Shown here one piece after another: positions 1 to 64,000 of a stretch of DNA of 64,000 nucleotides. The notes below the pieces were generated by a model. That model worked only from the letters and a program-made list of their open reading frames with translations. It was not told the origin of the DNA and made no database searches. Origin of the DNA: Candidatus Edwardsiibacteriota bacterium. GTDB lineage: Bacteria; Edwardsbacteria; AC1; EtOH8. Both the position numbers and the translations under genes were made by a program. Where the stretch lies: the NCBI GenBank assembly GCA_020053305.1, contig JAGVNJ010000064.1, forward strand, positions 36,111 through 100,110, read 5' to 3'. Each line of letters begins with the position of its first letter. Within the stretch, counting starts at the first letter, position 1.

Positions 1-2
1 CC

Positions 3-467
3 TTATATTTTCCGGTAGAGGTCGGTCAGCTCGATGGCCGACAGGGCCGCCTGCCATCCCTTGTTGCCGGCCTTGCTGCCGGCCCGGTCCAGGGCCTGGT
101 CCAGATTGTCGGTGGTGATTACTCCGAATATCGTAGGCACCCCCGAATTCATGGAAACCTGGGCCACCCCCTTGGCCACCTCGGCCGCGATATAGTCAAA
201 ATGCGGGGTGTCGCCGCGGATGACGGCACCCAGGCAGATTACCGCCTGGTATTTTTTTGAAGCGGCCACCCTGGCGGCCACGCCCGGTATCTCAAAGGAT
301 CCCGGCACCCAAACCAGCTCCACGTTGGCATCGCTCCCGCCGTGCCTGATTATGCAGTCCAAGGCCCCGTCCACCAGGCGCTGGCTCACCAGATCGTTGA
401 ACCGCGACACCACCAGGCAGAATTTTTTGTCGGCGGCGCTTAAATGGCCCTCGATTATCTTTGGCAT
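3..467 (-). CDS. ribH: 6,7-dimethyl-8-ribityllumazine synthase
   Basis: 154 aa; motifs SRFND, WVPGSFEIP, CLGAVIRGDTPHFDYI, GVITTDN typical of lumazine synthase; lies in a rib gene cluster. Confidence 0.97.
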   Translation of the reverse strand: MPKIIEGHLSAADKKFCLVVSRFNDLVSQRLVDGALDCIIRHGGSDANVELVWVPGSFEIPGVAARVAASKKYQAVICLGAVIRGDTPHFDYIAAEVAKGVAQVSMNSGVPTIFGVITTDNLDQALDRAGSKAGNKGWQAALSAIELTDLYRKI

Positions 468-700
468 TTTATCCCTCCTTAAAAAATGAATGTTTTTCTA
501 AAAGACCTATAAAAAGTATTTTTTACCACAGAAACACTGAGTTTTGAAAGGATAATCACGAAACGGCCGGGATATGATCCCTTTCTCGGTATTTTCAGTA
601 GTTCCGTGATTTCGCTTACGCTGCTTGCAGGTCTTCTTCAAGTGCCGTAGCTTTAGCGAAGGCACTCAGTGGTTGGTTTCGTAGAGGCCTTCTTTATGTT

Positions 701-1927
701 TCAATTGAGACAGAAATCCTTGTCCAGCAGATGCCCCATCTTGTCACGTTTGGTCTTCATATACCGGGCGTTGGCCGGCGTGCAGGGCACCTGGATGGCG
801 ATCCGCTTTACTATCTTCAAGCCGTAGCCCTCCAGCCCGGCAATCTTGTCGGGATTGTTGGTTATCAACCTGATACTGGACAGGCCCAGGTCGGCCAGAA
901 TCTGGGCCCCGATGCCGTAATCCCTCTCGTCGGCGGCAAAGCCCAGAGCCAGGTTGGCCTCGATGGTGTCCATCCCCTGATCCTGCAATTTATAGGCCTT
1001 CAGCTTGTTGAACAGCCCGATGCCCCGCCCCTCCTGCCTCATGTATAAAAAGACCCCCTGTCCCTCTTTGTCGATCATCCCCATGGCCGCCGCCAGCTGC
1101 TCGCCGCAGTCGCAGCGGCTGGAGCCCAGAATATCCCCGGTCAGGCACTGGGAATGCACCCGCACCAGGATATTTTTCCGGTTCTTGACCGCCCCCTTGA
1201 TCAGGGCTAGATGATGGTAGTTCTCTAACAGATCCTCGTAGACCACCAGCCGGAACTGGCCGTATTTGGTGGGCAGCTTGGTCTCCAACACCGGCATTAC
1301 CAGCTTTTCCTTCTTCCGGCGGTATTCTATCAGATCCTTGATGGTGATGATCTTCAGTTTATGCCTTAAGGCAAAAGTAAACAGTTTTGTTCCCCGGGCC
1401 ATGGTGCCGTCGTCGGAGATGATCTCGCAGATCACCCCGGCCGGATACAGTCCGGCCAGCCGGGCCAGGTCCAGGGCCGCTTCGGTATGCCCGGTCCGGC
1501 GCAGCACCCCGCCCTCGGCCGACATCAAAGGAAACACATGGCCGGGCCGGGCCAGGTCGGAGGGCCGGGTATTGGGGTGGATCAGGGTTTTGATGGTGGC
1601 CGCCCGGTCATGGGCGGAGATGCCGGTGGTGGTTCCCTTTACGGCATCCACCGAAACGGCAAAATTGGTGCCCAGCTTGGCGGTATTGCGCTCCACCATC
1701 GGGCCCAGATCCAGCGCCTCCAGTCTCTGCCGGGAGAGCGAGACGCAGACCAGGCCCCGCCCCTCCTTGGCCATGAAATTTACCGCCGCCGGCGTCACCC
1801 TGGCCGCGGCCATCACCAGATCGCCCTCGTTCTCACGGTTCTCGTCATCCACCACAATGATCATCCTGCCGGCCCTGATGTCGCGGATGGCCTCGAAAAT
1901 GGAATTGAATTTAAAGCCCTGCTTCAT
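701..1927 (-). CDS. ribBA: Bifunctional DHBP synthase / GTP cyclohydrolase II
   Basis: N-term DDENRENEGDLVMAA (RibB); C-term RVHSQCLTGDILGSSRCDCGEQL and RQEGRGIGL (RibA zinc site). Confidence 0.97.
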   Translation of the reverse strand: MKQGFKFNSIFEAIRDIRAGRMIIVVDDENRENEGDLVMAAARVTPAAVNFMAKEGRGLVCVSLSRQRLEALDLGPMVERNTAKLGTNFAVSVDAVKGTTTGISAHDRAATIKTLIHPNTRPSDLARPGHVFPLMSAEGGVLRRTGHTEAALDLARLAGLYPAGVICEIISDDGTMARGTKLFTFALRHKLKIITIKDLIEYRRKKEKLVMPVLETKLPTKYGQFRLVVYEDLLENYHHLALIKGAVKNRKNILVRVHSQCLTGDILGSSRCDCGEQLAAAMGMIDKEGQGVFLYMRQEGRGIGLFNKLKAYKLQDQGMDTIEANLALGFAADERDYGIGAQILADLGLSSIRLITNNPDKIAGLEGYGLKIVKRIAIQVPCTPANARYMKTKRDKMGHLLDKDFCLN

Positions 1928-2514
1928 CGTCGGTCCTTGTGTAAAAGTGATTCGGTATATTTGACCATCATATCAAACTCAAGGTTTACCTGGTCCCCGG
2001 TTTTTCGGAATTTTAAATTAGTATGTTCCAGGGTATGGGGGATGACGGCTATCCAGAACCCGTCATGCTCTTTTCGCGATACGGTCAGGCTGATGCCGTC
2101 CACCGCCACCGATCCCTGGGCAACTATGTATTTCGAATGCCCTGAGCCTATCGATATCTTGATCTCGGTGCCGCCCGGTCTGCGGATGATCTTGGCTATC
2201 TTTGCGGTGCAGTCCACATGCCCAGAGATAAAATGACCGCCCAGCCTGTCTCCGACCTTCAAAGCCCGCTCCAGGTTGACCACCGTGCCGGCCCGGTGGC
2301 CTTTAAATGTTGTTGTTCCCAAGGTCTCCCGGCTGAGGTCGGCGGAAAAGCCCCCGGCGATGATCCTGGCTACGGTCAGGCAGGCCCCGTTGACGGCAAT
2401 GCTCTCGCCCAAAACCAGGTCGGACCATTCGGCCACAATATCGATCTGAGCCGAATGCCCGGCATTTTTGAGGGCCTTGATGGTGCCTATCTGTTCTATC
2501 AGTCCGGTGAACAT
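1924..2514 (-). CDS. ribE: Riboflavin synthase, alpha subunit
   Basis: MFTGLIEQIGTI start, duplicated lumazine-binding domain, GGHFISGHVD motif; overlaps the ribBA start. Confidence 0.96.
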   Translation of the reverse strand: MFTGLIEQIGTIKALKNAGHSAQIDIVAEWSDLVLGESIAVNGACLTVARIIAGGFSADLSRETLGTTTFKGHRAGTVVNLERALKVGDRLGGHFISGHVDCTAKIAKIIRRPGGTEIKISIGSGHSKYIVAQGSVAVDGISLTVSRKEHDGFWIAVIPHTLEHTNLKFRKTGDQVNLEFDMMVKYTESLLHKDRR

Positions 2515-2515
2515 A

Positions 2516-3631
2516 TCAATCCCTCGCCGGGTAGGCTTCGATTAAAATATCATCGCCCACCGGCCGGGCCTTCATATCGCGAAGCTTAAAGGCCTGGGCG
2601 ATGTTTTTCAGGCCCAACTGTCCGAATGGCGGAATTCCGTCTCCTCCGATGATAGCCGGCGTATAAAAGAAACTCAGCTTGTCGACCAGCCCCGCTTTTA
2701 AAAATGACGTGGCCAGTCCGCTGCCGCCCTCGACCAGGAGGTTGCAGTACTCATGTAGCCCCATCTGGCGCAGCAATTCCTTTATGTCCACCATCCCGTC
2801 CGGCAGGGCCCGGATGGTCCAGATATCTATCTCTTTTTTCTCCAATTCAGATTTTTTGGCCTGGTCGGCCCTGTCGGTGATGATCACCACTGTTTTGGCT
2901 ATTGCCTGATCGAAGACCTTGGATTGAAGCGGACTCTTAAGAGTGCTGTCGACGATGAACCTAGTGGGCTGTTTTTTGTCGGGATTATCCACCAATCTGA
3001 CGGTCAGCTCCGGGTCGTCCTTGATCACCGTGCCGCTGCCCACCATGATGGCCTCCGATTCCAGCCTCATCTTGTGCACCAACTTAAGAGATTCCTCCGA
3101 CGACAGTCCCCGCGATTCCCCGCTATGGGCGGCTATCCTGCCGTCTAAGCTCAGCGCCATCTTCAGGGTGGTAAAGGGGTATCCGGTGGTCATGTATTTC
3201 CGGTAAACTTCGTTCAGCCCTTGTGCCTCTTTTTCCATCACATTTCCTATCACTTCTATTCCGGCTTTTTTCAGTTCTTCGACACCCAGCCCGCTGACCC
3301 TGGGATTAGGATCGTTCATGGCCTGCACCACTTTTATTATCCCGGATTTAATGATGGCCTGGGTGCAGGGCGGGGTTCTCTTTCCGCTGTGGCAGCAGGG
3401 CTCCAGGTTGACATACAGGGTGGCGCCTGCGGCCATGTTTTCGGCCTGCTCCAGCGCTTCGACCTCGGCATGCTTCATTCCGGCTTTTTGATGATACCCC
3501 TGACCCACCACCCGGCCGTCCTTGACGACTATGGCGCCGACCATGGGATTGGGCCAGGTCCGGCCTTTGGCTTTGACCGCCAGTTGTAGGGCCTGAGCCA
3601 TATATCTTTTATTTTCTTCTATATTACTCAT
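2516..3631 (-). CDS. ribD: Bifunctional diaminohydroxyphosphoribosylaminopyrimidine deaminase / reductase
   Basis: Deaminase HAEVEAL...EPCCHSGKRTPPC zinc motif plus C-terminal RibD reductase domain; first gene after the FMN riboswitch. Confidence 0.96.
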   Translation of the reverse strand: MSNIEENKRYMAQALQLAVKAKGRTWPNPMVGAIVVKDGRVVGQGYHQKAGMKHAEVEALEQAENMAAGATLYVNLEPCCHSGKRTPPCTQAIIKSGIIKVVQAMNDPNPRVSGLGVEELKKAGIEVIGNVMEKEAQGLNEVYRKYMTTGYPFTTLKMALSLDGRIAAHSGESRGLSSEESLKLVHKMRLESEAIMVGSGTVIKDDPELTVRLVDNPDKKQPTRFIVDSTLKSPLQSKVFDQAIAKTVVIITDRADQAKKSELEKKEIDIWTIRALPDGMVDIKELLRQMGLHEYCNLLVEGGSGLATSFLKAGLVDKLSFFYTPAIIGGDGIPPFGQLGLKNIAQAFKLRDMKARPVGDDILIEAYPARD

Positions 3632-3643
3632 TGGATTTACAAA

Positions 3644-3680
3644 TAAAAACCCCGAATAAGCCTAAAAGACTCCTTCGGGG
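3644..3680 (-). terminator. Intrinsic terminator of the FMN riboswitch expression platform
   Basis: Minus strand CCCCGAA-ggagtcttttaggctta-TTCGGGG followed by TTTTTAT, between riboswitch and ribD. Confidence 0.85.
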
Positions 3681-3731
3681 AAATCAAAACAGACAGCCCT
3701 TCCGCAAGAACAACTCTCGCATTCAGGCCCT

Positions 3732-4020
3732 GTTAACCTTCTTTCATCCGGACTTTCCCCCTCCGCTCAACCATTGAAAGAGCAGTTAATTATGGGTATT
3801 GTGGAGGGACCGTCGGCCCCGGTATTTCACCGGGTCAATTCTTTCGTATTTAGATATATTGATAAATTGAAAATTAGATCGGGAAATGTAATTCTATCGC
3901 ATCCCCAAACAACCAATTCCCAAATTAACTATTTACCTAAAAAGAATTTGCGGGCTTTGTCCGCAGGCTTATTTTGCGGAACTACCGCCGATCGGGGAAT
4001 CTCACCCCGCCCCGAAGGTA
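3732..4020 (-). promoter_or_regulatory. FMN riboswitch (RFN element) with enlarged peripheral arms
   Basis: Minus strand has cggggcggggtgagattccccgatcggcggta ... agcccgc ... gacccggtgaaataccggggccgacggt ... gtccggatgaaagaagg, matching RFN conserved blocks in order, upstream of ribD. Confidence 0.93.
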
Positions 4021-4079
4021 TGGTAAATATATCCTATTATCAAGATAATGTCAATATTCAAATGCCTTTAAAGGGCCGG

Positions 4080-4985
4080 CTATCTCTCCAGCAAACTGTC
4101 AACAAAAGCAGCCGGATCGAACTCCAGCAGGTCCTCCATTCCCTCGCCCACTCCGGTGAACAAAACAGGGATTTTCAATTCCTGGGCGATGGCCAGCACT
4201 ATGCCGCCCTTGGCGGTGCCGTCCAGCTTGGTGAGAATTATGCCGTCTATCTTGGCCGCCTGGGAAAATAATTTTATCTGGCTGACGGCGTTCTGTCCGG
4301 TGGTGGCATCCAGCACCAAAAGGGTCAGATGCGGGGCCCCGGGCATCTTTTTGCCGATGGTGGAGTATATCTTGCCCAGCTCGTCCCGCAGGTGCTTTTG
4401 GGTATGCAGCCGGCCGGCGGTGTCGATCAGCAGCACGTCGGCCTGCTGGGCCTGGGCGGCGCTGACGGCATCGAAGGCCACGCTGGCCGGATCGGCCCCG
4501 GTTTTACTGCCGATAAACTCTGCCCCCAGCCGGTCGGCCCATTTCTTAAGCTGCTCGATGGCGGCCGCCCGATAGGTATCCCCGGCGGCCAGCATCACCT
4601 GCTGGCCCTGCCCCTTCAGGTAATGCGCCAATTTGGCGATGGAGGTGGTCTTGCCCGAGCCGTTGACCCCGATGATCAGCCACACCTGCGGCTTCGCCGC
4701 CAAATTCGAAATTCGAAACTCGAAATTCGAATCAAGGGAGAGGATTCCCAGCATCTCTTCCTTAAGCCGTTCCATGGCCGTTTTCTCGGATGAGCCCTGC
4801 TTTATGGCATTCATCAGTCTTTCGCTGGCCGCCACACCCACATCGGACAATATCAGCAGTTCCTCCAGTTCCGATCGTTCCAGGGAAGACAGGGATTTTT
4901 TGCCGGAGATCAGACCGGCCGCCCGCTGCCAAAAACCGATCCGGGTTTTGTTCAGACCGTCTTTGATGGTTTTGATCAGGGGCAC
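4080..4985 (-). CDS. ftsY: Signal recognition particle receptor FtsY (start trimmed from the ORF track)
   Basis: GVNGSGKTTSIAKLA, AAGDTYRAAAIEQLK, DTAGRLHT, LTKLDGTAKGG; GTG at 4985-4983 directly after the corA stop gives the normal N-terminus. Confidence 0.93.
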   Translation of the reverse strand: MPLIKTIKDGLNKTRIGFWQRAAGLISGKKSLSSLERSELEELLILSDVGVAASERLMNAIKQGSSEKTAMERLKEEMLGILSLDSNFEFRISNLAAKPQVWLIIGVNGSGKTTSIAKLAHYLKGQGQQVMLAAGDTYRAAAIEQLKKWADRLGAEFIGSKTGADPASVAFDAVSAAQAQQADVLLIDTAGRLHTQKHLRDELGKIYSTIGKKMPGAPHLTLLVLDATTGQNAVSQIKLFSQAAKIDGIILTKLDGTAKGGIVLAIAQELKIPVLFTGVGEGMEDLLEFDPAAFVDSLLER

Positions 4986-4987
4986 GG

Positions 4988-5902
4988 CTACCACTTCTTG
5001 AAGCGCCAGAACAGCATGAAGGCCACCACCGAGACCAGGGCCAATCCCATCACCATCCAGAAGGCCCCGGGGTGCCAGGAGAGCGGTATGCCCACGTTCA
5101 TGGAGAAGGCGCTGACCACGAAGGTGGGCACCATTATGCCGATGGTGATGATGTTCAGGGTCTTCATCAGCACATTGAGGTTGTTGCTGACGATGGAGGC
5201 TCTGGCGTCCATCATGCTGGCCAGGATGTTGGAATATATCTCGGCCTGCCGGTAGCACTGGTTGTTTTCGATGATGATGTCGTCCAGGAATTCCAGCCCC
5301 TCGGGCGAGAAGCCTATCTTGGCGGCATTGGTCTTTAGTTTTTCTATCAGCATGGAGTTGGAGTTGATGGCGTTCAGGTAATAGACCAGGCTTTTCTCCA
5401 GGGTGAACAGGTTAAGCAGATATTTATTCTCCATGGAGGAACTGATCTTATGCTCCAAAGAATCGGTTATCATGTTAATTATTTTCAGGTGTTCCAGATA
5501 ATGATATATGGATCGGTAGATCAACTTAAGCAACAGATCGTTCAGGGATGCCACCCGCTGGAACTGTTTCCCCTCAAACAGCGGTGTCTCTTCCGGCATT
5601 ACCACAATCAGCCGGTCCTTAAAAAGAAATATGCCGACCGATGACACCTTGAACAGCAGTTCGTCCCGGGAGGAGTAGTTCTTGGGCCGTTTGAATATCA
5701 GGGCCGTATGTTCCGGCTCGAACTCCAAGCGTGACAGCTCGTCGGGGTCCAGGGCCGAGGCCAGGGTGTGCTCGTCGATCTTCAGTTCATTTACCAGGTG
5801 CTTTTTTTCCTCATCGCTGGGATTGACATATACCCAGATGTTGCCCTGTTCATTGGAACAATCGGACACCTGATGGTCTTTTATTTGGCATATTCTGAGC
5901 AT
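4988..5902 (-). CDS. corA: CorA-family divalent cation transporter
   Basis: 304 aa with C-terminal TM pair; GMN-like signature appears as SAFSMNVGIPL. Confidence 0.88.
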   Translation of the reverse strand: MLRICQIKDHQVSDCSNEQGNIWVYVNPSDEEKKHLVNELKIDEHTLASALDPDELSRLEFEPEHTALIFKRPKNYSSRDELLFKVSSVGIFLFKDRLIVVMPEETPLFEGKQFQRVASLNDLLLKLIYRSIYHYLEHLKIINMITDSLEHKISSSMENKYLLNLFTLEKSLVYYLNAINSNSMLIEKLKTNAAKIGFSPEGLEFLDDIIIENNQCYRQAEIYSNILASMMDARASIVSNNLNVLMKTLNIITIGIMVPTFVVSAFSMNVGIPLSWHPGAFWMVMGLALVSVVAFMLFWRFKKW

Positions 5903-5917
5903 CGGTTTTAGATAGAT

Positions 5918-8900
5918 TTAATTGTTATCGAATTTGACCGAGACCACCTTTGAGATGCCGGGCTTCTCCATGGTCACCCCGTACAGCCGGTCGGCCACCT
6001 CCATGGTCCGCTTGTTGTGGGTGATCACCAGGAACTGGGTGCCGCTGGCAAAATCCCCCAGCATGGCGCAGAAGCGCTGGACATTGGCGTCGTCCAGCGG
6101 GGCGTCCAGTTCGTCCAGCACGCAGAAGGGGGCCGGCTTCACCAGGTAGATCCCGAACAACAGGGCGGTGGCGGTCATGGCCTTCTCCCCGCCCGACAGC
6201 AGCCGGATGGACTTCATGCTCTTCCCCTCCGGGGTGGCCAGTATCTCGATCTCCGCCTCCAGCGGATCATCGCTGCCGGTCAGCTTCAGCTCGGCCTCCC
6301 CGCCGATGAACAGCCGCTGGAATATCTGGTGGAAGCCCTTCTTGATGGCCTGGAACGTCTCCAGGAACATGGCCCGGGCGGTTTCGTCTATTTTCCTGAT
6401 GGTGCTGGCCAGGTCCTCCTTGGCCGACAGCAGGTCGTCCCGCTGTTTGACCAGAAAGCCGTACCGCTCCTCGTCCTGCTGCAGCTCCTGGAAGGCGGCA
6501 AAATTGACCGGGCCAAGTTTTTTCAAGCGGTGCCTGAGGTCCTCTATCCGGCTGCGGCTCTCCTCCAGGTTTATTTCTTCGGAGGCCGCCAGGGCCTGGA
6601 TGTCCGCCTCGTATTCGCTCCTCAGCCGGTTGCTGATGTTTTCCAGGTCGTTCCGCACCGAGCCCAGCTCTATCTGGGCCTGGGAGAGCTTGCTCTGAAG
6701 CTCGTCGCTCTCCAGGCGGCTGCGGTGCATCACCGACTCGGCCTGCTTCAGGCGGTTGAGCGAGCCCTGGCTCTGCTTCTGCATCTCCTCCCGCCGGGCC
6801 AGAAATGTCTTGCGGTGGGCCGCGCTGCTTTCGATCTCGCTGCTCAGCTTTTCCGCCTCCTCCTGAAGCTTGGCGATGGCGGCATACCCGGACTGGTCCT
6901 CGGCCCGGAAGTTTTGGATCCTCTCCAGCGCCTCGTTCTTCCTCTGCTCCATATTGGCCGACTCCTGCCGCAGCCGTTCCCTTTCCGATTGGGCCTCGGA
7001 TAAGGCGATCCTCAGGCGGTTCACCTCTTGGGCCGCCTGATTGCGCTTTTCCTCCTTCTGCAACATATCTTGATCCCGTTGTCCCAGCAAACCGCTTTCG
7101 TCCTTGTTGCTTTCGCTTATCTCCTGGAAAGATCCCCGGGCCTGGTTCAATTCCGATTCCAGCCGGGAGATGCTGTCCTGCAGAGCCTGGGACTGTTCCT
7201 CCAGTTCGGTTAACCGGCGGCTGTTCATCTCCAGGGAGGATTCGCACTCGGTCAGGGATGACCCCGAAAGAGTGATCTCCTTCTGGTATTTTTCCGTTTC
7301 CCGGTCGACATTTTCCAGCTGATTGTCCTGCTCCTCCAGCCTGCCCTTCAAGCTCTGGATGCCGCCAACCTCCTGTTTTATTTTTTCCTCAAAAGAGGAT
7401 ATCTCGACGCCTAATTTTTCAATCCTCTCTTTTCTCTGCAACAGCCCTATCTGGCCATGGGGAAGCTCTCCGGCTTCGATGGCGCCGGCCGAATGCAGCA
7501 CCTCCCCGTCCAGACTGACCAGGCGCACCCCGGGATATCTGCTTGAATATTCCCAGAAATTGTCCAGATTCTCAACTATCACCACATCCTTCAACAGAAT
7601 ATTGACGATATCTTTAATCTTCTGGTCGCAGCGGACGAATTTGAAGGCGGCCCCTTTTATCCCCGGTCCGGAGATCTCCCGGCTTCCGGCATTTTCAATC
7701 GGCCCCGAAAGGGCTATCAGAGTGGCCTTGCCAGCTTTTTCGGATTTTAAGATGGCTATGGCCTTTTTGATGTTGTCCAGATCCTCCACCGCCAGCCACT
7801 GCAGTTTTTCGGCCAGGGCGGCCTCTATCGCCGCCTGATAGCCGGCCTCCGCTTCTATCATCTCGGCCAGGGGCGCTATGGTGCCGGTAAATTCCTGCCG
7901 CCGGGAGAGCAGGTGCTGGGGCCCCTGGCCGTATCCCTCATACTTCTGCTGCAGCTCGGACAGCAGCTCCTTTTCCTTCTGCAGGCCGGAAAGGCTTGAG
8001 GACAGCTCCCGCAGGCGATCGTTGGCGACTAACAGCTGTTTCTGCCATTCCCCGCTCTTCTGCTTCAGCCTTATCTTTTCCTCGGCCAGCACCTGGAGGG
8101 CCTTTTTTTGGGAATCCATCCTGTCATTGATCTCGGCCAGTTTCAAATTCCCTTCCTCCAGCTCCCGCCGCAGGGCTTGCCCCTCCTTTTGGGCCTTGTC
8201 CTGCTCGGCCACCGTGTTCCCGTAGCGGTTCTCCAGCAGGGCCAGCTGTTCCTTGCCGTCGGCCTCCTGCTTCAGGGATTCGAACAATTCCTTCCGGGCC
8301 TCGCTCAGGGCCAGCTTGGCCGAAGTAAGTTCCGATTCCAGCCCGGCCAATTCCGATTCCTTTATCTTCAGCTGCTCGGTTCTGGACATGATATCACCGG
8401 ACGACCTTTGCAGGCCCTCCTGGACCGTCTTGATCTGGCCCTCGTGTTGTCCGATCGAGGCCATCAGCAATTTAATTTCTTTCTCGCGGCGCTCCATGGA
8501 TTGCTCGATGCCGGAACGCCTCTCCTTGATCACCGCCTGGTTGTTCTCCCGTAATTGCAGCTGCTCGCTGAGGCTGGATAGCTCCTGCTGCAGTATTTCT
8601 ATCTGCCCCTCGTTGACCTCCAGGGCCTCCCTGGCCGATGATATCTCCCCCTCCTGCATCTCCAGCTTGGCCGAGAGTTCGCTGCGGGCCCCCTGCCACT
8701 GCGATATGTTTTCCCCCAGTTCCAGGACCTGGGCATTCAGCCGGTCGCGGTCGATGGCCGCCACCTTCAGGTCTATAGCCTTCAGCTCCTGGCTGAACTT
8801 ATCGTAGACCCTGGCCTTGCTGGCCTGGCGCTTTAATGACCGCAGCCTCTTCTCCACCTCGCTGACGATATCCTGCAGTCGCAGCAGATCCTCAGTGGTG

Positions 8901-9448
8901 GCCTCCATCCGGCGCTGGGCGGTCCTCTTCTGCAGGCGGTACTTGGCCACCCCGGCCGCCTCCTCGAACAGGCTGCGCCTGATGGACGGGTCCTCCGACA
9001 GGATGGTGTCTATCATCTTGGATTCTATCAGGGAGTAACTGTCGGCCCCCAGCCCGGTGTTCAGAAAAAGATCCACGATATCCTTTAAGCGGCAGACCTG
9101 GTTGTTCAACAGGTATTCGCTTTCCCCGGAACGGAACAGCCGGCGGGTGACCGACACCTCGTTGTATTCCACCGGGAGGTGGCCGTCCTCGTTGGAGAAT
9201 ATCAGGCTTACCTCGGCCAGGGAGAGGGGCTTCTCATCCCGGGTCCCGCTGAAGATCACGTCCTCCATCTTGTCGGAGCGCAGCATCTTGGTGCTCTGTT
9301 CGCCCAGGCACCAGCGGATGGCGTCGATGACGTTGGTCTTGCCGCAGCCGTTGGGGCCGACGATGCAGGTTATCCCCGAACCTATCTCCAGGGTTACCTT
9401 CTGGGGAAAGGATTTGAACCCGAACAATTCTAATCTGGAAAGATACAT
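5918..9448 (-). CDS. smc: Chromosome segregation protein SMC
   Basis: 1176 aa; Walker A GPNGCGKTN, long coiled coils with hinge, C-terminal LLSGGEKAMTATALLF and Walker B CVLDELDAPLDD. Confidence 0.97.
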   Translation of the reverse strand: MYLSRLELFGFKSFPQKVTLEIGSGITCIVGPNGCGKTNVIDAIRWCLGEQSTKMLRSDKMEDVIFSGTRDEKPLSLAEVSLIFSNEDGHLPVEYNEVSVTRRLFRSGESEYLLNNQVCRLKDIVDLFLNTGLGADSYSLIESKMIDTILSEDPSIRRSLFEEAAGVAKYRLQKRTAQRRMEATTEDLLRLQDIVSEVEKRLRSLKRQASKARVYDKFSQELKAIDLKVAAIDRDRLNAQVLELGENISQWQGARSELSAKLEMQEGEISSAREALEVNEGQIEILQQELSSLSEQLQLRENNQAVIKERRSGIEQSMERREKEIKLLMASIGQHEGQIKTVQEGLQRSSGDIMSRTEQLKIKESELAGLESELTSAKLALSEARKELFESLKQEADGKEQLALLENRYGNTVAEQDKAQKEGQALRRELEEGNLKLAEINDRMDSQKKALQVLAEEKIRLKQKSGEWQKQLLVANDRLRELSSSLSGLQKEKELLSELQQKYEGYGQGPQHLLSRRQEFTGTIAPLAEMIEAEAGYQAAIEAALAEKLQWLAVEDLDNIKKAIAILKSEKAGKATLIALSGPIENAGSREISGPGIKGAAFKFVRCDQKIKDIVNILLKDVVIVENLDNFWEYSSRYPGVRLVSLDGEVLHSAGAIEAGELPHGQIGLLQRKERIEKLGVEISSFEEKIKQEVGGIQSLKGRLEEQDNQLENVDRETEKYQKEITLSGSSLTECESSLEMNSRRLTELEEQSQALQDSISRLESELNQARGSFQEISESNKDESGLLGQRDQDMLQKEEKRNQAAQEVNRLRIALSEAQSERERLRQESANMEQRKNEALERIQNFRAEDQSGYAAIAKLQEEAEKLSSEIESSAAHRKTFLARREEMQKQSQGSLNRLKQAESVMHRSRLESDELQSKLSQAQIELGSVRNDLENISNRLRSEYEADIQALAASEEINLEESRSRIEDLRHRLKKLGPVNFAAFQELQQDEERYGFLVKQRDDLLSAKEDLASTIRKIDETARAMFLETFQAIKKGFHQIFQRLFIGGEAELKLTGSDDPLEAEIEILATPEGKSMKSIRLLSGGEKAMTATALLFGIYLVKPAPFCVLDELDAPLDDANVQRFCAMLGDFASGTQFLVITHNKRTMEVADRLYGVTMEKPGISKVVSVKFDNN

Positions 9449-9523
9449 TTTGATCCCTGATTTATTGTCTTTATCAACTTGTTTTAACCAATAAGTTTAA
9501 CAGATATAGTCAGTGCCGTCAAT

Positions 9524-9570
9524 GAAAAAAGCCGGGAGAGCTGTTTTTGATCAAGCCAATCTCCGGCTTA
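9524..9570 (-). terminator. Possible intrinsic terminator
   Basis: Minus strand AAGCCGGAGA ... TCTCCCGGCTTTTTTC imperfect hairpin with T-tract. Confidence 0.5.
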
Positions 9571-9654
9571 AGTTTTATCTCTTGAACAATATACTCCAAA
9601 TAATAAAGGATCACATAAGGCAAACTCTGACAATTCAACAACATAAAAGATTTA

Positions 9655-9810
9655 TTTTATGATCGCAAGCTTGCCGATCTTGGCATCCATCAATAGAGCA
9701 GCGACTTGATATATATACACATGCTGATAACACGTTTTTTTACTGAGTTAACATATCCCGCTTTTCCGTGCCGTCGTTATCATCTTTGCCTGGAATCATA
9801 CTTGGTTTAC
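9655..9810 (-). pseudogene. Remnant of a type-A-like C-terminal sorting domain
   Basis: Nucleotide similarity to the 3' end of the 14988..18200 gene; minus-strand translation IPGKDDNDGTEKRDMLTQ* ... AKIGKLAIIK* mirrors DSNIDDNDGTEKWDLLTP ... TKIGKFAIIK*, with a stop and frameshift. Confidence 0.8.
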
Positions 9811-9831
9811 GAAAAACACTATGTTCATAAT

Positions 9832-11109
9832 TTATTCGGTATCGGTCCGCAAAATATACATGTTCCCTGAGTAGTTATTTACAATATACACGTATAATCC
9901 ATCCATAGATTGGAATATTTTTATGGGGTATTTACCCACTCCAAAACGCCTGGCAATCCTCCAGGTCGGTATATAAACCAAAACAACAGATCCCGGGGCA
10001 CAAAGAAGATAATCCCCCGAAGGATATGGTAAATAAGCCTCCAACATCCACAGATAGCTGTTATCCCCGGTTATACAGGCCCCGGATACCTGATCCCCTC
10101 CAAGAGTTTCAGCCGGGCCAGTCCCCATTGCCCAGTTGCTTCGATAAATTATTGAGGCTTTTAAGTCGGTCATATTGCAAAATCCGATCACGGTCCATTG
10201 AAAATTGTGAAATAAACCGCCTGGATTTTGACCGGCTGCGGCTGTCCTGTATATTGTTTTGTGGGTTATGTCTATTTCCTGTAATGACTTATCATTAAGA
10301 ATCGTAACGTATAAATATTTATTACCGGGCTCAATTATTAAGTCACTGGGGGATCCTTGCAGACAGATGGAATCCTTTAAGGAATCGGTTTTTGTGTCAA
10401 TTATCCATATTTTCTTTGCTATGCTGTCTGCAACATAAGCCGCACTTCCATCATCACTAAACTTAACTATTTTCATTTTACCGGCGCCGGGAATGGATAT
10501 GTTTTTAATTATCTGATTGGTGCTGAAATTTATGGATTTTATAACATCAGACCATAGACAGGCATAAATCCTGTTCCCCTCACGGCTAACCGCCACAGAT
10601 CTTTGCCAGCTGCTGTTGCCCAAATATATGGACTCGATGGGTCCGTAAATATTCGGGCCATCAATTTGAAAGATGTACAGATAATCTGATCGGTTTGCTA
10701 AATATAATTTATGAGTGATGGGTTCAAAAGCAGCATCATCGGTAAAATCCTTTATTTTCACACTATCTACCATCTGGGGGTTCAGCAGTTGTAGCGATAA
10801 ATTAAGCCGTTTGGTCATCCCGCCTTCTATCGTTACATTATGCCTCAAAAGCTTCAGCCCAAACAGGCGAAGGGATATTTCATGTTCCCCCGCCGGAATA
10901 CCGTCTATTTTAACCGGGGTCTGGCGCTTGGTGGACTCCCCGTCAATAAGAACTTCAGCCCCGGTTGGTTTTGATTCAATATATACTGCCCCATAAGTTG
11001 GATATACCGGCTTATGCTGGCAGCCAGACAATAGAAGCAATACTATATATATCGCTATGATATATCTCGCCGTTAACTTCATATAAAAGGCTTCCCTAAA
11101 ATTTAACAT
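9832..11109 (-). CDS. Lipoprotein with PEGA domain and YVTN-type beta-propeller
   Basis: Lipobox LLLSGC; PEGA-like YIESKPTGAEVLIDGESTKRQTPVKIDGIPAGEHEI; propeller-like repeats. Confidence 0.8.
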   Translation of the reverse strand: MLNFREAFYMKLTARYIIAIYIVLLLLSGCQHKPVYPTYGAVYIESKPTGAEVLIDGESTKRQTPVKIDGIPAGEHEISLRLFGLKLLRHNVTIEGGMTKRLNLSLQLLNPQMVDSVKIKDFTDDAAFEPITHKLYLANRSDYLYIFQIDGPNIYGPIESIYLGNSSWQRSVAVSREGNRIYACLWSDVIKSINFSTNQIIKNISIPGAGKMKIVKFSDDGSAAYVADSIAKKIWIIDTKTDSLKDSICLQGSPSDLIIEPGNKYLYVTILNDKSLQEIDITHKTIYRTAAAGQNPGGLFHNFQWTVIGFCNMTDLKASIIYRSNWAMGTGPAETLGGDQVSGACITGDNSYLWMLEAYLPYPSGDYLLCAPGSVVLVYIPTWRIARRFGVGKYPIKIFQSMDGLYVYIVNNYSGNMYILRTDTE

Positions 11110-13822
11110 TGAGGCCTAAGCGGAATAATCGTGGGGCACCGGTAAAAAGAGGGTTATTGTTGTATTTAGCATTGTATAAATTCCATATATTTTGTTGCTC
11201 GCTTTTAGAGAAAACGCCGTCCTTGTTGCTGTCGCCCAAGGGATCATAATATGGGCTGTCATTAAAATAGTCAACCGTTGGCGCCGCGGGATACCAGTTG
11301 GTAAAATAAATTTCATACGGGCTTATTTCGTATTTATATGAATAATTATAATTATTCCAATTGAATATATTTATTACCTCCAAGCTGAACTCCGTGCGTA
11401 ATCCCTGAATCGTAATTTTCTTTATCAGTTTCACATCACATTGTTTTGTTGCGGGATGCCGCTGATTATCAAAATCAGCAGTTTCCTTACTGAGTTTATC
11501 CAACGTGCTGGGTGTATATGGAAGACCGCTGCCATAGTTAAGGATGGCATTTAGATTAAAATTCGAAATAACTTTATTCATTACTTTCCTACCCGGAACG
11601 AGATCCTCGCCGGTAAACGCGGACATCTCAACCACCAACTTATTCCTTTGATCGAAGTCCATGGGTGCCGCCTCTCGATTGATGTTCCCAAGCGAATCTT
11701 CGTTGGCTGAAGACAAATACCCTTCCCAGGCGGCATCCGCACTGGATCCGGTGCCCTCCGAATTGGATATTGTATATTTAACGCTGCCCACAAAATACCT
11801 GCCGCTATGTTTTTTTAAAGACAATTCGATTCCCCGGGATGTGGCAAAATCAATATTATCGTATTGGTAATAATAATTGGTATCCACCGTATAATAGCCG
11901 ACCCCGATCAAATTACGGATGTCCTTGTTATATAAAGTAACGTCCACGCTCCATGATTTGCTTAGTTCCGTAACGGCTCCAAACTCAAGCGAAGTTGTGG
12001 TAGAGGGTTTTAGGGCGGGATTTCCCATCACATTTCCCTTTATTTCAAAAACATTTTCGGCGGAAAGATACTGATACATATGCTGAAGTTGCGGCTGCTG
12101 AAAGTACCTTCCGTAGCCCATGTGAAAAGTAGTTATGGGCGATGCCACGTACGATAAACCGATCCTGGGACTTAGTGCCTGTTGCGTGGAAATATCACTG
12201 GATTTTACATTTTCATACCACAGTAACTTTGCGATATCGCCCACTTTGGGGTTAAATCTATGATATCGTAAGCCAATGTTTAAAACCAATCCCTCAAATT
12301 CTATTTTATCTTGAGCAAAAACCGATTTTGACGACGGATTATAATGATAACTGTCGAATATTGGGGCCGCCAAGGCTGAGGAATACAAGTACAGGTTGTT
12401 TATTTGGTACCATTTAAAATCAAATCCCATTTTTAACTGGTGTCGTTTGTTTAGTTGATTTGTAAAATCCAATTTTATAAACTTCTCAGCGGTGGTTCTA
12501 TCCCGATGCTTCCAATAGCTGCCATATCTGTAAAATAAGGTTCGATCATAGCCGTAATGATTGTAATCCGCAGAAAAAACCAGATTACTGTCTAAATCAT
12601 AATAAATTTGATTATCCCAATAGTTTAAAAATTTTATATCCTCCCACCAATATCTGTTGATGTCCCAAAATGTGTCCCTCACCCCAAATTTCGCCTGATT
12701 CCAAAACATCCCAGCGGTCAACTGATAGAACATCGAATTCGAAAGGGATTGATTTAATACAAGCATTCCCAAACGTCCCTTTTTAAAATCAGAGCGGTAA
12801 CTATTGGGCAGGAAATACCACTCATGGCTATATTTCCCATACTGACTTCTTGACTGAGCCAGCAAGGTTGTTAAGCGAATTTGCGCGGGTAGCAAAATGA
12901 CGGATTTCACAAGGGTCGAATAATCTTCCCTGTCCTGATGGGGCACGCTTTCTTTGTGCGGATCCCAATCATTCGATAATGTTAGATCTCCCGACGAAAA
13001 TATTCTAAATCGATTGTCAAAAATATTATACCCGATATCTCCCTGATAATTTCTATACCCTCTGCCTATCCGGTCCGGGAAGACCGATCCTTTGTTGCTT
13101 GAAAAATGGAATCCTTTTTCACTTCCATCCTTGATGGTCGCATTTATTACTCCGGACATGACCTCGCCGTATTCGGCGTTAAAAGTCCCGGTCAATAAAC
13201 TCAACTCCGATAGGGAATTCGTATTGAAAAGCAGGCCGGCGTAGCCTTCTGTGACATCACGCACCGATACGCCATCTATCAAATAATCCACCTCGTCGGA
13301 GCGCCCTCCCCTTATATAAAATTCCTCGCCCTTTTTGAGAACACCCGATTGAGCGGCAACCGCTTGTTGCGGGTTGTCCCAGGGCATTTTATCCAAATCA
13401 GAACCTTTAATGACTCTTAAAGTTGCCGTTAAATCTTTATCTACAATAGCCCTCTCCGCCGTAACGGTAATTCCCCCTGTTTCAATTGGGGACATCTTTA
13501 GTTTAAAATTCGCCTTGGTCGTCAAATCAATATTACATCGGACATCAACCATAGTGACCGATACATATCCGATCATATGTACCTTCAGACTATAATTCCC
13601 TGGCGGCAGGTTTATTATATGGTAATATCCGTCGTAATCGCTAAAAGTTCCTATTGGGGTGTTGGGAATAGATATTATTGCCCCAACCAATGCTTCCCCC
13701 GTAATGGCCTCGGTTACCCGGCCGGCGATTTTACCGGTATTCCCGCCAAACGACACCATCGGAAAGCAAAATAATATAATTATAACCGTGAAATATTTAA
13801 TCTTTCGCATAGATATCATCAT
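11096..13822 (-). CDS. TonB-dependent receptor with N-terminal carboxypeptidase-regulatory-like domain
   Basis: GKIAGRVTEAITGEALVGA...DGYYHIINLPPGNYSL; plug motif YIRGGRSDEVDYLIDGV; beta-barrel, C-terminal aromatic residue. Confidence 0.92.
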   Translation of the reverse strand: MMISMRKIKYFTVIIILFCFPMVSFGGNTGKIAGRVTEAITGEALVGAIISIPNTPIGTFSDYDGYYHIINLPPGNYSLKVHMIGYVSVTMVDVRCNIDLTTKANFKLKMSPIETGGITVTAERAIVDKDLTATLRVIKGSDLDKMPWDNPQQAVAAQSGVLKKGEEFYIRGGRSDEVDYLIDGVSVRDVTEGYAGLLFNTNSLSELSLLTGTFNAEYGEVMSGVINATIKDGSEKGFHFSSNKGSVFPDRIGRGYRNYQGDIGYNIFDNRFRIFSSGDLTLSNDWDPHKESVPHQDREDYSTLVKSVILLPAQIRLTTLLAQSRSQYGKYSHEWYFLPNSYRSDFKKGRLGMLVLNQSLSNSMFYQLTAGMFWNQAKFGVRDTFWDINRYWWEDIKFLNYWDNQIYYDLDSNLVFSADYNHYGYDRTLFYRYGSYWKHRDRTTAEKFIKLDFTNQLNKRHQLKMGFDFKWYQINNLYLYSSALAAPIFDSYHYNPSSKSVFAQDKIEFEGLVLNIGLRYHRFNPKVGDIAKLLWYENVKSSDISTQQALSPRIGLSYVASPITTFHMGYGRYFQQPQLQHMYQYLSAENVFEIKGNVMGNPALKPSTTTSLEFGAVTELSKSWSVDVTLYNKDIRNLIGVGYYTVDTNYYYQYDNIDFATSRGIELSLKKHSGRYFVGSVKYTISNSEGTGSSADAAWEGYLSSANEDSLGNINREAAPMDFDQRNKLVVEMSAFTGEDLVPGRKVMNKVISNFNLNAILNYGSGLPYTPSTLDKLSKETADFDNQRHPATKQCDVKLIKKITIQGLRTEFSLEVINIFNWNNYNYSYKYEISPYEIYFTNWYPAAPTVDYFNDSPYYDPLGDSNKDGVFSKSEQQNIWNLYNAKYNNNPLFTGAPRLFRLGLNVKF

Positions 13823-13838
13823 AGAAACAATATTTTAA

Positions 13839-13870
13839 AGAAGAGGGGGAGATATATATCTCCCCTCTTC
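13839..13870 (-). terminator. Intrinsic terminator
   Basis: GAAGAGGGGAGATATATATCTCCCCCTCTTC long hairpin followed by TTTAAAAT on the minus strand, downstream of the PorV-like gene. Confidence 0.75.
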
Positions 13871-13892
13871 AAAATCAAATTATTATGTTGCT

Positions 13893-14960
13893 TTAAAAAC
13901 CCAGCCCCAAACTAACCCTGTGGGCATTTTCCAAATATCCGAGGTTGGTATAAGCATAGTCAACATTTACCCGGGTGGTGCCAACACGGCGGCTTAGGCC
14001 AAACCCTCCGTTAATGTTGTCCATGCTGCTCTTTTTTTCGTAGCAATCCGGGTCGTATTTGTATCCGCCCCGTATCGCCAATTCAACCATTGGATTTTTC
14101 CAGCAGTATTCCGCACCAAATAAAATCTTTTCATTGCCGTCGTTGGGATGAACCAGTTCTCCCGACGCGGTTATCATCTGTGAAGCTCCCAGATTGAAAT
14201 CATATGCCAGGCCCAACTTAAATTGCAATGGCAGAGGAAAGGGGCTGGTTGTGATCTCAACATAATCTCCGGCAAAATTTTCTGGCATGGTGGGGTCTTT
14301 TGTCTCATACTGCAAATCGCTGCCGCTGAATTTTGCATCCGGGCCAAAATTGAGAATCGCCATTCCGATGCGCAAAGACTTAAAGCCCGTTTTATATAAC
14401 GTGCCCACATCAAAGACGATGCCTCCGGCGCTCATCTCCGATATTTTTTCGCTGGCATATTTGCCGGTAAGCCCGACGCTAAATTTGTCGGTAAAATTAT
14501 AACCATAGGTTAAACTTAACGCCAAGTCGCTTGATGTATACGCAGGCAAACCTTCCCCCAGGTCCTCGCGCATCACGGTGTTTATATCGTCAATCCTGGT
14601 GGTTTGAATATCGCCCATGGTAAGAAATGTAGCGCCGATGCCGAAGTTTCCCATTAATCCGCCCGGTATCACCAACCCGATGTATTCATGATTAATGTCA
14701 TCAATCCAGTTGGTATGGGAGAAAATAAACTCCATTCTCTTAATCCTGGATATGCCGGCGGGATTCCAATACAGGGCTGAGGCATCGTTAGCCACTGCGG
14801 TGTAGGCGCCCCCCATGCCTATGGCCCTGGCCCCGGACCCAATTTTAAGAAAGTGGAGCCCGGATCTGCCGACGTTGGAATAATCGGGTTGGGCCCAAGC
14901 CAATGCAGACATCCCCGCTAACGCCATTGCCGTCAGCATGAAAATAGCTGTCTTTTTCAT
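13893..14960 (-). CDS. PorV/PorQ-like outer-membrane protein (UPF0164-like)
   Basis: GARAIGMGGAYTAVANDASALYWNPAGI N-terminal motif characteristic of PorV/UPF0164 proteins. Confidence 0.88.
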   Translation of the reverse strand: MKKTAIFMLTAMALAGMSALAWAQPDYSNVGRSGLHFLKIGSGARAIGMGGAYTAVANDASALYWNPAGISRIKRMEFIFSHTNWIDDINHEYIGLVIPGGLMGNFGIGATFLTMGDIQTTRIDDINTVMREDLGEGLPAYTSSDLALSLTYGYNFTDKFSVGLTGKYASEKISEMSAGGIVFDVGTLYKTGFKSLRIGMAILNFGPDAKFSGSDLQYETKDPTMPENFAGDYVEITTSPFPLPLQFKLGLAYDFNLGASQMITASGELVHPNDGNEKILFGAEYCWKNPMVELAIRGGYKYDPDCYEKKSSMDNINGGFGLSRRVGTTRVNVDYAYTNLGYLENAHRVSLGLGF

Positions 14961-14987
14961 AATATATATCGCTCCTTAGTGATTGTT

Positions 14988-17900
14988 TTATTTTATGATT
15001 GCAAACTTGCCAATCTTGGTGCCTATCCCCGGAGCATCGACATGATAGATATATATACCACTGGCAACACGCTTTAAATATGGGGTCAGAAGATCCCATT
15101 TTTCAGTGCCGTCGTTGTCATCTATGTTCGAATCATGCTGTAGCACCCTGACCAAATCCCCGGCAATGCTATATATTCTGATTTTGCACTTAGCGGGTAA
15201 ATGGGTAAAGTATATGTTGGGATAGTCGTCGCTGGCATCCCATTTTGCTCTCACCAGATAGGGGTTGGGCACCACCCTTACATTATCCAGCAAGCTTTGA
15301 GACAATGCGGTAATCTGGATGGATTTGCTGGTGATAAATATGCCCGTTTCCCCATCTACCGGGGGACGAGGCCCGGAACAGAAGGCCCGCCAAATATCCC
15401 CGGTTTCGGGGCGGTTGGGCCAGCTCATCCGGCTGGCGGTTCCTACACCGCCAAACCTCTTGAAGTACATGGTAACGCCCGCAATGTGCATGCCAATGCC
15501 TGCGACCATGGTGCTGTCGATATACTTGGTGGTGCCGCTTGAGGTAGACAGCGGGTTAAAGCACCAAGCGGATTTCGTCATATTGGCTTTTGTAAGCCCG
15601 CCCTCCCAGGGAACCTCGACATTATTGGTGATATCCCATACCGTGCAGGTAAGGATGTTCCCGCTGGGGTTGGTGCCCACCTGGCCGATGCTGTCCTTCC
15701 ACCGGATCTCGATATCGGAGCCTCGCCATTGCCACCGGGCTATCTCGGCTTTAAAGACATTTATCGTGTCTACCAAAGTAAATATGCTGTCCTTGGGATA
15801 GGTTCTGGCCCCGCCGGCAATCTCAACCACCTGCAGGCTGTCAAATTTCGCTCCCTGGTAGTTCCAGGCAACATACGGATTGGATATCGCCCCGCCGAAT
15901 AGATTCTGATTGGGGAACGAACCGAAAAACATCGGGGCGCTGCTGCCGGCTAAATAATCATACTTGATGGCAATGCTTTGGGTGCTCAACAAGCTGTCTA
16001 CGATTGAATCGCTTATTACAGTGCCGGCGGTATCTTTTACAATAACCCGAATGGAGTCTCTCATGCTTCCGGTATATATCGGGTAGTTGTAGGGATTGCT
16101 GTAAAGTTTTGTCGCCGCCCACTTCAGTCTAAAGGTATCCTGTTTCGAAGCTTGGGGGTTGACAATCTGCAATACATTATAATAATCAACCGCTCCGCCG
16201 CTTGTTCGGGCATCGGAGCCGCCCAATGAGGTAAAGGTTACCTCCGCCGGCTTCATATCAACCGTTGGGGTTCTGGCCATGCCGAAAACCGCGTTGTTCC
16301 CGCCGGGATTGCTGACCAAAGAGGTGGGACATTTCCGGGTAAAATAAACATTGGGCTGATAATCGTATGCCGAAATCCCGTAATACCACCCGAAATTATT
16401 AATGACATTTTCATCAAGATACGAATAGATCAAACCCCGGTCGGTTCCCAGGGTGTCGTATTTCTTGGTGGTGTCCGAAGAACCGCCGGGATAAACTACA
16501 ATATTATTGGAAACGTCTATAACTATCTGTACCCCGTCGATTTTATCGTAGGCGTAACTTGTGGCCCCGGTAGTGGTGTTGTTATAGGCCGTGCCCAATA
16601 CCTCGCGCTTGGCGGGGTCGGACAAATCGGATGGCGTTCGGGCCCGGTAGATCAAATAGCCCTGAAAATCGTAAGGTTCGTACATGGCTTTTTGATTATA
16701 AAGAGCCTGCAGGGTATCCGTGCCGTTGACAGGATTAGCGGCGCCGCGGTTAATCATAACATAAGTCGATTCGCCAGTCTTTATACTAAACATGCTAACT
16801 AACATTGTATCTCTCAGGTACTTCCATGTTCCCGGGAAATAAGTCCACCAAGTCATGCTGCTGTCTATCTTTTCATAGAACGGATCGGGGGTGATCTCCG
16901 ATTTGCGGGTCCAGCTGAGAAGAACGCTTTTATCGCCGGGAGTAACAGAAAGCACCGGAGCCGACGGAGGGGTCGCCAATTCAAAGCCGTTGTTGTAAAT
17001 CTCCTGGGCCACGTCGGATACCTTCTTTATCAGAATTGTATCCTTGGCAAAATCGCCGGTGGCGCAGGCCATCACGCCGATGCAGGTGGCGGCAGATGCG
17101 TTATTCGCCAGGTTGAACGGACCGCTGACCATGATAAACCTCTTGTCCCCGGCGTTATCTACGCCCCATTCGTCGTAAGCGTCCTCTATATTTGTAACAA
17201 AATCAATGCCTCTCATGATTTTATAGGCTTCGGCATCGGTATTGGGGTCGCTTACCTTGCCGGCCCGGACAAATATTTTAAAGGCGGTCATGCCCAGCAC
17301 GCTGTCCGGCAGGATATTATGTTGAAATTGATTGTCTTTCACCAGGATTGTGGCGCCGGTGTTGTTTATCGGGCTTTCAAAATACCTCATCCCCAGCACG
17401 CCCACCTTGGGCCAGCCGTCCTCGGGAAGGCTCTGGAACTGAATAGCCAGGTTCTTCCTATAATCGAACATGGTGCGGTCGTTGGGGGTGGTCGGGCCGT
17501 CGGCCTCATTTCCGATGTCGGCGTCCACGCAGGGGCCGATATACATTTTGTTCAAGCTTTGACCGGAGACGTTGGTAACCTTAAAGTAAAAGAACACTAT
17601 GTCGTTGTTGTCGGCGTAGTTCCAGGCGTAACTATGCTGGTCCACCCGCACCCCCAACGGCACTGAGCCGGTGGCGGTATAGACGGGATTCTGATCGCTG
17701 AAGGCCGAGTATCCGTCTTGTATTGATTTAATCAGCGGACTCCCGTCGGCATTTTTAATGGGCCAATCAGCCAGATCGGTGGGATCGGTGGACAGGTAAA
17801 CCCTGGCCTTAAGGTCGGTTCTATAGTCCTTCCAATCGCCGGTCGTCGGGTTTATGGGACCGAACTCCGCCGCGCCGCTGCTGGGGTTGTAGCCCACAGC

Positions 17901-18200
17901 CACCACTGGCTGGCCGTTGGACAGCTCGGCGCCGACCCACATGCCGGCTCCATAGATATATCCGTATTGCACGCCGCCCCAAAACCCCCCGGAGTTGCCG
18001 GTTTGGGGATTTACGAACGGGCCGTAGTTGGTGGTCCAAATGGTCCAAGCATTGGCGTTAAGCCGTTTCTGGTTCACCACCTTGCTGCCGTCCCGCCCGG
18101 TGTTGGTGGCTGTGGTTGTAACAGCCAGGGATGTCGCGGCGAAAACAACCGTCAGGCCTGCGCTCAACATCGCCCATGCCAGAAGTTTTTTAAATAGCAT
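14988..18200 (-). CDS. Large secreted protein with type-A-like C-terminal sorting domain
   Basis: Signal peptide; fibronectin-like segment PSAPVLSVTPGDKSVLLSW; C-term PNPYLV...KIRIYSIAGDLVRVLQH...SGIYIYHVDAPGIGTKIGKFAIIK. Confidence 0.85.
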   Translation of the reverse strand: MLFKKLLAWAMLSAGLTVVFAATSLAVTTTATNTGRDGSKVVNQKRLNANAWTIWTTNYGPFVNPQTGNSGGFWGGVQYGYIYGAGMWVGAELSNGQPVVAVGYNPSSGAAEFGPINPTTGDWKDYRTDLKARVYLSTDPTDLADWPIKNADGSPLIKSIQDGYSAFSDQNPVYTATGSVPLGVRVDQHSYAWNYADNNDIVFFYFKVTNVSGQSLNKMYIGPCVDADIGNEADGPTTPNDRTMFDYRKNLAIQFQSLPEDGWPKVGVLGMRYFESPINNTGATILVKDNQFQHNILPDSVLGMTAFKIFVRAGKVSDPNTDAEAYKIMRGIDFVTNIEDAYDEWGVDNAGDKRFIMVSGPFNLANNASAATCIGVMACATGDFAKDTILIKKVSDVAQEIYNNGFELATPPSAPVLSVTPGDKSVLLSWTRKSEITPDPFYEKIDSSMTWWTYFPGTWKYLRDTMLVSMFSIKTGESTYVMINRGAANPVNGTDTLQALYNQKAMYEPYDFQGYLIYRARTPSDLSDPAKREVLGTAYNNTTTGATSYAYDKIDGVQIVIDVSNNIVVYPGGSSDTTKKYDTLGTDRGLIYSYLDENVINNFGWYYGISAYDYQPNVYFTRKCPTSLVSNPGGNNAVFGMARTPTVDMKPAEVTFTSLGGSDARTSGGAVDYYNVLQIVNPQASKQDTFRLKWAATKLYSNPYNYPIYTGSMRDSIRVIVKDTAGTVISDSIVDSLLSTQSIAIKYDYLAGSSAPMFFGSFPNQNLFGGAISNPYVAWNYQGAKFDSLQVVEIAGGARTYPKDSIFTLVDTINVFKAEIARWQWRGSDIEIRWKDSIGQVGTNPSGNILTCTVWDITNNVEVPWEGGLTKANMTKSAWCFNPLSTSSGTTKYIDSTMVAGIGMHIAGVTMYFKRFGGVGTASRMSWPNRPETGDIWRAFCSGPRPPVDGETGIFITSKSIQITALSQSLLDNVRVVPNPYLVRAKWDASDDYPNIYFTHLPAKCKIRIYSIAGDLVRVLQHDSNIDDNDGTEKWDLLTPYLKRVASGIYIYHVDAPGIGTKIGKFAIIK

Positions 18201-18267
18201 TTTGTATTTCTCCTGAAATTATAAGTGGAAATTTATTTACGAGTGACAGATCCGTGTTTTAGTGATG

Positions 18268-21200
18268 CTAGAAATTGAAGGATAACGAAAGCCGGAGCCT
18301 TCTGGGGCCGTAATAGGCCGCAGAATACGGCTGCCGGTTGCCATTTCTGGGATCCGTTACCATATCGTTCCAGGCGTTGACATAACTGCCATACTTTTCT
18401 TCGCGGTTTATGTAACCGTTGCTGTCCGCGTCGGCCCATTTGCTGTAATACTCGTTGGGAACCAGCACGTTATTTCCCGCCGAATCAGTGGTGGCAATCT
18501 TGTAGGCCCAAATGGAGTCGCTGGTTGGAAATACTTCACTTATTGTCTTCAGCCGGCCGTCGTTATCGTTCAATCCGGTCTGAGCGAAGACATTGGCCAC
18601 GTTCTTGCGGTTCAGCAAATTGAATACTTCAAGATTAAGGCTGAACCCCAGCTGGCCCAGGCTGAAGTCCTTGGAGGCCATTAAATCCATGTTCCAGGTC
18701 CAGGGAGTCCGGTAGCCGTTGAATTCCCCGATAATTTTTCCCTTGGAGTCTGTGCGGGAATAGGGAAACCCGCTGGCCAGATTGTTCAACAGGCTGATGG
18801 AAACATTGGATAGCGGTTTAAAGCCCAACATCCGGGGGCCGTAACCGTCGCCCAAATCGAAATTGGTTGACAAATTGAAACCATGCCTTTGATCAAACTC
18901 TAAATAATAATCCACCTTGGGCGGCTCCAACAGCAGGCCGGTTATCGGATCGATTCCCCTCCAGTTATAATAGCCGTCAATGGGGTCCGAGGCCGACCCC
19001 CTGGCCATGGACAGGCTGTAGGAGGCCCTTCCCGAAAATATCCCGCCGGGCGCAGCCCGTTTCTGGATGGCGATTTCCGCTCCCCGGACGTTGCCGTAAT
19101 CGCCGTTTACGTAGGCAAAATAATCTTTCCCGGTTACCGTGTCGGAAACGGTTCTTCCGGAGAGAAGGTCGAAAAGGTCCTTATAATAAATGGTGAGATC
19201 TCCGGCCAGATCGGTGTTAAACTGATGGGACAGCCCGGCCTCGTAAGCAATCGTTTTTTGGGAGGCCAGATCGGGCGAACCCACGATGCTGTTGCCCCGG
19301 CTGATGACATCCGCCTCTAAAGTCTCATAGAGATATTGGAACTGCGGCTGCTGGAAGAAGTGGCCGTAGCTTAAATGGAAAACCGTCCTTTCGGTAATGG
19401 GATGGGATATGCCCAACCGGGGGCTTAATTTCCACTTGGTTTCGGCGGCTATCTTTCCCGAATCCGGGTTGAACTGGTAGATATAATATTCGGCCTTCGA
19501 ATCGACGTAATCAAACCGCAGCCCGGCATTTATGATAAAACCCTCGAATTCCAGTTTATCCTGAAGATAGGCCGCCCCGGTTACCGGCTTAAAGGTGTAG
19601 GAATCCTTGAAGGGATCGGGATCGGCCGGAAGGGAGTTGTATTTGCGGTACATCCGGTGTTGTTTGTATTCCAGGCCCGCTTGCACCTGATTGCTTCTGT
19701 TTGCCTGGGAGGTTATATCAAACTTAAATCCGTGATATCTGGCTTCGGTCATCTCCCATCTGCGGTAAAGACCGCGGGTGATCAGCGACATTTCCGCCGA
19801 GGAGATGTATCCATAGGGATTGTCCGGGATATTATATGACCGGTCCTGGCCGTCATAAGCGTCAAAAGTTCCGTTGTAATCCAGGTCGTTGTCGGACAGG
19901 AATGTGTAATCCTCCCAGAAATTTCTGGTTTTCTCGGCGACGGTATCTATGTTTCCGTACCGATAGGCGGTATTGAAATGATTGAGGATTACGTTGTAGA
20001 AGGTTTTATTGTTGACCTGTTGCCTCCAGTTTGAGCTTACCTGATAGGATTTGGTCAATTCGTAGGGCAGCCCGTCGAGATGATACTTCCAAGTAGCCGC
20101 ATATAGCCCCCGCTGGTCCCGATTGGCAAATCCCCCCAGGCTCAACTTGGCGTTGATCGGATTTATTTTATAGGTCAACTTGCCCTGGAGACGGTAGGTG
20201 TTGAAGTTGGTATGGGGCAGATATGGCTTGTCGCTAAGTTCCCAGCCCTTCATGGTGAAATAATCCAGCCTTCTCTCTCTTTCGGCGGCCCAGGCGGCGT
20301 CGGAAGAGTCAACCCATTCCCCGGTCCATTGATTGGCAAGGGTATCCCAGCTGGATTGGCTGTAGCGCAGGGTATCGCCCCAGAAATAGTCTTTGCTGGG
20401 ATCGTGGACGTAATATTTATCGGGCATGAAATGATTGTATTGATCATTGGTGTTATTGTATTCTCCGGAGAAAAAGAAAAATGCATTTTTCACAAAGGGA
20501 ATGCCGCCCCCGAAACTACCTTCTATTTTGTTGTAATTCCGGCTGTCCGAAAGCATGAATTCGTCCGTGGTATACTTAAGCGAACCCGAAAATTTATCGC
20601 TGCCTTCCCTGGTTACCACATTCACGATGCCGGACATGGCCTCCCCATATTCGGCGTTAAAACCACCGGTGATGACCATCACTTCCTCGATAGCGGAGGT
20701 GTTGATCTGGGCCCCCACCCTTCCCTGGAGAGGATCGTTTACAACCACGCCGTCTATGAAGTAAGCCATTTCGTCTGATCTTCCACCCCGAACGTTCATG
20801 GCCCCGGCTTGCGAAACCACCCCGGCGGTCTGTTGGATGGCGGTAGTGGCGCTGGCGCCGGGCAGGGCTAATATTTCCTGTTTGCTGGTGGTTCTGGTGG
20901 TGGAGGTAGCATCGGCTATTACCATCTGCCGGGTGGCGGTAATCGTTATCCCTTCCACTTGAAGCACTGTCGGTTTTAATTTAAAATTTATAGTGGTGGT
21001 CAAGTCCATGATGGATTTGATATTGGTCACCGTAACCCCTTCATAACCCATCATCCTGGCCTGCAACGAATAGGTGCCGACCGGAACGTTGTTTATCATG
21101 TATCGTCCGTCCATGTCGCTATTGGCGCCCAGTTCGGTACCTAAAAGCTGAATCACTGCGCCGGGAATCGGCTCTTTGGTTTCGGAGTCAATTACCGTTC

Positions 21201-21291
21201 CCACAATTTTGCCCGTGGTTCCCGCAAAAGCAAAATTGCCGATGATCATGATGCTGACCATCGCAACAACTGTTTTTACCAAATTTTTCAT
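18268..21291 (-). CDS. TonB-dependent receptor with carboxypeptidase-regulatory-like domain
   Basis: GKIVGTVIDSETKEPIPGAVIQLLG; MNVRGGRSDEMAYFIDGVVVNDPLQG; barrel ending LRLSLSFNF. Confidence 0.92.
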   Translation of the reverse strand: MKNLVKTVVAMVSIMIIGNFAFAGTTGKIVGTVIDSETKEPIPGAVIQLLGTELGANSDMDGRYMINNVPVGTYSLQARMMGYEGVTVTNIKSIMDLTTTINFKLKPTVLQVEGITITATRQMVIADATSTTRTTSKQEILALPGASATTAIQQTAGVVSQAGAMNVRGGRSDEMAYFIDGVVVNDPLQGRVGAQINTSAIEEVMVITGGFNAEYGEAMSGIVNVVTREGSDKFSGSLKYTTDEFMLSDSRNYNKIEGSFGGGIPFVKNAFFFFSGEYNNTNDQYNHFMPDKYYVHDPSKDYFWGDTLRYSQSSWDTLANQWTGEWVDSSDAAWAAERERRLDYFTMKGWELSDKPYLPHTNFNTYRLQGKLTYKINPINAKLSLGGFANRDQRGLYAATWKYHLDGLPYELTKSYQVSSNWRQQVNNKTFYNVILNHFNTAYRYGNIDTVAEKTRNFWEDYTFLSDNDLDYNGTFDAYDGQDRSYNIPDNPYGYISSAEMSLITRGLYRRWEMTEARYHGFKFDITSQANRSNQVQAGLEYKQHRMYRKYNSLPADPDPFKDSYTFKPVTGAAYLQDKLEFEGFIINAGLRFDYVDSKAEYYIYQFNPDSGKIAAETKWKLSPRLGISHPITERTVFHLSYGHFFQQPQFQYLYETLEADVISRGNSIVGSPDLASQKTIAYEAGLSHQFNTDLAGDLTIYYKDLFDLLSGRTVSDTVTGKDYFAYVNGDYGNVRGAEIAIQKRAAPGGIFSGRASYSLSMARGSASDPIDGYYNWRGIDPITGLLLEPPKVDYYLEFDQRHGFNLSTNFDLGDGYGPRMLGFKPLSNVSISLLNNLASGFPYSRTDSKGKIIGEFNGYRTPWTWNMDLMASKDFSLGQLGFSLNLEVFNLLNRKNVANVFAQTGLNDNDGRLKTISEVFPTSDSIWAYKIATTDSAGNNVLVPNEYYSKWADADSNGYINREEKYGSYVNAWNDMVTDPRNGNRQPYSAAYYGPRRLRLSLSFNF

Positions 21292-21501
21292 AGTTTCTGT
21301 TTTACCTCCAGCATTAAGCTTTCTCTTTTTATTATTTATTTTCCAAAGATGAAGAGATACCCGCCATATACAGAAATATAATGACTTTCACCTCCATAAA
21401 TTATTTAACAATTATATATGATTTGGTTTTTTATCGTTCTCGATGCCGATGGAACGGTTGATCGCAATCTCGGAATTATTTTTTAGCCTTGGCTGAACCC
21501 T

Positions 21502-21537
21502 GCGGATTGGCGGGGCCAAAAAACCCCGCCAATCCGC
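21502..21537. repeat. Perfect 14-bp inverted repeat / hairpin
   Basis: GCGGATTGGCGGGG-ccaaaaaa-CCCCGCCAATCCGC downstream of the 21567 gene; no clear T-tract on either strand. Confidence 0.75.
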
Positions 21538-21566
21538 TTTGGAAAAATCGTTGCCTTTAAGTCAGG

Positions 21567-23528
21567 TTATTTGAGGACAACCAGTTTCTTGGTGGCGGAA
21601 TTTTTGCCGGAAACCAATTTGTAAACATAAACACCGTTGGAAACGTTCTTGGTGTTCCAGGAGACCGAGTTGGACCCGGCATTACCGACGCCGCGGTAGG
21701 ATTTGACCAGCTGTCCGGCCACGTTGTAGATGTTCAGCGAATAGTCGCCGGCCTTGGGCAGGTTGAAGTTGATGGCGGTGTTGCCCGAAACCGGGTTGGG
21801 ATAGTTCTGCTTGAGGGTGAAGATGCTGGCCGCATTGTTGGGCCGGCCGCCCTCGACGCCGTTGACGACTGCGCCGTTGACGATCACCCACACCACATTG
21901 GACATATCGCTGCGGCCGATGGGATCCTGGGCATAAACACCGTAGTAGATGCTGTCTGTTTGGGCGTGGGGAAGGTTAAAGGTGTGGTTCCACAGCATGG
22001 TGTCAGCGGCGGTAGCGGCTAAAGCAGTATCTTCGGTCCAAGATCCGGCGGCGCCGATCTTGCTGTAAACGAAGAAGGAGTCGGCTGTGGCGTCGGTGCT
22101 GGAGCGCAGCCACCACACGGTGATATCCGGGGAATTAACTGTAAGCGAGCAGACAGGGGCAACCGGAGGACGGTATACGGTCACTATGGTGTCGCCCTCG
22201 TAGGCCACCCACATTTCCGGGCCATTGGGGTTGGCGCCCACCGCCACGTAGCCGATGCCGTCGTACTGGGTGGTGTTGTTGGGAATGTAATTATGGTTCC
22301 AGTTGGCTCCGTTGTTCGGAGTAAAGCGGGCGGCTGCCTGGTTGTACAGGGTGCTCTGACGGCCCACACACATCACGCTGTCGCCGGAATTGGCCCCGCC
22401 GACATAGGCGATAGAGGGCCAGATGTGGCTGCCGCCGTTGTCGGGCACGTCAACCGTGGTGGTCCACAGGCCCTGGCCCACGCCCATCTCGTCAACGGTA
22501 TAATGCATCACGCCGCCGCCGTGCCAGGTGACGGCCGGAAGTTCGCCGGCGCCATGGTCGGCGCAGACGTCAACCCCCGGGAATCCGATGCCGTTATTGA
22601 AAGAATTCTCGCCGGCCAGCGCTCCGCCGACCCAGGCGTTCCAGCCCACGGTGCGGGTGCCGGAGCCATAGGGGAACTTGCCCTTGGTCCATACGCCGAT
22701 GGCCTCCTCGGCGCTGTTGATGGCTATGCCCTGGGTGCAGCCGGTGGGTATGAAGTCGTAGCTGGTGATGCCGAAGGTCTGAACGCCGATGCCGGCGTCA
22801 ATGCCGCCCAGGTCAAGATCCACCTTCAGGTATCTGATAAACAGGGTATCTAAAGCTCCAATGCCCTGGATATAGGAGCCAGGGGCCTTGGAATCGTCGG
22901 CATATATCAGGTGCAGGCCGGTCTTGGAGATCTTGGCGACCCTGGGGCAGGTCTGGAGTACATCACTGGGATTAAGAGCCTCGATATAGGCCGAAACGTT
23001 TACCTTAGCGCCCCAGGTGGAGCCGCCATCGGTGGAGCGGCTGGCATATATGTCGCCGGCCATGTTCTCCCAGGAGCCGTACGCGCCGATATAATAGTCG
23101 CCCCAAACCGCATAGATGTCGCCGGCATCGGAAACCGAGATACTGGGCCAGAAGCAGCCTACTATCGTGCTGTCCACCACCACGGCGCCGGTGGCCTGCG
23201 ACCAGAACCAGACATGGGAATAGCCGTTGATGTCGTTGCCGCCGGTAAAGGTCATAACCGGATTGTTATTGTAAACCGCTATCTGGGAGGGAGTCCATAG
23301 CACCCACTTGCCATCCAAGTCATATTTGAAATCGGTCAGGGCCACTGCGGCATTGACTGAAACCCCTCGGTCGCCTGAAGTGGCCAAGTAGGCATTCTGG
23401 TAAGTCCAGTTATCGCTGGCCTTGTCGTTTGAAAACCTGGGGGGAACCGGAGCATACGCTTCCTTGGCGGCGAATGCTACATTGGCAACCATTAATACTG
23501 CCAACATAACCCACATGACTTTCTTCAT
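21567..23528 (-). CDS. Secreted protein with sialidase/BNR-like repeats and type A C-terminal sorting domain
   Basis: SRSTDGGSTWGAKVNVS (Asp-box-like); C-term LKQNYPNPVSGNTAINFNLPKAGDYSLNIYNVAGQLVKSYRG...SNGVYVYKLVSGKNSATKKLVVLK. Confidence 0.87.
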   Translation of the reverse strand: MKKVMWVMLAVLMVANVAFAAKEAYAPVPPRFSNDKASDNWTYQNAYLATSGDRGVSVNAAVALTDFKYDLDGKWVLWTPSQIAVYNNNPVMTFTGGNDINGYSHVWFWSQATGAVVVDSTIVGCFWPSISVSDAGDIYAVWGDYYIGAYGSWENMAGDIYASRSTDGGSTWGAKVNVSAYIEALNPSDVLQTCPRVAKISKTGLHLIYADDSKAPGSYIQGIGALDTLFIRYLKVDLDLGGIDAGIGVQTFGITSYDFIPTGCTQGIAINSAEEAIGVWTKGKFPYGSGTRTVGWNAWVGGALAGENSFNNGIGFPGVDVCADHGAGELPAVTWHGGGVMHYTVDEMGVGQGLWTTTVDVPDNGGSHIWPSIAYVGGANSGDSVMCVGRQSTLYNQAAARFTPNNGANWNHNYIPNNTTQYDGIGYVAVGANPNGPEMWVAYEGDTIVTVYRPPVAPVCSLTVNSPDITVWWLRSSTDATADSFFVYSKIGAAGSWTEDTALAATAADTMLWNHTFNLPHAQTDSIYYGVYAQDPIGRSDMSNVVWVIVNGAVVNGVEGGRPNNAASIFTLKQNYPNPVSGNTAINFNLPKAGDYSLNIYNVAGQLVKSYRGVGNAGSNSVSWNTKNVSNGVYVYKLVSGKNSATKKLVVLK

Positions 23529-23799
23529 GATAAAAACTCCTCTTTTTAAGTTTGGAATATTAAGTTACAACGTTACGAGTTGTTTTTGACCTGCTTTAAC
23601 CCCCTCACCTCCTTTCGAAAATTCGATAATTCTGAATAACAAATATCAAAATAGAATACTCATTCCATAGTTTATCTTGTGGAACTCGTCTCATTTGAAA
23701 AATTACCACTTTTCACAAAAAAAGTCAAGCTTTTTTATATAAAATTTTCATCTTTTTTTACGGCCGGGGCCGTCGAAATAAAAAACCGTTGCTTCCTGT

Positions 23800-24144
23800 C
23801 TATCGGCTGGTCCATCGGGTGTAGATCCAGCCGGCCAGAATGGATATTATGCCCGCCAGGAATATGCCGGCCGCCTCGGCCGAGCGGTTCTGACAGATCT
23901 GCATCAGCTGGTCGGTCCGGGAGGGGTCCAATCGCGGATAGATGGCCAGGGGGATGAAGTGAAAGACGGCCCCCAAAGCTAAAAATCCGGCGCCCACCAT
24001 GGGCAATACCCAGATGCCGGATTCCCGTCTGATGACCGCCAGAAGCCTCTTCAGGATCCTGGCATATAAGAACAGCGACATGCAGAAAAGCGCCACTCCA
24101 ACAGCGAACAGCAGTTCGGCCGGTATGGATATTTCCATATTCAT
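23800..24144 (-). CDS. Small integral membrane protein, unknown function
   Basis: 114 aa with three hydrophobic segments; collinear with neighbouring minus-strand genes. Confidence 0.65.
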   Translation of the reverse strand: MNMEISIPAELLFAVGVALFCMSLFLYARILKRLLAVIRRESGIWVLPMVGAGFLALGAVFHFIPLAIYPRLDPSRTDQLMQICQNRSAEAAGIFLAGIISILAGWIYTRWTSR

Positions 24145-24197
24145 TGACTCCTAAAAATCGTTTGAGACAATACTTTTTCCCGGGGTTCCCGAAAAGA

Positions 24198-24584
24198 TCA
24201 GGCGGCCGGTTTTACCGCCGGGGCGGCCTTTTTGACCGGGCTCACCACCTTCTTGAACTTCATGGCCCCCAGCAGGGACAGCAGCCCGGACAGCAGGAAA
24301 AAGGTGTAGGCTATCCAGGACTGCATGACGTTCAATTTTACCTGGCTGGCAAAGGCGATGATCTGGATGACGGCGTAGACCAGGATCCCGGAGGGGGCGA
24401 AGATCATGTACTGCCAGTCGGTCTTCTTGCGCAGCACCAGCTCGTACTTCCGGGCGATCAGCCCGAACAGCACGCAGGTGATCCACAAAAGCACGCTGCC
24501 GGCGATGGTCACCAGGTTGGTGACGGTAACATACCACAGGAACTCGTTGTCATAGAGGAGCAGTTTGAACATGTTCACCTCCAA
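24198..24584 (-). CDS. Small integral membrane protein, unknown function
   Basis: 128 aa; hydrophobic helices (NLVTIAGSVLLWITCVLFGLIA; AYTFFLLSGLLSLLGA) with basic/Ala C-terminus. Confidence 0.65.
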   Translation of the reverse strand: MEVNMFKLLLYDNEFLWYVTVTNLVTIAGSVLLWITCVLFGLIARKYELVLRKKTDWQYMIFAPSGILVYAVIQIIAFASQVKLNVMQSWIAYTFFLLSGLLSLLGAMKFKKVVSPVKKAAPAVKPAA

Positions 24585-24683
24585 ATGTTGATTAGGGTGA
24601 TTTTATTTTAGAACCCTTGCCCGCTAAATACGCGAAAAATTCTGCCTTCTGCAATCTTGACAATAATGCATAATTGCGGCTTC

Positions 24684-24734
24684 TTGTCATACCTGCGAAA
24701 CTTGTCCTCGCGAAGGCGGGGAGCAGGTATCCAG
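24684..24734. repeat. dRS3-like palindromic repeat, long variant
   Basis: tgtcatacctgcgaaacttgtcctcgcgaaggcggggagcaggtatccag; inverse of 43619..43670. Confidence 0.8.
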
Positions 24735-24778
24735 AAGGATTGCGGTGGGAATGAAAAACGAACGCAATCAAGCAAAGC

Positions 24779-25528
24779 TTATTTTAACAACATCATCATC
24801 TTATCGGCCATCTGCTTGGCGGCCGAGGGCCCGATGATCATCGAGGCGTCCTTCTGCAGGGCGTAGCAGAACTTCATCACCGAGTCCCTGGTCAGCTTGG
24901 AGGTGTTCAGCTTGTGGTCGGAAAGCTGGTTCTCATAAATGGTGGCGCCCAGCTCGCCCAGGGCCTCCTCGGCCTGGGCCAGGATCTTCTCCAGGACGGA
25001 GGCCTCCACCGTGGCCGGCGGCTTGGGAGCCGGGATCTGGGTCGGCGCGGCAGGGGCAACAGCAGCCGGAGTCGTAGCCGGAGCTGGAGCCGGAGCGATC
25101 TGCGAAGTTGGTGCAGTTTTGGCGGAGGCGGCGGCCACCACGGTCTGGGGCACAGTTGGCGGGGCTTGGGCCGGGGCCGGGGCGGGCGGCTGGGCCATTA
25201 TCAGCATTTCCTTCAAGGCCCCGTCCAGGGCCGAATCTATCACGCTGACATCGGCGGTGATATCGGTCAGCAGATTCAAAAATCCCTTGTCGCTGCGCCG
25301 GATGAACAGCCGGCTGCCCCCGGTGTTGACCAGCATCCGGTTGATCTTGAACTGGGCCACCTGGGAGAGGGCTTCAAAGGTCTGGGCCAGCACCATCACC
25401 GCCCGTTTGGCGTTCTCCTGGACGAATGACGAGGAGAGCGACTGGGAGATGAAGCTGCTGTCGTCGCCCACATAAAAACTCCCGGTCACCCCGGGCAGGC
25501 TGGATAATCGTATCAGTAATTCTTCCAT
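24779..25528 (-). CDS. Roadblock-like N-terminal domain protein with long Pro/Ala linker
   Basis: MEELLIRLSSLPGVTGSFYVGDDSSFISQ roadblock-like start; APAPAPATTPAAVAPAAPTQIPAPKPPA linker; helical C-term; adjacent to two related genes. Confidence 0.65.
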   Translation of the reverse strand: MEELLIRLSSLPGVTGSFYVGDDSSFISQSLSSSFVQENAKRAVMVLAQTFEALSQVAQFKINRMLVNTGGSRLFIRRSDKGFLNLLTDITADVSVIDSALDGALKEMLIMAQPPAPAPAQAPPTVPQTVVAAASAKTAPTSQIAPAPAPATTPAAVAPAAPTQIPAPKPPATVEASVLEKILAQAEEALGELGATIYENQLSDHKLNTSKLTRDSVMKFCYALQKDASMIIGPSAAKQMADKMMMLLK

Positions 25529-25533
25529 GGCCG

Positions 25534-26229
25534 CTACCTCTTTTCCGCCGCCAGCCGGGAGATCACGGCCTGGAACTTCTGTTTGACCTCCACAAAGCCG
25601 ATGGAGGCGATGGCCTTCTTGCAGGTCAGGTTCACCAGTTTCTCAAAGGCGTCCCCCACCTCCTTCTTGGAGATATCGGTCTTGACCCCGCTGCGGGCGG
25701 TCACCAGCCCAGCCCCGGCCTCCAGCATCTTGTCCAGCCGGCCCTGGGGATCGATGTTCTTGACCTCCTTTTCCAGCATCTCCTGCCATTCCCCGGCTTT
25801 TGCCCCCTTGGCCCCGAATTCCTCCAGCAGCATGTTCAGCAGGATGACCTTCTGCTTGAGCAGTTCCTCGGCCTCGGAGATCTCGGTCATCTTGTCCTCG
25901 GAGAGCAGGTCAATGGGGTTTATCTGGGTGGCCCACCAGGGGACCTGGGCCCCGTCCAGCTGCACCCCCAGATAGGTTGTCCCCACCGGCATGATCAGCA
26001 TCTTATGGCCCTCGCCCTCGGCCACCACCGAATTCAGGCTGCCCAGATCCAGGTTGGCGGTGATCACCTCCGCGGCCGAACCGATAAAAGCCACCACCTC
26101 GCCCAGGTTGCCCGGGGCGCCGGCGGAGGCCTTTATGATGGATCCGTCCTCCTTGGAGACGGCGGCGCTGCATTTAACCCCCTCCATCTTGAGGACGCTG
26201 TCCATCAGCTCAGCTGGTTCCTTGGCCAT
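25534..26229 (-). CDS. Roadblock/LC7-like domain protein
   Basis: MDSVLKMEGVKCSAAVSKEDGSIIKASAG...; C-term NMLLEEFGAKGAKAGEWQEML shared with the adjacent 26265 gene. Confidence 0.72.
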   Translation of the reverse strand: MAKEPAELMDSVLKMEGVKCSAAVSKEDGSIIKASAGAPGNLGEVVAFIGSAAEVITANLDLGSLNSVVAEGEGHKMLIMPVGTTYLGVQLDGAQVPWWATQINPIDLLSEDKMTEISEAEELLKQKVILLNMLLEEFGAKGAKAGEWQEMLEKEVKNIDPQGRLDKMLEAGAGLVTARSGVKTDISKKEVGDAFEKLVNLTCKKAIASIGFVEVKQKFQAVISRLAAEKR

Positions 26230-26264
26230 AATCTCTCCATCAACGCTTTAATATATTTTGCCCC

Positions 26265-27134
26265 TTAGCCGCCCTTGGCCAGCTTCTGGACAGCCTGGTA
26301 TTTATGCTTGGCCAGCATCGGCCCGTATTCCTTGACGCCCTTCTGGTGCATGGCCTCGGCGATCTGGTCCCATACCTGGACCACCTCTTCCCGGCCGATG
26401 TCGGTCTTGGCGCCGTTTTTTATCTTGACCACAAAATCGGTAAATTCCACATGGCGGGTCATATTGCCGTTCTTGTCTCCGGCCGCCAGGGTGGTTTTGG
26501 CCAGCTCCATCCAGGGCCCCACCCCGGTCCCCTTGACCCCGAACTCCTCCAGCATCAGGTTGACGAAATCCACCTTGGCCTGCAGGGTGCGCTCCACCTC
26601 GTGAGGGTCCACCACCAGGTTCTTGGCCAGGAACCAGGAGATGGTCTTGACCACCTCCAGCACCCCCAGGTTGCTCTCGTCGATGATGGCCCGGATGTCC
26701 CGCTTGCCGTTGACTAAGGCCAGGATGGTCCAATCGCTGCGCCGGATGGTGACGGCCGATTCCTCGGGAGCCTGGGCGGTCCTGACCAGGGTGGTGTCGA
26801 ACGGGGGCAGGGTCTTTAATATCTCGTCCATCTCCAGGCGGCGGCGGTCGCCCTCCTGCAACAGGGCGTCGGCCCCGTCCTTGATGGTCTCCTCGGAGGC
26901 CTTGGCCCCGGGGGCGAACTTTACCTCGCCGGATGATTCCAGGCACAGGCCGTAAACCGCCTCGCTGCCCTTGATATCGCCATAGGCGGCATGCACCGCC
27001 CGTCCCTTGTCGAAGTAGATCTCGCCGTAGTTCTTTCCGGCCTTGACGGTGATCACCCCGGTCTTCTGGAAGTGGACCAACAGATGGATTATTTCGGTAA
27101 GATGGAAATCCGACAGATTGGCTTGTAGGCTCAT
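26265..27134 (-). CDS. DUF4388-like domain protein
   Basis: MSLQANLSDFHLTEIIHLLVHFQKTGVITVKAGKNYGEIYFDKGRAVHAAYG is a DUF4388-type N-terminus; C-term NLMLEEFGVKGTGVGPWMEL shared with 25534. Confidence 0.8.
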   Translation of the reverse strand: MSLQANLSDFHLTEIIHLLVHFQKTGVITVKAGKNYGEIYFDKGRAVHAAYGDIKGSEAVYGLCLESSGEVKFAPGAKASEETIKDGADALLQEGDRRRLEMDEILKTLPPFDTTLVRTAQAPEESAVTIRRSDWTILALVNGKRDIRAIIDESNLGVLEVVKTISWFLAKNLVVDPHEVERTLQAKVDFVNLMLEEFGVKGTGVGPWMELAKTTLAAGDKNGNMTRHVEFTDFVVKIKNGAKTDIGREEVVQVWDQIAEAMHQKGVKEYGPMLAKHKYQAVQKLAKGG

Positions 27135-27231
27135 AAATGGAAAATAATGGGTATTAGAAAAATTTTGTAACTTCCTTTATACCTAGGATATTAAGTCTAA
27201 TTGAAAATCTCCAATCTGTCAACAAAAATTT

Positions 27232-28008
27232 TTATCCTTCGGCAAATATCAGCCCGGGTTTTAATCTCCCGGCGGCCTTTTCCTCCTCTGGGGTCGGAGA
27301 GCCGGGCGCCAGTTCTATGTTCCATGATTTCCCGAAGCCCTGCTCCATGCCGGTTGCCACCTCATCGAATGCCGGCTCCCGCCCCAGGATCTCCCTTAAG
27401 GTTCCCGCCCGGTTCTCCCCGGGATCCCGGCTGAAAAATTCATGCTGCTGCCCGCAGGTCATCAGCAGAGAGCCCTGCTGGAGGATGACGCCGCTTATCC
27501 GGCGCTGGGCGCTGCCGATGAGTTTTTTGCCTCCGGCGGTGATCTCGTAGCGCCCGGCGGCGGCAAAGCACAGGGCCGAAGCCGCGGCCGAAACATTAGG
27601 AACCTCTGATCTGACCATCTCGGCATTTACCCCCAATATTTTCAGGCCCATCAAAAGGCCCTGGGCGATCCGTCCGTAGGTCTCCATGATGGTTCCGCCG
27701 ATTACCGGGTCATCCTCCCGGGCGATGACGCTGTAGGTAAATTCATCCTGATGGATCACCGCCCGCCCGCCGGTGGGCCGGCGGACTATGTCAAAACCGG
27801 CCCTTCGGCAGGCTTCGATATCCAAATCTTTTATTTTTTGATTATACCCCAGGGACACCGCCGGCGGGCCCCACCCGAAGAAGCGGATCACCGGAAACGA
27901 GACGCCGGATCCCACCGCCTGCACCAGGGCCTGGTCCAGCGCCATATTGTATGCCCCGTCGTTCAGGCCGGTATTGAGAAAGCGCCAGCGCAACCTTTCC
28001 TTACTCAT
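27232..28008 (-). CDS. lplA: Lipoate-protein ligase A family (BPL/LplA/LipB)
   Basis: NMALDQALVQAV, RFFGWGPPAVSLGYNQ, RRPTGGRAVIHQDEFTYSV, KKLIGSAQRR. Confidence 0.93.
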   Translation of the reverse strand: MSKERLRWRFLNTGLNDGAYNMALDQALVQAVGSGVSFPVIRFFGWGPPAVSLGYNQKIKDLDIEACRRAGFDIVRRPTGGRAVIHQDEFTYSVIAREDDPVIGGTIMETYGRIAQGLLMGLKILGVNAEMVRSEVPNVSAAASALCFAAAGRYEITAGGKKLIGSAQRRISGVILQQGSLLMTCGQQHEFFSRDPGENRAGTLREILGREPAFDEVATGMEQGFGKSWNIELAPGSPTPEEEKAAGRLKPGLIFAEG

Positions 28009-29932
28009 GTTGTTTTTCCATTCTTTTAATGGCGGCCGCCGCCCGGTTGTATCCGTCGATCACTGCGCTATCATTTATTCCGGACTTTATCGCCATCCCC
28101 AGATTCCGGGCGGCCTTTTCATACTGCCCCAGATGCAGCTGGACCTCTCCCCAGTATGCCGCCAGCCAGAGATCGCCGCAGCCGTTGATGAAGGCTTTGG
28201 AAAATGATTCGTCGGCCCGGGGCCAGTTTTCCAGGATAGCATAAGCAATTCCCAGGTTGAACCAGGCGCTGCCGTTGGCAGTGTTACACTGCACCGCTTT
28301 TTCCAATGCCCCGGCCGCCTTTTCCGGCTGGTTGATTTTCAGAAAGGTTGCCCCCAGATTACTCCAGTAATCCGATCTGGCGGAGTCTATCTCCAGAGCC
28401 CTGACAAAAAATTCCACGGCCTCGGCGTGTCTGCCGTTCCAGGCCAGCGCGCTTCCGTAGTTATAGAGCATCCGGGGATGCCGGGGTTCGCTCTCCACCG
28501 CTTTTTTATAGACCTGCTCGGCTTTATCATAAAGGCCAGTGGTCCGGTAGTAGATGGCCAGGTTCTCGTAGCCGTAGGCCGATGACTTTTTATCCTGGCC
28601 CAGCAACCCCAGGTACCGTTCAACCGACAGACCCGGGCTGGCATTCAGCAGCACCCAGGGCAGGAAAAGCCATATAGACAGAAACCCGCCAGCCATCAAA
28701 ATCTTTTTATTGATTTGATTTTGTTTCAGCAGATGCAGTCCCAAAACCGCCGCCGGGATTCCCGCCCAGGCGAACAGGTCCCAATCCCGGGCGGCCCCCA
28801 GCTTGGGATCGGTGATGACCATGAAGGCCAGCCCGCTGATGGCCAGGATTGACAGGAAGATAGTTGCCCGATCCGGCTTGATTCCGGCCCGTTCAATCAG
28901 CAATGCCGAGAATAAAAAGATGATCCCGGGGATGATCAGCAGGTATTGATTTAAGATGTCCATCCAGTGCCCGGGGGAAAGGACACCGTAGCCCCACATC
29001 CCGTCCCACAGCGGCAGCAGCGGATCTTCGGGGATCTCGCCCAGCGAGGCCTCCCAGTGGATATCGGGAGAGAGCCACTTGCCGGCCAGCGCCACCGCCA
29101 GCGGCAGGGCCGCCGACAGGGGAACGGCCCACCACAATTTCCGGCGGACCTCCGGCCACTTGGCCGCCAGCAGATATACCAGGGCCGGCAGCAGGAAGAT
29201 TCCCTTGGCGTGCAGGGCCGCGATCAGCCCGAATAGCAGCACCAGGGGCAGGGCCCTTCCCTCGTCCTCCAGGGACCGGGCGCCCAGCCAGGCGAAGGCC
29301 AGTACCGCCAGCATAAAAGGAGCGTAGCTTTCCACGTAGCCGAAGAATATTTGGTTGAAACCCAAACCCAGCAGCAGGGCACTGGCAAGCCAATAGTTAT
29401 TCTCGAACCACCGGATGGATATCCTATGATAGAGCCAAACCATGGCCAGACCGGACAGGATGCTGATCACAACATAGGCCCGGGTCGCGGCAGGAGCATC
29501 GGCGACATTTTCGGACAGGATCTTGAACAGCAGGCCGTGAACCATGGTGGTCAGCGGTTCGGTCAGGGAGATTATCCGGCCGCCGCTGATCTCCCGGACC
29601 CGCAGAAAGCCGTCCCCCAGCAGGGGGATGGCCTGGCGCAGCAGCCAGAACAGCCCGCCTATGACAGCTAACAGAAGAACCAGGTTCCAGGGCTTTCGAA
29701 CAGTAACCCCGTCATTTATTTTGAGGGGTCCCGGGACCCGTAGACCAAACGACAAAAGAGCCACAGCCCCGACCATAAACCAGATCAGCCGGAACCACAG
29801 CGGGTAATACTGCAGGCAATCAAACCCCCAGGTGAAGCGCCCGTTAAAAAAAGAAGCCGTGAACCATGAAAGCAAAAACAAACCGGCTATGATTATCGGC
29901 TTCCATTTGGTGATGTTTGTTTTGCTGTCCAA
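28001..29932 (-). CDS. Polytopic membrane protein with C-terminal TPR repeats
   Basis: Multiple TM segments then TPRs (YDKAEQVYKKAVESEPRHPRMLYNYGSALAWNGRHAEAVEFFVRALEID). Confidence 0.82.
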   Translation of the reverse strand: MDSKTNITKWKPIIIAGLFLLSWFTASFFNGRFTWGFDCLQYYPLWFRLIWFMVGAVALLSFGLRVPGPLKINDGVTVRKPWNLVLLLAVIGGLFWLLRQAIPLLGDGFLRVREISGGRIISLTEPLTTMVHGLLFKILSENVADAPAATRAYVVISILSGLAMVWLYHRISIRWFENNYWLASALLLGLGFNQIFFGYVESYAPFMLAVLAFAWLGARSLEDEGRALPLVLLFGLIAALHAKGIFLLPALVYLLAAKWPEVRRKLWWAVPLSAALPLAVALAGKWLSPDIHWEASLGEIPEDPLLPLWDGMWGYGVLSPGHWMDILNQYLLIIPGIIFLFSALLIERAGIKPDRATIFLSILAISGLAFMVITDPKLGAARDWDLFAWAGIPAAVLGLHLLKQNQINKKILMAGGFLSIWLFLPWVLLNASPGLSVERYLGLLGQDKKSSAYGYENLAIYYRTTGLYDKAEQVYKKAVESEPRHPRMLYNYGSALAWNGRHAEAVEFFVRALEIDSARSDYWSNLGATFLKINQPEKAAGALEKAVQCNTANGSAWFNLGIAYAILENWPRADESFSKAFINGCGDLWLAAYWGEVQLHLGQYEKAARNLGMAIKSGINDSAVIDGYNRAAAAIKRMEKQHE

Positions 29933-30070
29933 TTTTCAAACTTCAGGTAATTTGATGAATGGTTCTCGTATTCGTCCGCTTGGTTTGTTTGGGAAAAATT
30001 ATGCCCGGTTAGGTCTACAATCTCTCCGGACATAATATTAGTGTTCTTTCTCTGTCAGTATGAAATGGTG

Positions 30071-31192
30071 TCAGTCTTCGATCAGTTCCACGTTGGCCCG
30101 GGGCACCACGGCCTTGGCGCCGTCCTCGAAAGTTACCTCCAGCACCCTGGCGTGGCTTTCGGATTCCAATTTCTGCAGTTCGTGGGGCAGGGCCGACACC
30201 TTGCCGATCTTGCCGAAGTATGGCTGGCGGATCACCCGGATGGCGCTGCCGATCTCCATGCCGCCGGCCTCCTTGACGGCCTCGCCGCCGAGATCCTGGC
30301 TGCTTAGGGGAATGATCACCTCGGGGCGCATCACCCCGGCCCTGATCTGGGTGGCCCCGTTCACCGAAGCTTTTAGCCCCTCTTTGGACTTGAGCAGTTT
30401 GAAGGTCTTGCCGGCCATGCTCATCTGGCCGAAGCCCTCGGTGACCACCAGGGTCAGCCCCACCTCCTCATGCCCGGTGATGGCCACCCCGATGTCGTAT
30501 CCCATCAGTTTCTTCAGATCGGCATCATCGATGCCGCCCACCACCACCGCTTTGGCGCCCACCTCGGCCGCCTTCTTCAGGGCGCCGAATTTGATCAGCG
30601 ATCCGCCGATCACCACCTTCCCTTTGCAGTCGGGGGTCAGCATCTCGATGGTCAGCTCCTGGGAGGGATCGGCCGCCACCACCTTGATATCTCCGTTGGT
30701 CTCCCCGCCCACTCCGAAGATGCCCTGGATGAAGCTGCCGTAAGCCTCCACCGTGGCCCCCTCGGCCTGGCTGACCTCGGTCACCTGCCCGTCGATGTAG
30801 GCCTTGATCTGGACCGGCATGGGAGGCTCCCGCAGGATCACCTGCCCGGTGATGCTGGAGACGGACTCCAGGGTCCCGGTTACCGGGGCCTTGCAGCTGC
30901 TCTTGAACAGCCCGAAGAAACCCTTGCTCTCGGCGATGGTCTCATCCTTGGCCACCGGGTCGCCGATCTTTTTGAGCATATGGGAGGGCACGTCCTCGGC
31001 CAGCAGGCCTAACAGGCCGGAGACGTTGACCGGCTGGACGTTGCCCGGCAGTTCGGTTTTGGCCACTATCTGGTCGGATCCGACCTGGTCGCCCTTCTTG
31101 ACGATCACCTGCCCTTTCAGGGGGAGGCGGCGGTCTTTTTTGATCAGGGTCTTCTCGGTTACCTTCAGTCCCGGGGTATATGCATGTGCCAT
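30071..31192 (-). CDS. Conserved protein adjacent to GlmL, unknown function
   Basis: 373 aa; biotinyl/lipoyl-like N-term (KGQVIVKKGDQVGSDQIVAKTELPG), KOW-like C-terminus; upstream gene is GlmL-like. Confidence 0.75.
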   Translation of the reverse strand: MAHAYTPGLKVTEKTLIKKDRRLPLKGQVIVKKGDQVGSDQIVAKTELPGNVQPVNVSGLLGLLAEDVPSHMLKKIGDPVAKDETIAESKGFFGLFKSSCKAPVTGTLESVSSITGQVILREPPMPVQIKAYIDGQVTEVSQAEGATVEAYGSFIQGIFGVGGETNGDIKVVAADPSQELTIEMLTPDCKGKVVIGGSLIKFGALKKAAEVGAKAVVVGGIDDADLKKLMGYDIGVAITGHEEVGLTLVVTEGFGQMSMAGKTFKLLKSKEGLKASVNGATQIRAGVMRPEVIIPLSSQDLGGEAVKEAGGMEIGSAIRVIRQPYFGKIGKVSALPHELQKLESESHARVLEVTFEDGAKAVVPRANVELIED

Positions 31193-31209
31193 AGTATATT
31201 TCCTTATTG

Positions 31210-31236
31210 TTGGGGCAATTCATGAATTGCCCTTAC
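31210..31236. repeat. Palindromic dispersed element, variable core AATTCATGAATT
   Basis: TTGGGGCAATTCATGAATTGCCCTTAC. Confidence 0.7.
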
Positions 31237-31245
31237 GTTATTCGG

Positions 31246-31272
31246 TTGGGGCACGGCATGCCGTGTCCTTAC
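31246..31272. repeat. Palindromic dispersed element, variable core ACGGCATGCCGT
   Basis: TTGGGGCACGGCATGCCGTGTCCTTAC; same flanks as 31210..31236 with a different palindromic core. Confidence 0.7.
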
Positions 31273-31327
31273 AATTATGTTTTTTACGATAGCCCTCTCC
31301 GCAACGGGGAGGGGAGGGAGGGGTCAC

Positions 31328-33145
31328 TTATTTCGGATACACCCCCAACGCTTGGTTCCATTCGCTTAGCTTGCGGATCCGTTCCTTCTTGTCCTCGGGG
31401 ATGATCAGCGGCCGGCCCCGGCCGTCTATAATAAGCCCCACTGTCCCGCCCTCCAAAGCGACCTCCATCTCCTTGCCCTTTCCGGCTCCGATATCGAAGC
31501 CCTTGGCCGGAACCACCATGGCCTTGACGTTCTCTTCTAATGCCAAGTGTTTCATCTCCCCCGCTTTGATGTTCTCCTCCACCTTGGTGCCGTCGGCCTT
31601 GGCGAACCTGACGGTCAGGCAGGGCTGGCCCTCCTTGCCGTGGCCGGTGGGGCAGATGCAGGAGCCCAGGCGCACCAGGCAGTCCTTGAGGAAGACCTCG
31701 TTGGCCGCCTTGGCATGGACCGTGGAAAGCACCCCCAGGTGCGGGGCCATGAAGATGGAATCCACCGCCATGGTGGTGATCCCCTCGGGCTGAAAGGCGT
31801 CGATCATCATCAAAGCCGACTGCACCCGGCGCGGGGCATGCGACAGCACCCCGCCGGAGCCGATCAGGATCTTCAGATCCATCATGTTGATCAGGGTCTC
31901 GCCGGAGCCGGTCTGCTCGAAAGCGTCGGAGATGGTCCGCTCCTGCTGGACGCCTTTTAAACCGACTGCCATGCTCTTGTGCTGGACAAAGGCCAGCCTT
32001 AGAGCCTCGCGGGAGATGGCCTGCTCTATCTGCAGCTCCTCCTGGGTCTGGGGGATGGTGGTGGGCCGGATCATCTTGTTGCGGATCCGGTTCCGCACCT
32101 CGGCCTCGTCCATCTCGAACGGCACCCAGCGCATGATGTTGGCGATGCCGGCCTCGGCCAGCACATTGGAGATGGAGTAGCTCATCCCCAGGTTGGCCGA
32201 GACGGTGCGGTTGAAGACGTCATTGCCTGTCCCCTTGTCGAAGAACACCGAAAAGACGTCGGTGGTGGCCCCGCCGATGTCCACCCCCACCGCGGCGATA
32301 TGCTCGGCCTTGGCCAGGGATTGGATCATCAGCCCCACCGCGCCGGGGGTGGGCATGATCGGCACTTCGTGGGCCATGGCCATCAGTTTTTTATATCCCG
32401 GGGCGTGGGCCATCACGTGCTCCATGAAGACGTCGTGAATGGCGTCGCGGGCCGGGGTCAGGTTCTCGCGCTCCAGCACCGGCCGCAGGTTGTCCTTGAT
32501 CAGCAGGGCGGTCTTGGCCTCCAGGGTCTTGGTGATGATCTCCCGGGCGTCCTTGTTCCCGGCATAGATCACCGGCAGGCGGTAGCTGGTGCCGAAGCGG
32601 GGCTTGGGATCGGCCGCGGCAATCAGCTCGGCCATCTCGGCCACGTGGGTGATGGTCCCGCCGTCGATGCCGCCGGACAGCAGGATCATGTCCGGGCGCA
32701 GGTGGCGGATGCGCTCGATCCGCTGGTGCGGCAGGCGTCCGTCGTTGGAGGCCAGCACGTCCATCACGATGGCCCCGGCCCCCAGGGCCGCCCGGGCGGC
32801 CGACTCGCCGGTCATAGATTTGACCACTCCGGCCACCATCATCTGCAGGCCGCCGCCGGCCGAGGAGGTGGACATGTAGATGTCCACGCCGGTCAGGCCG
32901 TCGGCCGGGGTGATGATGTCGTCGCCGTTGAGTATCTTGCGGCCCGACAGCTCCTCCACCTCGCGCACCGAGTTGAGCACCCCCTTAGTGACGTCCTCGA
33001 AGGGTTTCTCCACCGTGGTGGGGGCCTCGCCCCGGGTGGTCTGGCGGTATTCGCCGTTCTGGTATTCGATCAGGATCGCCTTGGTGGTGGTGCTGCCGCA
33101 GTCGGTGACCAGGATCACTTTCAATTTGTTGGGATCAACTGCCAT
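31328..33145 (-). CDS. glmL: GlmL/MutL-type protein (glutamate mutase L family, ASKHA fold)
   Basis: VILVTDCGSTTTKAILIEY, LLSGGIDGGTITHVAEMAELI, GVDIGGATTDVFSVF, LIGSGGVLSHAPRR. Confidence 0.9.
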   Translation of the reverse strand: MAVDPNKLKVILVTDCGSTTTKAILIEYQNGEYRQTTRGEAPTTVEKPFEDVTKGVLNSVREVEELSGRKILNGDDIITPADGLTGVDIYMSTSSAGGGLQMMVAGVVKSMTGESAARAALGAGAIVMDVLASNDGRLPHQRIERIRHLRPDMILLSGGIDGGTITHVAEMAELIAAADPKPRFGTSYRLPVIYAGNKDAREIITKTLEAKTALLIKDNLRPVLERENLTPARDAIHDVFMEHVMAHAPGYKKLMAMAHEVPIMPTPGAVGLMIQSLAKAEHIAAVGVDIGGATTDVFSVFFDKGTGNDVFNRTVSANLGMSYSISNVLAEAGIANIMRWVPFEMDEAEVRNRIRNKMIRPTTIPQTQEELQIEQAISREALRLAFVQHKSMAVGLKGVQQERTISDAFEQTGSGETLINMMDLKILIGSGGVLSHAPRRVQSALMMIDAFQPEGITTMAVDSIFMAPHLGVLSTVHAKAANEVFLKDCLVRLGSCICPTGHGKEGQPCLTVRFAKADGTKVEENIKAGEMKHLALEENVKAMVVPAKGFDIGAGKGKEMEVALEGGTVGLIIDGRGRPLIIPEDKKERIRKLSEWNQALGVYPK

Positions 33146-33190
33146 CGTCGTCTCCTAATGGGTTATATGGATTAGATTAGATTTTTTAAC

Positions 33191-33218
33191 CGTCATTCCT
33201 GCGCCGGCAGGAATCCAG
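33191..33218. repeat. dRS3-like palindromic repeat
   Basis: CGTCATTCCTGCGCCGGCAGGAATCCAG. Confidence 0.85.
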
Positions 33219-33290
33219 AAAACATTTCTTGTCACAAAGAACACCGAGAACACAAGGATTATATTTTTACGGCCATCCGGATACTCGGTC

Positions 33291-33707
33291 CTACTTCTTG
33301 GTCCCTGAATCTTTTAAACCTATTGAACGTTTAAACCTGTTAAACCAACCAATATTGCCTTCCGCCTTTCTCAACTTCTTAGCTTCTATTTTTTCAGCGC
33401 GCTCTTTCGCCTGCCATTCGGCCTCCTGCCGTTCGATCTCCTGCAGCAACAGTTCCACATTCTCCCGGTCCTCCATCAGCACCGCGAATTCGTCGTATTC
33501 CTTGCGGTTCAAAAAGGCCTGGACGATGGGCTGCATGAAGATCAGGGCCTGGCTGCCCACGAAGGACAGCGGCTTGACCGATTCGATGAACATGATGGCC
33601 GGGACGGTCAGCTTGCGCTTGACCACCTGGTTGGCGATCCTGGCCAGCAGTTCTTTGGCCCGTTCCGGGCCGACCTCGCTCAGGTCGGAGATGGAGGAGT
33701 TAGGCAT
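33291..33707 (-). CDS. Hypothetical protein with partial degenerate paralogue nearby
   Basis: 138 aa MPNSSISDLSEVGPERAKELLARIANQVVKRKL...; second partial copy at 34070..34171. Confidence 0.7.
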   Translation of the reverse strand: MPNSSISDLSEVGPERAKELLARIANQVVKRKLTVPAIMFIESVKPLSFVGSQALIFMQPIVQAFLNRKEYDEFAVLMEDRENVELLLQEIERQEAEWQAKERAEKIEAKKLRKAEGNIGWFNRFKRSIGLKDSGTKK

Positions 33708-33749
33708 TGATTCTACTTACTTGGTTTGTTTGATTGTTTATACTTCAGA

Positions 33750-34064
33750 TTATTCCATCCGTTTCAGCAGTTTTTGATATCGTTCCCGGTGCGATTCGGC
33801 AGTATTTTCATTGATCAGAAACGATAAGCACGTCATCTCATTCCTGGCTGCAACCCTGTCCCGATAATCCAGTAGATACTGGACCTTGAATAAACGACCT
33901 TCGGTCTGTCCGAAGGAATCATCTGCCCTGGCGAATGCGCTTATTGAATGTTCCAGCAGCGAAAGGGTGTTTTCCCTTTCCCCCCGGCCATGGGCTAGAT
34001 GGGCCAGACTCAGGTAACAATAAGCCAAGCCCAGCTTCTTCGCTTCATCTCTCTCCGTTTTCAC
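33750..34064 (-). CDS. TPR-type fragment protein
   Basis: YCYLSLAHLAHGRGERENTLSLLEHSISAFARADDSFGQTEGRLFKVQYLLDY; GTG/ATG start unclear, abuts a gene remnant; may itself be truncated. Confidence 0.5.
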   Translation of the reverse strand: MKTERDEAKKLGLAYCYLSLAHLAHGRGERENTLSLLEHSISAFARADDSFGQTEGRLFKVQYLLDYRDRVAARNEMTCLSFLINENTAESHRERYQKLLKRME

Positions 34065-34069
34065 CCGGG

Positions 34070-34171
34070 CCTGCCATTCGGCTTCTTGTTTTTAATCTTC
34101 TGCAACAGCAGTTTCTCCACCCGTTCGGGGGCTTGCCTCGTCCAGGTCGGAGATGGAGGAGTTTGGCATGA
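34070..34171 (-). pseudogene. Degenerate, internally deleted copy of the 33291..33707 gene
   Basis: Shares ggtcggagatggaggagtt(t/a)ggcat (N-term MPNSSISDL) and gcctgccattcggc(t/c)tc (EAEWQA) with 33291..33707 but lacks the middle and is frameshifted. Confidence 0.8.
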
Positions 34172-34193
34172 TAAAGGGTTTTAATAAAAGATA

Positions 34194-34222
34194 TTGACAA
34201 TCAAACTGGTTTCGAGTATAGT
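34194..34222 (+). promoter_or_regulatory. Near-consensus sigma70-type promoter
   Basis: TTGACA-17 nt-TATAGT on the plus strand, directly upstream of the small ORF at 34315. Confidence 0.75.
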
Positions 34223-34314
34223 TGCATTTTCTGACCTTAAAATGAAAATTCAAACTTGATTAACAAAAGTGTCAACTAAGTCAACCAATAATCAAAAACC
34301 AAAAGGAGAACCCC

Positions 34315-34428
34315 ATGCAAAAACTGACCAATGCCGAATTGCTAAAAGTCTTGGGCGGCGACGAAGGCACCATCCCACCCCCAACAACCGACGGCAAGAA
34401 AGAAAACCCATTCGAGCCCATCACTTAA
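34315..34428 (+). CDS. Small peptide with double-glycine-type leader; candidate RiPP/pheromone precursor
   Basis: 37 aa MQKLTNAELLKVLGGDEGTIPPPTTDGKKENPFEPIT; AAGGAG RBS 6 nt upstream, promoter at 34194, terminator at 34463; ELLKVLGG resembles GG-leader cleavage sites. Absent from the supplied ORF track. Confidence 0.75.
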   Translation: MQKLTNAELLKVLGGDEGTIPPPTTDGKKENPFEPIT

Positions 34429-34462
34429 ACTTAGGTGTTTAATTTCCTAATCAAATGCCCTA

Positions 34463-34497
34463 AGAGTCAGCCTAACCGCTGGCTCTTTCTCTTTTGT
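34463..34497 (+). terminator. Intrinsic terminator
   Basis: AGAGTCAGC-ctaacc-GCTGGCTCT (9 bp with one G-U) followed by TTCTCTTTTG. Confidence 0.8.
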
Positions 34498-34755
34498 TTA
34501 TCCACGATGTCCAACAGCTGGGCGATGTCCGTCAGGCCGCGATCCGTTTGAAAAGATATCTACAGACATTGAACACGCGTTCGATCAGACGCATGTCCTC
34601 GGTGACAGACGTCGCCCCATTCCAGCATCAGCGTTGGAAATCCACCGGCCCCTGTCCCTGATAAAGACAGTCAGAGAATTGCCGAATGGATAATCACGTC
34701 TCATCAAACGATCGTTTAAAATATTTTCAAACGGTTCAAACCTTTGTTTGATTGT

Positions 34756-36012
34756 TTACCGTACTATCAGCATCTTCCCGGTGGCCGCCTGTCCCTGGGA
34801 TTCAAGTCTGATCAGATAAACTCCGCTGGCCACCTTGCTTCCGCCGGCATCACGGCCATTCCACTGTAAACTGTAAACTCCGGAACTTTTAAACTCGTTC
34901 ACCAATGTCCGCACTTCCTGCCCCAGCAGATTATATACTTTTATGGATGCAGGGCCGCTCTGCGGCAATTGGTAGTTTATTTTATTACCCAACACTTTCA
35001 ACTTTAAACTTTGAACTTTAAACTCTGTTTGGCTTTCCTGCCCGTCTTCTATCCCCGCCGGGCCGTAACCCTCATAAATCCGCAGGCCGGAAGTATCGCT
35101 GGCCACAAAGATCCGGTTCTCTGAAACGGCAACGCCAACTGCCTGGCCCGGTGTAACATAGTGGCCCGCTTCTGCAGGCGATGCCGGATTACTGATGTCA
35201 ATTATCCGCAGACCGGGATAGTCGTCGGCCACGTAGGCAAACTTGCCCGACACCGCCACGCTCCAGGGATTTCCCGGCGTGTCGTAAAAGCCAACTTCAC
35301 TGGGCGCAGCCGGGACGCTGATGTCGATTATCCGCAGGCCGTAATCGTAATCCGCCACATAAGCATAAACGCCCGATAGAGCCACGCTCACCGCCCGGCC
35401 CGGGGTGACGCAGAACCCGGTTTCGGCAGTGTTGGCCGTGTCCGATATGTTGATTATCCGAAGCCCGGAATAATAATCTGCCACATAAGCGTAACTGCCG
35501 GAGACCGCCACGCCATAAGCATGACCCGGCGTATCGAAGAACCCGGCTTCTGTCGGGATGTTCGGATTTGATACGTTGATTATCCTCAGCCCCGGGTCAC
35601 CATCCGCCACATAAGCATATTCGCCTGCGATTGCCACGTCATAAGCGTACTGCGGAGTGTCGTAGTAGCCAACTTCGGCGGGGTTGGTCGGATCCGATAT
35701 GTTGATTACGCTCAACCCGCCAAAGCCATTCGCCACATAGGCGTAATTGCCCGAGACAACCAGACCCCATGCGTTGCTCAATGTTTCCAAGAATCCAGCT
35801 TCGGCCGGACTGACCGGATTTGATATGTTGATTATCCTTAGTCCGCCGCCTCTGTCCCCAATATAAGCATAATTGCCGGACACTGTCACGCCATTCGCAT
35901 TTCCCGGCGTGTCGCAGAACCCAATGGACCGCACGTTGGAGCTGTCCTGCGCCTGCACCAGGCCGCACAGGCCCAGCAGGGCAATGGTAAGAACCAACAG
36001 TTTTTTGGACAT
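34756..36012 (-). CDS. LVIVD-repeat secreted protein with C-terminal sorting domain
   Basis: About 8 repeats of YAYVAD..GLRIINISNP..P.E.GF.DTPG.A.GVAVSG; C-term SIKVYNLLGQEVRTLV...ASGVYLIRLESQGQAATGKMLIVR; signal peptide. Confidence 0.9.
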   Translation of the reverse strand: MSKKLLVLTIALLGLCGLVQAQDSSNVRSIGFCDTPGNANGVTVSGNYAYIGDRGGGLRIINISNPVSPAEAGFLETLSNAWGLVVSGNYAYVANGFGGLSVINISDPTNPAEVGYYDTPQYAYDVAIAGEYAYVADGDPGLRIINVSNPNIPTEAGFFDTPGHAYGVAVSGSYAYVADYYSGLRIINISDTANTAETGFCVTPGRAVSVALSGVYAYVADYDYGLRIIDISVPAAPSEVGFYDTPGNPWSVAVSGKFAYVADDYPGLRIIDISNPASPAEAGHYVTPGQAVGVAVSENRIFVASDTSGLRIYEGYGPAGIEDGQESQTEFKVQSLKLKVLGNKINYQLPQSGPASIKVYNLLGQEVRTLVNEFKSSGVYSLQWNGRDAGGSKVASGVYLIRLESQGQAATGKMLIVR

Positions 36013-36049
36013 GAAGTTTTTCTCCTTAAGTGTTGGGGTTTATGGTTAA

Positions 36050-36198
36050 GGTTGTGCCGGTTAAATATGCTTTTGTTCCAGTGAAATGCCCGTTTGCACT
36101 GGTAAAATATGCTTTTGTTCCGGTAAAATACCCGATTGTACCGGTGAAATGCCGAGTTATTCCGATGGAATGCGCAGTTGATAAAGTTAAAGGCTAAA
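36050..36198. repeat. 21-bp imperfect tandem repeat, about 7 units
   Basis: Units such as ggttaaatatgcttttgttcc, agtgaaatgcccgtttgcact, ggtaaaatatgcttttgttcc, ggtaaaatacccgattgtacc, ggtgaaatgccgagttattcc in register. Confidence 0.85.
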
Positions 36199-36273
36199 TT
36201 GTACCGTTGTTTGGGCAGAGATGAAATGTTGGTTTAGACCCGCAATAATATAATAACTGAACTTTTGCAAATC

Positions 36274-36366
36274 TCACGGTTTCTTTAAAATCAGCTCATG
36301 CGCCAATTCTGCGCGCTCTTTAGGAGGCAGTTTAAGAGCTTTGTTTGCTATTTCTTGCAGTAGCAA
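36274..36366 (-). pseudogene. Fragment of a putative addiction-module antitoxin (TIGR02574-like)
   Basis: Minus-strand reading LLLQEIANKALKLPPKERAELAHELILKKP*, resembling the N-terminus of addiction-module components (ALxLPPEERAELAxELL); no ATG, stops after 31 aa. Confidence 0.65.
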
Positions 36367-36482
36367 GGGATGATTTCTCTCCTTTGTGTTTTAACCTCAC
36401 AAATAATTTTATACCGAAGGACGTTAAGTGTGCTGCGGCTACGAAGTCTGCGCTTTCGGGAAGAGGAAGCCGGGCCGCCTGC

Positions 36483-37511
36483 CTATTTGTCCTTCTCCTG
36501 CACTTTTTGATAAATCTCCCGCGTGATCTGGGACGATTTGGCCGCGCCCTCGATCGCCTTGACCGCGATCTCCTGCACCTGCTTGCCGGCCGTATCCGCC
36601 TTGGCCGCCAGTTGAGTCAGCTGGGCGTCATTTTCCTTGATTTTTGCCTCCAGCATGGAAACCATCTGTTGATGAAGTTTCTGCTCGCTTTCCATCTCCT
36701 TTTTCAGCATGCTGATTTCATGTTGATACCGCTGCTCGATCTCAATTACGGCGTTAGCCTTTGCTTCTGCCGTTTGTTTTTGCAGTTCGGCGGGGAAGGC
36801 CCCGGCTTTGGCCTTAAGCTCGGCGTATTCCGTTTCCTTCAGCGCCACGGCCTCCATTCGCGCCTTGAGGTCCCGCTCAAAAGCCTCGCGTTTTTCCAGA
36901 ATTTCTTTTTCCAACGCCGCTTTCCCGGCTTCGTAAGCGTCCTGCTCCAGCTTTCTCTGGCGATCGCGCTGGTAGATGAATTCTTCCTCCTCCTGTTTCC
37001 GCTCCTTTTCAATTTGCAGCTTCCGGTCTTTGACTATCTGGGCCGTCCGTTCTTCTTCCTGTTTCCAGGCTATCCGCTTTTCTTCCATATTTTCATCGAA
37101 CGACTGCTCGGCCTGCCGCATCTCTTGTTCGAAATCGCTTTTCTTCTCCTGCTGGGCCCTGATCAAGGCCGTCAGGCTGTCGGCCTCTGCCATTATCTCG
37201 TGGATTTGCTCAAGCCCTTCTTTTTCAACGGCTATGGCCTTTTCCAAACCATCCAACTCCTTGTGATTCTCCAGCAATTTTGCTTCGATCTGGTCAAAGG
37301 CCTTGCCGACCTCCAGCTTGACGGCTGCCAGGCTGCCGACGATGGAATCCATGGTCAGACCGCCGGCCTTTTGCACCAATTCCTGTTTTTCGGCCCGCAC
37401 CTTCTGCTCGCGTTTGTCGGACGACTTCTCCTCCTTGACCTGCTTGAGCAGATCGTCGTATGCCTTCAGGATCTCGACCTTGGAGCTTTTTAGAGATACT
37501 TCTTCAGCCAT
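36483..37511 (-). CDS. Long coiled-coil protein, unknown function
   Basis: 342 aa, charged heptad-rich (RKLQIEKERKQEEEEFIYQRDRQRKLEQDAYEAGKAALEKEILEKREAFERDLKARMEAV). Confidence 0.75.
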   Translation of the reverse strand: MAEEVSLKSSKVEILKAYDDLLKQVKEEKSSDKREQKVRAEKQELVQKAGGLTMDSIVGSLAAVKLEVGKAFDQIEAKLLENHKELDGLEKAIAVEKEGLEQIHEIMAEADSLTALIRAQQEKKSDFEQEMRQAEQSFDENMEEKRIAWKQEEERTAQIVKDRKLQIEKERKQEEEEFIYQRDRQRKLEQDAYEAGKAALEKEILEKREAFERDLKARMEAVALKETEYAELKAKAGAFPAELQKQTAEAKANAVIEIEQRYQHEISMLKKEMESEQKLHQQMVSMLEAKIKENDAQLTQLAAKADTAGKQVQEIAVKAIEGAAKSSQITREIYQKVQEKDK

Positions 37512-37624
37512 TGCCGTTCCTTCCTAAATTATTTTAACTGATCCACGGCCTAAAGGCCGCGGCAAATATTTAAAATCTTAATTCTCTCAAACCTTTCTAA
37601 CGTTTTTTACAAACAGCCCCCGGT

Positions 37625-37765
37625 CCAGCGCAGCTTCTGCTCCTTGGCCGTCCTACGGCAAGTTTACCCCGCAGGATGCAGTGGCTCAGGACAAGCCCTT
37701 CGGCGCCGCTCAGGACAAGCCTTCACATCGTCCAGCCGACCGATGGGCGTGTTGTGGGGCGCGGA
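37625..37765. repeat. Partial degenerate duplicate of the gcvPB 3' end interrupted by a dispersed repeat
   Basis: cagcttctgctccttggccg and catcgtccagccgaccgatgggcgtgttgtggggcgc match 38204..38263 (cagcttgggctccttgaccg ... catccagccgaccgatgggcgtattgttgggggcgc). Confidence 0.8.
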
Positions 37766-37824
37766 CCAGGCCGTTCATTGACCGTATGTCTACTATTATA
37801 TGCTCCTAGTAATAAGCGCGATGG

Positions 37825-38121
37825 TCACGCGGCATACCGCACCGAGCCTAAAATATGCTGCTGCAACCTCGGCTTGACCGCCTCCGGGATCACCAGATCT
37901 ACCGGCCGGCGCAATAAATGCTCGAGCTGGAACTTGAGGTCCATATAATTGTCGAATGTCTTACGCCCCGGTTCAAACTCTACCAGCAAGTCGATGTCGC
38001 TGTCCTCGTTTTGTTCGTTTCTCAGAAACGACCCGAACAGTCCTATGCGTTGAATACCGTATTGCTTCAACGAACCGATGTTTTGGGCAAGAATTGATAA
38101 TATTTGTTCCGCGTTCAACAT
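37825..38121 (-). CDS. MNT-type nucleotidyltransferase (start trimmed to MLNAEQ)
   Basis: GLFGSFLRNEQNEDSDIDLLVEFEPGRKTFDNYMDLKFQLEHLLRRPVDLV is the GSxxR...DSDIDLLVEF MNT signature. Confidence 0.88.
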   Translation of the reverse strand: MLNAEQILSILAQNIGSLKQYGIQRIGLFGSFLRNEQNEDSDIDLLVEFEPGRKTFDNYMDLKFQLEHLLRRPVDLVIPEAVKPRLQQHILGSVRYAA

Positions 38122-38176
38122 GCCATACCTTTTAACCCTTTCAACCTTTTTGAACCTTTTAAACTGTTTGAACAAA

Positions 38177-39664
38177 TTACAGGCACTCCCCGCGGTAGCA
38201 CAGCTTGGGCTCCTTGACCGCCTTGACGTCATCCAGCCGACCGATGGGCGTATTGTTGGGGGCGCTTTTGACGATTTCCGGCGTCTTCTCGATCTCTTCG
38301 GCTATCTTCTTCATGGTGGCGATGAAGGCATCCAGCGTCTCTTTGCTCTCGGTCTCGGTGGGCTCGATCATGATGGCCTCGGGCACGATCAGCGGAAAAT
38401 ATATGGTCGGAGCGTGATAGCCGTAATCCAGCAGCCGCTTGGCGATATCCAGGGTCTTGACGCCCTGATCGCGAAATTTCACACCGGAGAAGACGCACTC
38501 GTGCTTGCAATGGGCCTTGTAGGGCAGGTCGTAGATGCCCTCCAGCGACCGCATGATATAATTGGCGTTGATGATGGCGTTCTCGGAAGCGGCCCGGACG
38601 CCGTCCGGGCCCAGCATCCGCAGATAGGTGTAGGCCTTGACCATCACCAAAAAATTGCCGAAGAAGGAGTGGACCTTGCCGATGCTTTCGGGGCGGTTGT
38701 GGTCCAGATAATATTCGACATCCTTGAGCCACTTCTCGCTCTCCTGGGGATCCTGCCGGCCTTTTATGACCGGAGTGGGCAGGAACGGCTCCAGCATCTT
38801 TTTGACCGCCACCCCGCCGCCGCCCGGGCCGCCGCCGCCGTGGGGCGTGGCGAAGGTCTTGTGCAGGTTGAAGTGCATGGCGTCTATCCCCATGTCGCCG
38901 GGCCGGACGATGCCCATCAGGGCGTTGAGGTTGGCCCCGTCCATGAACACCAGCCCGCCCACATCGTGGACCATCTTGGTGAGGGTACAGATGTCCTTCT
39001 CGAAAATTCCCAGGGTGTTGGGGTTGGTCAGCATCAGGGCCGCCACCTCGCCGTCCAGGTGGGCCTTCAGGTCCTCGGGGTCCAGCAGTCCCTGGGCGTT
39101 GGATTTTATCTGAACCGACCGGTAGCCGCAGAGGGTGGCCGAGGCCGGGTTGGTGCCGTGGGCCGAATCGGGGATCAGTATTTTGCTGCGGGGATTTCCA
39201 TTCTTGACATGGTAGGCCCGGATCATCATCAGGGCGGTCAGCTCGCCGTGGGCCCCGGCCACCGGCTGCAGGGAGATGGCCTCCAACCCGGCGATCCGGC
39301 ACAATTGATCGCCCAGTTCGTTCATCAGCCGCAGGGCGCCCTGCATGTCCGCCTCATCCTGCAGGGGATGCAGCCCGGTGAAGCCCGGCAGGCGGGACAT
39401 GTCCTCGTTGATCTTGGGATTATATTTCATGGTGCAGGAGCCTAAAGGGTAAAAACCCTTGTCCACATGATGATTCAGGGTGGACAGCCTGACGAAATGG
39501 CGCATCACGTCTATCTCCGAGACCTGGGGCAGGCCGGAGAGGTCGGACCGGATGTATTTCTCGGGGATCAGCTGGTTGACGGCCTTAACTGGCACATCGC
39601 AGGCCGGCAGGGGATGTCCCTTGCGGCCAGCGGATGACAGCTCGAAAATGCTCTTCTCTATCAT
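38177..39664 (-). CDS. gcvPB: Glycine dehydrogenase (decarboxylating) subunit 2
   Basis: LSTLNHHVDKGFYPLGSCTMKYNPKINE; NLHKTFATPHGGGGPG PLP-lysine motif. Confidence 0.96.
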   Translation of the reverse strand: MIEKSIFELSSAGRKGHPLPACDVPVKAVNQLIPEKYIRSDLSGLPQVSEIDVMRHFVRLSTLNHHVDKGFYPLGSCTMKYNPKINEDMSRLPGFTGLHPLQDEADMQGALRLMNELGDQLCRIAGLEAISLQPVAGAHGELTALMMIRAYHVKNGNPRSKILIPDSAHGTNPASATLCGYRSVQIKSNAQGLLDPEDLKAHLDGEVAALMLTNPNTLGIFEKDICTLTKMVHDVGGLVFMDGANLNALMGIVRPGDMGIDAMHFNLHKTFATPHGGGGPGGGGVAVKKMLEPFLPTPVIKGRQDPQESEKWLKDVEYYLDHNRPESIGKVHSFFGNFLVMVKAYTYLRMLGPDGVRAASENAIINANYIMRSLEGIYDLPYKAHCKHECVFSGVKFRDQGVKTLDIAKRLLDYGYHAPTIYFPLIVPEAIMIEPTETESKETLDAFIATMKKIAEEIEKTPEIVKSAPNNTPIGRLDDVKAVKEPKLCYRGECL

Positions 39665-39775
39665 GGAAATCCTTAAACAATGTGTTGTAGCATAACAGCA
39701 TAGGATATCATTAAAGGGTGGATGATGTCAAGACAAAATTAAAATTGGCCGGAAATGGGTAATTATATCTTCAAA

Positions 39776-39853
39776 GCGGGGCGCGACGGTGAAGGACGGC
39801 AACTGGGATCGTGCCGCAGAAGTTTCAATCCACGCGCCCACGCGGGGCGCGAC
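39776..39853 (-). CRISPR. Relic type I-C-like CRISPR array: one 32-nt repeat, one 34-nt spacer, one 12-nt truncated repeat
   Basis: 39822..39853 GTTTCAATCCACGCGCCCACGCGGGGCGCGAC; 39776..39787 GCGGGGCGCGAC (truncated repeat); spacer 39788..39821. Translation gives the familiar VSIHAPTRGAT signature. Confidence 0.85.
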
Positions 39854-39874
39854 CAAAACCGCCCATACGGTTTC

Positions 39875-40756
39875 CTACCGCCGCTTCTTCCTCCTGGCCT
39901 TCCGGGCCGCCTTGGCCTTGTTCCTGGCCTTCTGCTTGGCCTTCCGCTCCCCGGCGGCGGCCAGCTTTTCCGAGAACATGGCGTTCTCGATCTCGATCCT
40001 TACCGCCTCCCGCATCCGCTCCCGCTCCGGGATGGGCGGGATCAGCCCCATCTCCACCTTCACATCCTCGATGTCGCCCAGTATATTTTCATCCATGCAT
40101 TCCTCATCATAGGCCCGCTCGATCAGCGGCATGGCTTCCACCGCCTTCAAGTCGCAAAGGTACGAGACGATGAAAGCGTTCAGCTTCGGGTCCTGTTTCT
40201 TATAGCCTTCCAGCTTCCGGTTGAGCAGCTTGATGCAGCGCCCCCGGCTGTCCGGATGCCGTTTGGCGATCTCCTCGGCGGCGTTGACCGCAGCGATATG
40301 CCCGAACAGGCTATGCTTCCGGTCAAGGTATTGCTCTACGTACGGAAACGTCTCCGGGCCGATCATTCCCAGCACCGCGGGTATCTCCTCCATGGCCCAG
40401 TCATCGTCGTTCTCGTCCGCCTCGTCCAACAGTTCCAACAGCGGCGCCGCGGCGGAGACGGCGCGCAGCTGCCCCAATGCCCGCCAGGCGTGCACCGGCG
40501 CCCAGACCTCGGGGTCGTCCTCGAAAGACTCGAAGTTCATCTCGCGGTCGGCGGCCAGGCGCGTCAGCTCCGGGGCATGGGCTTCGGAAAGTCCCATCGT
40601 TTTGTAGTCGAGCCAGTCCTTTTTCCCAGGCTCGCCCAGCTTCAACAGGCCGGCCACCGGCGGTTTATAGGCGCCGACCCCGCCTTTTCCCAGGTTAGTT
40701 TCAGGGCACCGGAATATTTTGAAACGCAAAGGCCCCGACAATGCTTTGCGGAACAT
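39875..40756 (-). CDS. HEAT-like repeat protein with highly basic C-terminal tail
   Basis: PLLELLDEADENDDDWAMEEIPAVLGMIGPETFPYVEQYL repeats; tail ERKAKQKARNKAKAARKARRKKRR. Confidence 0.72.
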   Translation of the reverse strand: MFRKALSGPLRFKIFRCPETNLGKGGVGAYKPPVAGLLKLGEPGKKDWLDYKTMGLSEAHAPELTRLAADREMNFESFEDDPEVWAPVHAWRALGQLRAVSAAAPLLELLDEADENDDDWAMEEIPAVLGMIGPETFPYVEQYLDRKHSLFGHIAAVNAAEEIAKRHPDSRGRCIKLLNRKLEGYKKQDPKLNAFIVSYLCDLKAVEAMPLIERAYDEECMDENILGDIEDVKVEMGLIPPIPERERMREAVRIEIENAMFSEKLAAAGERKAKQKARNKAKAARKARRKKRR

Positions 40757-40759
40757 CGG

Positions 40760-41899
40760 CTACGACCTCCCCGGCCCGGCCATCCCCAGCGCCTTGCCTA
40801 TCCTCCGGCGGATTATCTCCACCCGCTCCACCTGGCCCTTGGCGGCGAACCTTTCGTAGAAGTCCTCGCGGCGGAACTCGCGCTCCATCTCGGAGATCGG
40901 CTTCAGCTTTTCGGCCAGCAAGGCCCCCATTTCCCCCTGATGTTCCCGCAACTCCCCGCCCCAGGCCGCGGCCGCGTCGCCGGCCAGCCTGATCAGGGCC
41001 TTGAGGGTAACGTCCCGGGTAGCCATGTATTTTTTATTGTCCCCCCAGGATTGTCCGAAATTATCCCTGGCAGCCTTGAAAAAATCCCTCACGAAACCGT
41101 AGCCCCCCGAACGGCTCCATCCCCGTCCGTCTTTAAAAAACGGCTCCGCCTCCCGGCGCTGTATCAAACGGTGTATCTCGCCGAAGATCTGCGCCTGGTT
41201 GATCCACATATCCTGCTGAGAACGTCCGCCCAGCATATTGATATGGTACCTCAGCGGGGAATCCCCCTCGGCGTAGAGATCCCGCACCAGGGTCGCAGCG
41301 TACTTCTTCTCTTGATCGGCGCCCCAGCTTATTTTTTCAAAGAGGTCTATGATGTGCGATTTATTGATCCGGGTGTGGGTGGAGTTGATGATGACGAACA
41401 TCTCGGTGGCGAACTCGGCCGCCTTGCCGTCGAAGATGACGCAGGGCACTTCGATCTTTGGGTCGGCATCCTTCTCCGTAAGATGGAAATGCAGGCCGGC
41501 CAGGCGGTGCTGGCCGTCTATGATCAGGAATTTATCGCCCGGCTCCTCCAGATCCCCGGTCCGCTCGTGTCCGGCCAAAGGCCTGAAGGCCAGCTCCTCG
41601 GGGGTAAAAAGCAGCACCGCTCCCGGTATTATAGGCTGGTCGGTCTCGTTGCGATAGAAATCGCGTATCTGCCGGACCTTGCGGCGGTTCAACTGGCGCT
41701 GAAAGGCCCCGGAACTTTTCTCTATGTTCATGATGAACTGCTCCACCTCGTCGGCTTGTCTGGGCGGCTCCCCACCCACGCTCTCGCCCCGCTCCCCGTA
41801 GAACCGGGACATGAAGCGCACCTTGTTCAAAAGATCTCCGGCCGGGTAGCTGACGAAGTAAAACTCTGCGTCCTTCTGGCGCATTCGCAGGGCTAACAT
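40760..41899 (-). CDS. DGQHR-domain protein (DndB-like)
   Basis: KFLIIDGQHRLAGLHFHL, VPCVIFDGKAAEFATEMFVIINSTHTRINKSHIIDLF, typical of the DGQHR domain. Confidence 0.87.
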   Translation of the reverse strand: MLALRMRQKDAEFYFVSYPAGDLLNKVRFMSRFYGERGESVGGEPPRQADEVEQFIMNIEKSSGAFQRQLNRRKVRQIRDFYRNETDQPIIPGAVLLFTPEELAFRPLAGHERTGDLEEPGDKFLIIDGQHRLAGLHFHLTEKDADPKIEVPCVIFDGKAAEFATEMFVIINSTHTRINKSHIIDLFEKISWGADQEKKYAATLVRDLYAEGDSPLRYHINMLGGRSQQDMWINQAQIFGEIHRLIQRREAEPFFKDGRGWSRSGGYGFVRDFFKAARDNFGQSWGDNKKYMATRDVTLKALIRLAGDAAAAWGGELREHQGEMGALLAEKLKPISEMEREFRREDFYERFAAKGQVERVEIIRRRIGKALGMAGPGRS

Positions 41900-42126
41900 G
41901 GCATACCTCCATAAAGGTTATTTCTTTTTATTGCAGTTATTACAAGACAGGAACCGCGGAGCGCCTGCCGTTGGCCGAGTGGCCGGTGGTGGCGATACGC
42001 TTCGGCAGAGTTTACGCCGGGTCCGCCGCGGCGGGGCGACAAAAACAATTAATGGCCCAACCCCAGCCTTCCCAATGGGGTAGATTTTAAGGAGTCGGGC
42101 CATTAAGTAAAACTATCCGTTAATTT

Positions 42127-42387
42127 TTAGTCTGACGGTGGTACTGGTGGCTGGTAAATATTCTGTGTGCCGGGATCTACTGCCTTAATAGTCGCCTCGG
42201 CCTCCGCCAGGGAATCGTATGTCCCAAAAGCGCCGGCAATAGCAAACTCGTCAATGGATTTTTCCGAAGTATAATACCAGATATTATTCTCTTTAAGACT
42301 TTTGGAATTCTGGTATGCCTGCTCCGTTGTCGGATGGACTATATACTTTTTCACGTTCCCGGCTAACTTTATGCCAATATAGATCAT
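42127..42387 (-). CDS. Small protein translationally coupled to TPR gene, unknown function
   Basis: 86 aa; start overlaps the stop of 42384..43388 (ATGA-type); Pro-rich C-term QNIYQPPVPPSD. Confidence 0.6.
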   Translation of the reverse strand: MIYIGIKLAGNVKKYIVHPTTEQAYQNSKSLKENNIWYYTSEKSIDEFAIAGAFGTYDSLAEAEATIKAVDPGTQNIYQPPVPPSD

Positions 42388-43341
42388 GCTGATTCACCTC
42401 CTTTCGCATAAGAATCAATTGCTTGAATTATCCTTATCGCTTCTTGCTTGATTCCCTCGACGTTAATTTCAAGATTTACAACTTTTGTCAAATAAGCTAA
42501 TGCTTCATTATTCTCTTTCAGTTTATAGCAAGTATCACCTAAATTCAACAAGGAAACGGCTTTCATATATTTTACATCTTGCATAAAAGAAATATCATAA
42601 CACTGTGTAAATAACTCCTTGGCCTTTTCATATTTACCATTTTCATAGTAAGCAATACCCAAGTCACACAATGTATAAATATTGCTGAGTTTTTCACCAA
42701 TTTCCATTGATAACACATATGCTTTATTCAAAAAATCCATACCTTTTTCTTCTTTATCTGTCTTTAAATATATTCTTCCATATTGTTGGTAAATACGGGT
42801 TAATTTTATTTTGTTATTAGAAATTTCGTAATAATGATTTAGTTTATTTAAAATCTCTAATGCCTTCTCATATTTCTTTTCTATAAAATAGCTGTCCGCC
42901 ATATATTCATATACAGAGTGTTTGCCGTTTTCATCATTAATCTCTTCATAAATAAAAAGCGCTTTGTTATATAATTCTTCCGTTTCATCATACTTCTCTT
43001 TATATTGTTTTATTTTGCCCAACTGTTTATAACATGACGCAATGCCTTGCTTACGATCAAATTCAATATATATATCCAAATATTCATTAAAATATTTTTC
43101 TGCATTTTCAAAATCACTTTTATTTAGATAAACATTGCCAATTTGAAAAATCGAGTCTGCTTTTTTATCCTCGTTTTTCATTAATTCATTTATATTCTTC
43201 ATCCTATTAAAATCAAACAATGCTTTGCCGTACTTACCTATCAAACGATGCACCTCCCCCCGGCTCTCGTAAACATCGGAGACCTGGGCATGCGGGTTCT
43301 GGTAAAACTTTTCCCAGAATGTTTTTCTGGCGGTGTTCATT
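42384..43341 (-). CDS. TPR-repeat protein (start trimmed to MNTARK)
   Basis: Repeats such as ADSIFQIGNVYLNKSDFENAEKYFNEYLDIYIEFDRKQGIASCYKQLGKIKQYKEKYDETEELYNKAL; Rap-like or regulator-type TPR array. Confidence 0.82.
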
Positions 43342-43618
43342 GTTGTTTCCTTAATTTTGCAGTCTATTATTGTGAGACAAATGATTCTGTTTCTGTGGTA
43401 AACCAACTCAACCCTTCAATTCCCTTCTCTTTGCTTCGACAGGCTCAGCACAAGTCCAAGAGAAGGGCTGGGATGAGTTCGGAAATAAGACACCCCTCTT
43501 ATTCTCCCCTTTTTAGGGGAGATGCGGGCCGGGCAAGAAGATTGAAAGAAAATCTCTGCGTTCTCTGCGATTAATCTCCGGTAAAGTATAAAAAGCTTGG
43601 TGTCTTGGTGGCTAAAAC

Positions 43619-43670
43619 CCTGGATTCCTGTTCCCCGCCTTCGCGAGGACAAGCTTCGCAGGAATGACCA
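43619..43670. repeat. dRS3-like palindromic repeat, long variant
   Basis: CCTGGATTCCTGTTCCCCGCCTTCGCGAGGACAAGCTTCGCAGGAATGACCA. Confidence 0.85.
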
Positions 43671-43812
43671 GCCGTCGTCCATCGACTTGCACATCACAAA
43701 AGCAAACGGACTATGGCTGGCAAGCAATAAAAAGTATATTATAAATCTCAGTGCCTCTGAGTCTCTGTGGCTAAAGCTCCCCTAAAATCCATCATCCGAT
43801 CATTATCGTCCA

Positions 43813-44517
43813 TTATGCTCCCAGGTAGCTGGCCTTCACGCTTTCATTGACCAGCAGGGCTTTGCCGGTATCCTCCAGCACTATATTCCCGGTCTCCAGG
43901 ATATACCCCCGGTCGGCGATCTCCAAAGAACGCTGGGCGTTCTGCTCCACCAAAAGAATTGTGGCGCCGCTTTGCCGGATGTTTTGGATCACCTGGAATA
44001 TCCGATCCACGATGATGGGAGCCAGGCCCAGCGAGGGCTCGTCCAGCAGCAGCATCTTGGGCCGGGCCATCAGCCCCCGGGCGATGGCCAGCATCTGCTG
44101 TTCCCCGCCGGACAGCGTCCCGCCCTTCTGGTTTCTTCGTTCCTTGAGCTTGGGGAAAATATCCAGAACCTTTGCCAGCGACTCCTGTTTATGCTTTTTA
44201 TCGGATATCAGGTAGGCCCCCAGATCCAGGTTCTCCCGCACCGTCAGCCCGGGAAAGATTCTCCTGCCCTCCGGCACCTGCACCAGGCCCATACCGACGA
44301 TATCGTCGGCCGGCCGGCCGGTGATATCCTGCCCGGAGAATTCTATTTTCCCGCCCCGGACCGGCAGTATCCCGGAGACGGCCGAGATGGCGGTGCTCTT
44401 GCCGGCCCCGTTGGCGCCCAGCACCGCCACTATCTCCCCGGGATTCACCTGAAAAGTGATCCCGTGCAGCACCTCCAGACTGCCGTATGATACTTTAAGG
44501 TTGGTTACTTTTAACAT
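43813..44517 (-). CDS. livF: Branched-chain amino acid ABC transporter ATP-binding protein
   Basis: GANGAGKSTAISAVSGILP, GLVQVPEGRRIFPGLTVRENL, LSGGEQQMLAIARGLMARPKMLLLDEPSLGLAP. Confidence 0.95.
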   Translation of the reverse strand: MLKVTNLKVSYGSLEVLHGITFQVNPGEIVAVLGANGAGKSTAISAVSGILPVRGGKIEFSGQDITGRPADDIVGMGLVQVPEGRRIFPGLTVRENLDLGAYLISDKKHKQESLAKVLDIFPKLKERRNQKGGTLSGGEQQMLAIARGLMARPKMLLLDEPSLGLAPIIVDRIFQVIQNIRQSGATILLVEQNAQRSLEIADRGYILETGNIVLEDTGKALLVNESVKASYLGA

Positions 44518-44590
44518 ATTTCTTTATTGCCACAGGGTACACTGAGTATATAACGGCTTTACTGTTAACTGTAAACTGTCCACTGTATAC

Positions 44591-44631
44591 TTTATGGATT
44601 GCTTCGCTTGCCCAGTATATGTGCCGCAATG
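44591..44631. repeat. Dispersed repeat ATGGATTGCTTC...GCAATGAC
   Basis: Inverse of GTCATTGC...GAAGCAATCCAT found at 51102..51149. Confidence 0.6.
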
Positions 44632-44643
44632 ACTTGCTTCCTG

Positions 44644-45795
44644 CTATTTGCCGATGCTCCCCTTCCACTTCTGATCGAACTGCTCGACCGTCATGTTGAA
44701 TGACCCCTTAAAAACCACTTTAAAATCCCCTCCCTGCCCCATCTTGTCCACAAACAGCCGGACCATATCCCATCCGTTATCCTCGATCAGGAAACTGACC
44801 GCCGACAGGCTGGCCCGGTAGGCATACTGGGCATCCTCCCGCTTCAGGGTCATGAACGAGCCGGACAGTTGGGATAGCGGAAGGTAGACGTGATTGACGG
44901 CCCGCTGTCCCTCCTGATACTGGGCCAGACCCTCGTTGAACCATCCCGGAAATTTCCGGCCCCCGATCTCGAACAGCAGGGCATGGACGAACTCGTGGGT
45001 CAACACCCTCTCCAGGATTTCCTGGTCCTCGCGGTAATTGGCGACCGGCACCCTGATCTTTCCGTCGAAGGCCGCCCCGGCCCAGGAGGCCAGGCTGGTG
45101 ATGTCGGAGAACTGCCGGTTATTGTAGAGTATCACGCTGATGTTCCTTTGGGCCTGCCAGCCGAACAACGCTCCCTGCTTGTCGCGGATGCCCTCCAGCA
45201 GGAAAAGTATCTTATCGGCCATCTCCCGGTTCTCCCCGCCCTCGAACCTGATGTCGAAATACCCGGTCCGGCTGGACTCCAGGCCGTCCTCTTGGCGGCA
45301 GCGGTGGTCCAGGTCGCCCAACAGGCCGCTTATCGCCGAATCCCTGGGGTTCAGATCATAGGCCCGGCCGATGCAGGAAAGACAGGAGTCGTTCAGGCCG
45401 AGACCATACCAGGCTTCCGCCCGGGCATACAACAGGGCCGGCTCTTCCGGCAGCAGGCTCAGGCCCCGGCCTGAGAGTTCCAGCGCCTCCTGATATTTTC
45501 CCTGATGAATCTGGCTGACGCCGAAATTGAAATAGACCGCCTTCAGATTCTCGCCTATCAGCGAATCTCCCGGGGCCAGCTCCCGGGCTTTTTCCAGGAG
45601 CTTTAAAGCCTTGGGGTATTCGCCCCGCTTCGACAGCATCACGCCCCGGTTCGAAAGCTCTATGGCTTCCTCCAGCCTGGCTCTACGTCCTCTCAGCATA
45701 TTAAGGTGGCCGTTGCCTTTGATGATGAAGACCACCTCAACGGCGATCAGGGATAGAATGACGACCAGAACTATGTTTTTTAATTTTATTCCCAT
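44644..45795 (-). CDS. TPR protein with peptidase MA-like domain
   Basis: N-term TPRs; HEFVHALLFEIGGRKFPGWFNEGLAQYQEG metallopeptidase motif. Confidence 0.83.
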   Translation of the reverse strand: MGIKLKNIVLVVILSLIAVEVVFIIKGNGHLNMLRGRRARLEEAIELSNRGVMLSKRGEYPKALKLLEKARELAPGDSLIGENLKAVYFNFGVSQIHQGKYQEALELSGRGLSLLPEEPALLYARAEAWYGLGLNDSCLSCIGRAYDLNPRDSAISGLLGDLDHRCRQEDGLESSRTGYFDIRFEGGENREMADKILFLLEGIRDKQGALFGWQAQRNISVILYNNRQFSDITSLASWAGAAFDGKIRVPVANYREDQEILERVLTHEFVHALLFEIGGRKFPGWFNEGLAQYQEGQRAVNHVYLPLSQLSGSFMTLKREDAQYAYRASLSAVSFLIEDNGWDMVRLFVDKMGQGGDFKVVFKGSFNMTVEQFDQKWKGSIGK

Positions 45796-45802
45796 AAGGC
45801 CT

Positions 45803-46561
45803 TCAATGCTGGGTTCCCAGATAGGCCGCTATCACCTGGGCATCGTTTCTTATCCTGTCCGGCGGGCCGTGGGCGATCCTCTCCCCGCCGTCCAGCACGG
45901 CCAACTGGTCGCAGATGCCCATCACCACCTTCATGTGATGCTCTATCAGCAGCACGGTGACGCCTGAATCGCGGATATTCCTGATCAGCTGCATCAGGCC
46001 GGACACCTCGCTGGGATTCATGCCGGCGGCCGGCTCGTCCAGACAGATCAGCTGGGGGTCGGTGGCCAATGCCCGGGCGATCTCCAGCCTTCTCTGATGT
46101 CCGTAAGGGAGATTCTTGGCCAGCAGGTCCTCCGACCCTTTGAGCTTCACGAATTCCAGAAGCTGCTGTGATTTATTATGTATCTCCCGCTCCTCGTTTG
46201 AGGTCTTTTTATCCCGGACCAGCGCTCCCCATAATCCGGCGGCGGTCCGGCTGTGCCGGCCCACCATCACATTCTCCAGCGCGGTCATCTCCTGGAACAG
46301 CCGGATATTCTGAAAGGTCCGGGCGATGCCCCTCTGGGCCGCCTTAACCTCCGACAGCCCGGTGATGTTTTTCCCGTCGAGGACGAAGCTCCCGGCGGTG
46401 GGCCGGTAGACCCCGGTCAGGCAGTTGAACAGGGTGGTCTTGCCGGCCCCGTTGGGCCCGATCAGTCCGAATATCTGGCCCCGGTCTATCTCGAAGGAGA
46501 CATCCTGCAGGGCCATCAGGCCTCCGAACTGCTTGGTGATATTTTGAGCCGTTAAAATCAT
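45803..46561 (-). CDS. livG: Branched-chain amino acid ABC transporter ATP-binding protein
   Basis: [72 protein letters not shown]. Confidence 0.95.
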
Positions 46562-46567
46562 GGCTGG

Positions 46568-47461
46568 TTAGAAATTATAGACAAAGCCTATGAAAGGCAC
46601 TCCGGGCATGATCATGTCCTCACCCAGCACGTTGGCCAGGGCGATGTCCACCGCCAGACCCTCTCCGAAGAAACGGAAGCCCCCCGAAACCAGAGGCTGG
46701 TCCAATCCGGGGAAGAGCCAGTTCTCGGTGACAAAGGATACCCGGCGCGACATGCGATACTCGCCGCCTACCATCACCATTGGCCTATCGGCCATTTCGT
46801 CGCCCACAAAACCGTATCCCAGCCCGGCGGTAAAACTGCGGTCGCGGCCGCCGTAGGTGCCGGCCCCGTAAAGGACGCCCACCGTCGAAACGTCCTGGTC
46901 GAAATCGGGGATCTTGATTATCAGCGCTCCGCCGGCCAGATGGAACATTGGGTTAACCGCCATTCCGACCTTGGGCATGAAGTATAAAATCTGATTGTCC
47001 ATGCCGGCTCCCGGAAAAAGGGACATCCCCCCGCCCAGGGTGATGAAGTCGGTAACTCCCACCACCACCTGGGGAAAAAAGACATAAGTGTCGGAAAAAT
47101 ATCCCTCTCCGCCTTTCAGCATGTGAGCGGTGGGGCCGAAGAACAGCCGGGTGGCGTTGGGGTTGGGGAACCAGTATTCACCGCCCTTGATGGATTCCGC
47201 CGGGACCTCTTTTACCTCGGTGATCTTATCGATGGGGATGGAGATCGTCATCACAGTCGTCTGTAGTTGTATGTTGAGCGAATCAATCAGGGTGATCCGG
47301 CCCACATTACTGGAGCCGTCAATGGTCTTTACCATTTGGACGATGGTGGAATCCGCCACCCGCAGCTGGCCCTTGAGCGGCTGCTGGGCCAGGCCCGGTT
47401 TGACCCAAGCGCAGAGCCCGGCCAAAAGTGTGATAGCCCATGCGATTCTCGCGGTTTTCAT
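46568..47461 (-). CDS. Predicted outer-membrane/periplasmic protein, unknown function
   Basis: Signal peptide; Gly/aromatic beta-rich (FITLGGGMSLFPGAGMDNQILYFMPKVGMAVNPMFHLAGGAL). Confidence 0.7.
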   Translation of the reverse strand: MKTARIAWAITLLAGLCAWVKPGLAQQPLKGQLRVADSTIVQMVKTIDGSSNVGRITLIDSLNIQLQTTVMTISIPIDKITEVKEVPAESIKGGEYWFPNPNATRLFFGPTAHMLKGGEGYFSDTYVFFPQVVVGVTDFITLGGGMSLFPGAGMDNQILYFMPKVGMAVNPMFHLAGGALIIKIPDFDQDVSTVGVLYGAGTYGGRDRSFTAGLGYGFVGDEMADRPMVMVGGEYRMSRRVSFVTENWLFPGLDQPLVSGGFRFFGEGLAVDIALANVLGEDMIMPGVPFIGFVYNF

Positions 47462-47474
47462 ATTTTTTCCCTCC

Positions 47475-48041
47475 CTAATTGTTGAATATCTGGCGTCTTT
47501 CCCCTGCAGTTACTGGCTTTCGCTGACCCGTTTTAAGGCCGCCCAGTCGATAGCTTCCGATACTGACCCGCAGCAGCCGCAGGGTGGGAAAACCTATGGC
47601 GGCAGTCATCCGGCGCACCTGGCGGTTCTTGCCTTCGGTCAAAGAGATCTCCAGCCAGCAGGTGGGGATATTTTTACGAAACCTGATGGGCGGATCGCGT
47701 TCCTCCATCACGGGCTGGGGTTCAAGTATCCTGGCCCGGCAGGGCAATGTCAAATGTCCCTTTATTGGCAGACCATTCCCCAATTTCAAAAGGTCTTTTT
47801 CCCCGGGGATATTCTCCACCTGAACCCAGTAGGTGCGGGAATGGCCCTGCCGGGGATTCAATAATTTAGCATTCAGCTCGGCCTCGTCGGACAGCAGCAA
47901 CAGGCCCTCGGAGTCGGCGTCCAGCCGGCCCAGGGGATAGACGTTCTTGGGAAAGCCGAACTTCGCCAGGGTCACATGCCGGGGATCGTCCGAGGTGAAC
48001 TGCGACAGCACCCCGTATGGTTTATTGAAGGCGATCAGCAT
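47475..48041 (-). CDS. 23S/16S rRNA pseudouridine synthase, RsuA/RluE family
   Basis: MLIAFNKPYGVLSQF, YPLGRLDADSEGLLLLS, LTEGKNRQVRRMTAAIGFPTLRLLRVSIG. Confidence 0.93.
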   Translation of the reverse strand: MLIAFNKPYGVLSQFTSDDPRHVTLAKFGFPKNVYPLGRLDADSEGLLLLSDEAELNAKLLNPRQGHSRTYWVQVENIPGEKDLLKLGNGLPIKGHLTLPCRARILEPQPVMEERDPPIRFRKNIPTCWLEISLTEGKNRQVRRMTAAIGFPTLRLLRVSIGSYRLGGLKTGQRKPVTAGERRQIFNN

Positions 48042-48081
48042 GTCCTCCCCCTGACCGGCCGGAGGCGGTCATCCCTGCTCA

Positions 48082-49824
48082 TCATTTGAACCTTACCACT
48101 CCGAAGTTCTTGGCCTGGTACGACCAGTCATACATCCACAGGGCCGATTGGTTGTTGCGTTGCTGCTTGCGGCGGATGTTCATCCTCAATTCGCTGCCCT
48201 TGTCCAGGGCCGGCAGGCCGATATCTTTCAAAGGCGCCTTCAGCTCCAGCACCCATTCCTTTTCCCCGGCCAGGGACTTGGCCAAAAAGCCGCCGTTCCA
48301 TTTCTGGTCCAGGTCGTCGCGGGTGTTGTCTATCAGCTGGTCCCAGATGGTGGATGCCGGATTGACGTACATCTGGTAGACCGTGTCCTTATTGGCGGCG
48401 AACAGGAATCCGATGCAGTCGTCGTTGTACACCTGGCCGTCCCGGACGGTCTGGGCGGTCTTCAGCTGGGCCATCAGGGTGTCCCGGCAGACCGCGGCGA
48501 TATAAAGGTTCTCACCGTCATGCATGAAATATACCTGGGTGGGGTCGGCGGCGGCGGGGTTGCCGTCCCAGCCGCAGAAGTCGGCCACCTTGCCGGCCCC
48601 CAGCCATTCGTTCTTTTCGAACCGGCCGTCGATGGCCGGGGCCTTTTTGGCCCGGGGGCACTCCAGGACCCGGCTCACATTGGGATTCATCTCCAGGTTA
48701 TAAAATTTATCGCGCCCGAAGGGATAGGACATTTTCATCACCGGCAGGGGGTACAGGGCTCCGGCGCCTTTGAACTTGAAGACCGCCTTCAGGCTGTCGC
48801 CGGGGGCTATCTCCACCGGGATTCTATCCCGGCCGGATTTCCAGTTCTTGGCGGTCTCCCATAATATCTCGGTTTTCAGGGGCTGGTCGGTAAGGTTCAT
48901 GATTCTTACCACGGCGTCCAGGGATGATAATTTCCGGCCCTCGACCAGTTCCGGCCCATCAACGAACACCGCCTTGCCGGGTATCTGATGGGCGAAGGTT
49001 TCCTCCTTCAGGCTGACGAAATCGGGATCAAAGCTGTTGCCGGCCCGCACCAAGGCCGGGCTGAATTTTCCGTCCTTTACGGTGACCCACAGATACTGGT
49101 AAAAGCCGGCCAGGCTGACATTCTCGGTGGGCCCGATATCCGCCCCGGAGCTGCCCATCACCACATAGCGGACGCCATCGTAAACCTCCGAAGCATAGTT
49201 GTGCCAGTGTCCGGCAAACACCGCCGTCACTTTATGTTTCTTGAACAGATCATGGAGCTTGTCCGGCTGGCCGGCTCCCACCCCCGCCGCCCAGAACGGC
49301 TTGTGCATGAAAACGTAGATGCCGGATTTTTTCCCGATGCTTTTCAGGTCCTTCTCCAGCCATTTGATCTGGGCGGGGTCCATCTTGTCAAGGGTCTCCA
49401 CCAGGGAGTTGTCCATCACGATGAAGTGGCTGTTCTGGTGATCGAAGGAATAATAGGGATTGCGCCCGGTCTTCTTGATGAAGATGCTGCGCACCTCCGG
49501 CGTGGTGATGTCATGGTTGCCGGGGGTCAGGTACACCGGGCAGGAGAGCACTTTTAGCATCGGCAGAGTGGCATCCCAGTCCTTGACCGTTCCGGCCGAG
49601 TCCTTGTAGCCCTCGATGAGATCGCCCACCGTCACCACCAGGTCCGGGCGCATCCTCTCGATGTCCTTCAGCACCATCTCGAAGGCCTTTTGATTGGCTC
49701 CGCCGGTGCGGTCGGCCAACACCACAAAACGGAAGTTATCCCCGGGCCCGACCGGCTTGGCCGACCAGCCGCTTTGGATCAGAGCCGCCGCCAGAAGCGC
49801 CAGGACCATAACGATTCTTTTCAT
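48082..49824 (-). CDS. Secreted metallophosphoesterase with C-terminal CBM9-like domain
   Basis: VVTVGDLIEGY, LTPGNHD, FAGHWHNY phosphoesterase motifs; C-term APAIDGRFEKNEWLGAGKVADF...VYFMHDGENLYIAAVCRD. Confidence 0.85.
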   Translation of the reverse strand: MKRIVMVLALLAAALIQSGWSAKPVGPGDNFRFVVLADRTGGANQKAFEMVLKDIERMRPDLVVTVGDLIEGYKDSAGTVKDWDATLPMLKVLSCPVYLTPGNHDITTPEVRSIFIKKTGRNPYYSFDHQNSHFIVMDNSLVETLDKMDPAQIKWLEKDLKSIGKKSGIYVFMHKPFWAAGVGAGQPDKLHDLFKKHKVTAVFAGHWHNYASEVYDGVRYVVMGSSGADIGPTENVSLAGFYQYLWVTVKDGKFSPALVRAGNSFDPDFVSLKEETFAHQIPGKAVFVDGPELVEGRKLSSLDAVVRIMNLTDQPLKTEILWETAKNWKSGRDRIPVEIAPGDSLKAVFKFKGAGALYPLPVMKMSYPFGRDKFYNLEMNPNVSRVLECPRAKKAPAIDGRFEKNEWLGAGKVADFCGWDGNPAAADPTQVYFMHDGENLYIAAVCRDTLMAQLKTAQTVRDGQVYNDDCIGFLFAANKDTVYQMYVNPASTIWDQLIDNTRDDLDQKWNGGFLAKSLAGEKEWVLELKAPLKDIGLPALDKGSELRMNIRRKQQRNNQSALWMYDWSYQAKNFGVVRFK

Positions 49825-51029
49825 ATGACCTCCGATGTTTTTGATTGCTGGTTGATTTTGTGAAAGGTGATATCAACCCTCTCCTGATTTATCGGGGGAA
49901 GGGTGGGGTCCTCCAGCTCCAGCCTCCTTCTTTTGCTGGGCAGCAGGCCCTGGGGGCGGAAGATCATCATGGCCACCATGGCCGCGCCGAACACCAGCAT
50001 CCGGTAGTTCTGGAACTGCCTAAAAATCTCGGGCAGCACCACCAGGGCCGCCGCCCCCAGGATCACCCCGGGGATGGAGGCCATCCCTCCCAGCACCACC
50101 ATGCACAACACCATGATGGACTCCCAGAAGGTGAAGCTCTCGGGGCTGACGAAGCTCATCTTGGCGGCGAACACCACCCCCATCATCCCGGCCGTCATGG
50201 CGCTCAGCGAAAAGGCCAGCAGCTTCAGTTTGACGGTATTGACCCCGCAGGCCCGGGCCGCGGTCTCGTCCTCCCGCATGGCGACCAGGGCCCGCCCCAG
50301 CCGGGAATTGTTCAGCCGGTCGATGACAAAGGAGACCAAGATGATCATGGCCAGCACGATGAAATACAGGTGGACCGGGGATCCCAGTTTGAGGCCAAAA
50401 AGCGAAGGTTTGGGTATATGCATGATCCCGTTGGGGCCGCCGGTGAGGCCGTCCCAGTTGTTGAGCACGATCCGGGCGATCTCCCCGAAGCCCAAAGTGA
50501 CGATGGCCAGGTAGTCGCCCCGCAAGCGAAGGGTGGGAACGCCCAGAACCAGCCCGAGCAGCAGGGCCAGCACGGCCGCCGCCGGCAGTGCAGCGAAGAA
50601 CGAAACATTATATTGGGTGGATAATATGGCGTAGGCGTAGGCCCCGGCGGCGTAGAAGGCGATGTAGCCCAGCACCAGCAGGCCGGCCAGGCCCACGATG
50701 ATGTTCAGGCCCAGTGCCAGCACGATGTAGATCCCGGCGGTGATGGTGATATCCAGATAATATTTGTTGATAACCAGCGGCAGCATCATGGCCGCCAGCA
50801 GAGCTGCTCCCAGCCATATCTTGCGGGGAACACGCCCTGCCAGTTCCCTGCCCGGCATTTTAAGAAAAATATCTTTGAATAAGCCGATCTTTCTGCCGAA
50901 GAAACGAAATAACAAGAATAGCAGTAACAAGCCAAATGCTGTAAGCCCTGCCGCGCGCAGACCCATGAACGGCCAGCATAATAGCCCGATCCATAAGGGC
51001 CAGAGGAGTATTTTAAGTGTGCTTTTCAT
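49821..51029 (-). CDS. livM: Branched-chain amino acid ABC transporter permease
   Basis: LGLNIIVGLAGLLVLGYIAFYAAGAYAYA, RLRGDYLAIVTLGFGEIARIVLNNWDGLTGGPNGI. Confidence 0.94.
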   Translation of the reverse strand: MKSTLKILLWPLWIGLLCWPFMGLRAAGLTAFGLLLLFLLFRFFGRKIGLFKDIFLKMPGRELAGRVPRKIWLGAALLAAMMLPLVINKYYLDITITAGIYIVLALGLNIIVGLAGLLVLGYIAFYAAGAYAYAILSTQYNVSFFAALPAAAVLALLLGLVLGVPTLRLRGDYLAIVTLGFGEIARIVLNNWDGLTGGPNGIMHIPKPSLFGLKLGSPVHLYFIVLAMIILVSFVIDRLNNSRLGRALVAMREDETAARACGVNTVKLKLLAFSLSAMTAGMMGVVFAAKMSFVSPESFTFWESIMVLCMVVLGGMASIPGVILGAAALVVLPEIFRQFQNYRMLVFGAAMVAMMIFRPQGLLPSKRRRLELEDPTLPPINQERVDITFHKINQQSKTSEVI

Positions 51030-51101
51030 TTTACCGCGAAGGTAATAAATAATAGGTATAATCTATTTTGTCCCTTCCCGCATGGGAAGCGCTTTGCCTT
51101 A

Positions 51102-51149
51102 TAGTCATTGCGAAAAGGCAATCTTGCCTTGCAAATGAAGCAATCCATA
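51102..51149. repeat. Dispersed repeat GTCATTGC...GAAGCAATCCAT
   Basis: gtcattgcgaaaaggcaatcttgccttgcaaatgaagcaatccat; inverse copy at 44591..44631. Confidence 0.6.
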
Positions 51150-51160
51150 CCGGGCTTTTT

Positions 51161-51187
51161 GTCATTCCCGCAAAAGCGGGAATCCAG
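51161..51187. repeat. dRS3-like palindromic repeat, forward orientation
   Basis: GTCATTCCCGCAAAAGCGGGAATCCAG. Confidence 0.85.
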
Positions 51188-51189
51188 GA

Positions 51190-52062
51190 TTAAAATTCAT
51201 TGAACCACTCAGCATCAACCTCTACATCTTCTATTTGTTTAGTTTTAATGCCAAGTTTTAATTCTTTTAATTTATCACAAAACAATTCTCCATCTATTAA
51301 ATCTATTGGTGGAGCACCATCTCTTGTGGCTTCCTTTATGGCCTCGCGGGTAAAAGTGCCTGTGGTTATAAAAAGACCCTTATCTGCTCTGCCCTGCATT
51401 GCACCACGGAAATCTCTTATTTGGCTGGGTGTTACCGTACCTTTGTATCTTTTACATTGAAAAATAACATGGAAGCTTAACAAACCGCTAATTCGCACAA
51501 TACCTTTTCCGTCAATTCCTCCATCACCCGTTTTGCCAGTTACCTCAACCTGGATAAAACCACTTTCCCGTAATATTCGTTGTGTTAGTTTTTCAAAAGC
51601 GTTAGGTGTTAGCGTGAATAAAACATTAAGTAGTTTTTGTTTCCAATTATCAATTAATTCAATTTGCTCCGGTTCTTCTAAGGCTTTAACAGCGTCTTCT
51701 TTTGTTATGTTTAACTGACCGTCTTTGTTTTTTACGGATTTAACTATCTCTTCAGAATTAATACTATCGGGTGTTATGTCAGCTTTTGCTAAGGACCAAA
51801 CACCCCTTTCGGAATTATTAAGTATACCGTACTTTTTCAAATATGTTCTTGTCCAAGCAAGTCGATATTCCACCTCTGTTTGTGCTCCATCTTCGCTATG
51901 GGGTATTTGCAAAATATCTTCACTTATGTTTTCAATTTCAAAAACCTTTCCGTTTATTTCTTCAATAGAACCTGAGCCACCTAATGCAATCAAGGCCTCG
52001 ACCACTGGTTTCATCAGTATGTCATATGTTGGTAAACCCGCCGGTTGACGTTTGCGTGACAT
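51190..52062 (-). CDS. mrr: Mrr-type restriction endonuclease (start trimmed to MSRKRQ)
   Basis: N-term Mrr_N-like; GFIQVEVTGKTGDGGIDGKGIVRISGLLSFHVIFQCKRYKGTVTPSQIRDFRGAMQGRADKGLFITTGTF is the D-x30-QxK catalytic core. Confidence 0.93.
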   Translation of the reverse strand: MSRKRQPAGLPTYDILMKPVVEALIALGGSGSIEEINGKVFEIENISEDILQIPHSEDGAQTEVEYRLAWTRTYLKKYGILNNSERGVWSLAKADITPDSINSEEIVKSVKNKDGQLNITKEDAVKALEEPEQIELIDNWKQKLLNVLFTLTPNAFEKLTQRILRESGFIQVEVTGKTGDGGIDGKGIVRISGLLSFHVIFQCKRYKGTVTPSQIRDFRGAMQGRADKGLFITTGTFTREAIKEATRDGAPPIDLIDGELFCDKLKELKLGIKTKQIEDVEVDAEWFNEF

Positions 52063-52140
52063 ATACGCTCCCTTCAATAATTTGGTATATAAGCAATACA
52101 GACCAAGCAATATTTCATTTTCTCGCAATAACTATTTTTT

Positions 52141-52168
52141 TGGATTCCCATCTTCATGAGAATGACAA
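52141..52168. repeat. dRS3-like palindromic repeat, reverse orientation
   Basis: TGGATTCCCATCTTCATGAGAATGACA. Confidence 0.7.
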
Positions 52169-52219
52169 GTTAGCCGCGCTCATTTTGAATTTATTTTTGT
52201 GTGTTTCGTGAGAAATCTC

Positions 52220-52660
52220 TCACTCCACCGTCACCGAATCGCTCAGCATGCTGCTGTCAGGCTGATGTATAAAAATTTCATAGACACCGGGATTTAATGA
52301 CGACACTTTGTACTCTACATCATTATCTTGAAGAGTAGCAAGTACATCAAAAGCACCTTCATTGGCCACATACTTGCCCCATACTGTAAGATTGACACTG
52401 CTTAGTGTTTTTTGGGCTTCAAAATGATCGAACGAATAATTACTATTGCATCCGATGGTGCCGTAAAACTTGATTCTCAGAGTATCGCTATGTGCTATGG
52501 TATCAGGCACGGAGATACTGTCCACTTTCACTACGAAATAGCTGACCTCCGGCTCGGTGATTTCGGTGGTTTTTGTGCAGGACACAAGGATAGTAATAAC
52601 TGATAAAACGGCAAACCAAATGGTTGAATATTTTTTCAACATATTAAACCCATTCAACAT
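52220..52660 (-). CDS. Small lipoprotein, unknown function
   Basis: Lipobox-like VITILVSCTKTTE; beta-rich. Confidence 0.65.
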   Translation of the reverse strand: MLNGFNMLKKYSTIWFAVLSVITILVSCTKTTEITEPEVSYFVVKVDSISVPDTIAHSDTLRIKFYGTIGCNSNYSFDHFEAQKTLSSVNLTVWGKYVANEGAFDVLATLQDNDVEYKVSSLNPGVYEIFIHQPDSSMLSDSVTVE

Positions 52661-52683
52661 TTTAAACGTTTAAACTCCGTCTT

Positions 52684-53595
52684 TCAGCTCCTATCCGTCT
52701 TGTTTCCCAGTATCCCCTGCGGCCTCAGTAATAATACCAGTATCAAAATGATGAAGGCATAAACATCCTTGTACTGGGCCGAAAGGTAGCCGGCCCCGAA
52801 GCTCTCGGCCATGCCCAGCAGCAGCCCGCCCAGCATGGCCCCGGGCACCGAGCCGATGCCCCCCACCACCGCGGCGATGAAGGCCTTTAAGCCCGCCACG
52901 TAGCCGATATAAAAATTGACCAGACCGTAATACATGGCCACCAGCACCCCGGCCGCCGCCCCCAGGGCCGAGCCGATCACAAAGGTCAATCTGATCACCC
53001 CGTCCACGTTGACCCCGCACAGCCGGGCCATCCTGGGATCCTGGGACACCGCCCGCATGGCCCGCCCGGTCCTGGTATGGTTTATGAACAGGGCCAGGCC
53101 AAGCATCAGTGCCAATGCGGTGCCGATTATCAGAAATTGGATATGGGAGACCTGGCAGTTCAAAAAACTAAAACCGCCGGAGGTGAAGGAGGAGGAGAAC
53201 AGCAGTTCCTTATGAAAGACCTTGTCCCGGGCTCCCTGGGTGAGCATCACGAAATTCTGCATGAAGATGGAAACCCCCAACGCGCTGATCAGGGGGGACA
53301 GTCGGGAGGCGCTGCGCAGCGGTTTGTAGGCGATCTTCTCGATGGTGGCCCCGTAGGCCGCGGCCACGATCATGGCGAACAAAAGGACCAGCACCGGGGC
53401 GGCCGCCCAGGAATTGAGGCCCCACTGGCTTAAAAAACCCAAAGCGATGATGGCCAGATAGGCCCCCAGCATGTAGATCTCGCCGTGGGCGAAGTTGATG
53501 AACTCCAGGATGCCGTAGACCATGGTGTAGCCCAGGGCTATCAGGGCGTAGATGGAGCCCACCGTCAGGCCGTTTATCAATTGCTGCAAAAACAT
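52684..53595 (-). CDS. livH: Branched-chain amino acid ABC transporter permease
   Basis: INGLTVGSIYALIALGYTMVYGILEFINFAHGEIYMLGAY; AFIAAVVGGIGSVPGAMLGGLLLG. Confidence 0.95.
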   Translation of the reverse strand: MFLQQLINGLTVGSIYALIALGYTMVYGILEFINFAHGEIYMLGAYLAIIALGFLSQWGLNSWAAAPVLVLLFAMIVAAAYGATIEKIAYKPLRSASRLSPLISALGVSIFMQNFVMLTQGARDKVFHKELLFSSSFTSGGFSFLNCQVSHIQFLIIGTALALMLGLALFINHTRTGRAMRAVSQDPRMARLCGVNVDGVIRLTFVIGSALGAAAGVLVAMYYGLVNFYIGYVAGLKAFIAAVVGGIGSVPGAMLGGLLLGMAESFGAGYLSAQYKDVYAFIILILVLLLRPQGILGNKTDRS

Positions 53596-53862
53596 CAGTG
53601 GAGGATAGAATAGTAAAATATCATTTTTTTATATTACTACAAATTGAGGGTTTCTGCAACACAAAAATGAACACCTCCCCTCTCGTGCCCTTCTTGATCA
53701 AGGAGAGGATTAAGGGGTGGCCTGTCTCTACCAAAGGCAGAATTGTCACCCTGAGGGCACTATAGACTCTGGCAAACCGAACGGGTGACAATTCCATCAT
53801 AAGCACACTTCAGCCCGTGACGCATCATGGCCTCTCAGTGTGACATTTTCTTTAGTAAGACT

Positions 53863-53890
53863 AAAAAGGGCTGCCGGAGTCCGGCAGCCC
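53863..53890 (-). terminator. Intrinsic terminator downstream of pepF
   Basis: GGGCTGCCGG-act-CCGGCAGCCC followed by TTTTT on the minus strand. Confidence 0.9.
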
Positions 53891-53900
53891 TTTGGTATGG

Positions 53901-55700
53901 TTATTTTGACAGTCTCTTCAGCTCGCTCAACCAGCCCTTGACCACCTCGAAGCTCCCCTGCCAGAATTCCGGCGAGGACATGTCCATCCCCACCTCCTTG
54001 ATGATCCGGTCCGGGCTCTGGGAGCCGCCGTAGGCCAGGATCTTCTCGATCTTGGGCACGAAGGGCCTTCCCTCGTCCTTGTAGCGGGCGAACAGGGCCA
54101 GGGCTAAAAGCTCCCCGAAGTTGTAGGCGTAGCAGTAGAACGGGGTCTGGAAGATGTGGGGTATGTAGGCCCACTCGCTGCGGAATTCCTCGGCCACCTC
54201 CACCGCCGATCCCAGCTGGGAGCGCAGCTGTTTGATGTACAGGTCGCTCAGCTGGTCGGACTTGATTCCTTCGGTGATTCTTTTATGGGCCTGGTTCTCG
54301 AACATCACGAAATATGCCTGGCGGATGACGGTGGCGTAGGAATCGCCCAGCTTCTCCAGCAGCATGGCCCGGCGCTCCTTGTCGGACCTGGCCTGGCTCA
54401 GCAGTTTTTCGAACACCATCAGTTCGGAGATGGTGGAGGCCGTCTCGGCCAGCGGCAGGGTGGTGTGCGACGAGCTGAAGTAGTGCCCCTGGGCGTACAG
54501 GTCGTGAACCCCGTGTCCCAGCTCATGGGCCAGGGTGGACACCGAGGAATTGTTGCCGGTGTAGTTGAGCAGGATGTAGGGGGTGACGCCCGGCGCGATG
54601 TCGGAGCAGAATGCCCCGGTGTCCTTGCCCGGCCGGGGATGGCTGTCGATGTGGTTGGCCCTGAAGATGGACTCGGCCCGCTCGGCGAAGCCCGGCGCAA
54701 AATCGCGGAAGATGTCCAACACCAGCTTTTTGGCCTCCGGCAGCGGCATTTTAGCCTTGGGCGCCTCCAGCGGGGCGAACAGGTCGTAACGCCGCAGTTT
54801 CTTCATCTTCAGCAGTTTGGCCTTGTAGCGGAACAGGTCCTGATATATCCCCACGTTCTGTTGGCAGACCTCCAGCAGGGTGTTGATGGCGGCATCCGGC
54901 ACCCGGTTGTAAAAATTGCGCACCGAGACGGGGTTGGGAAAATTCCTCAGTTTTGCGTCGTTATCCCAGTCCTTGGCCAGCGCCCGGTAGATGACGAACA
55001 GCTTGTCCTCGTTGTCATGGTAGGGTTTGAAGACGGCTTTATAGGCCGCCTCCCGCTCCGCCGCCCTGGCGCTGTAATAGTAATTGCGCACCTGGCCCTG
55101 GACCTTGAATATTTTGGCCTTCTGGCCCTGGGGCTGGAATTTATACTCGAAGCTGTCGGTGATCAGGTTGTACATATCCACCAAGGCCTGGGAACCGGTA
55201 ACGCTCTTGCGGGTGATGAGCCTCTCCTCGCCCTGGCTTAAGGTGTGCTGGGCGGCCGCCCGGTTATAGTTGAATACGTACTCCAGATCCGGCAGTTCGG
55301 CAAACAGCCGGTTGGCGTTGAAGTCGTCCAGCTTCTCCAGGCCCTCCACCGCCAGCCCTTTAAGCCAGTGTTCCAGGGGAAGAATGGCATCGGACAGCTT
55401 GATGCCCAGGTCCTGGGAGCGCGATTTGTACAGCTTGGCGTCCTGCGACTTCAGGTCGGCGTTCTCCCACAGCTCGCCGTAAGAGGATAGCTTGGACAGC
55501 CGTGTTTTGAGATCCTCGCGGAATTCAATGACCTGCTTGAATTCGGCCAGCGACATCTGCGGCTTGAGCAGCTTTATCTGCTCCGTCATCCCGGTGATAT
55601 CCTTTTCGATCCCGGCATAGGTTTCGTCGAATTTTCCCTTGGCCACGATGTCGTTGAGGTTCCATTTTAATTCCTGTCCTGCCATAAACTGTCCTTCCAT
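53901..55700 (-). CDS. pepF: Oligoendopeptidase F (M3 family)
   Basis: STLAHELGHGVHDLYAQG (HExxH), FSSSHTTLPLAETASTISELMVFE, YNFGELLALALFARYKDEG. Confidence 0.94.
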   Translation of the reverse strand: MEGQFMAGQELKWNLNDIVAKGKFDETYAGIEKDITGMTEQIKLLKPQMSLAEFKQVIEFREDLKTRLSKLSSYGELWENADLKSQDAKLYKSRSQDLGIKLSDAILPLEHWLKGLAVEGLEKLDDFNANRLFAELPDLEYVFNYNRAAAQHTLSQGEERLITRKSVTGSQALVDMYNLITDSFEYKFQPQGQKAKIFKVQGQVRNYYYSARAAEREAAYKAVFKPYHDNEDKLFVIYRALAKDWDNDAKLRNFPNPVSVRNFYNRVPDAAINTLLEVCQQNVGIYQDLFRYKAKLLKMKKLRRYDLFAPLEAPKAKMPLPEAKKLVLDIFRDFAPGFAERAESIFRANHIDSHPRPGKDTGAFCSDIAPGVTPYILLNYTGNNSSVSTLAHELGHGVHDLYAQGHYFSSSHTTLPLAETASTISELMVFEKLLSQARSDKERRAMLLEKLGDSYATVIRQAYFVMFENQAHKRITEGIKSDQLSDLYIKQLRSQLGSAVEVAEEFRSEWAYIPHIFQTPFYCYAYNFGELLALALFARYKDEGRPFVPKIEKILAYGGSQSPDRIIKEVGMDMSSPEFWQGSFEVVKGWLSELKRLSK

Positions 55701-55767
55701 ATATTAGTGATGATAGATTTGAACGCCGAAAACTAATAACCAGCAACTATCAACTAATGCCTATCGC

Positions 55768-58248
55768 CTAATCTATCGGCACCGATTGGGCCTGCCATAT
55801 CTGCTCGGCGTATTCTTTGATCGAGCGGTCGCTGGAGAATTTGCCCATGTGGGCCACGTTGATGATGGCCTTCTCTGTCCATTGGTCGGAATCCTGATAG
55901 GTCCGGCTGACCCGCTCCTGGCATTCCATATAGGAGGCGAAATCGGCCAGCAGCAGGTAGTAGTCGCCCTTGTTCAGCAGGCTGTCCGTTATGGGCTTGA
56001 ACAATCCGGGATCTTCGGGGCAGAAGAAGCCGCCCTCCAGCTGGTCCAGCACCTCCTTCAGCTGGCCGTTGGAGTGATACTGGTTCTTGGGATCGTAGCC
56101 CTTGGCCCTAAGCTGGGATACCTCATCGGCCGTCAGCCCGAAGATGAAGATGTTCTCCTCGCCCACCTCCTCCATGATCTCGATATTGGCCCCGTCCAGG
56201 GTGCCGATGGTCAGGGCTCCGTTCAGGGCGAACTTCATGTTGCCGGTGCCGGAGGCCTCCATTCCGGCGGTGGAGATCTGCTGGGAGAGCTCGGCGGCCG
56301 GCATGATCAGCTCGGCCAGCGACACCCCGTAATTGGCCAGGAACACCACTTTCAGCTTATTGCCGATTTCCGGATCGCTGTTGACCTTGTCGGCCACGCA
56401 GTTGATCAGCTTGATCACCAGCTTGGCCATGAAATAGCCGGGGGCCGCCTTGCCTCCGAAGATGACGGTGCGCGGCACCACCGGGGCCTGGGGGTTCTTT
56501 TTGATCCGGTTGTACCGGGCGATTACCCCCAGCAGGTTCAGCAGCTGTCGCTTGTACTCGTGGAATCTTTTCACCTGGACGTCGAACAGGGAATTGACGT
56601 TGATCTCCTGCCCGTTGTGGGTCCGGATGTATTCCGCCAGGCGGATCTTGTTCTCCCGCTTGATCACCCGCCATTTCTCCCGGAACAGGGAATCTTCGGC
56701 CAGCGGCGCCAATCCTTTCAGCAGGGATAAATCCTTGATCCATTCCGGCCCGATTTTCTTGGTGATCAACTCGGACAGGCCCGGGTTGCATTTCTTCAGC
56801 CAGCGGCGGGGGGTGATGCCGTTGGTCTTGTTGTTGAACTTCCCGGGGAAGAATTCATTGAACTCCGGAAAGACCCTCTCTTTCAGGATACTGGTGTGCA
56901 GCTCGGCCACCCCGTTCACCGAGAAACATCCGGCGATGGCCAGGTGGGCCATCCGCACCTGGGGCTCGGAACCGGCGGAGATTATGGACATGGCTTGTTT
57001 CTTCTGCTGGTCGCCGGGGTATTTCTTCTCCACCGCCTCCATCAACCGGCGGTTGATCTCGCCGATGATCTGCCAGTGGCGGGGCAGCATCCGCTCGATC
57101 ATGGATACCGGCCAGTGCTCCAGGGCCTCGGGCAGCACGGTGTGGTTGGTGTAGGCGAAGACCTTTCCGGTGATGTCCCAGGCCTCCTGCCACTCCAGGC
57201 CCTCCTGGTCCATCAGCAGCCGCATCAGCTCCGGGATGGCGATGGACGGGTGGGTGTCGTTAAGCTGGAAGACCGTCTTCTCGGGAAAAGCCTTCATGTC
57301 GGGCTGGGTCTTCTTGTAGCGCCGGATGGCGTCCTGCAAAGTGGCCGAGACGAAGAAATACTGCTGTTTCAACCTGAGCTCCTTGCCCTGGTAGACGTTG
57401 TCGCTGGGATAGAGCACCCGGGTGATGTTCTCCTTCTGGTTCTTGTCCTCCACCGCCGAGACGTAATCCCCGCTGTTGAAATAACTGAGGTCGAACTCCC
57501 GGGTGGCCTTGGCCGACCACAATCTGAGGGTGTTGACGGTGTCGTTGCCGTGGCCCGGCACCGGGGTGTCGTAGGCCATGGCCATCACCTCCTCTCCGTC
57601 CTGCCACCGGAAGCGGGGCCGTCCGTCCGGCCATTTGTCCACCTCCACCCGGCCGTAGAATTTGACCGGATATAGATGCTCGGGCCGGGGCAACTCCCAA
57701 GGGTTCTGGTATCTCAGCCAGTTGTCTGGCGTCTCCACCTGATAGCCGTTCTGTATCTTCTGCAGGAATATCCCGTATTCGTAGCGGATGCCGTAGCCGT
57801 AGGCCGGCAGGGCATGAAAGGCCATGGAGTCCAGGTAGCAGGCCGCCAGCCGGCCCAGGCCGCCGTTGCCCAGCCCGGCGTCCCATTCGACCTCCATCAT
57901 CTCCTCCAGGTCGAATCCCAGCTCTTCCAGGGCCTTGCGGCAGGCGAAGTCCATCTCCAGGTTGATGATGCTGTTGCCCAGGCTGCGTCCCATCAGGAAT
58001 TCCAGCGACAGGTAGTAGACCCGCTTGGCATCCACCTGGTAATAGCGCTGCTGGGTCCGCACCCAGCGCTCCACCAGCCGGTCCCGGATGGCCAGGGCCA
58101 GGCTCAGGTAGTAGTCGCGCTTGGTGGCCGAGTACTTATCCTTGGCCAGCGAAAAGGCGACGTGATCCAGAAAGGATTTTTTGAGCGATTCCTTGTCTGT
58201 CCCCTGGCGGGTAACCTCGTCGCCTATTTTTATTTTCTTTTCGGGCAT
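55768..58248 (-). CDS. glgP: Glycogen/starch phosphorylase
   Basis: YYLSLEFLMGRSLGNSI, ACYLDSMAFHALPAYGYGIRYEYG, EASGTGNMKFALNGALTIGTLDGANIEI PLP site. Confidence 0.97.
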   Translation of the reverse strand: MPEKKIKIGDEVTRQGTDKESLKKSFLDHVAFSLAKDKYSATKRDYYLSLALAIRDRLVERWVRTQQRYYQVDAKRVYYLSLEFLMGRSLGNSIINLEMDFACRKALEELGFDLEEMMEVEWDAGLGNGGLGRLAACYLDSMAFHALPAYGYGIRYEYGIFLQKIQNGYQVETPDNWLRYQNPWELPRPEHLYPVKFYGRVEVDKWPDGRPRFRWQDGEEVMAMAYDTPVPGHGNDTVNTLRLWSAKATREFDLSYFNSGDYVSAVEDKNQKENITRVLYPSDNVYQGKELRLKQQYFFVSATLQDAIRRYKKTQPDMKAFPEKTVFQLNDTHPSIAIPELMRLLMDQEGLEWQEAWDITGKVFAYTNHTVLPEALEHWPVSMIERMLPRHWQIIGEINRRLMEAVEKKYPGDQQKKQAMSIISAGSEPQVRMAHLAIAGCFSVNGVAELHTSILKERVFPEFNEFFPGKFNNKTNGITPRRWLKKCNPGLSELITKKIGPEWIKDLSLLKGLAPLAEDSLFREKWRVIKRENKIRLAEYIRTHNGQEINVNSLFDVQVKRFHEYKRQLLNLLGVIARYNRIKKNPQAPVVPRTVIFGGKAAPGYFMAKLVIKLINCVADKVNSDPEIGNKLKVVFLANYGVSLAELIMPAAELSQQISTAGMEASGTGNMKFALNGALTIGTLDGANIEIMEEVGEENIFIFGLTADEVSQLRAKGYDPKNQYHSNGQLKEVLDQLEGGFFCPEDPGLFKPITDSLLNKGDYYLLLADFASYMECQERVSRTYQDSDQWTEKAIINVAHMGKFSSDRSIKEYAEQIWQAQSVPID

Positions 58249-58299
58249 ATCAGTTTGATAATATTGAAAATTGATTTATATGGTTCACACAAAGATACC

Positions 58300-58325
58300 G
58301 GGACGGGTTTGAAACCCGCCCCTAC
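58300..58325. repeat. Palindromic dispersed element, GGGTTTGAAACCC core
   Basis: GGGACGGGTTTGAAACCCGCCCCTAC; related copy at 63842..63869. Confidence 0.7.
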
Positions 58326-58362
58326 AATTATTTTCACCTGTTCTAGTATGTTTCTATATGCC

Positions 58363-58390
58363 CTGGATTCCCGATCAGGTCGGGAATGAC
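58363..58390. repeat. dRS3-like palindromic repeat
   Basis: CTGGATTCCCGATCAGGTCGGGAATGAC. Confidence 0.8.
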
Positions 58391-58509
58391 ACGACGGCCA
58401 GGGCTGTGTAGGATCGGACCAAAATATTTCTAAAATTCTCAGTATCTCTGCGGTTCAAAGAACTGGGAACCCTTTTCGTTTTTTTCGTGTGTTTCGTGGG
58501 CAGGTTCCC

Positions 58510-58536
58510 CTGGATTCCTGCCTTCGCAGGAATGAC
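58510..58536. repeat. dRS3-like palindromic repeat
   Basis: CTGGATTCCTGCCTTCGCAGGAATGAC. Confidence 0.85.
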
Positions 58537-58624
58537 ACTACGGCTAGGGTTAGGTGGGATGGAACCCAAATTTTTCTAAAAACTCAGTGGCTCAGTGTCT
58601 CTGTGGCAAAAAACACACCCCGTC

Positions 58625-59929
58625 CTATTCCGCTTTACCGAACATGGCGTCCTCGATATTGTAGGTCCCCCTGCTGGGCGCATTCATGAACCCGTGCCAG
58701 GCGGCCTCGGCGTATTTCCCGCTCTCCAGCACGTAGTACAGCCACTGGTCCACGTAGCGGGGATCCTCCTGGACGAAGCCCGAGCCGATGTGCTCCAGCC
58801 ATTGCTGGTTGAACTTCTCGTGGGCCCCCACCGGCGGGGCGATGATCACCGGCAGGCCCAGAGCGGTGTAGAAGGACATCTCCGAGGGCTTGGTCCACAG
58901 GATGTCGGTGGTCCTCAGTTCCTGGTTGATGATGGAGAAATAGGCCCGCTTGTCTAAGGCGTAGATCACCTTGACCCCCGAGTTGGTCTGGGGATCGATG
59001 CCCAGTTTTTTCAGCTCCTGGTTGAAATACGAGGCCACGTCCAGCCGGGTGCCGGCCACCAGGTTGACCCTGATCTTGCCGGCGCAGATCTTTTTCTGCA
59101 GGGCCTTGACGATGGTGATGCCGATCTCGGTCTGGGCCCCGGCCCCGCCCACCAGGTAGCACAGGGTCAGGGGATGGTTGCTCTTGGTCCTGGATTCGCC
59201 CAAAAATTTCTTCAGCGTCTCGTCATAGACGTTAATGAACTTTTTGTGGGGATCCAGATTGGGCAGCCGCTCGGCCAGGTCCTTTTTCAGAACCTTCTGG
59301 TCCCGGCCCCCGGTGTTCTCCCGGGGCAGGGGAAAGCCGGTCATGATGATCCGGTCCTCGGGCACCCCATACTGCCTTAAGCGGATGGCGGCGTGGCGCG
59401 ACGGGGTCAGGTATTTGATCCTGGTCTGGGCCGGCTTGTCCGTCACCCACACCCGGTTGATATCGGTATCGGTTACTATGCAGTAGACGTCATCCAGCCC
59501 CAGGTAGTCGGCCGCCAGGGCCGGGATGAAATGGGTGGTGACCAGCGGCAGTTTTTCCTTTTTGATATAATCGATCAGGCTGCTGCACAGCCCCCAGCGC
59601 TTGATCAGGCCCTTCACCCGGAGCACGGTCAGATTGGGCCGGGCGTTCACCTTGAAAGGATAGAACGGCGCGATGGCCTGCAGGCTGTCGTAGGCCCCGA
59701 AGATGAACTTGCCGATCCCGGGAATGGCTTTCAGGCGGGAGACCGTCTCGTAGCCGATGCGGCTCCACTGCCAGATGCCCCGCTCCCGTTCCGAGATGAT
59801 CTGGTCGTTGTTGGCGGTGATGATCCGCTCGTTGGCGATCTCGTTCAGGGGGTAGGCGGCCCGCTGGTGGCCGTAGCCCATGTCCACCGAGACCACCCAG
59901 GCCCGTTTGTTTTGATCCTTTGCCGGCAT
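58625..59929 (-). CDS. GT-B-like glycosyltransferase related to MGDG/processive diacylglycerol synthases
   Basis: VSVDMGYGHQRAAYPL (GxGHxxAA), LVTTHFIPALAADYLGLDDVYCIVTDTDINRVWV, LGLPVIIAPPVGAHEKFNQQWLEHIGSG. Confidence 0.75.
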   Translation of the reverse strand: MPAKDQNKRAWVVSVDMGYGHQRAAYPLNEIANERIITANNDQIISERERGIWQWSRIGYETVSRLKAIPGIGKFIFGAYDSLQAIAPFYPFKVNARPNLTVLRVKGLIKRWGLCSSLIDYIKKEKLPLVTTHFIPALAADYLGLDDVYCIVTDTDINRVWVTDKPAQTRIKYLTPSRHAAIRLRQYGVPEDRIIMTGFPLPRENTGGRDQKVLKKDLAERLPNLDPHKKFINVYDETLKKFLGESRTKSNHPLTLCYLVGGAGAQTEIGITIVKALQKKICAGKIRVNLVAGTRLDVASYFNQELKKLGIDPQTNSGVKVIYALDKRAYFSIINQELRTTDILWTKPSEMSFYTALGLPVIIAPPVGAHEKFNQQWLEHIGSGFVQEDPRYVDQWLYYVLESGKYAEAAWHGFMNAPSRGTYNIEDAMFGKAE

Positions 59930-59957
59930 ATTTTTCTTTAATAATTTTGGGGTTGTC

Positions 59958-60018
59958 TGTCATTCCTGCACTTCATTGCATTCAGCATAATCCGCCTAGG
60001 CGGACCAGCAGGAATCCA
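59958..60018. repeat. dRS3-like palindromic repeat, long-insert variant
   Basis: GTCATTCCTGC-acttcattgcattcagcataatccgcctaggcggacca-GCAGGAATCCAG. Confidence 0.75.
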
Positions 60019-60055
60019 GTGATTTATTTAACTGCCGAGACGATCAGAGTTTTTT

Positions 60056-60082
60056 GTCATTCCTGTGCAGACAGGAATCCAG
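60056..60082. repeat. dRS3-like palindromic repeat
   Basis: GTCATTCCTGTGCAGACAGGAATCCAG. Confidence 0.85.
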
Positions 60083-60413
60083 GGTTTTAACCACAAAGCG
60101 CACAAAGCATGCCCTGAGCCTTGCCGAAGGGAACACAAAGGGCACAGAGATTTTTAGCTTTAAATTACGGTCGTCATTCTGAGCCAAGCCCCTTGCTTGC
60201 CAAGTCGAAGAATCCGGTTTAACCACCAAGGCACTAAGATTTCTTATTTTTACAATGTTGCCGTCTACTGAATACTGTATACCAAATACTGCAGCCAGTC
60301 TTTAGGCTTTAAACTTGTTTTGCGCCACGCCCCACGCCAGTGTTAATGTTACAATAATTAGGCCCGGACTGCAATAACAAAGTGGAGCAATTTTTTCTGT
60401 GAATATCAATATA

Positions 60414-60442
60414 AAAAGCCCCGCCAAAGGCGGGGCTTTTTC
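60414..60442 (-). terminator. Intrinsic terminator, possibly bidirectional
   Basis: AAAAAGCCCCGCC-aaa-GGCGGGGCTTTTT just downstream of the 60466 gene. Confidence 0.9.
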
Positions 60443-60465
60443 GCTTAAACTGCCTTAATCCGAGA

Positions 60466-63400
60466 TTACCTTACTATCAACAGCTTCTTGGTGGAACTGA
60501 AGTCTCCCGCCTGCAAGCGATAGAAGTAAATGCCGTTGGGCAGGGTATTGCCGCTCCAGCTTATCTGGTGATAGCCGGCCGGCTTGCTGCCGATGTCGAA
60601 TCTCTTTATCACTTGACCAACCACGTTGTATACCGTCAGGCTGACCTTGGATTCCCTCGGCAGCTGGTACTTGAAAGTGGTCTGCCCCTTGGATGGGTTG
60701 GGATAGGCATTCTGCAGGGCGAAGGCCCCGGGAATGGCCGCTGTCGGCTGTCCGGCCACTCCGGTCAGCTCCAGGGCCTTGAAGCCATAAACGCTTGAGG
60801 CGGCGTTGTTCCAGCTGGAATCCCGGGCTATAACCCAGTAATCCACTGACACCGTGTCATAAGCCCCCAAAACCTGCGCCGGTATCACGGCCTCAAAGGT
60901 ATCGGCCGACACAAAAGACATGTCCAGGGTATCCGCCGTTCCGCCGTTGATCTGATACAGTAACTTGACGTGCGATAACAGCTGGTTGTCGCTTACCACC
61001 GCCTTGATGGAGTAAGGACCGTAGGGGGCGGTGGCGTCGTCGCCCAGGGAGTCTACATATGAGATCACCGGAGGCTCGGCCTCTATATGCTGCAGGTCCC
61101 AGTCGGTCAGCTTGGCATAGATATCGAAACCCTTCATCCGGCGGTTGTCGTCCCAGCTGAACAGTATCCGCTGGTCGGTGCAGGCCACCCGCTTGCCGCC
61201 CCAGAAATACCGGTTGGACAAAGTTGTTCCGTTGACCACCACGTTGCCGCCGGCCGGAACGCCGTCCACGTATTTTTGGGCCATTATCTGGGCCACATTG
61301 CCGTTGGGGTCGTTCCGGTAATCCTCCCAGGATATTACCACATTGTGCCCGTCCGGCGACAGTGACACGCTGGGATAATAGTGATACGCCACCCCTTGGG
61401 CATCGTCGTTGACTATGAAATTGCCGCCTATAGTATCGCCATTGGCCTTGTATAACTGGGCATAGATGTCGGAGTACGACCCGTCGAAGCGGTAGTCTTC
61501 CCAGGTTATAATGAAACCGCTGTCCGACATGGCCACGCTGGGCGAGTATTGGTAATACCCGCCGTCATCCACCAAGAAGTTACCGCCTATGGTGTCGCCG
61601 TTGGATTTGAAAAGTTGGGCATAGATATCCCAGTTGCCATTGCGGTAGTCATACCAGGTGATCACAAAGCCGCTATCGTTTGATGCTACAATCGGAGTAT
61701 ATTGGTAATTGCCGCCGTCGTCCACCAGGAAGTTGCCGCCGATGGTGTCGCCGTTGGCCTTGTAAAGCTGGGCGTAAATATCGGCATTGCCGTTGCGGTA
61801 GTCGAACCAGGTGATCATAAAGCCGCTGTCGGTGGCCGCCACGTCGGGGCAATATCCGCTGCTGCTGCCGTTTCTGACCAGGAAGTTGCCGCCCGTTGGC
61901 GCCCCGGCCGAATCAAATATTTGGGCATAGACTACTCCATTCCAGCTCATGTCGTAGCCGTACCAAGCCACCACAAATCCGCCGCCCGGCAAAAAGGCCG
62001 CCCTGGGATCGTAGCCGTAGCGGCGAACCGCCGACAGGGTATCGTTGATGATGAAGTTGGCCCCCACCGGGTTGCCAGCCGCATCGTATAACTGGCCATA
62101 CTGGTCCACCATGTTCCAGTTGCCGTCATCGTTCCGCAGATCATACCACACCGCCACTGACCGGCCGGACTGGTCCATGGCCACCGAGGCATCCCACTGC
62201 TCGGCCGTTCCGCTATCGTTGTTGGCCATGAAGTTAGCGCCCATGGTTGTGCCTGCCGCATCATAGCGCTGGCAGAAGATGTCGTAATTGCCGCTGGGAT
62301 TGTAACGGTTGTCGTACCAAACCACTACGAACCCGTTGTCATTGGCGGCGATACTGGGGTCGTAGCAATAGATGGAGGTAGTGTCGTTCACAATGAAGTT
62401 GCTTCCCACTGCCAAGCCGGTTGCATCATAACGCTGGGCGTAGGCGTCCCAGTAGCTGCCGCTGCGGTAGTCGTACCAGGTGATCACGAAACCGCTGTCT
62501 GTAGACGCCACATTGGAGGCACCCCAGGTGTATTGATCGTAGCTTGTGGCATCATCGTTCACCAAAAAGTTGCCGCCCAGGGTGTCGCCTGCGGCGTCAA
62601 AGCTCTGGGCGTAAATATCCCCGTTGCCATTGCGGTAATCGTACCAGGCGACCATAAACCCGTTGCCGTTGGCCGCCACGCTGGGGCACCAAGGATTATT
62701 GCTCCCGCCGTCGTTCACCTTAAAGTTGCCGCCCAGGGTGTCGCCATTGGCTTTAAAGCGCTGGGCGTAGATGTCCCAACCGCTGCCGCTGCGGATATCA
62801 TCCCAGGTGATCACAAACCCGCTGTCGCTGACGGCCACGCTGGGATAATACTGGTCGTAGCCCGACACATCGTCATTCACCAGGAAGTTGCCGCCCATAG
62901 CCGTTCCCGAAGCGTCGTAGCGCTGGGCATAGATGTCATAACTGCTCCAGCTGCGGTAGTCGTACCAGGCGATTACAAACCCGCTGTCGTTGGCCGCAAT
63001 GCTGGGACTGTAGCAATAGCTGGCAACATCGTTTACCAGAAAATTTCCGCCCACGGCTGTGCCGGTCGAAGTATAACGCTGGGCATAAATATCTTCTTGG
63101 CCGTTGCGGTAATCATACCAGGTCACCACGAACCCATTCCCGCATGCGGCTATGGCCGGTTCATAAGCGTAATTGCCGGTGAAGTCATTGATCAGAAAAT
63201 CATCCCCCACCGGATTGCCTAAATAATCAAAAAGATGGCCGAAGATCTGGTAGTCATAGCTGTTGCGCTCGTCGTACCACACCACCATCATCTCTCCGGT
63301 GGGCAGCAGGGCCGCCTTGGGGTCGTACTGGTAGCCGGCGGAGTAGCCGATGCCGGTGATGTCGTCATTCACCAGAAAGTCGTCCTTCACCAGGCCCTTG

Positions 63401-63678
63401 ATGGCCGGCCGGGGCTGAGCCGGGCCGCCCTTGCGGGGTGCGGCCTTTACTTTTTTGGCAAAATCCGGGCGCTTGGGATCCAGGCCATCCGTCCGTCCGG
63501 GCATCCGGGGTCCATTCGGTTGCTGCTTGAGCTGGGCCGGCTGCTGTTTCTGGGCCTGGGGCCCTTTGTGCCGCAGGTGCGGCGGCAATGGCTTGCCGTC
63601 TGTTCCCAGCTCCGGCTTGGCCCAGGCCAGGCCGGCGGCCAGGGTCAGCGCCAGAACCAACATTACTTTCCTTGACAT
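60466..63678 (-). CDS. Large secreted repeat protein with type A C-terminal sorting domain
   Basis: Many tandem copies of GGNFLVNDD...YPSVAANDSGFVITWYDYRNG..DIYAQRYDA.G; C-term LQNAYPNPSKGQTTFKYQLPRESKVSLTVYNVVGQVIKRF...NGIYFYRLQAGDFSSTKKLLIVR. Confidence 0.88.
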   Translation of the reverse strand: MSRKVMLVLALTLAAGLAWAKPELGTDGKPLPPHLRHKGPQAQKQQPAQLKQQPNGPRMPGRTDGLDPKRPDFAKKVKAAPRKGGPAQPRPAIKGLVKDDFLVNDDITGIGYSAGYQYDPKAALLPTGEMMVVWYDERNSYDYQIFGHLFDYLGNPVGDDFLINDFTGNYAYEPAIAACGNGFVVTWYDYRNGQEDIYAQRYTSTGTAVGGNFLVNDVASYCYSPSIAANDSGFVIAWYDYRSWSSYDIYAQRYDASGTAMGGNFLVNDDVSGYDQYYPSVAVSDSGFVITWDDIRSGSGWDIYAQRFKANGDTLGGNFKVNDGGSNNPWCPSVAANGNGFMVAWYDYRNGNGDIYAQSFDAAGDTLGGNFLVNDDATSYDQYTWGASNVASTDSGFVITWYDYRSGSYWDAYAQRYDATGLAVGSNFIVNDTTSIYCYDPSIAANDNGFVVVWYDNRYNPSGNYDIFCQRYDAAGTTMGANFMANNDSGTAEQWDASVAMDQSGRSVAVWYDLRNDDGNWNMVDQYGQLYDAAGNPVGANFIINDTLSAVRRYGYDPRAAFLPGGGFVVAWYGYDMSWNGVVYAQIFDSAGAPTGGNFLVRNGSSSGYCPDVAATDSGFMITWFDYRNGNADIYAQLYKANGDTIGGNFLVDDGGNYQYTPIVASNDSGFVITWYDYRNGNWDIYAQLFKSNGDTIGGNFLVDDGGYYQYSPSVAMSDSGFIITWEDYRFDGSYSDIYAQLYKANGDTIGGNFIVNDDAQGVAYHYYPSVSLSPDGHNVVISWEDYRNDPNGNVAQIMAQKYVDGVPAGGNVVVNGTTLSNRYFWGGKRVACTDQRILFSWDDNRRMKGFDIYAKLTDWDLQHIEAEPPVISYVDSLGDDATAPYGPYSIKAVVSDNQLLSHVKLLYQINGGTADTLDMSFVSADTFEAVIPAQVLGAYDTVSVDYWVIARDSSWNNAASSVYGFKALELTGVAGQPTAAIPGAFALQNAYPNPSKGQTTFKYQLPRESKVSLTVYNVVGQVIKRFDIGSKPAGYHQISWSGNTLPNGIYFYRLQAGDFSSTKKLLIVR

Positions 63679-63804
63679 AGCGACTCCTTTTATTAGGTTA
63701 AGTTAATGGATTGTGCGTTTCCCGGATAATCAGGCTGTATTTTATCAAATCCCCGGCCTCTTTACAACTAAAATATGTTAGGCCCATTAACCGGACCGGA
63801 GCAA

Positions 63805-63831
63805 ACAAAAAAGCCCCGCCTTTGGCGGGGC
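63805..63831 (-). terminator. Intrinsic terminator for a minus-strand gene beyond the window
   Basis: Minus strand GCCCCGCC-aaa-GGCGGGGC followed by TTTTTTGTTT. Confidence 0.8.
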
Positions 63832-64000
63832 ATACATACCTGCAGGGGAGGGTTTCAAACCCGCCCTACGGTATACACATTCGCAACCCCCCCCCCCTCC
63901 GCCAGACTGTGTCATAATCGGAGCGGGAAGTAGGATAAAAGGCAAGTTGGGGTTGAGATATCAGTAACTTGACTTATCGGCGGGAAAATGTTGCTGTAAA

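Follow-up and report, generated by a model that had tools for sequence, protein, structure and literature searches.

The peptide gene and its expression signals

The stretch of DNA analysed here (the window; 64,000 nucleotides, C68:36111-100110 of the genome G000, a 99% complete assembly of 77 contigs with a total of 2.59 Mb) carries on its plus strand a tiny gene of 37 codons plus TAA (34315-34428) that encodes the precursor peptide MQKLTNAELLKVLGGDEGTIPPPTTDGKKENPFEPIT. The gene is preceded by a plus-strand sigma-70 promoter (34194-34222; TTGACA at 34194-34199, a spacer of 17 nucleotides and TATAGT at 34217-34222; 11/12 match) and by the ribosome-binding site AAGGAG (34303-34308), which is read directly from the DNA 6 nt upstream of the ATG at 34315. 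The sequence confirms the original prediction in the positions of all three elements, promoter, ribosome-binding site and 37-codon frame. Downstream lies a plus-strand intrinsic terminator (34462-34497; -14.3 kcal/mol), whose presence and T-rich tail stood as predicted, while the stem, announced as 9 bp, proved to consist of 10 pairs (34462-34487), one of them G-U, with TCTCTTTTGT coming after it.

The precursor is composed of a 15-residue double-glycine (GG) leader, MQKLTNAELLKVLGG (34315-34359), with L-12, E-8, L-7, V-4, G-2 and G-1, and a core, DEGTIPPPTTDGKKENPFEPIT (34360-34425), which is predicted to be exported, the putative cleavage site being set by the leader consensus. As had been claimed, the core comprises 22 residues and contains no Cys; its net charge is -3.

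The promoter is the top sigma-70 match within the 3.5 kb scanned and was equalled by 0/200 shuffles of its own upstream region. The leader pattern M..L...[ED]L....GG is found once at a short-ORF start in the real window versus once in 30 Markov-simulated 64-kb windows, corresponding to a chance expectation of ~0.03 per window. A chance ORF is ruled out by homologues together with the codon test, and a structured RNA was rejected on the grounds of no Rfam match at E 0.1 and transcript folding that is no better than that of shuffles (z -1.27). Assignment to a known family likewise failed, with nothing above cut-off for the peptide in NCBIfam or Pfam. The 37-residue gene is real; it belongs to a family of very small peptides that had escaped annotation so far and that is found in the uncultured group Candidatus Edwardsbacteria (UBP2). 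Its description as the only well-supported plus-strand gene of the window is consistent with a check of five of the larger plus-strand ORFs, which lack Pfam matches and overlap minus-strand genes.

Genomic setting

The gene resides in a segment of ~1 kb (33713-34757) that is missing at the same junction in three genomes of the same genus; the interval from one flanking gene (33291-33707) to the other (34756-36012) measures ~1045 bp in the window versus ~95-109 bp in these genomes. A 16-bp perfect direct repeat, TTTGTTTGATTGTTTA, borders the extra DNA, with a left copy at 33725-33740 and a right copy at 34743-34758, both on the plus strand. It may have been inserted here or lost elsewhere; the short form is common to the three sisters. 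On the minus strand, the segment contains a decayed second copy of the gene 33291-33707 (34032-34169; two fragments with 50% and 63% protein identity) and a short ORF (33750-34064), the start of which overlaps the decayed copy and the remainder of which is TPR-like by eye only. This ORF was not taken for a receptor, given the lack of a Pfam match and a merely weak similarity to a TPR protein encoded on contig C23. A dispersed repeat was also rejected, since, beyond the peptide itself and the duplicate of the neighbouring gene, no further copy of the insert exists in the genome. Elsewhere in the window, a minus-strand gene (40760-41899) encodes a DndB-like protein (Pfam E 1e-9), and a DUF1186-like gene is located downstream of it.

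The peptide family

Within a comparison set of ten genomes of Candidatus Edwardsbacteria, the peptide search revealed close orthologues of the window peptide in two sister-genus genomes, G007 (64% identity, E 1.4e-8) and G004 (68% identity, E 2.8e-7), both located inside arrays. A profile search yielded 29 matches with E up to 0.007 (close to 30 with E up to 0.02), which are distributed over four genomes and count the window gene itself; the weakest of these are uncertain (e.g., G007 C78 at E 0.007), and one weak extra match in G002 (C5:408956, E 0.55) has a good leader. Family members are arranged in arrays of eight (G004 C47) and five (G007 C178) genes, in short arrays adjoining an exporter gene in G002 and G000, and, in several cases, as lone units with near-perfect promoters. 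Promoters at seven lead genes match the consensus at 11-12 of 12 positions, being perfect (TTGACA/TATAAT) at those in G000 C23, G002 (three) and G004 C86, and 11/12 at the window gene and in G007 C144. AAGGAG/AGGAG-like sites precede most family members, and the majority of the lone genes are followed by a terminator.

A check on reading-frame conservation in relatives, put forward with the original prediction, came out in its favour, the frame being kept in the G004 and G007 orthologues. When its codons were compared with those of these two orthologues, the window gene gave pS 0.68-0.71 and pN 0.25-0.29, indicative of purifying selection (Fisher p 8e-4 and 1e-4; two comparisons, ~111 sites, two related genomes). 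The core tail is under stronger constraint than the leader, because DGKKENPFEP has a pN of 0.04 (versus pS 0.56-0.75) and the leader one of 0.22-0.23.

The family cores are 16-42 aa long, have net charges of -2 to -9 (mean -5) and lack Cys in 23/27 cases. Among them are orthologous groups whose motifs return in more than one genus, namely DGKK[ED]NP[FY]EP (window, G004, G007), TGHFxGVDGLS (G002, G004, G007), MPRRQPVWE and GAHSFHEI (both G004, G007) and RxxSYxxYY (G000, G002, G007). Two G002 precursors have a doubled core motif (TGHFKGVDGLDSETGHFMGVDGLST; VYKPPVQPNDVYKPPV); tandem repeats of core motifs (TGHFxGVDGL; VYKPPV) are present in the GG precursors at L069 and L129 (G002 C5). Adjoining both peptide arrays, an ABC ATPase and a fusion of an ABC-2 permease with an M1-type peptidase are encoded (L022:4496-9058 and L021:4740-9422), which could take part in peptide trimming or reflect mere synteny.

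The exporter and its co-occurrence with the peptides

Substrates of C39-ABC exporters, i.e., ABC transporters with a peptidase domain, share the leader consensus L(-12)xxxE(-8)L(-7)xxxxG(-2)G(-1) (PMC6959990). The window leader fits it exactly (L4, E8, L9, G14, G15) and has V at -4. Of 27 family members, 26 have L-12, 22 have E-8, 26 have L-7 and all have G-2; the GG pair is complete in 26/27, and V or I occupies position -4 in 26/27.

In G000, the peptidase domain PF03412 has a single match above the Pfam cut-off (C23:12183-12545), which belongs to an exporter of 729 aa with the domains C39, ABC_membrane and ABC_tran. The protein is similar to PCAT1 (4ry2) over residues 9-722 and to ComA (8hf4) over residues 10-721, and the catalytic residues Q11, C17, H91 and D107 are all present (triad roles as in PMC6959990). 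An HlyD-family gene comes next after the exporter gene, a TPR gene is also among the scanned neighbours, and three genes for 38-aa GG peptides adjoin it in divergent orientation. The exporter module is 88.8% identical over 4053 bp between G000 and G002.

Full-length C39-ABC exporters occur in G000, G002, G004 and G007 only among the ten genomes, and GG peptides were found in 4/4 genomes with an exporter versus 0/6 without one (Fisher p 0.005, kinship ignored). Extra C39 matches in short frames (L032, G002 C5:249964, 164 aa; L031, G006 C4:12882, 187 aa) are too short for an ABC transporter. As relatives of the peptide are confined to the sampled genomes that carry the pump, the window gene most likely encodes a secreted peptide; we regard its export as a GG peptide as very probable. 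The proposed supply of an export partner in trans gained support as well: the genome-wide check for a GG-peptidase transporter and paralogues found exactly one C39-ABC exporter in G000, on another contig, with three paralogues of the peptide beside it. Since the peptide arrays and the exporter are also located on separate contigs in G004 and G007, action in trans appears to be normal in this group.

In the tree, the four exporters pair up as (G004, G007) and (G000, G002); Bacteroidota are among the nearest remaining branches and are the closest relatives outside the group. Such a pattern is to be expected of an old component that several lineages have lost; the exporter may also have been gained later. 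The family profile gave only weak matches in 12 genomes with related exporters.

Comparison with known systems

Concerning the leader consensus (L-12, E-8, L-7, GG), the three domains, the catalytic residues and the full-length similarity (4ry2, 8hf4), the system resembles the PCAT/ComA exporters (PCAT1-CtA and ComA-ComC; PMC6959990); it differs in that precursor and exporter are on separate contigs, that the core is much shorter than CtA and that there is no known receptor. A second parallel is provided by EbfG1-4 and PteB of Synechococcus elongatus, where GG proteins have a role in biofilm formation (PMC4997328). There, likewise, several small GG proteins that are not known antibiotics go with a single C39-ABC exporter in a Gram-negative cell; however, this likeness is one of description, and the biofilm role is known from Synechococcus elongatus. 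In Treponema denticola, clustered bacteriocin-type signal proteins are constitutively expressed and secreted, with no killing seen (PMC11879956). These tandem GG proteins have interspersed lipoprotein genes, as in the G004 C47 array, but measure 167-614 aa versus 31-57 aa here.

The GG-leader natural product precursors of Bacteroidetes (GG-Bacteroidales type of NCBIfam) have the same KxLxxxEL leader form; in contrast to these, the peptides described here match no NCBIfam model at cut-off.

Proposed function and alternative explanations

We favour the explanation, at a probability of roughly 70%, that the window gene encodes a GG-leader precursor which is exported in trans and whose core is likely to act unmodified as a signalling or recognition peptide. 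The gene would be transcribed alone from its strong housekeeping promoter, and the leader (L-12, E-8, L-7, GG) would dock on the C39 domain of the sole peptidase-containing ABC exporter of the cell, supplied in trans from contig C23. The exporter would then cleave after GG and, helped by its HlyD partner and presumably also by a TolC-type channel, release the acidic 22-residue core DEGTIPPPTTDGKKENPFEPIT, which most likely would work outside the cell as it is, with a target that probably reads the conserved tail DGKK[ED]NP[FY]EP.

The original prediction had offered a RiPP, a bacteriocin or a pheromone precursor. The RiPP option, in which the Thr/Asp/Glu/Lys-rich core would be cross-linked or otherwise modified before export, is suggested by the leader length and its Bacteroidetes-like form and by a Cys-rich, lanthipeptide-like GG precursor of MAG-300 (L097:4559-4738) that adjoins a related C39-ABC exporter. 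Yet LANC_like is absent from all four carrier genomes (LanC-like cyclases being what the genome-wide maturase search covered), and most cores are devoid of Cys. Furthermore, the scanned neighbours of the G000 exporter are HlyD and TPR genes, and no maturase was noted among these or beside some of the lone peptide genes, so that modification was left unsupported and is considered unlikely. The combination of short, acidic, mostly Cys-free cores and missing LanC therefore lends good support to an exported, probably unmodified peptide. Such a peptide might kill or inhibit related cells as a small bacteriocin or microcin, for which leader and exporter type, as in class II bacteriocins and microcins, and the arrays of paralogues with differing cores would speak. 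This option found little support and is about as doubtful as modification: the cores are acidic, 16-42 aa long and rich in proline, glycine and aspartate with no evident amphipathic or hydrophobic stretch, no recognised immunity gene is among the neighbours of the lone peptide genes, and the best match to the NCBIfam bacteriocin models (13.4 bits versus a cut-off of 46, with no Pfam match) is far too low. In addition, different genera share the core tail, a conservation that is not typical of arms-race toxins.

A structural or matrix role in the manner of the EbfG biofilm proteins, rather than signalling, is somewhat less improbable than either. Biofilm formation in Synechococcus depends on EbfG1-4, GG-motif proteins that leave the cell through a C39-ABC transporter (PMC4997328), and core motifs of the present family recur in surface lipoproteins and a large secreted protein; against this stand the very short cores, which strongly diverge among themselves. 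Least probable is an unexpressed relic brought in by the 1-kb insertion, as the decayed gene fragments in the surrounding DNA could suggest, since no element of the gene, from promoter and ribosome-binding site through ORF and leader consensus to terminator, is damaged, and purifying selection is evident against the orthologues. What is left of the three original options as the best guess is the pheromone-like signal. A signal or recognition peptide is favoured because the tail does not change from genus to genus, the motif is repeated within two of the precursors, a genome can hold several cores and the promoters are housekeeping-like; chosen by elimination, a signalling role of the core taken by itself falls a little short of even odds.

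With regard to a possible receptor, TPR_12 proteins are encoded at a distance of no more than 2 kb from a number of lone peptide genes; those by GG peptide genes are located at L158:13490-17272, L166:6249-9629, L164:8500-9000, L161:10480-11421 and L024:9200-10681. Two TPR_12 proteins contain AAA_16, with the architectures guanylate cyclase-AAA-TPR and AAA-TPR-BTAD. The excess near peptide genes (4/38 versus a background of 4/189, p 0.03) is only a lead to a receptor, because it was noticed post hoc.

Taken at the level of the genomes, one exporter for dispersed lone genes and arrays makes up a coherent peptide-export system in an uncultured candidate phylum; the literature searched on Candidatus Edwardsbacteria, judged by title, reports no system of such kind. 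The set of almost 30 precursors, for which an exporter can be named and cleavage sites are predicted, is compact and testable; should the cores prove to be signals, the system would clearly exemplify peptide communication in a group of Gram-negative type.

Core motifs shared with exported proteins

The last eleven residues of the window peptide, GKKENPFEPIT, recur without a mismatch at the mature N-terminus of a lipoprotein (CGKKENPFEPITSS) in three genomes of the same genus, in which the mature protein starts with CGKKENPFEPIT; the lipoprotein of the window genome itself reads CGKKDNPFEPAT. Lipoproteins matching the tail at 11/11 and 9/11 residues are encoded at L007, L008 and L009 (each at 1501) and at L162:9788. 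The 100% matches of residues 27-37 in sister frames of 600 aa were initially suspect as artefacts, an idea that was discarded because they represent this lipoprotein N-terminus, with 29/33 bases of the coding DNA identical between the window and the G002 lipoprotein gene. A further case is the third GG peptide on C23 of G000 (L024:8150-8857), which has an in-frame continuation past its stop codon; the post-stop sequence matches an internal region of a large secreted G004 protein, with 55% identity over 175 aa (E ~4e-54 to 6e-54). The tail of this peptide, AYGRATSYSSNY, aligns with AYCRGISYAAYW of the secreted protein, and the 13 residues WAYCRGISYAAYW are also the end of a lipoprotein within the G004 array. 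For the other core motifs, no convincing source was seen in the DNA searched.

The shared motifs reflect either a convergence of short linker-like motifs or the capture of exported-protein pieces by the leaders, and they hint at a possible route of origin for such peptides. We consider it improbable that GG-leader genes of these bacteria are fusion cassettes by which short pieces of other exported proteins are captured and then released as free peptides. If they were, the free peptides would copy segments of surface or secreted proteins: the window tail GKKENPFEPIT would copy the mature start of the lipoprotein (CGKKENPFEPIT), and the C23 peptides would carry a segment of the large secreted protein, the remainder of which is still in frame behind the stop codon.

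On G004 C47 (L021:1682-4159), a tandem duplication of lipoprotein genes, three in number plus part of a fourth, is interspersed among the GG peptide genes; the encoded lipoproteins end in DWxYxRxISYxAYW. For this arrangement, Treponema denticola may be compared (PMC11879956).
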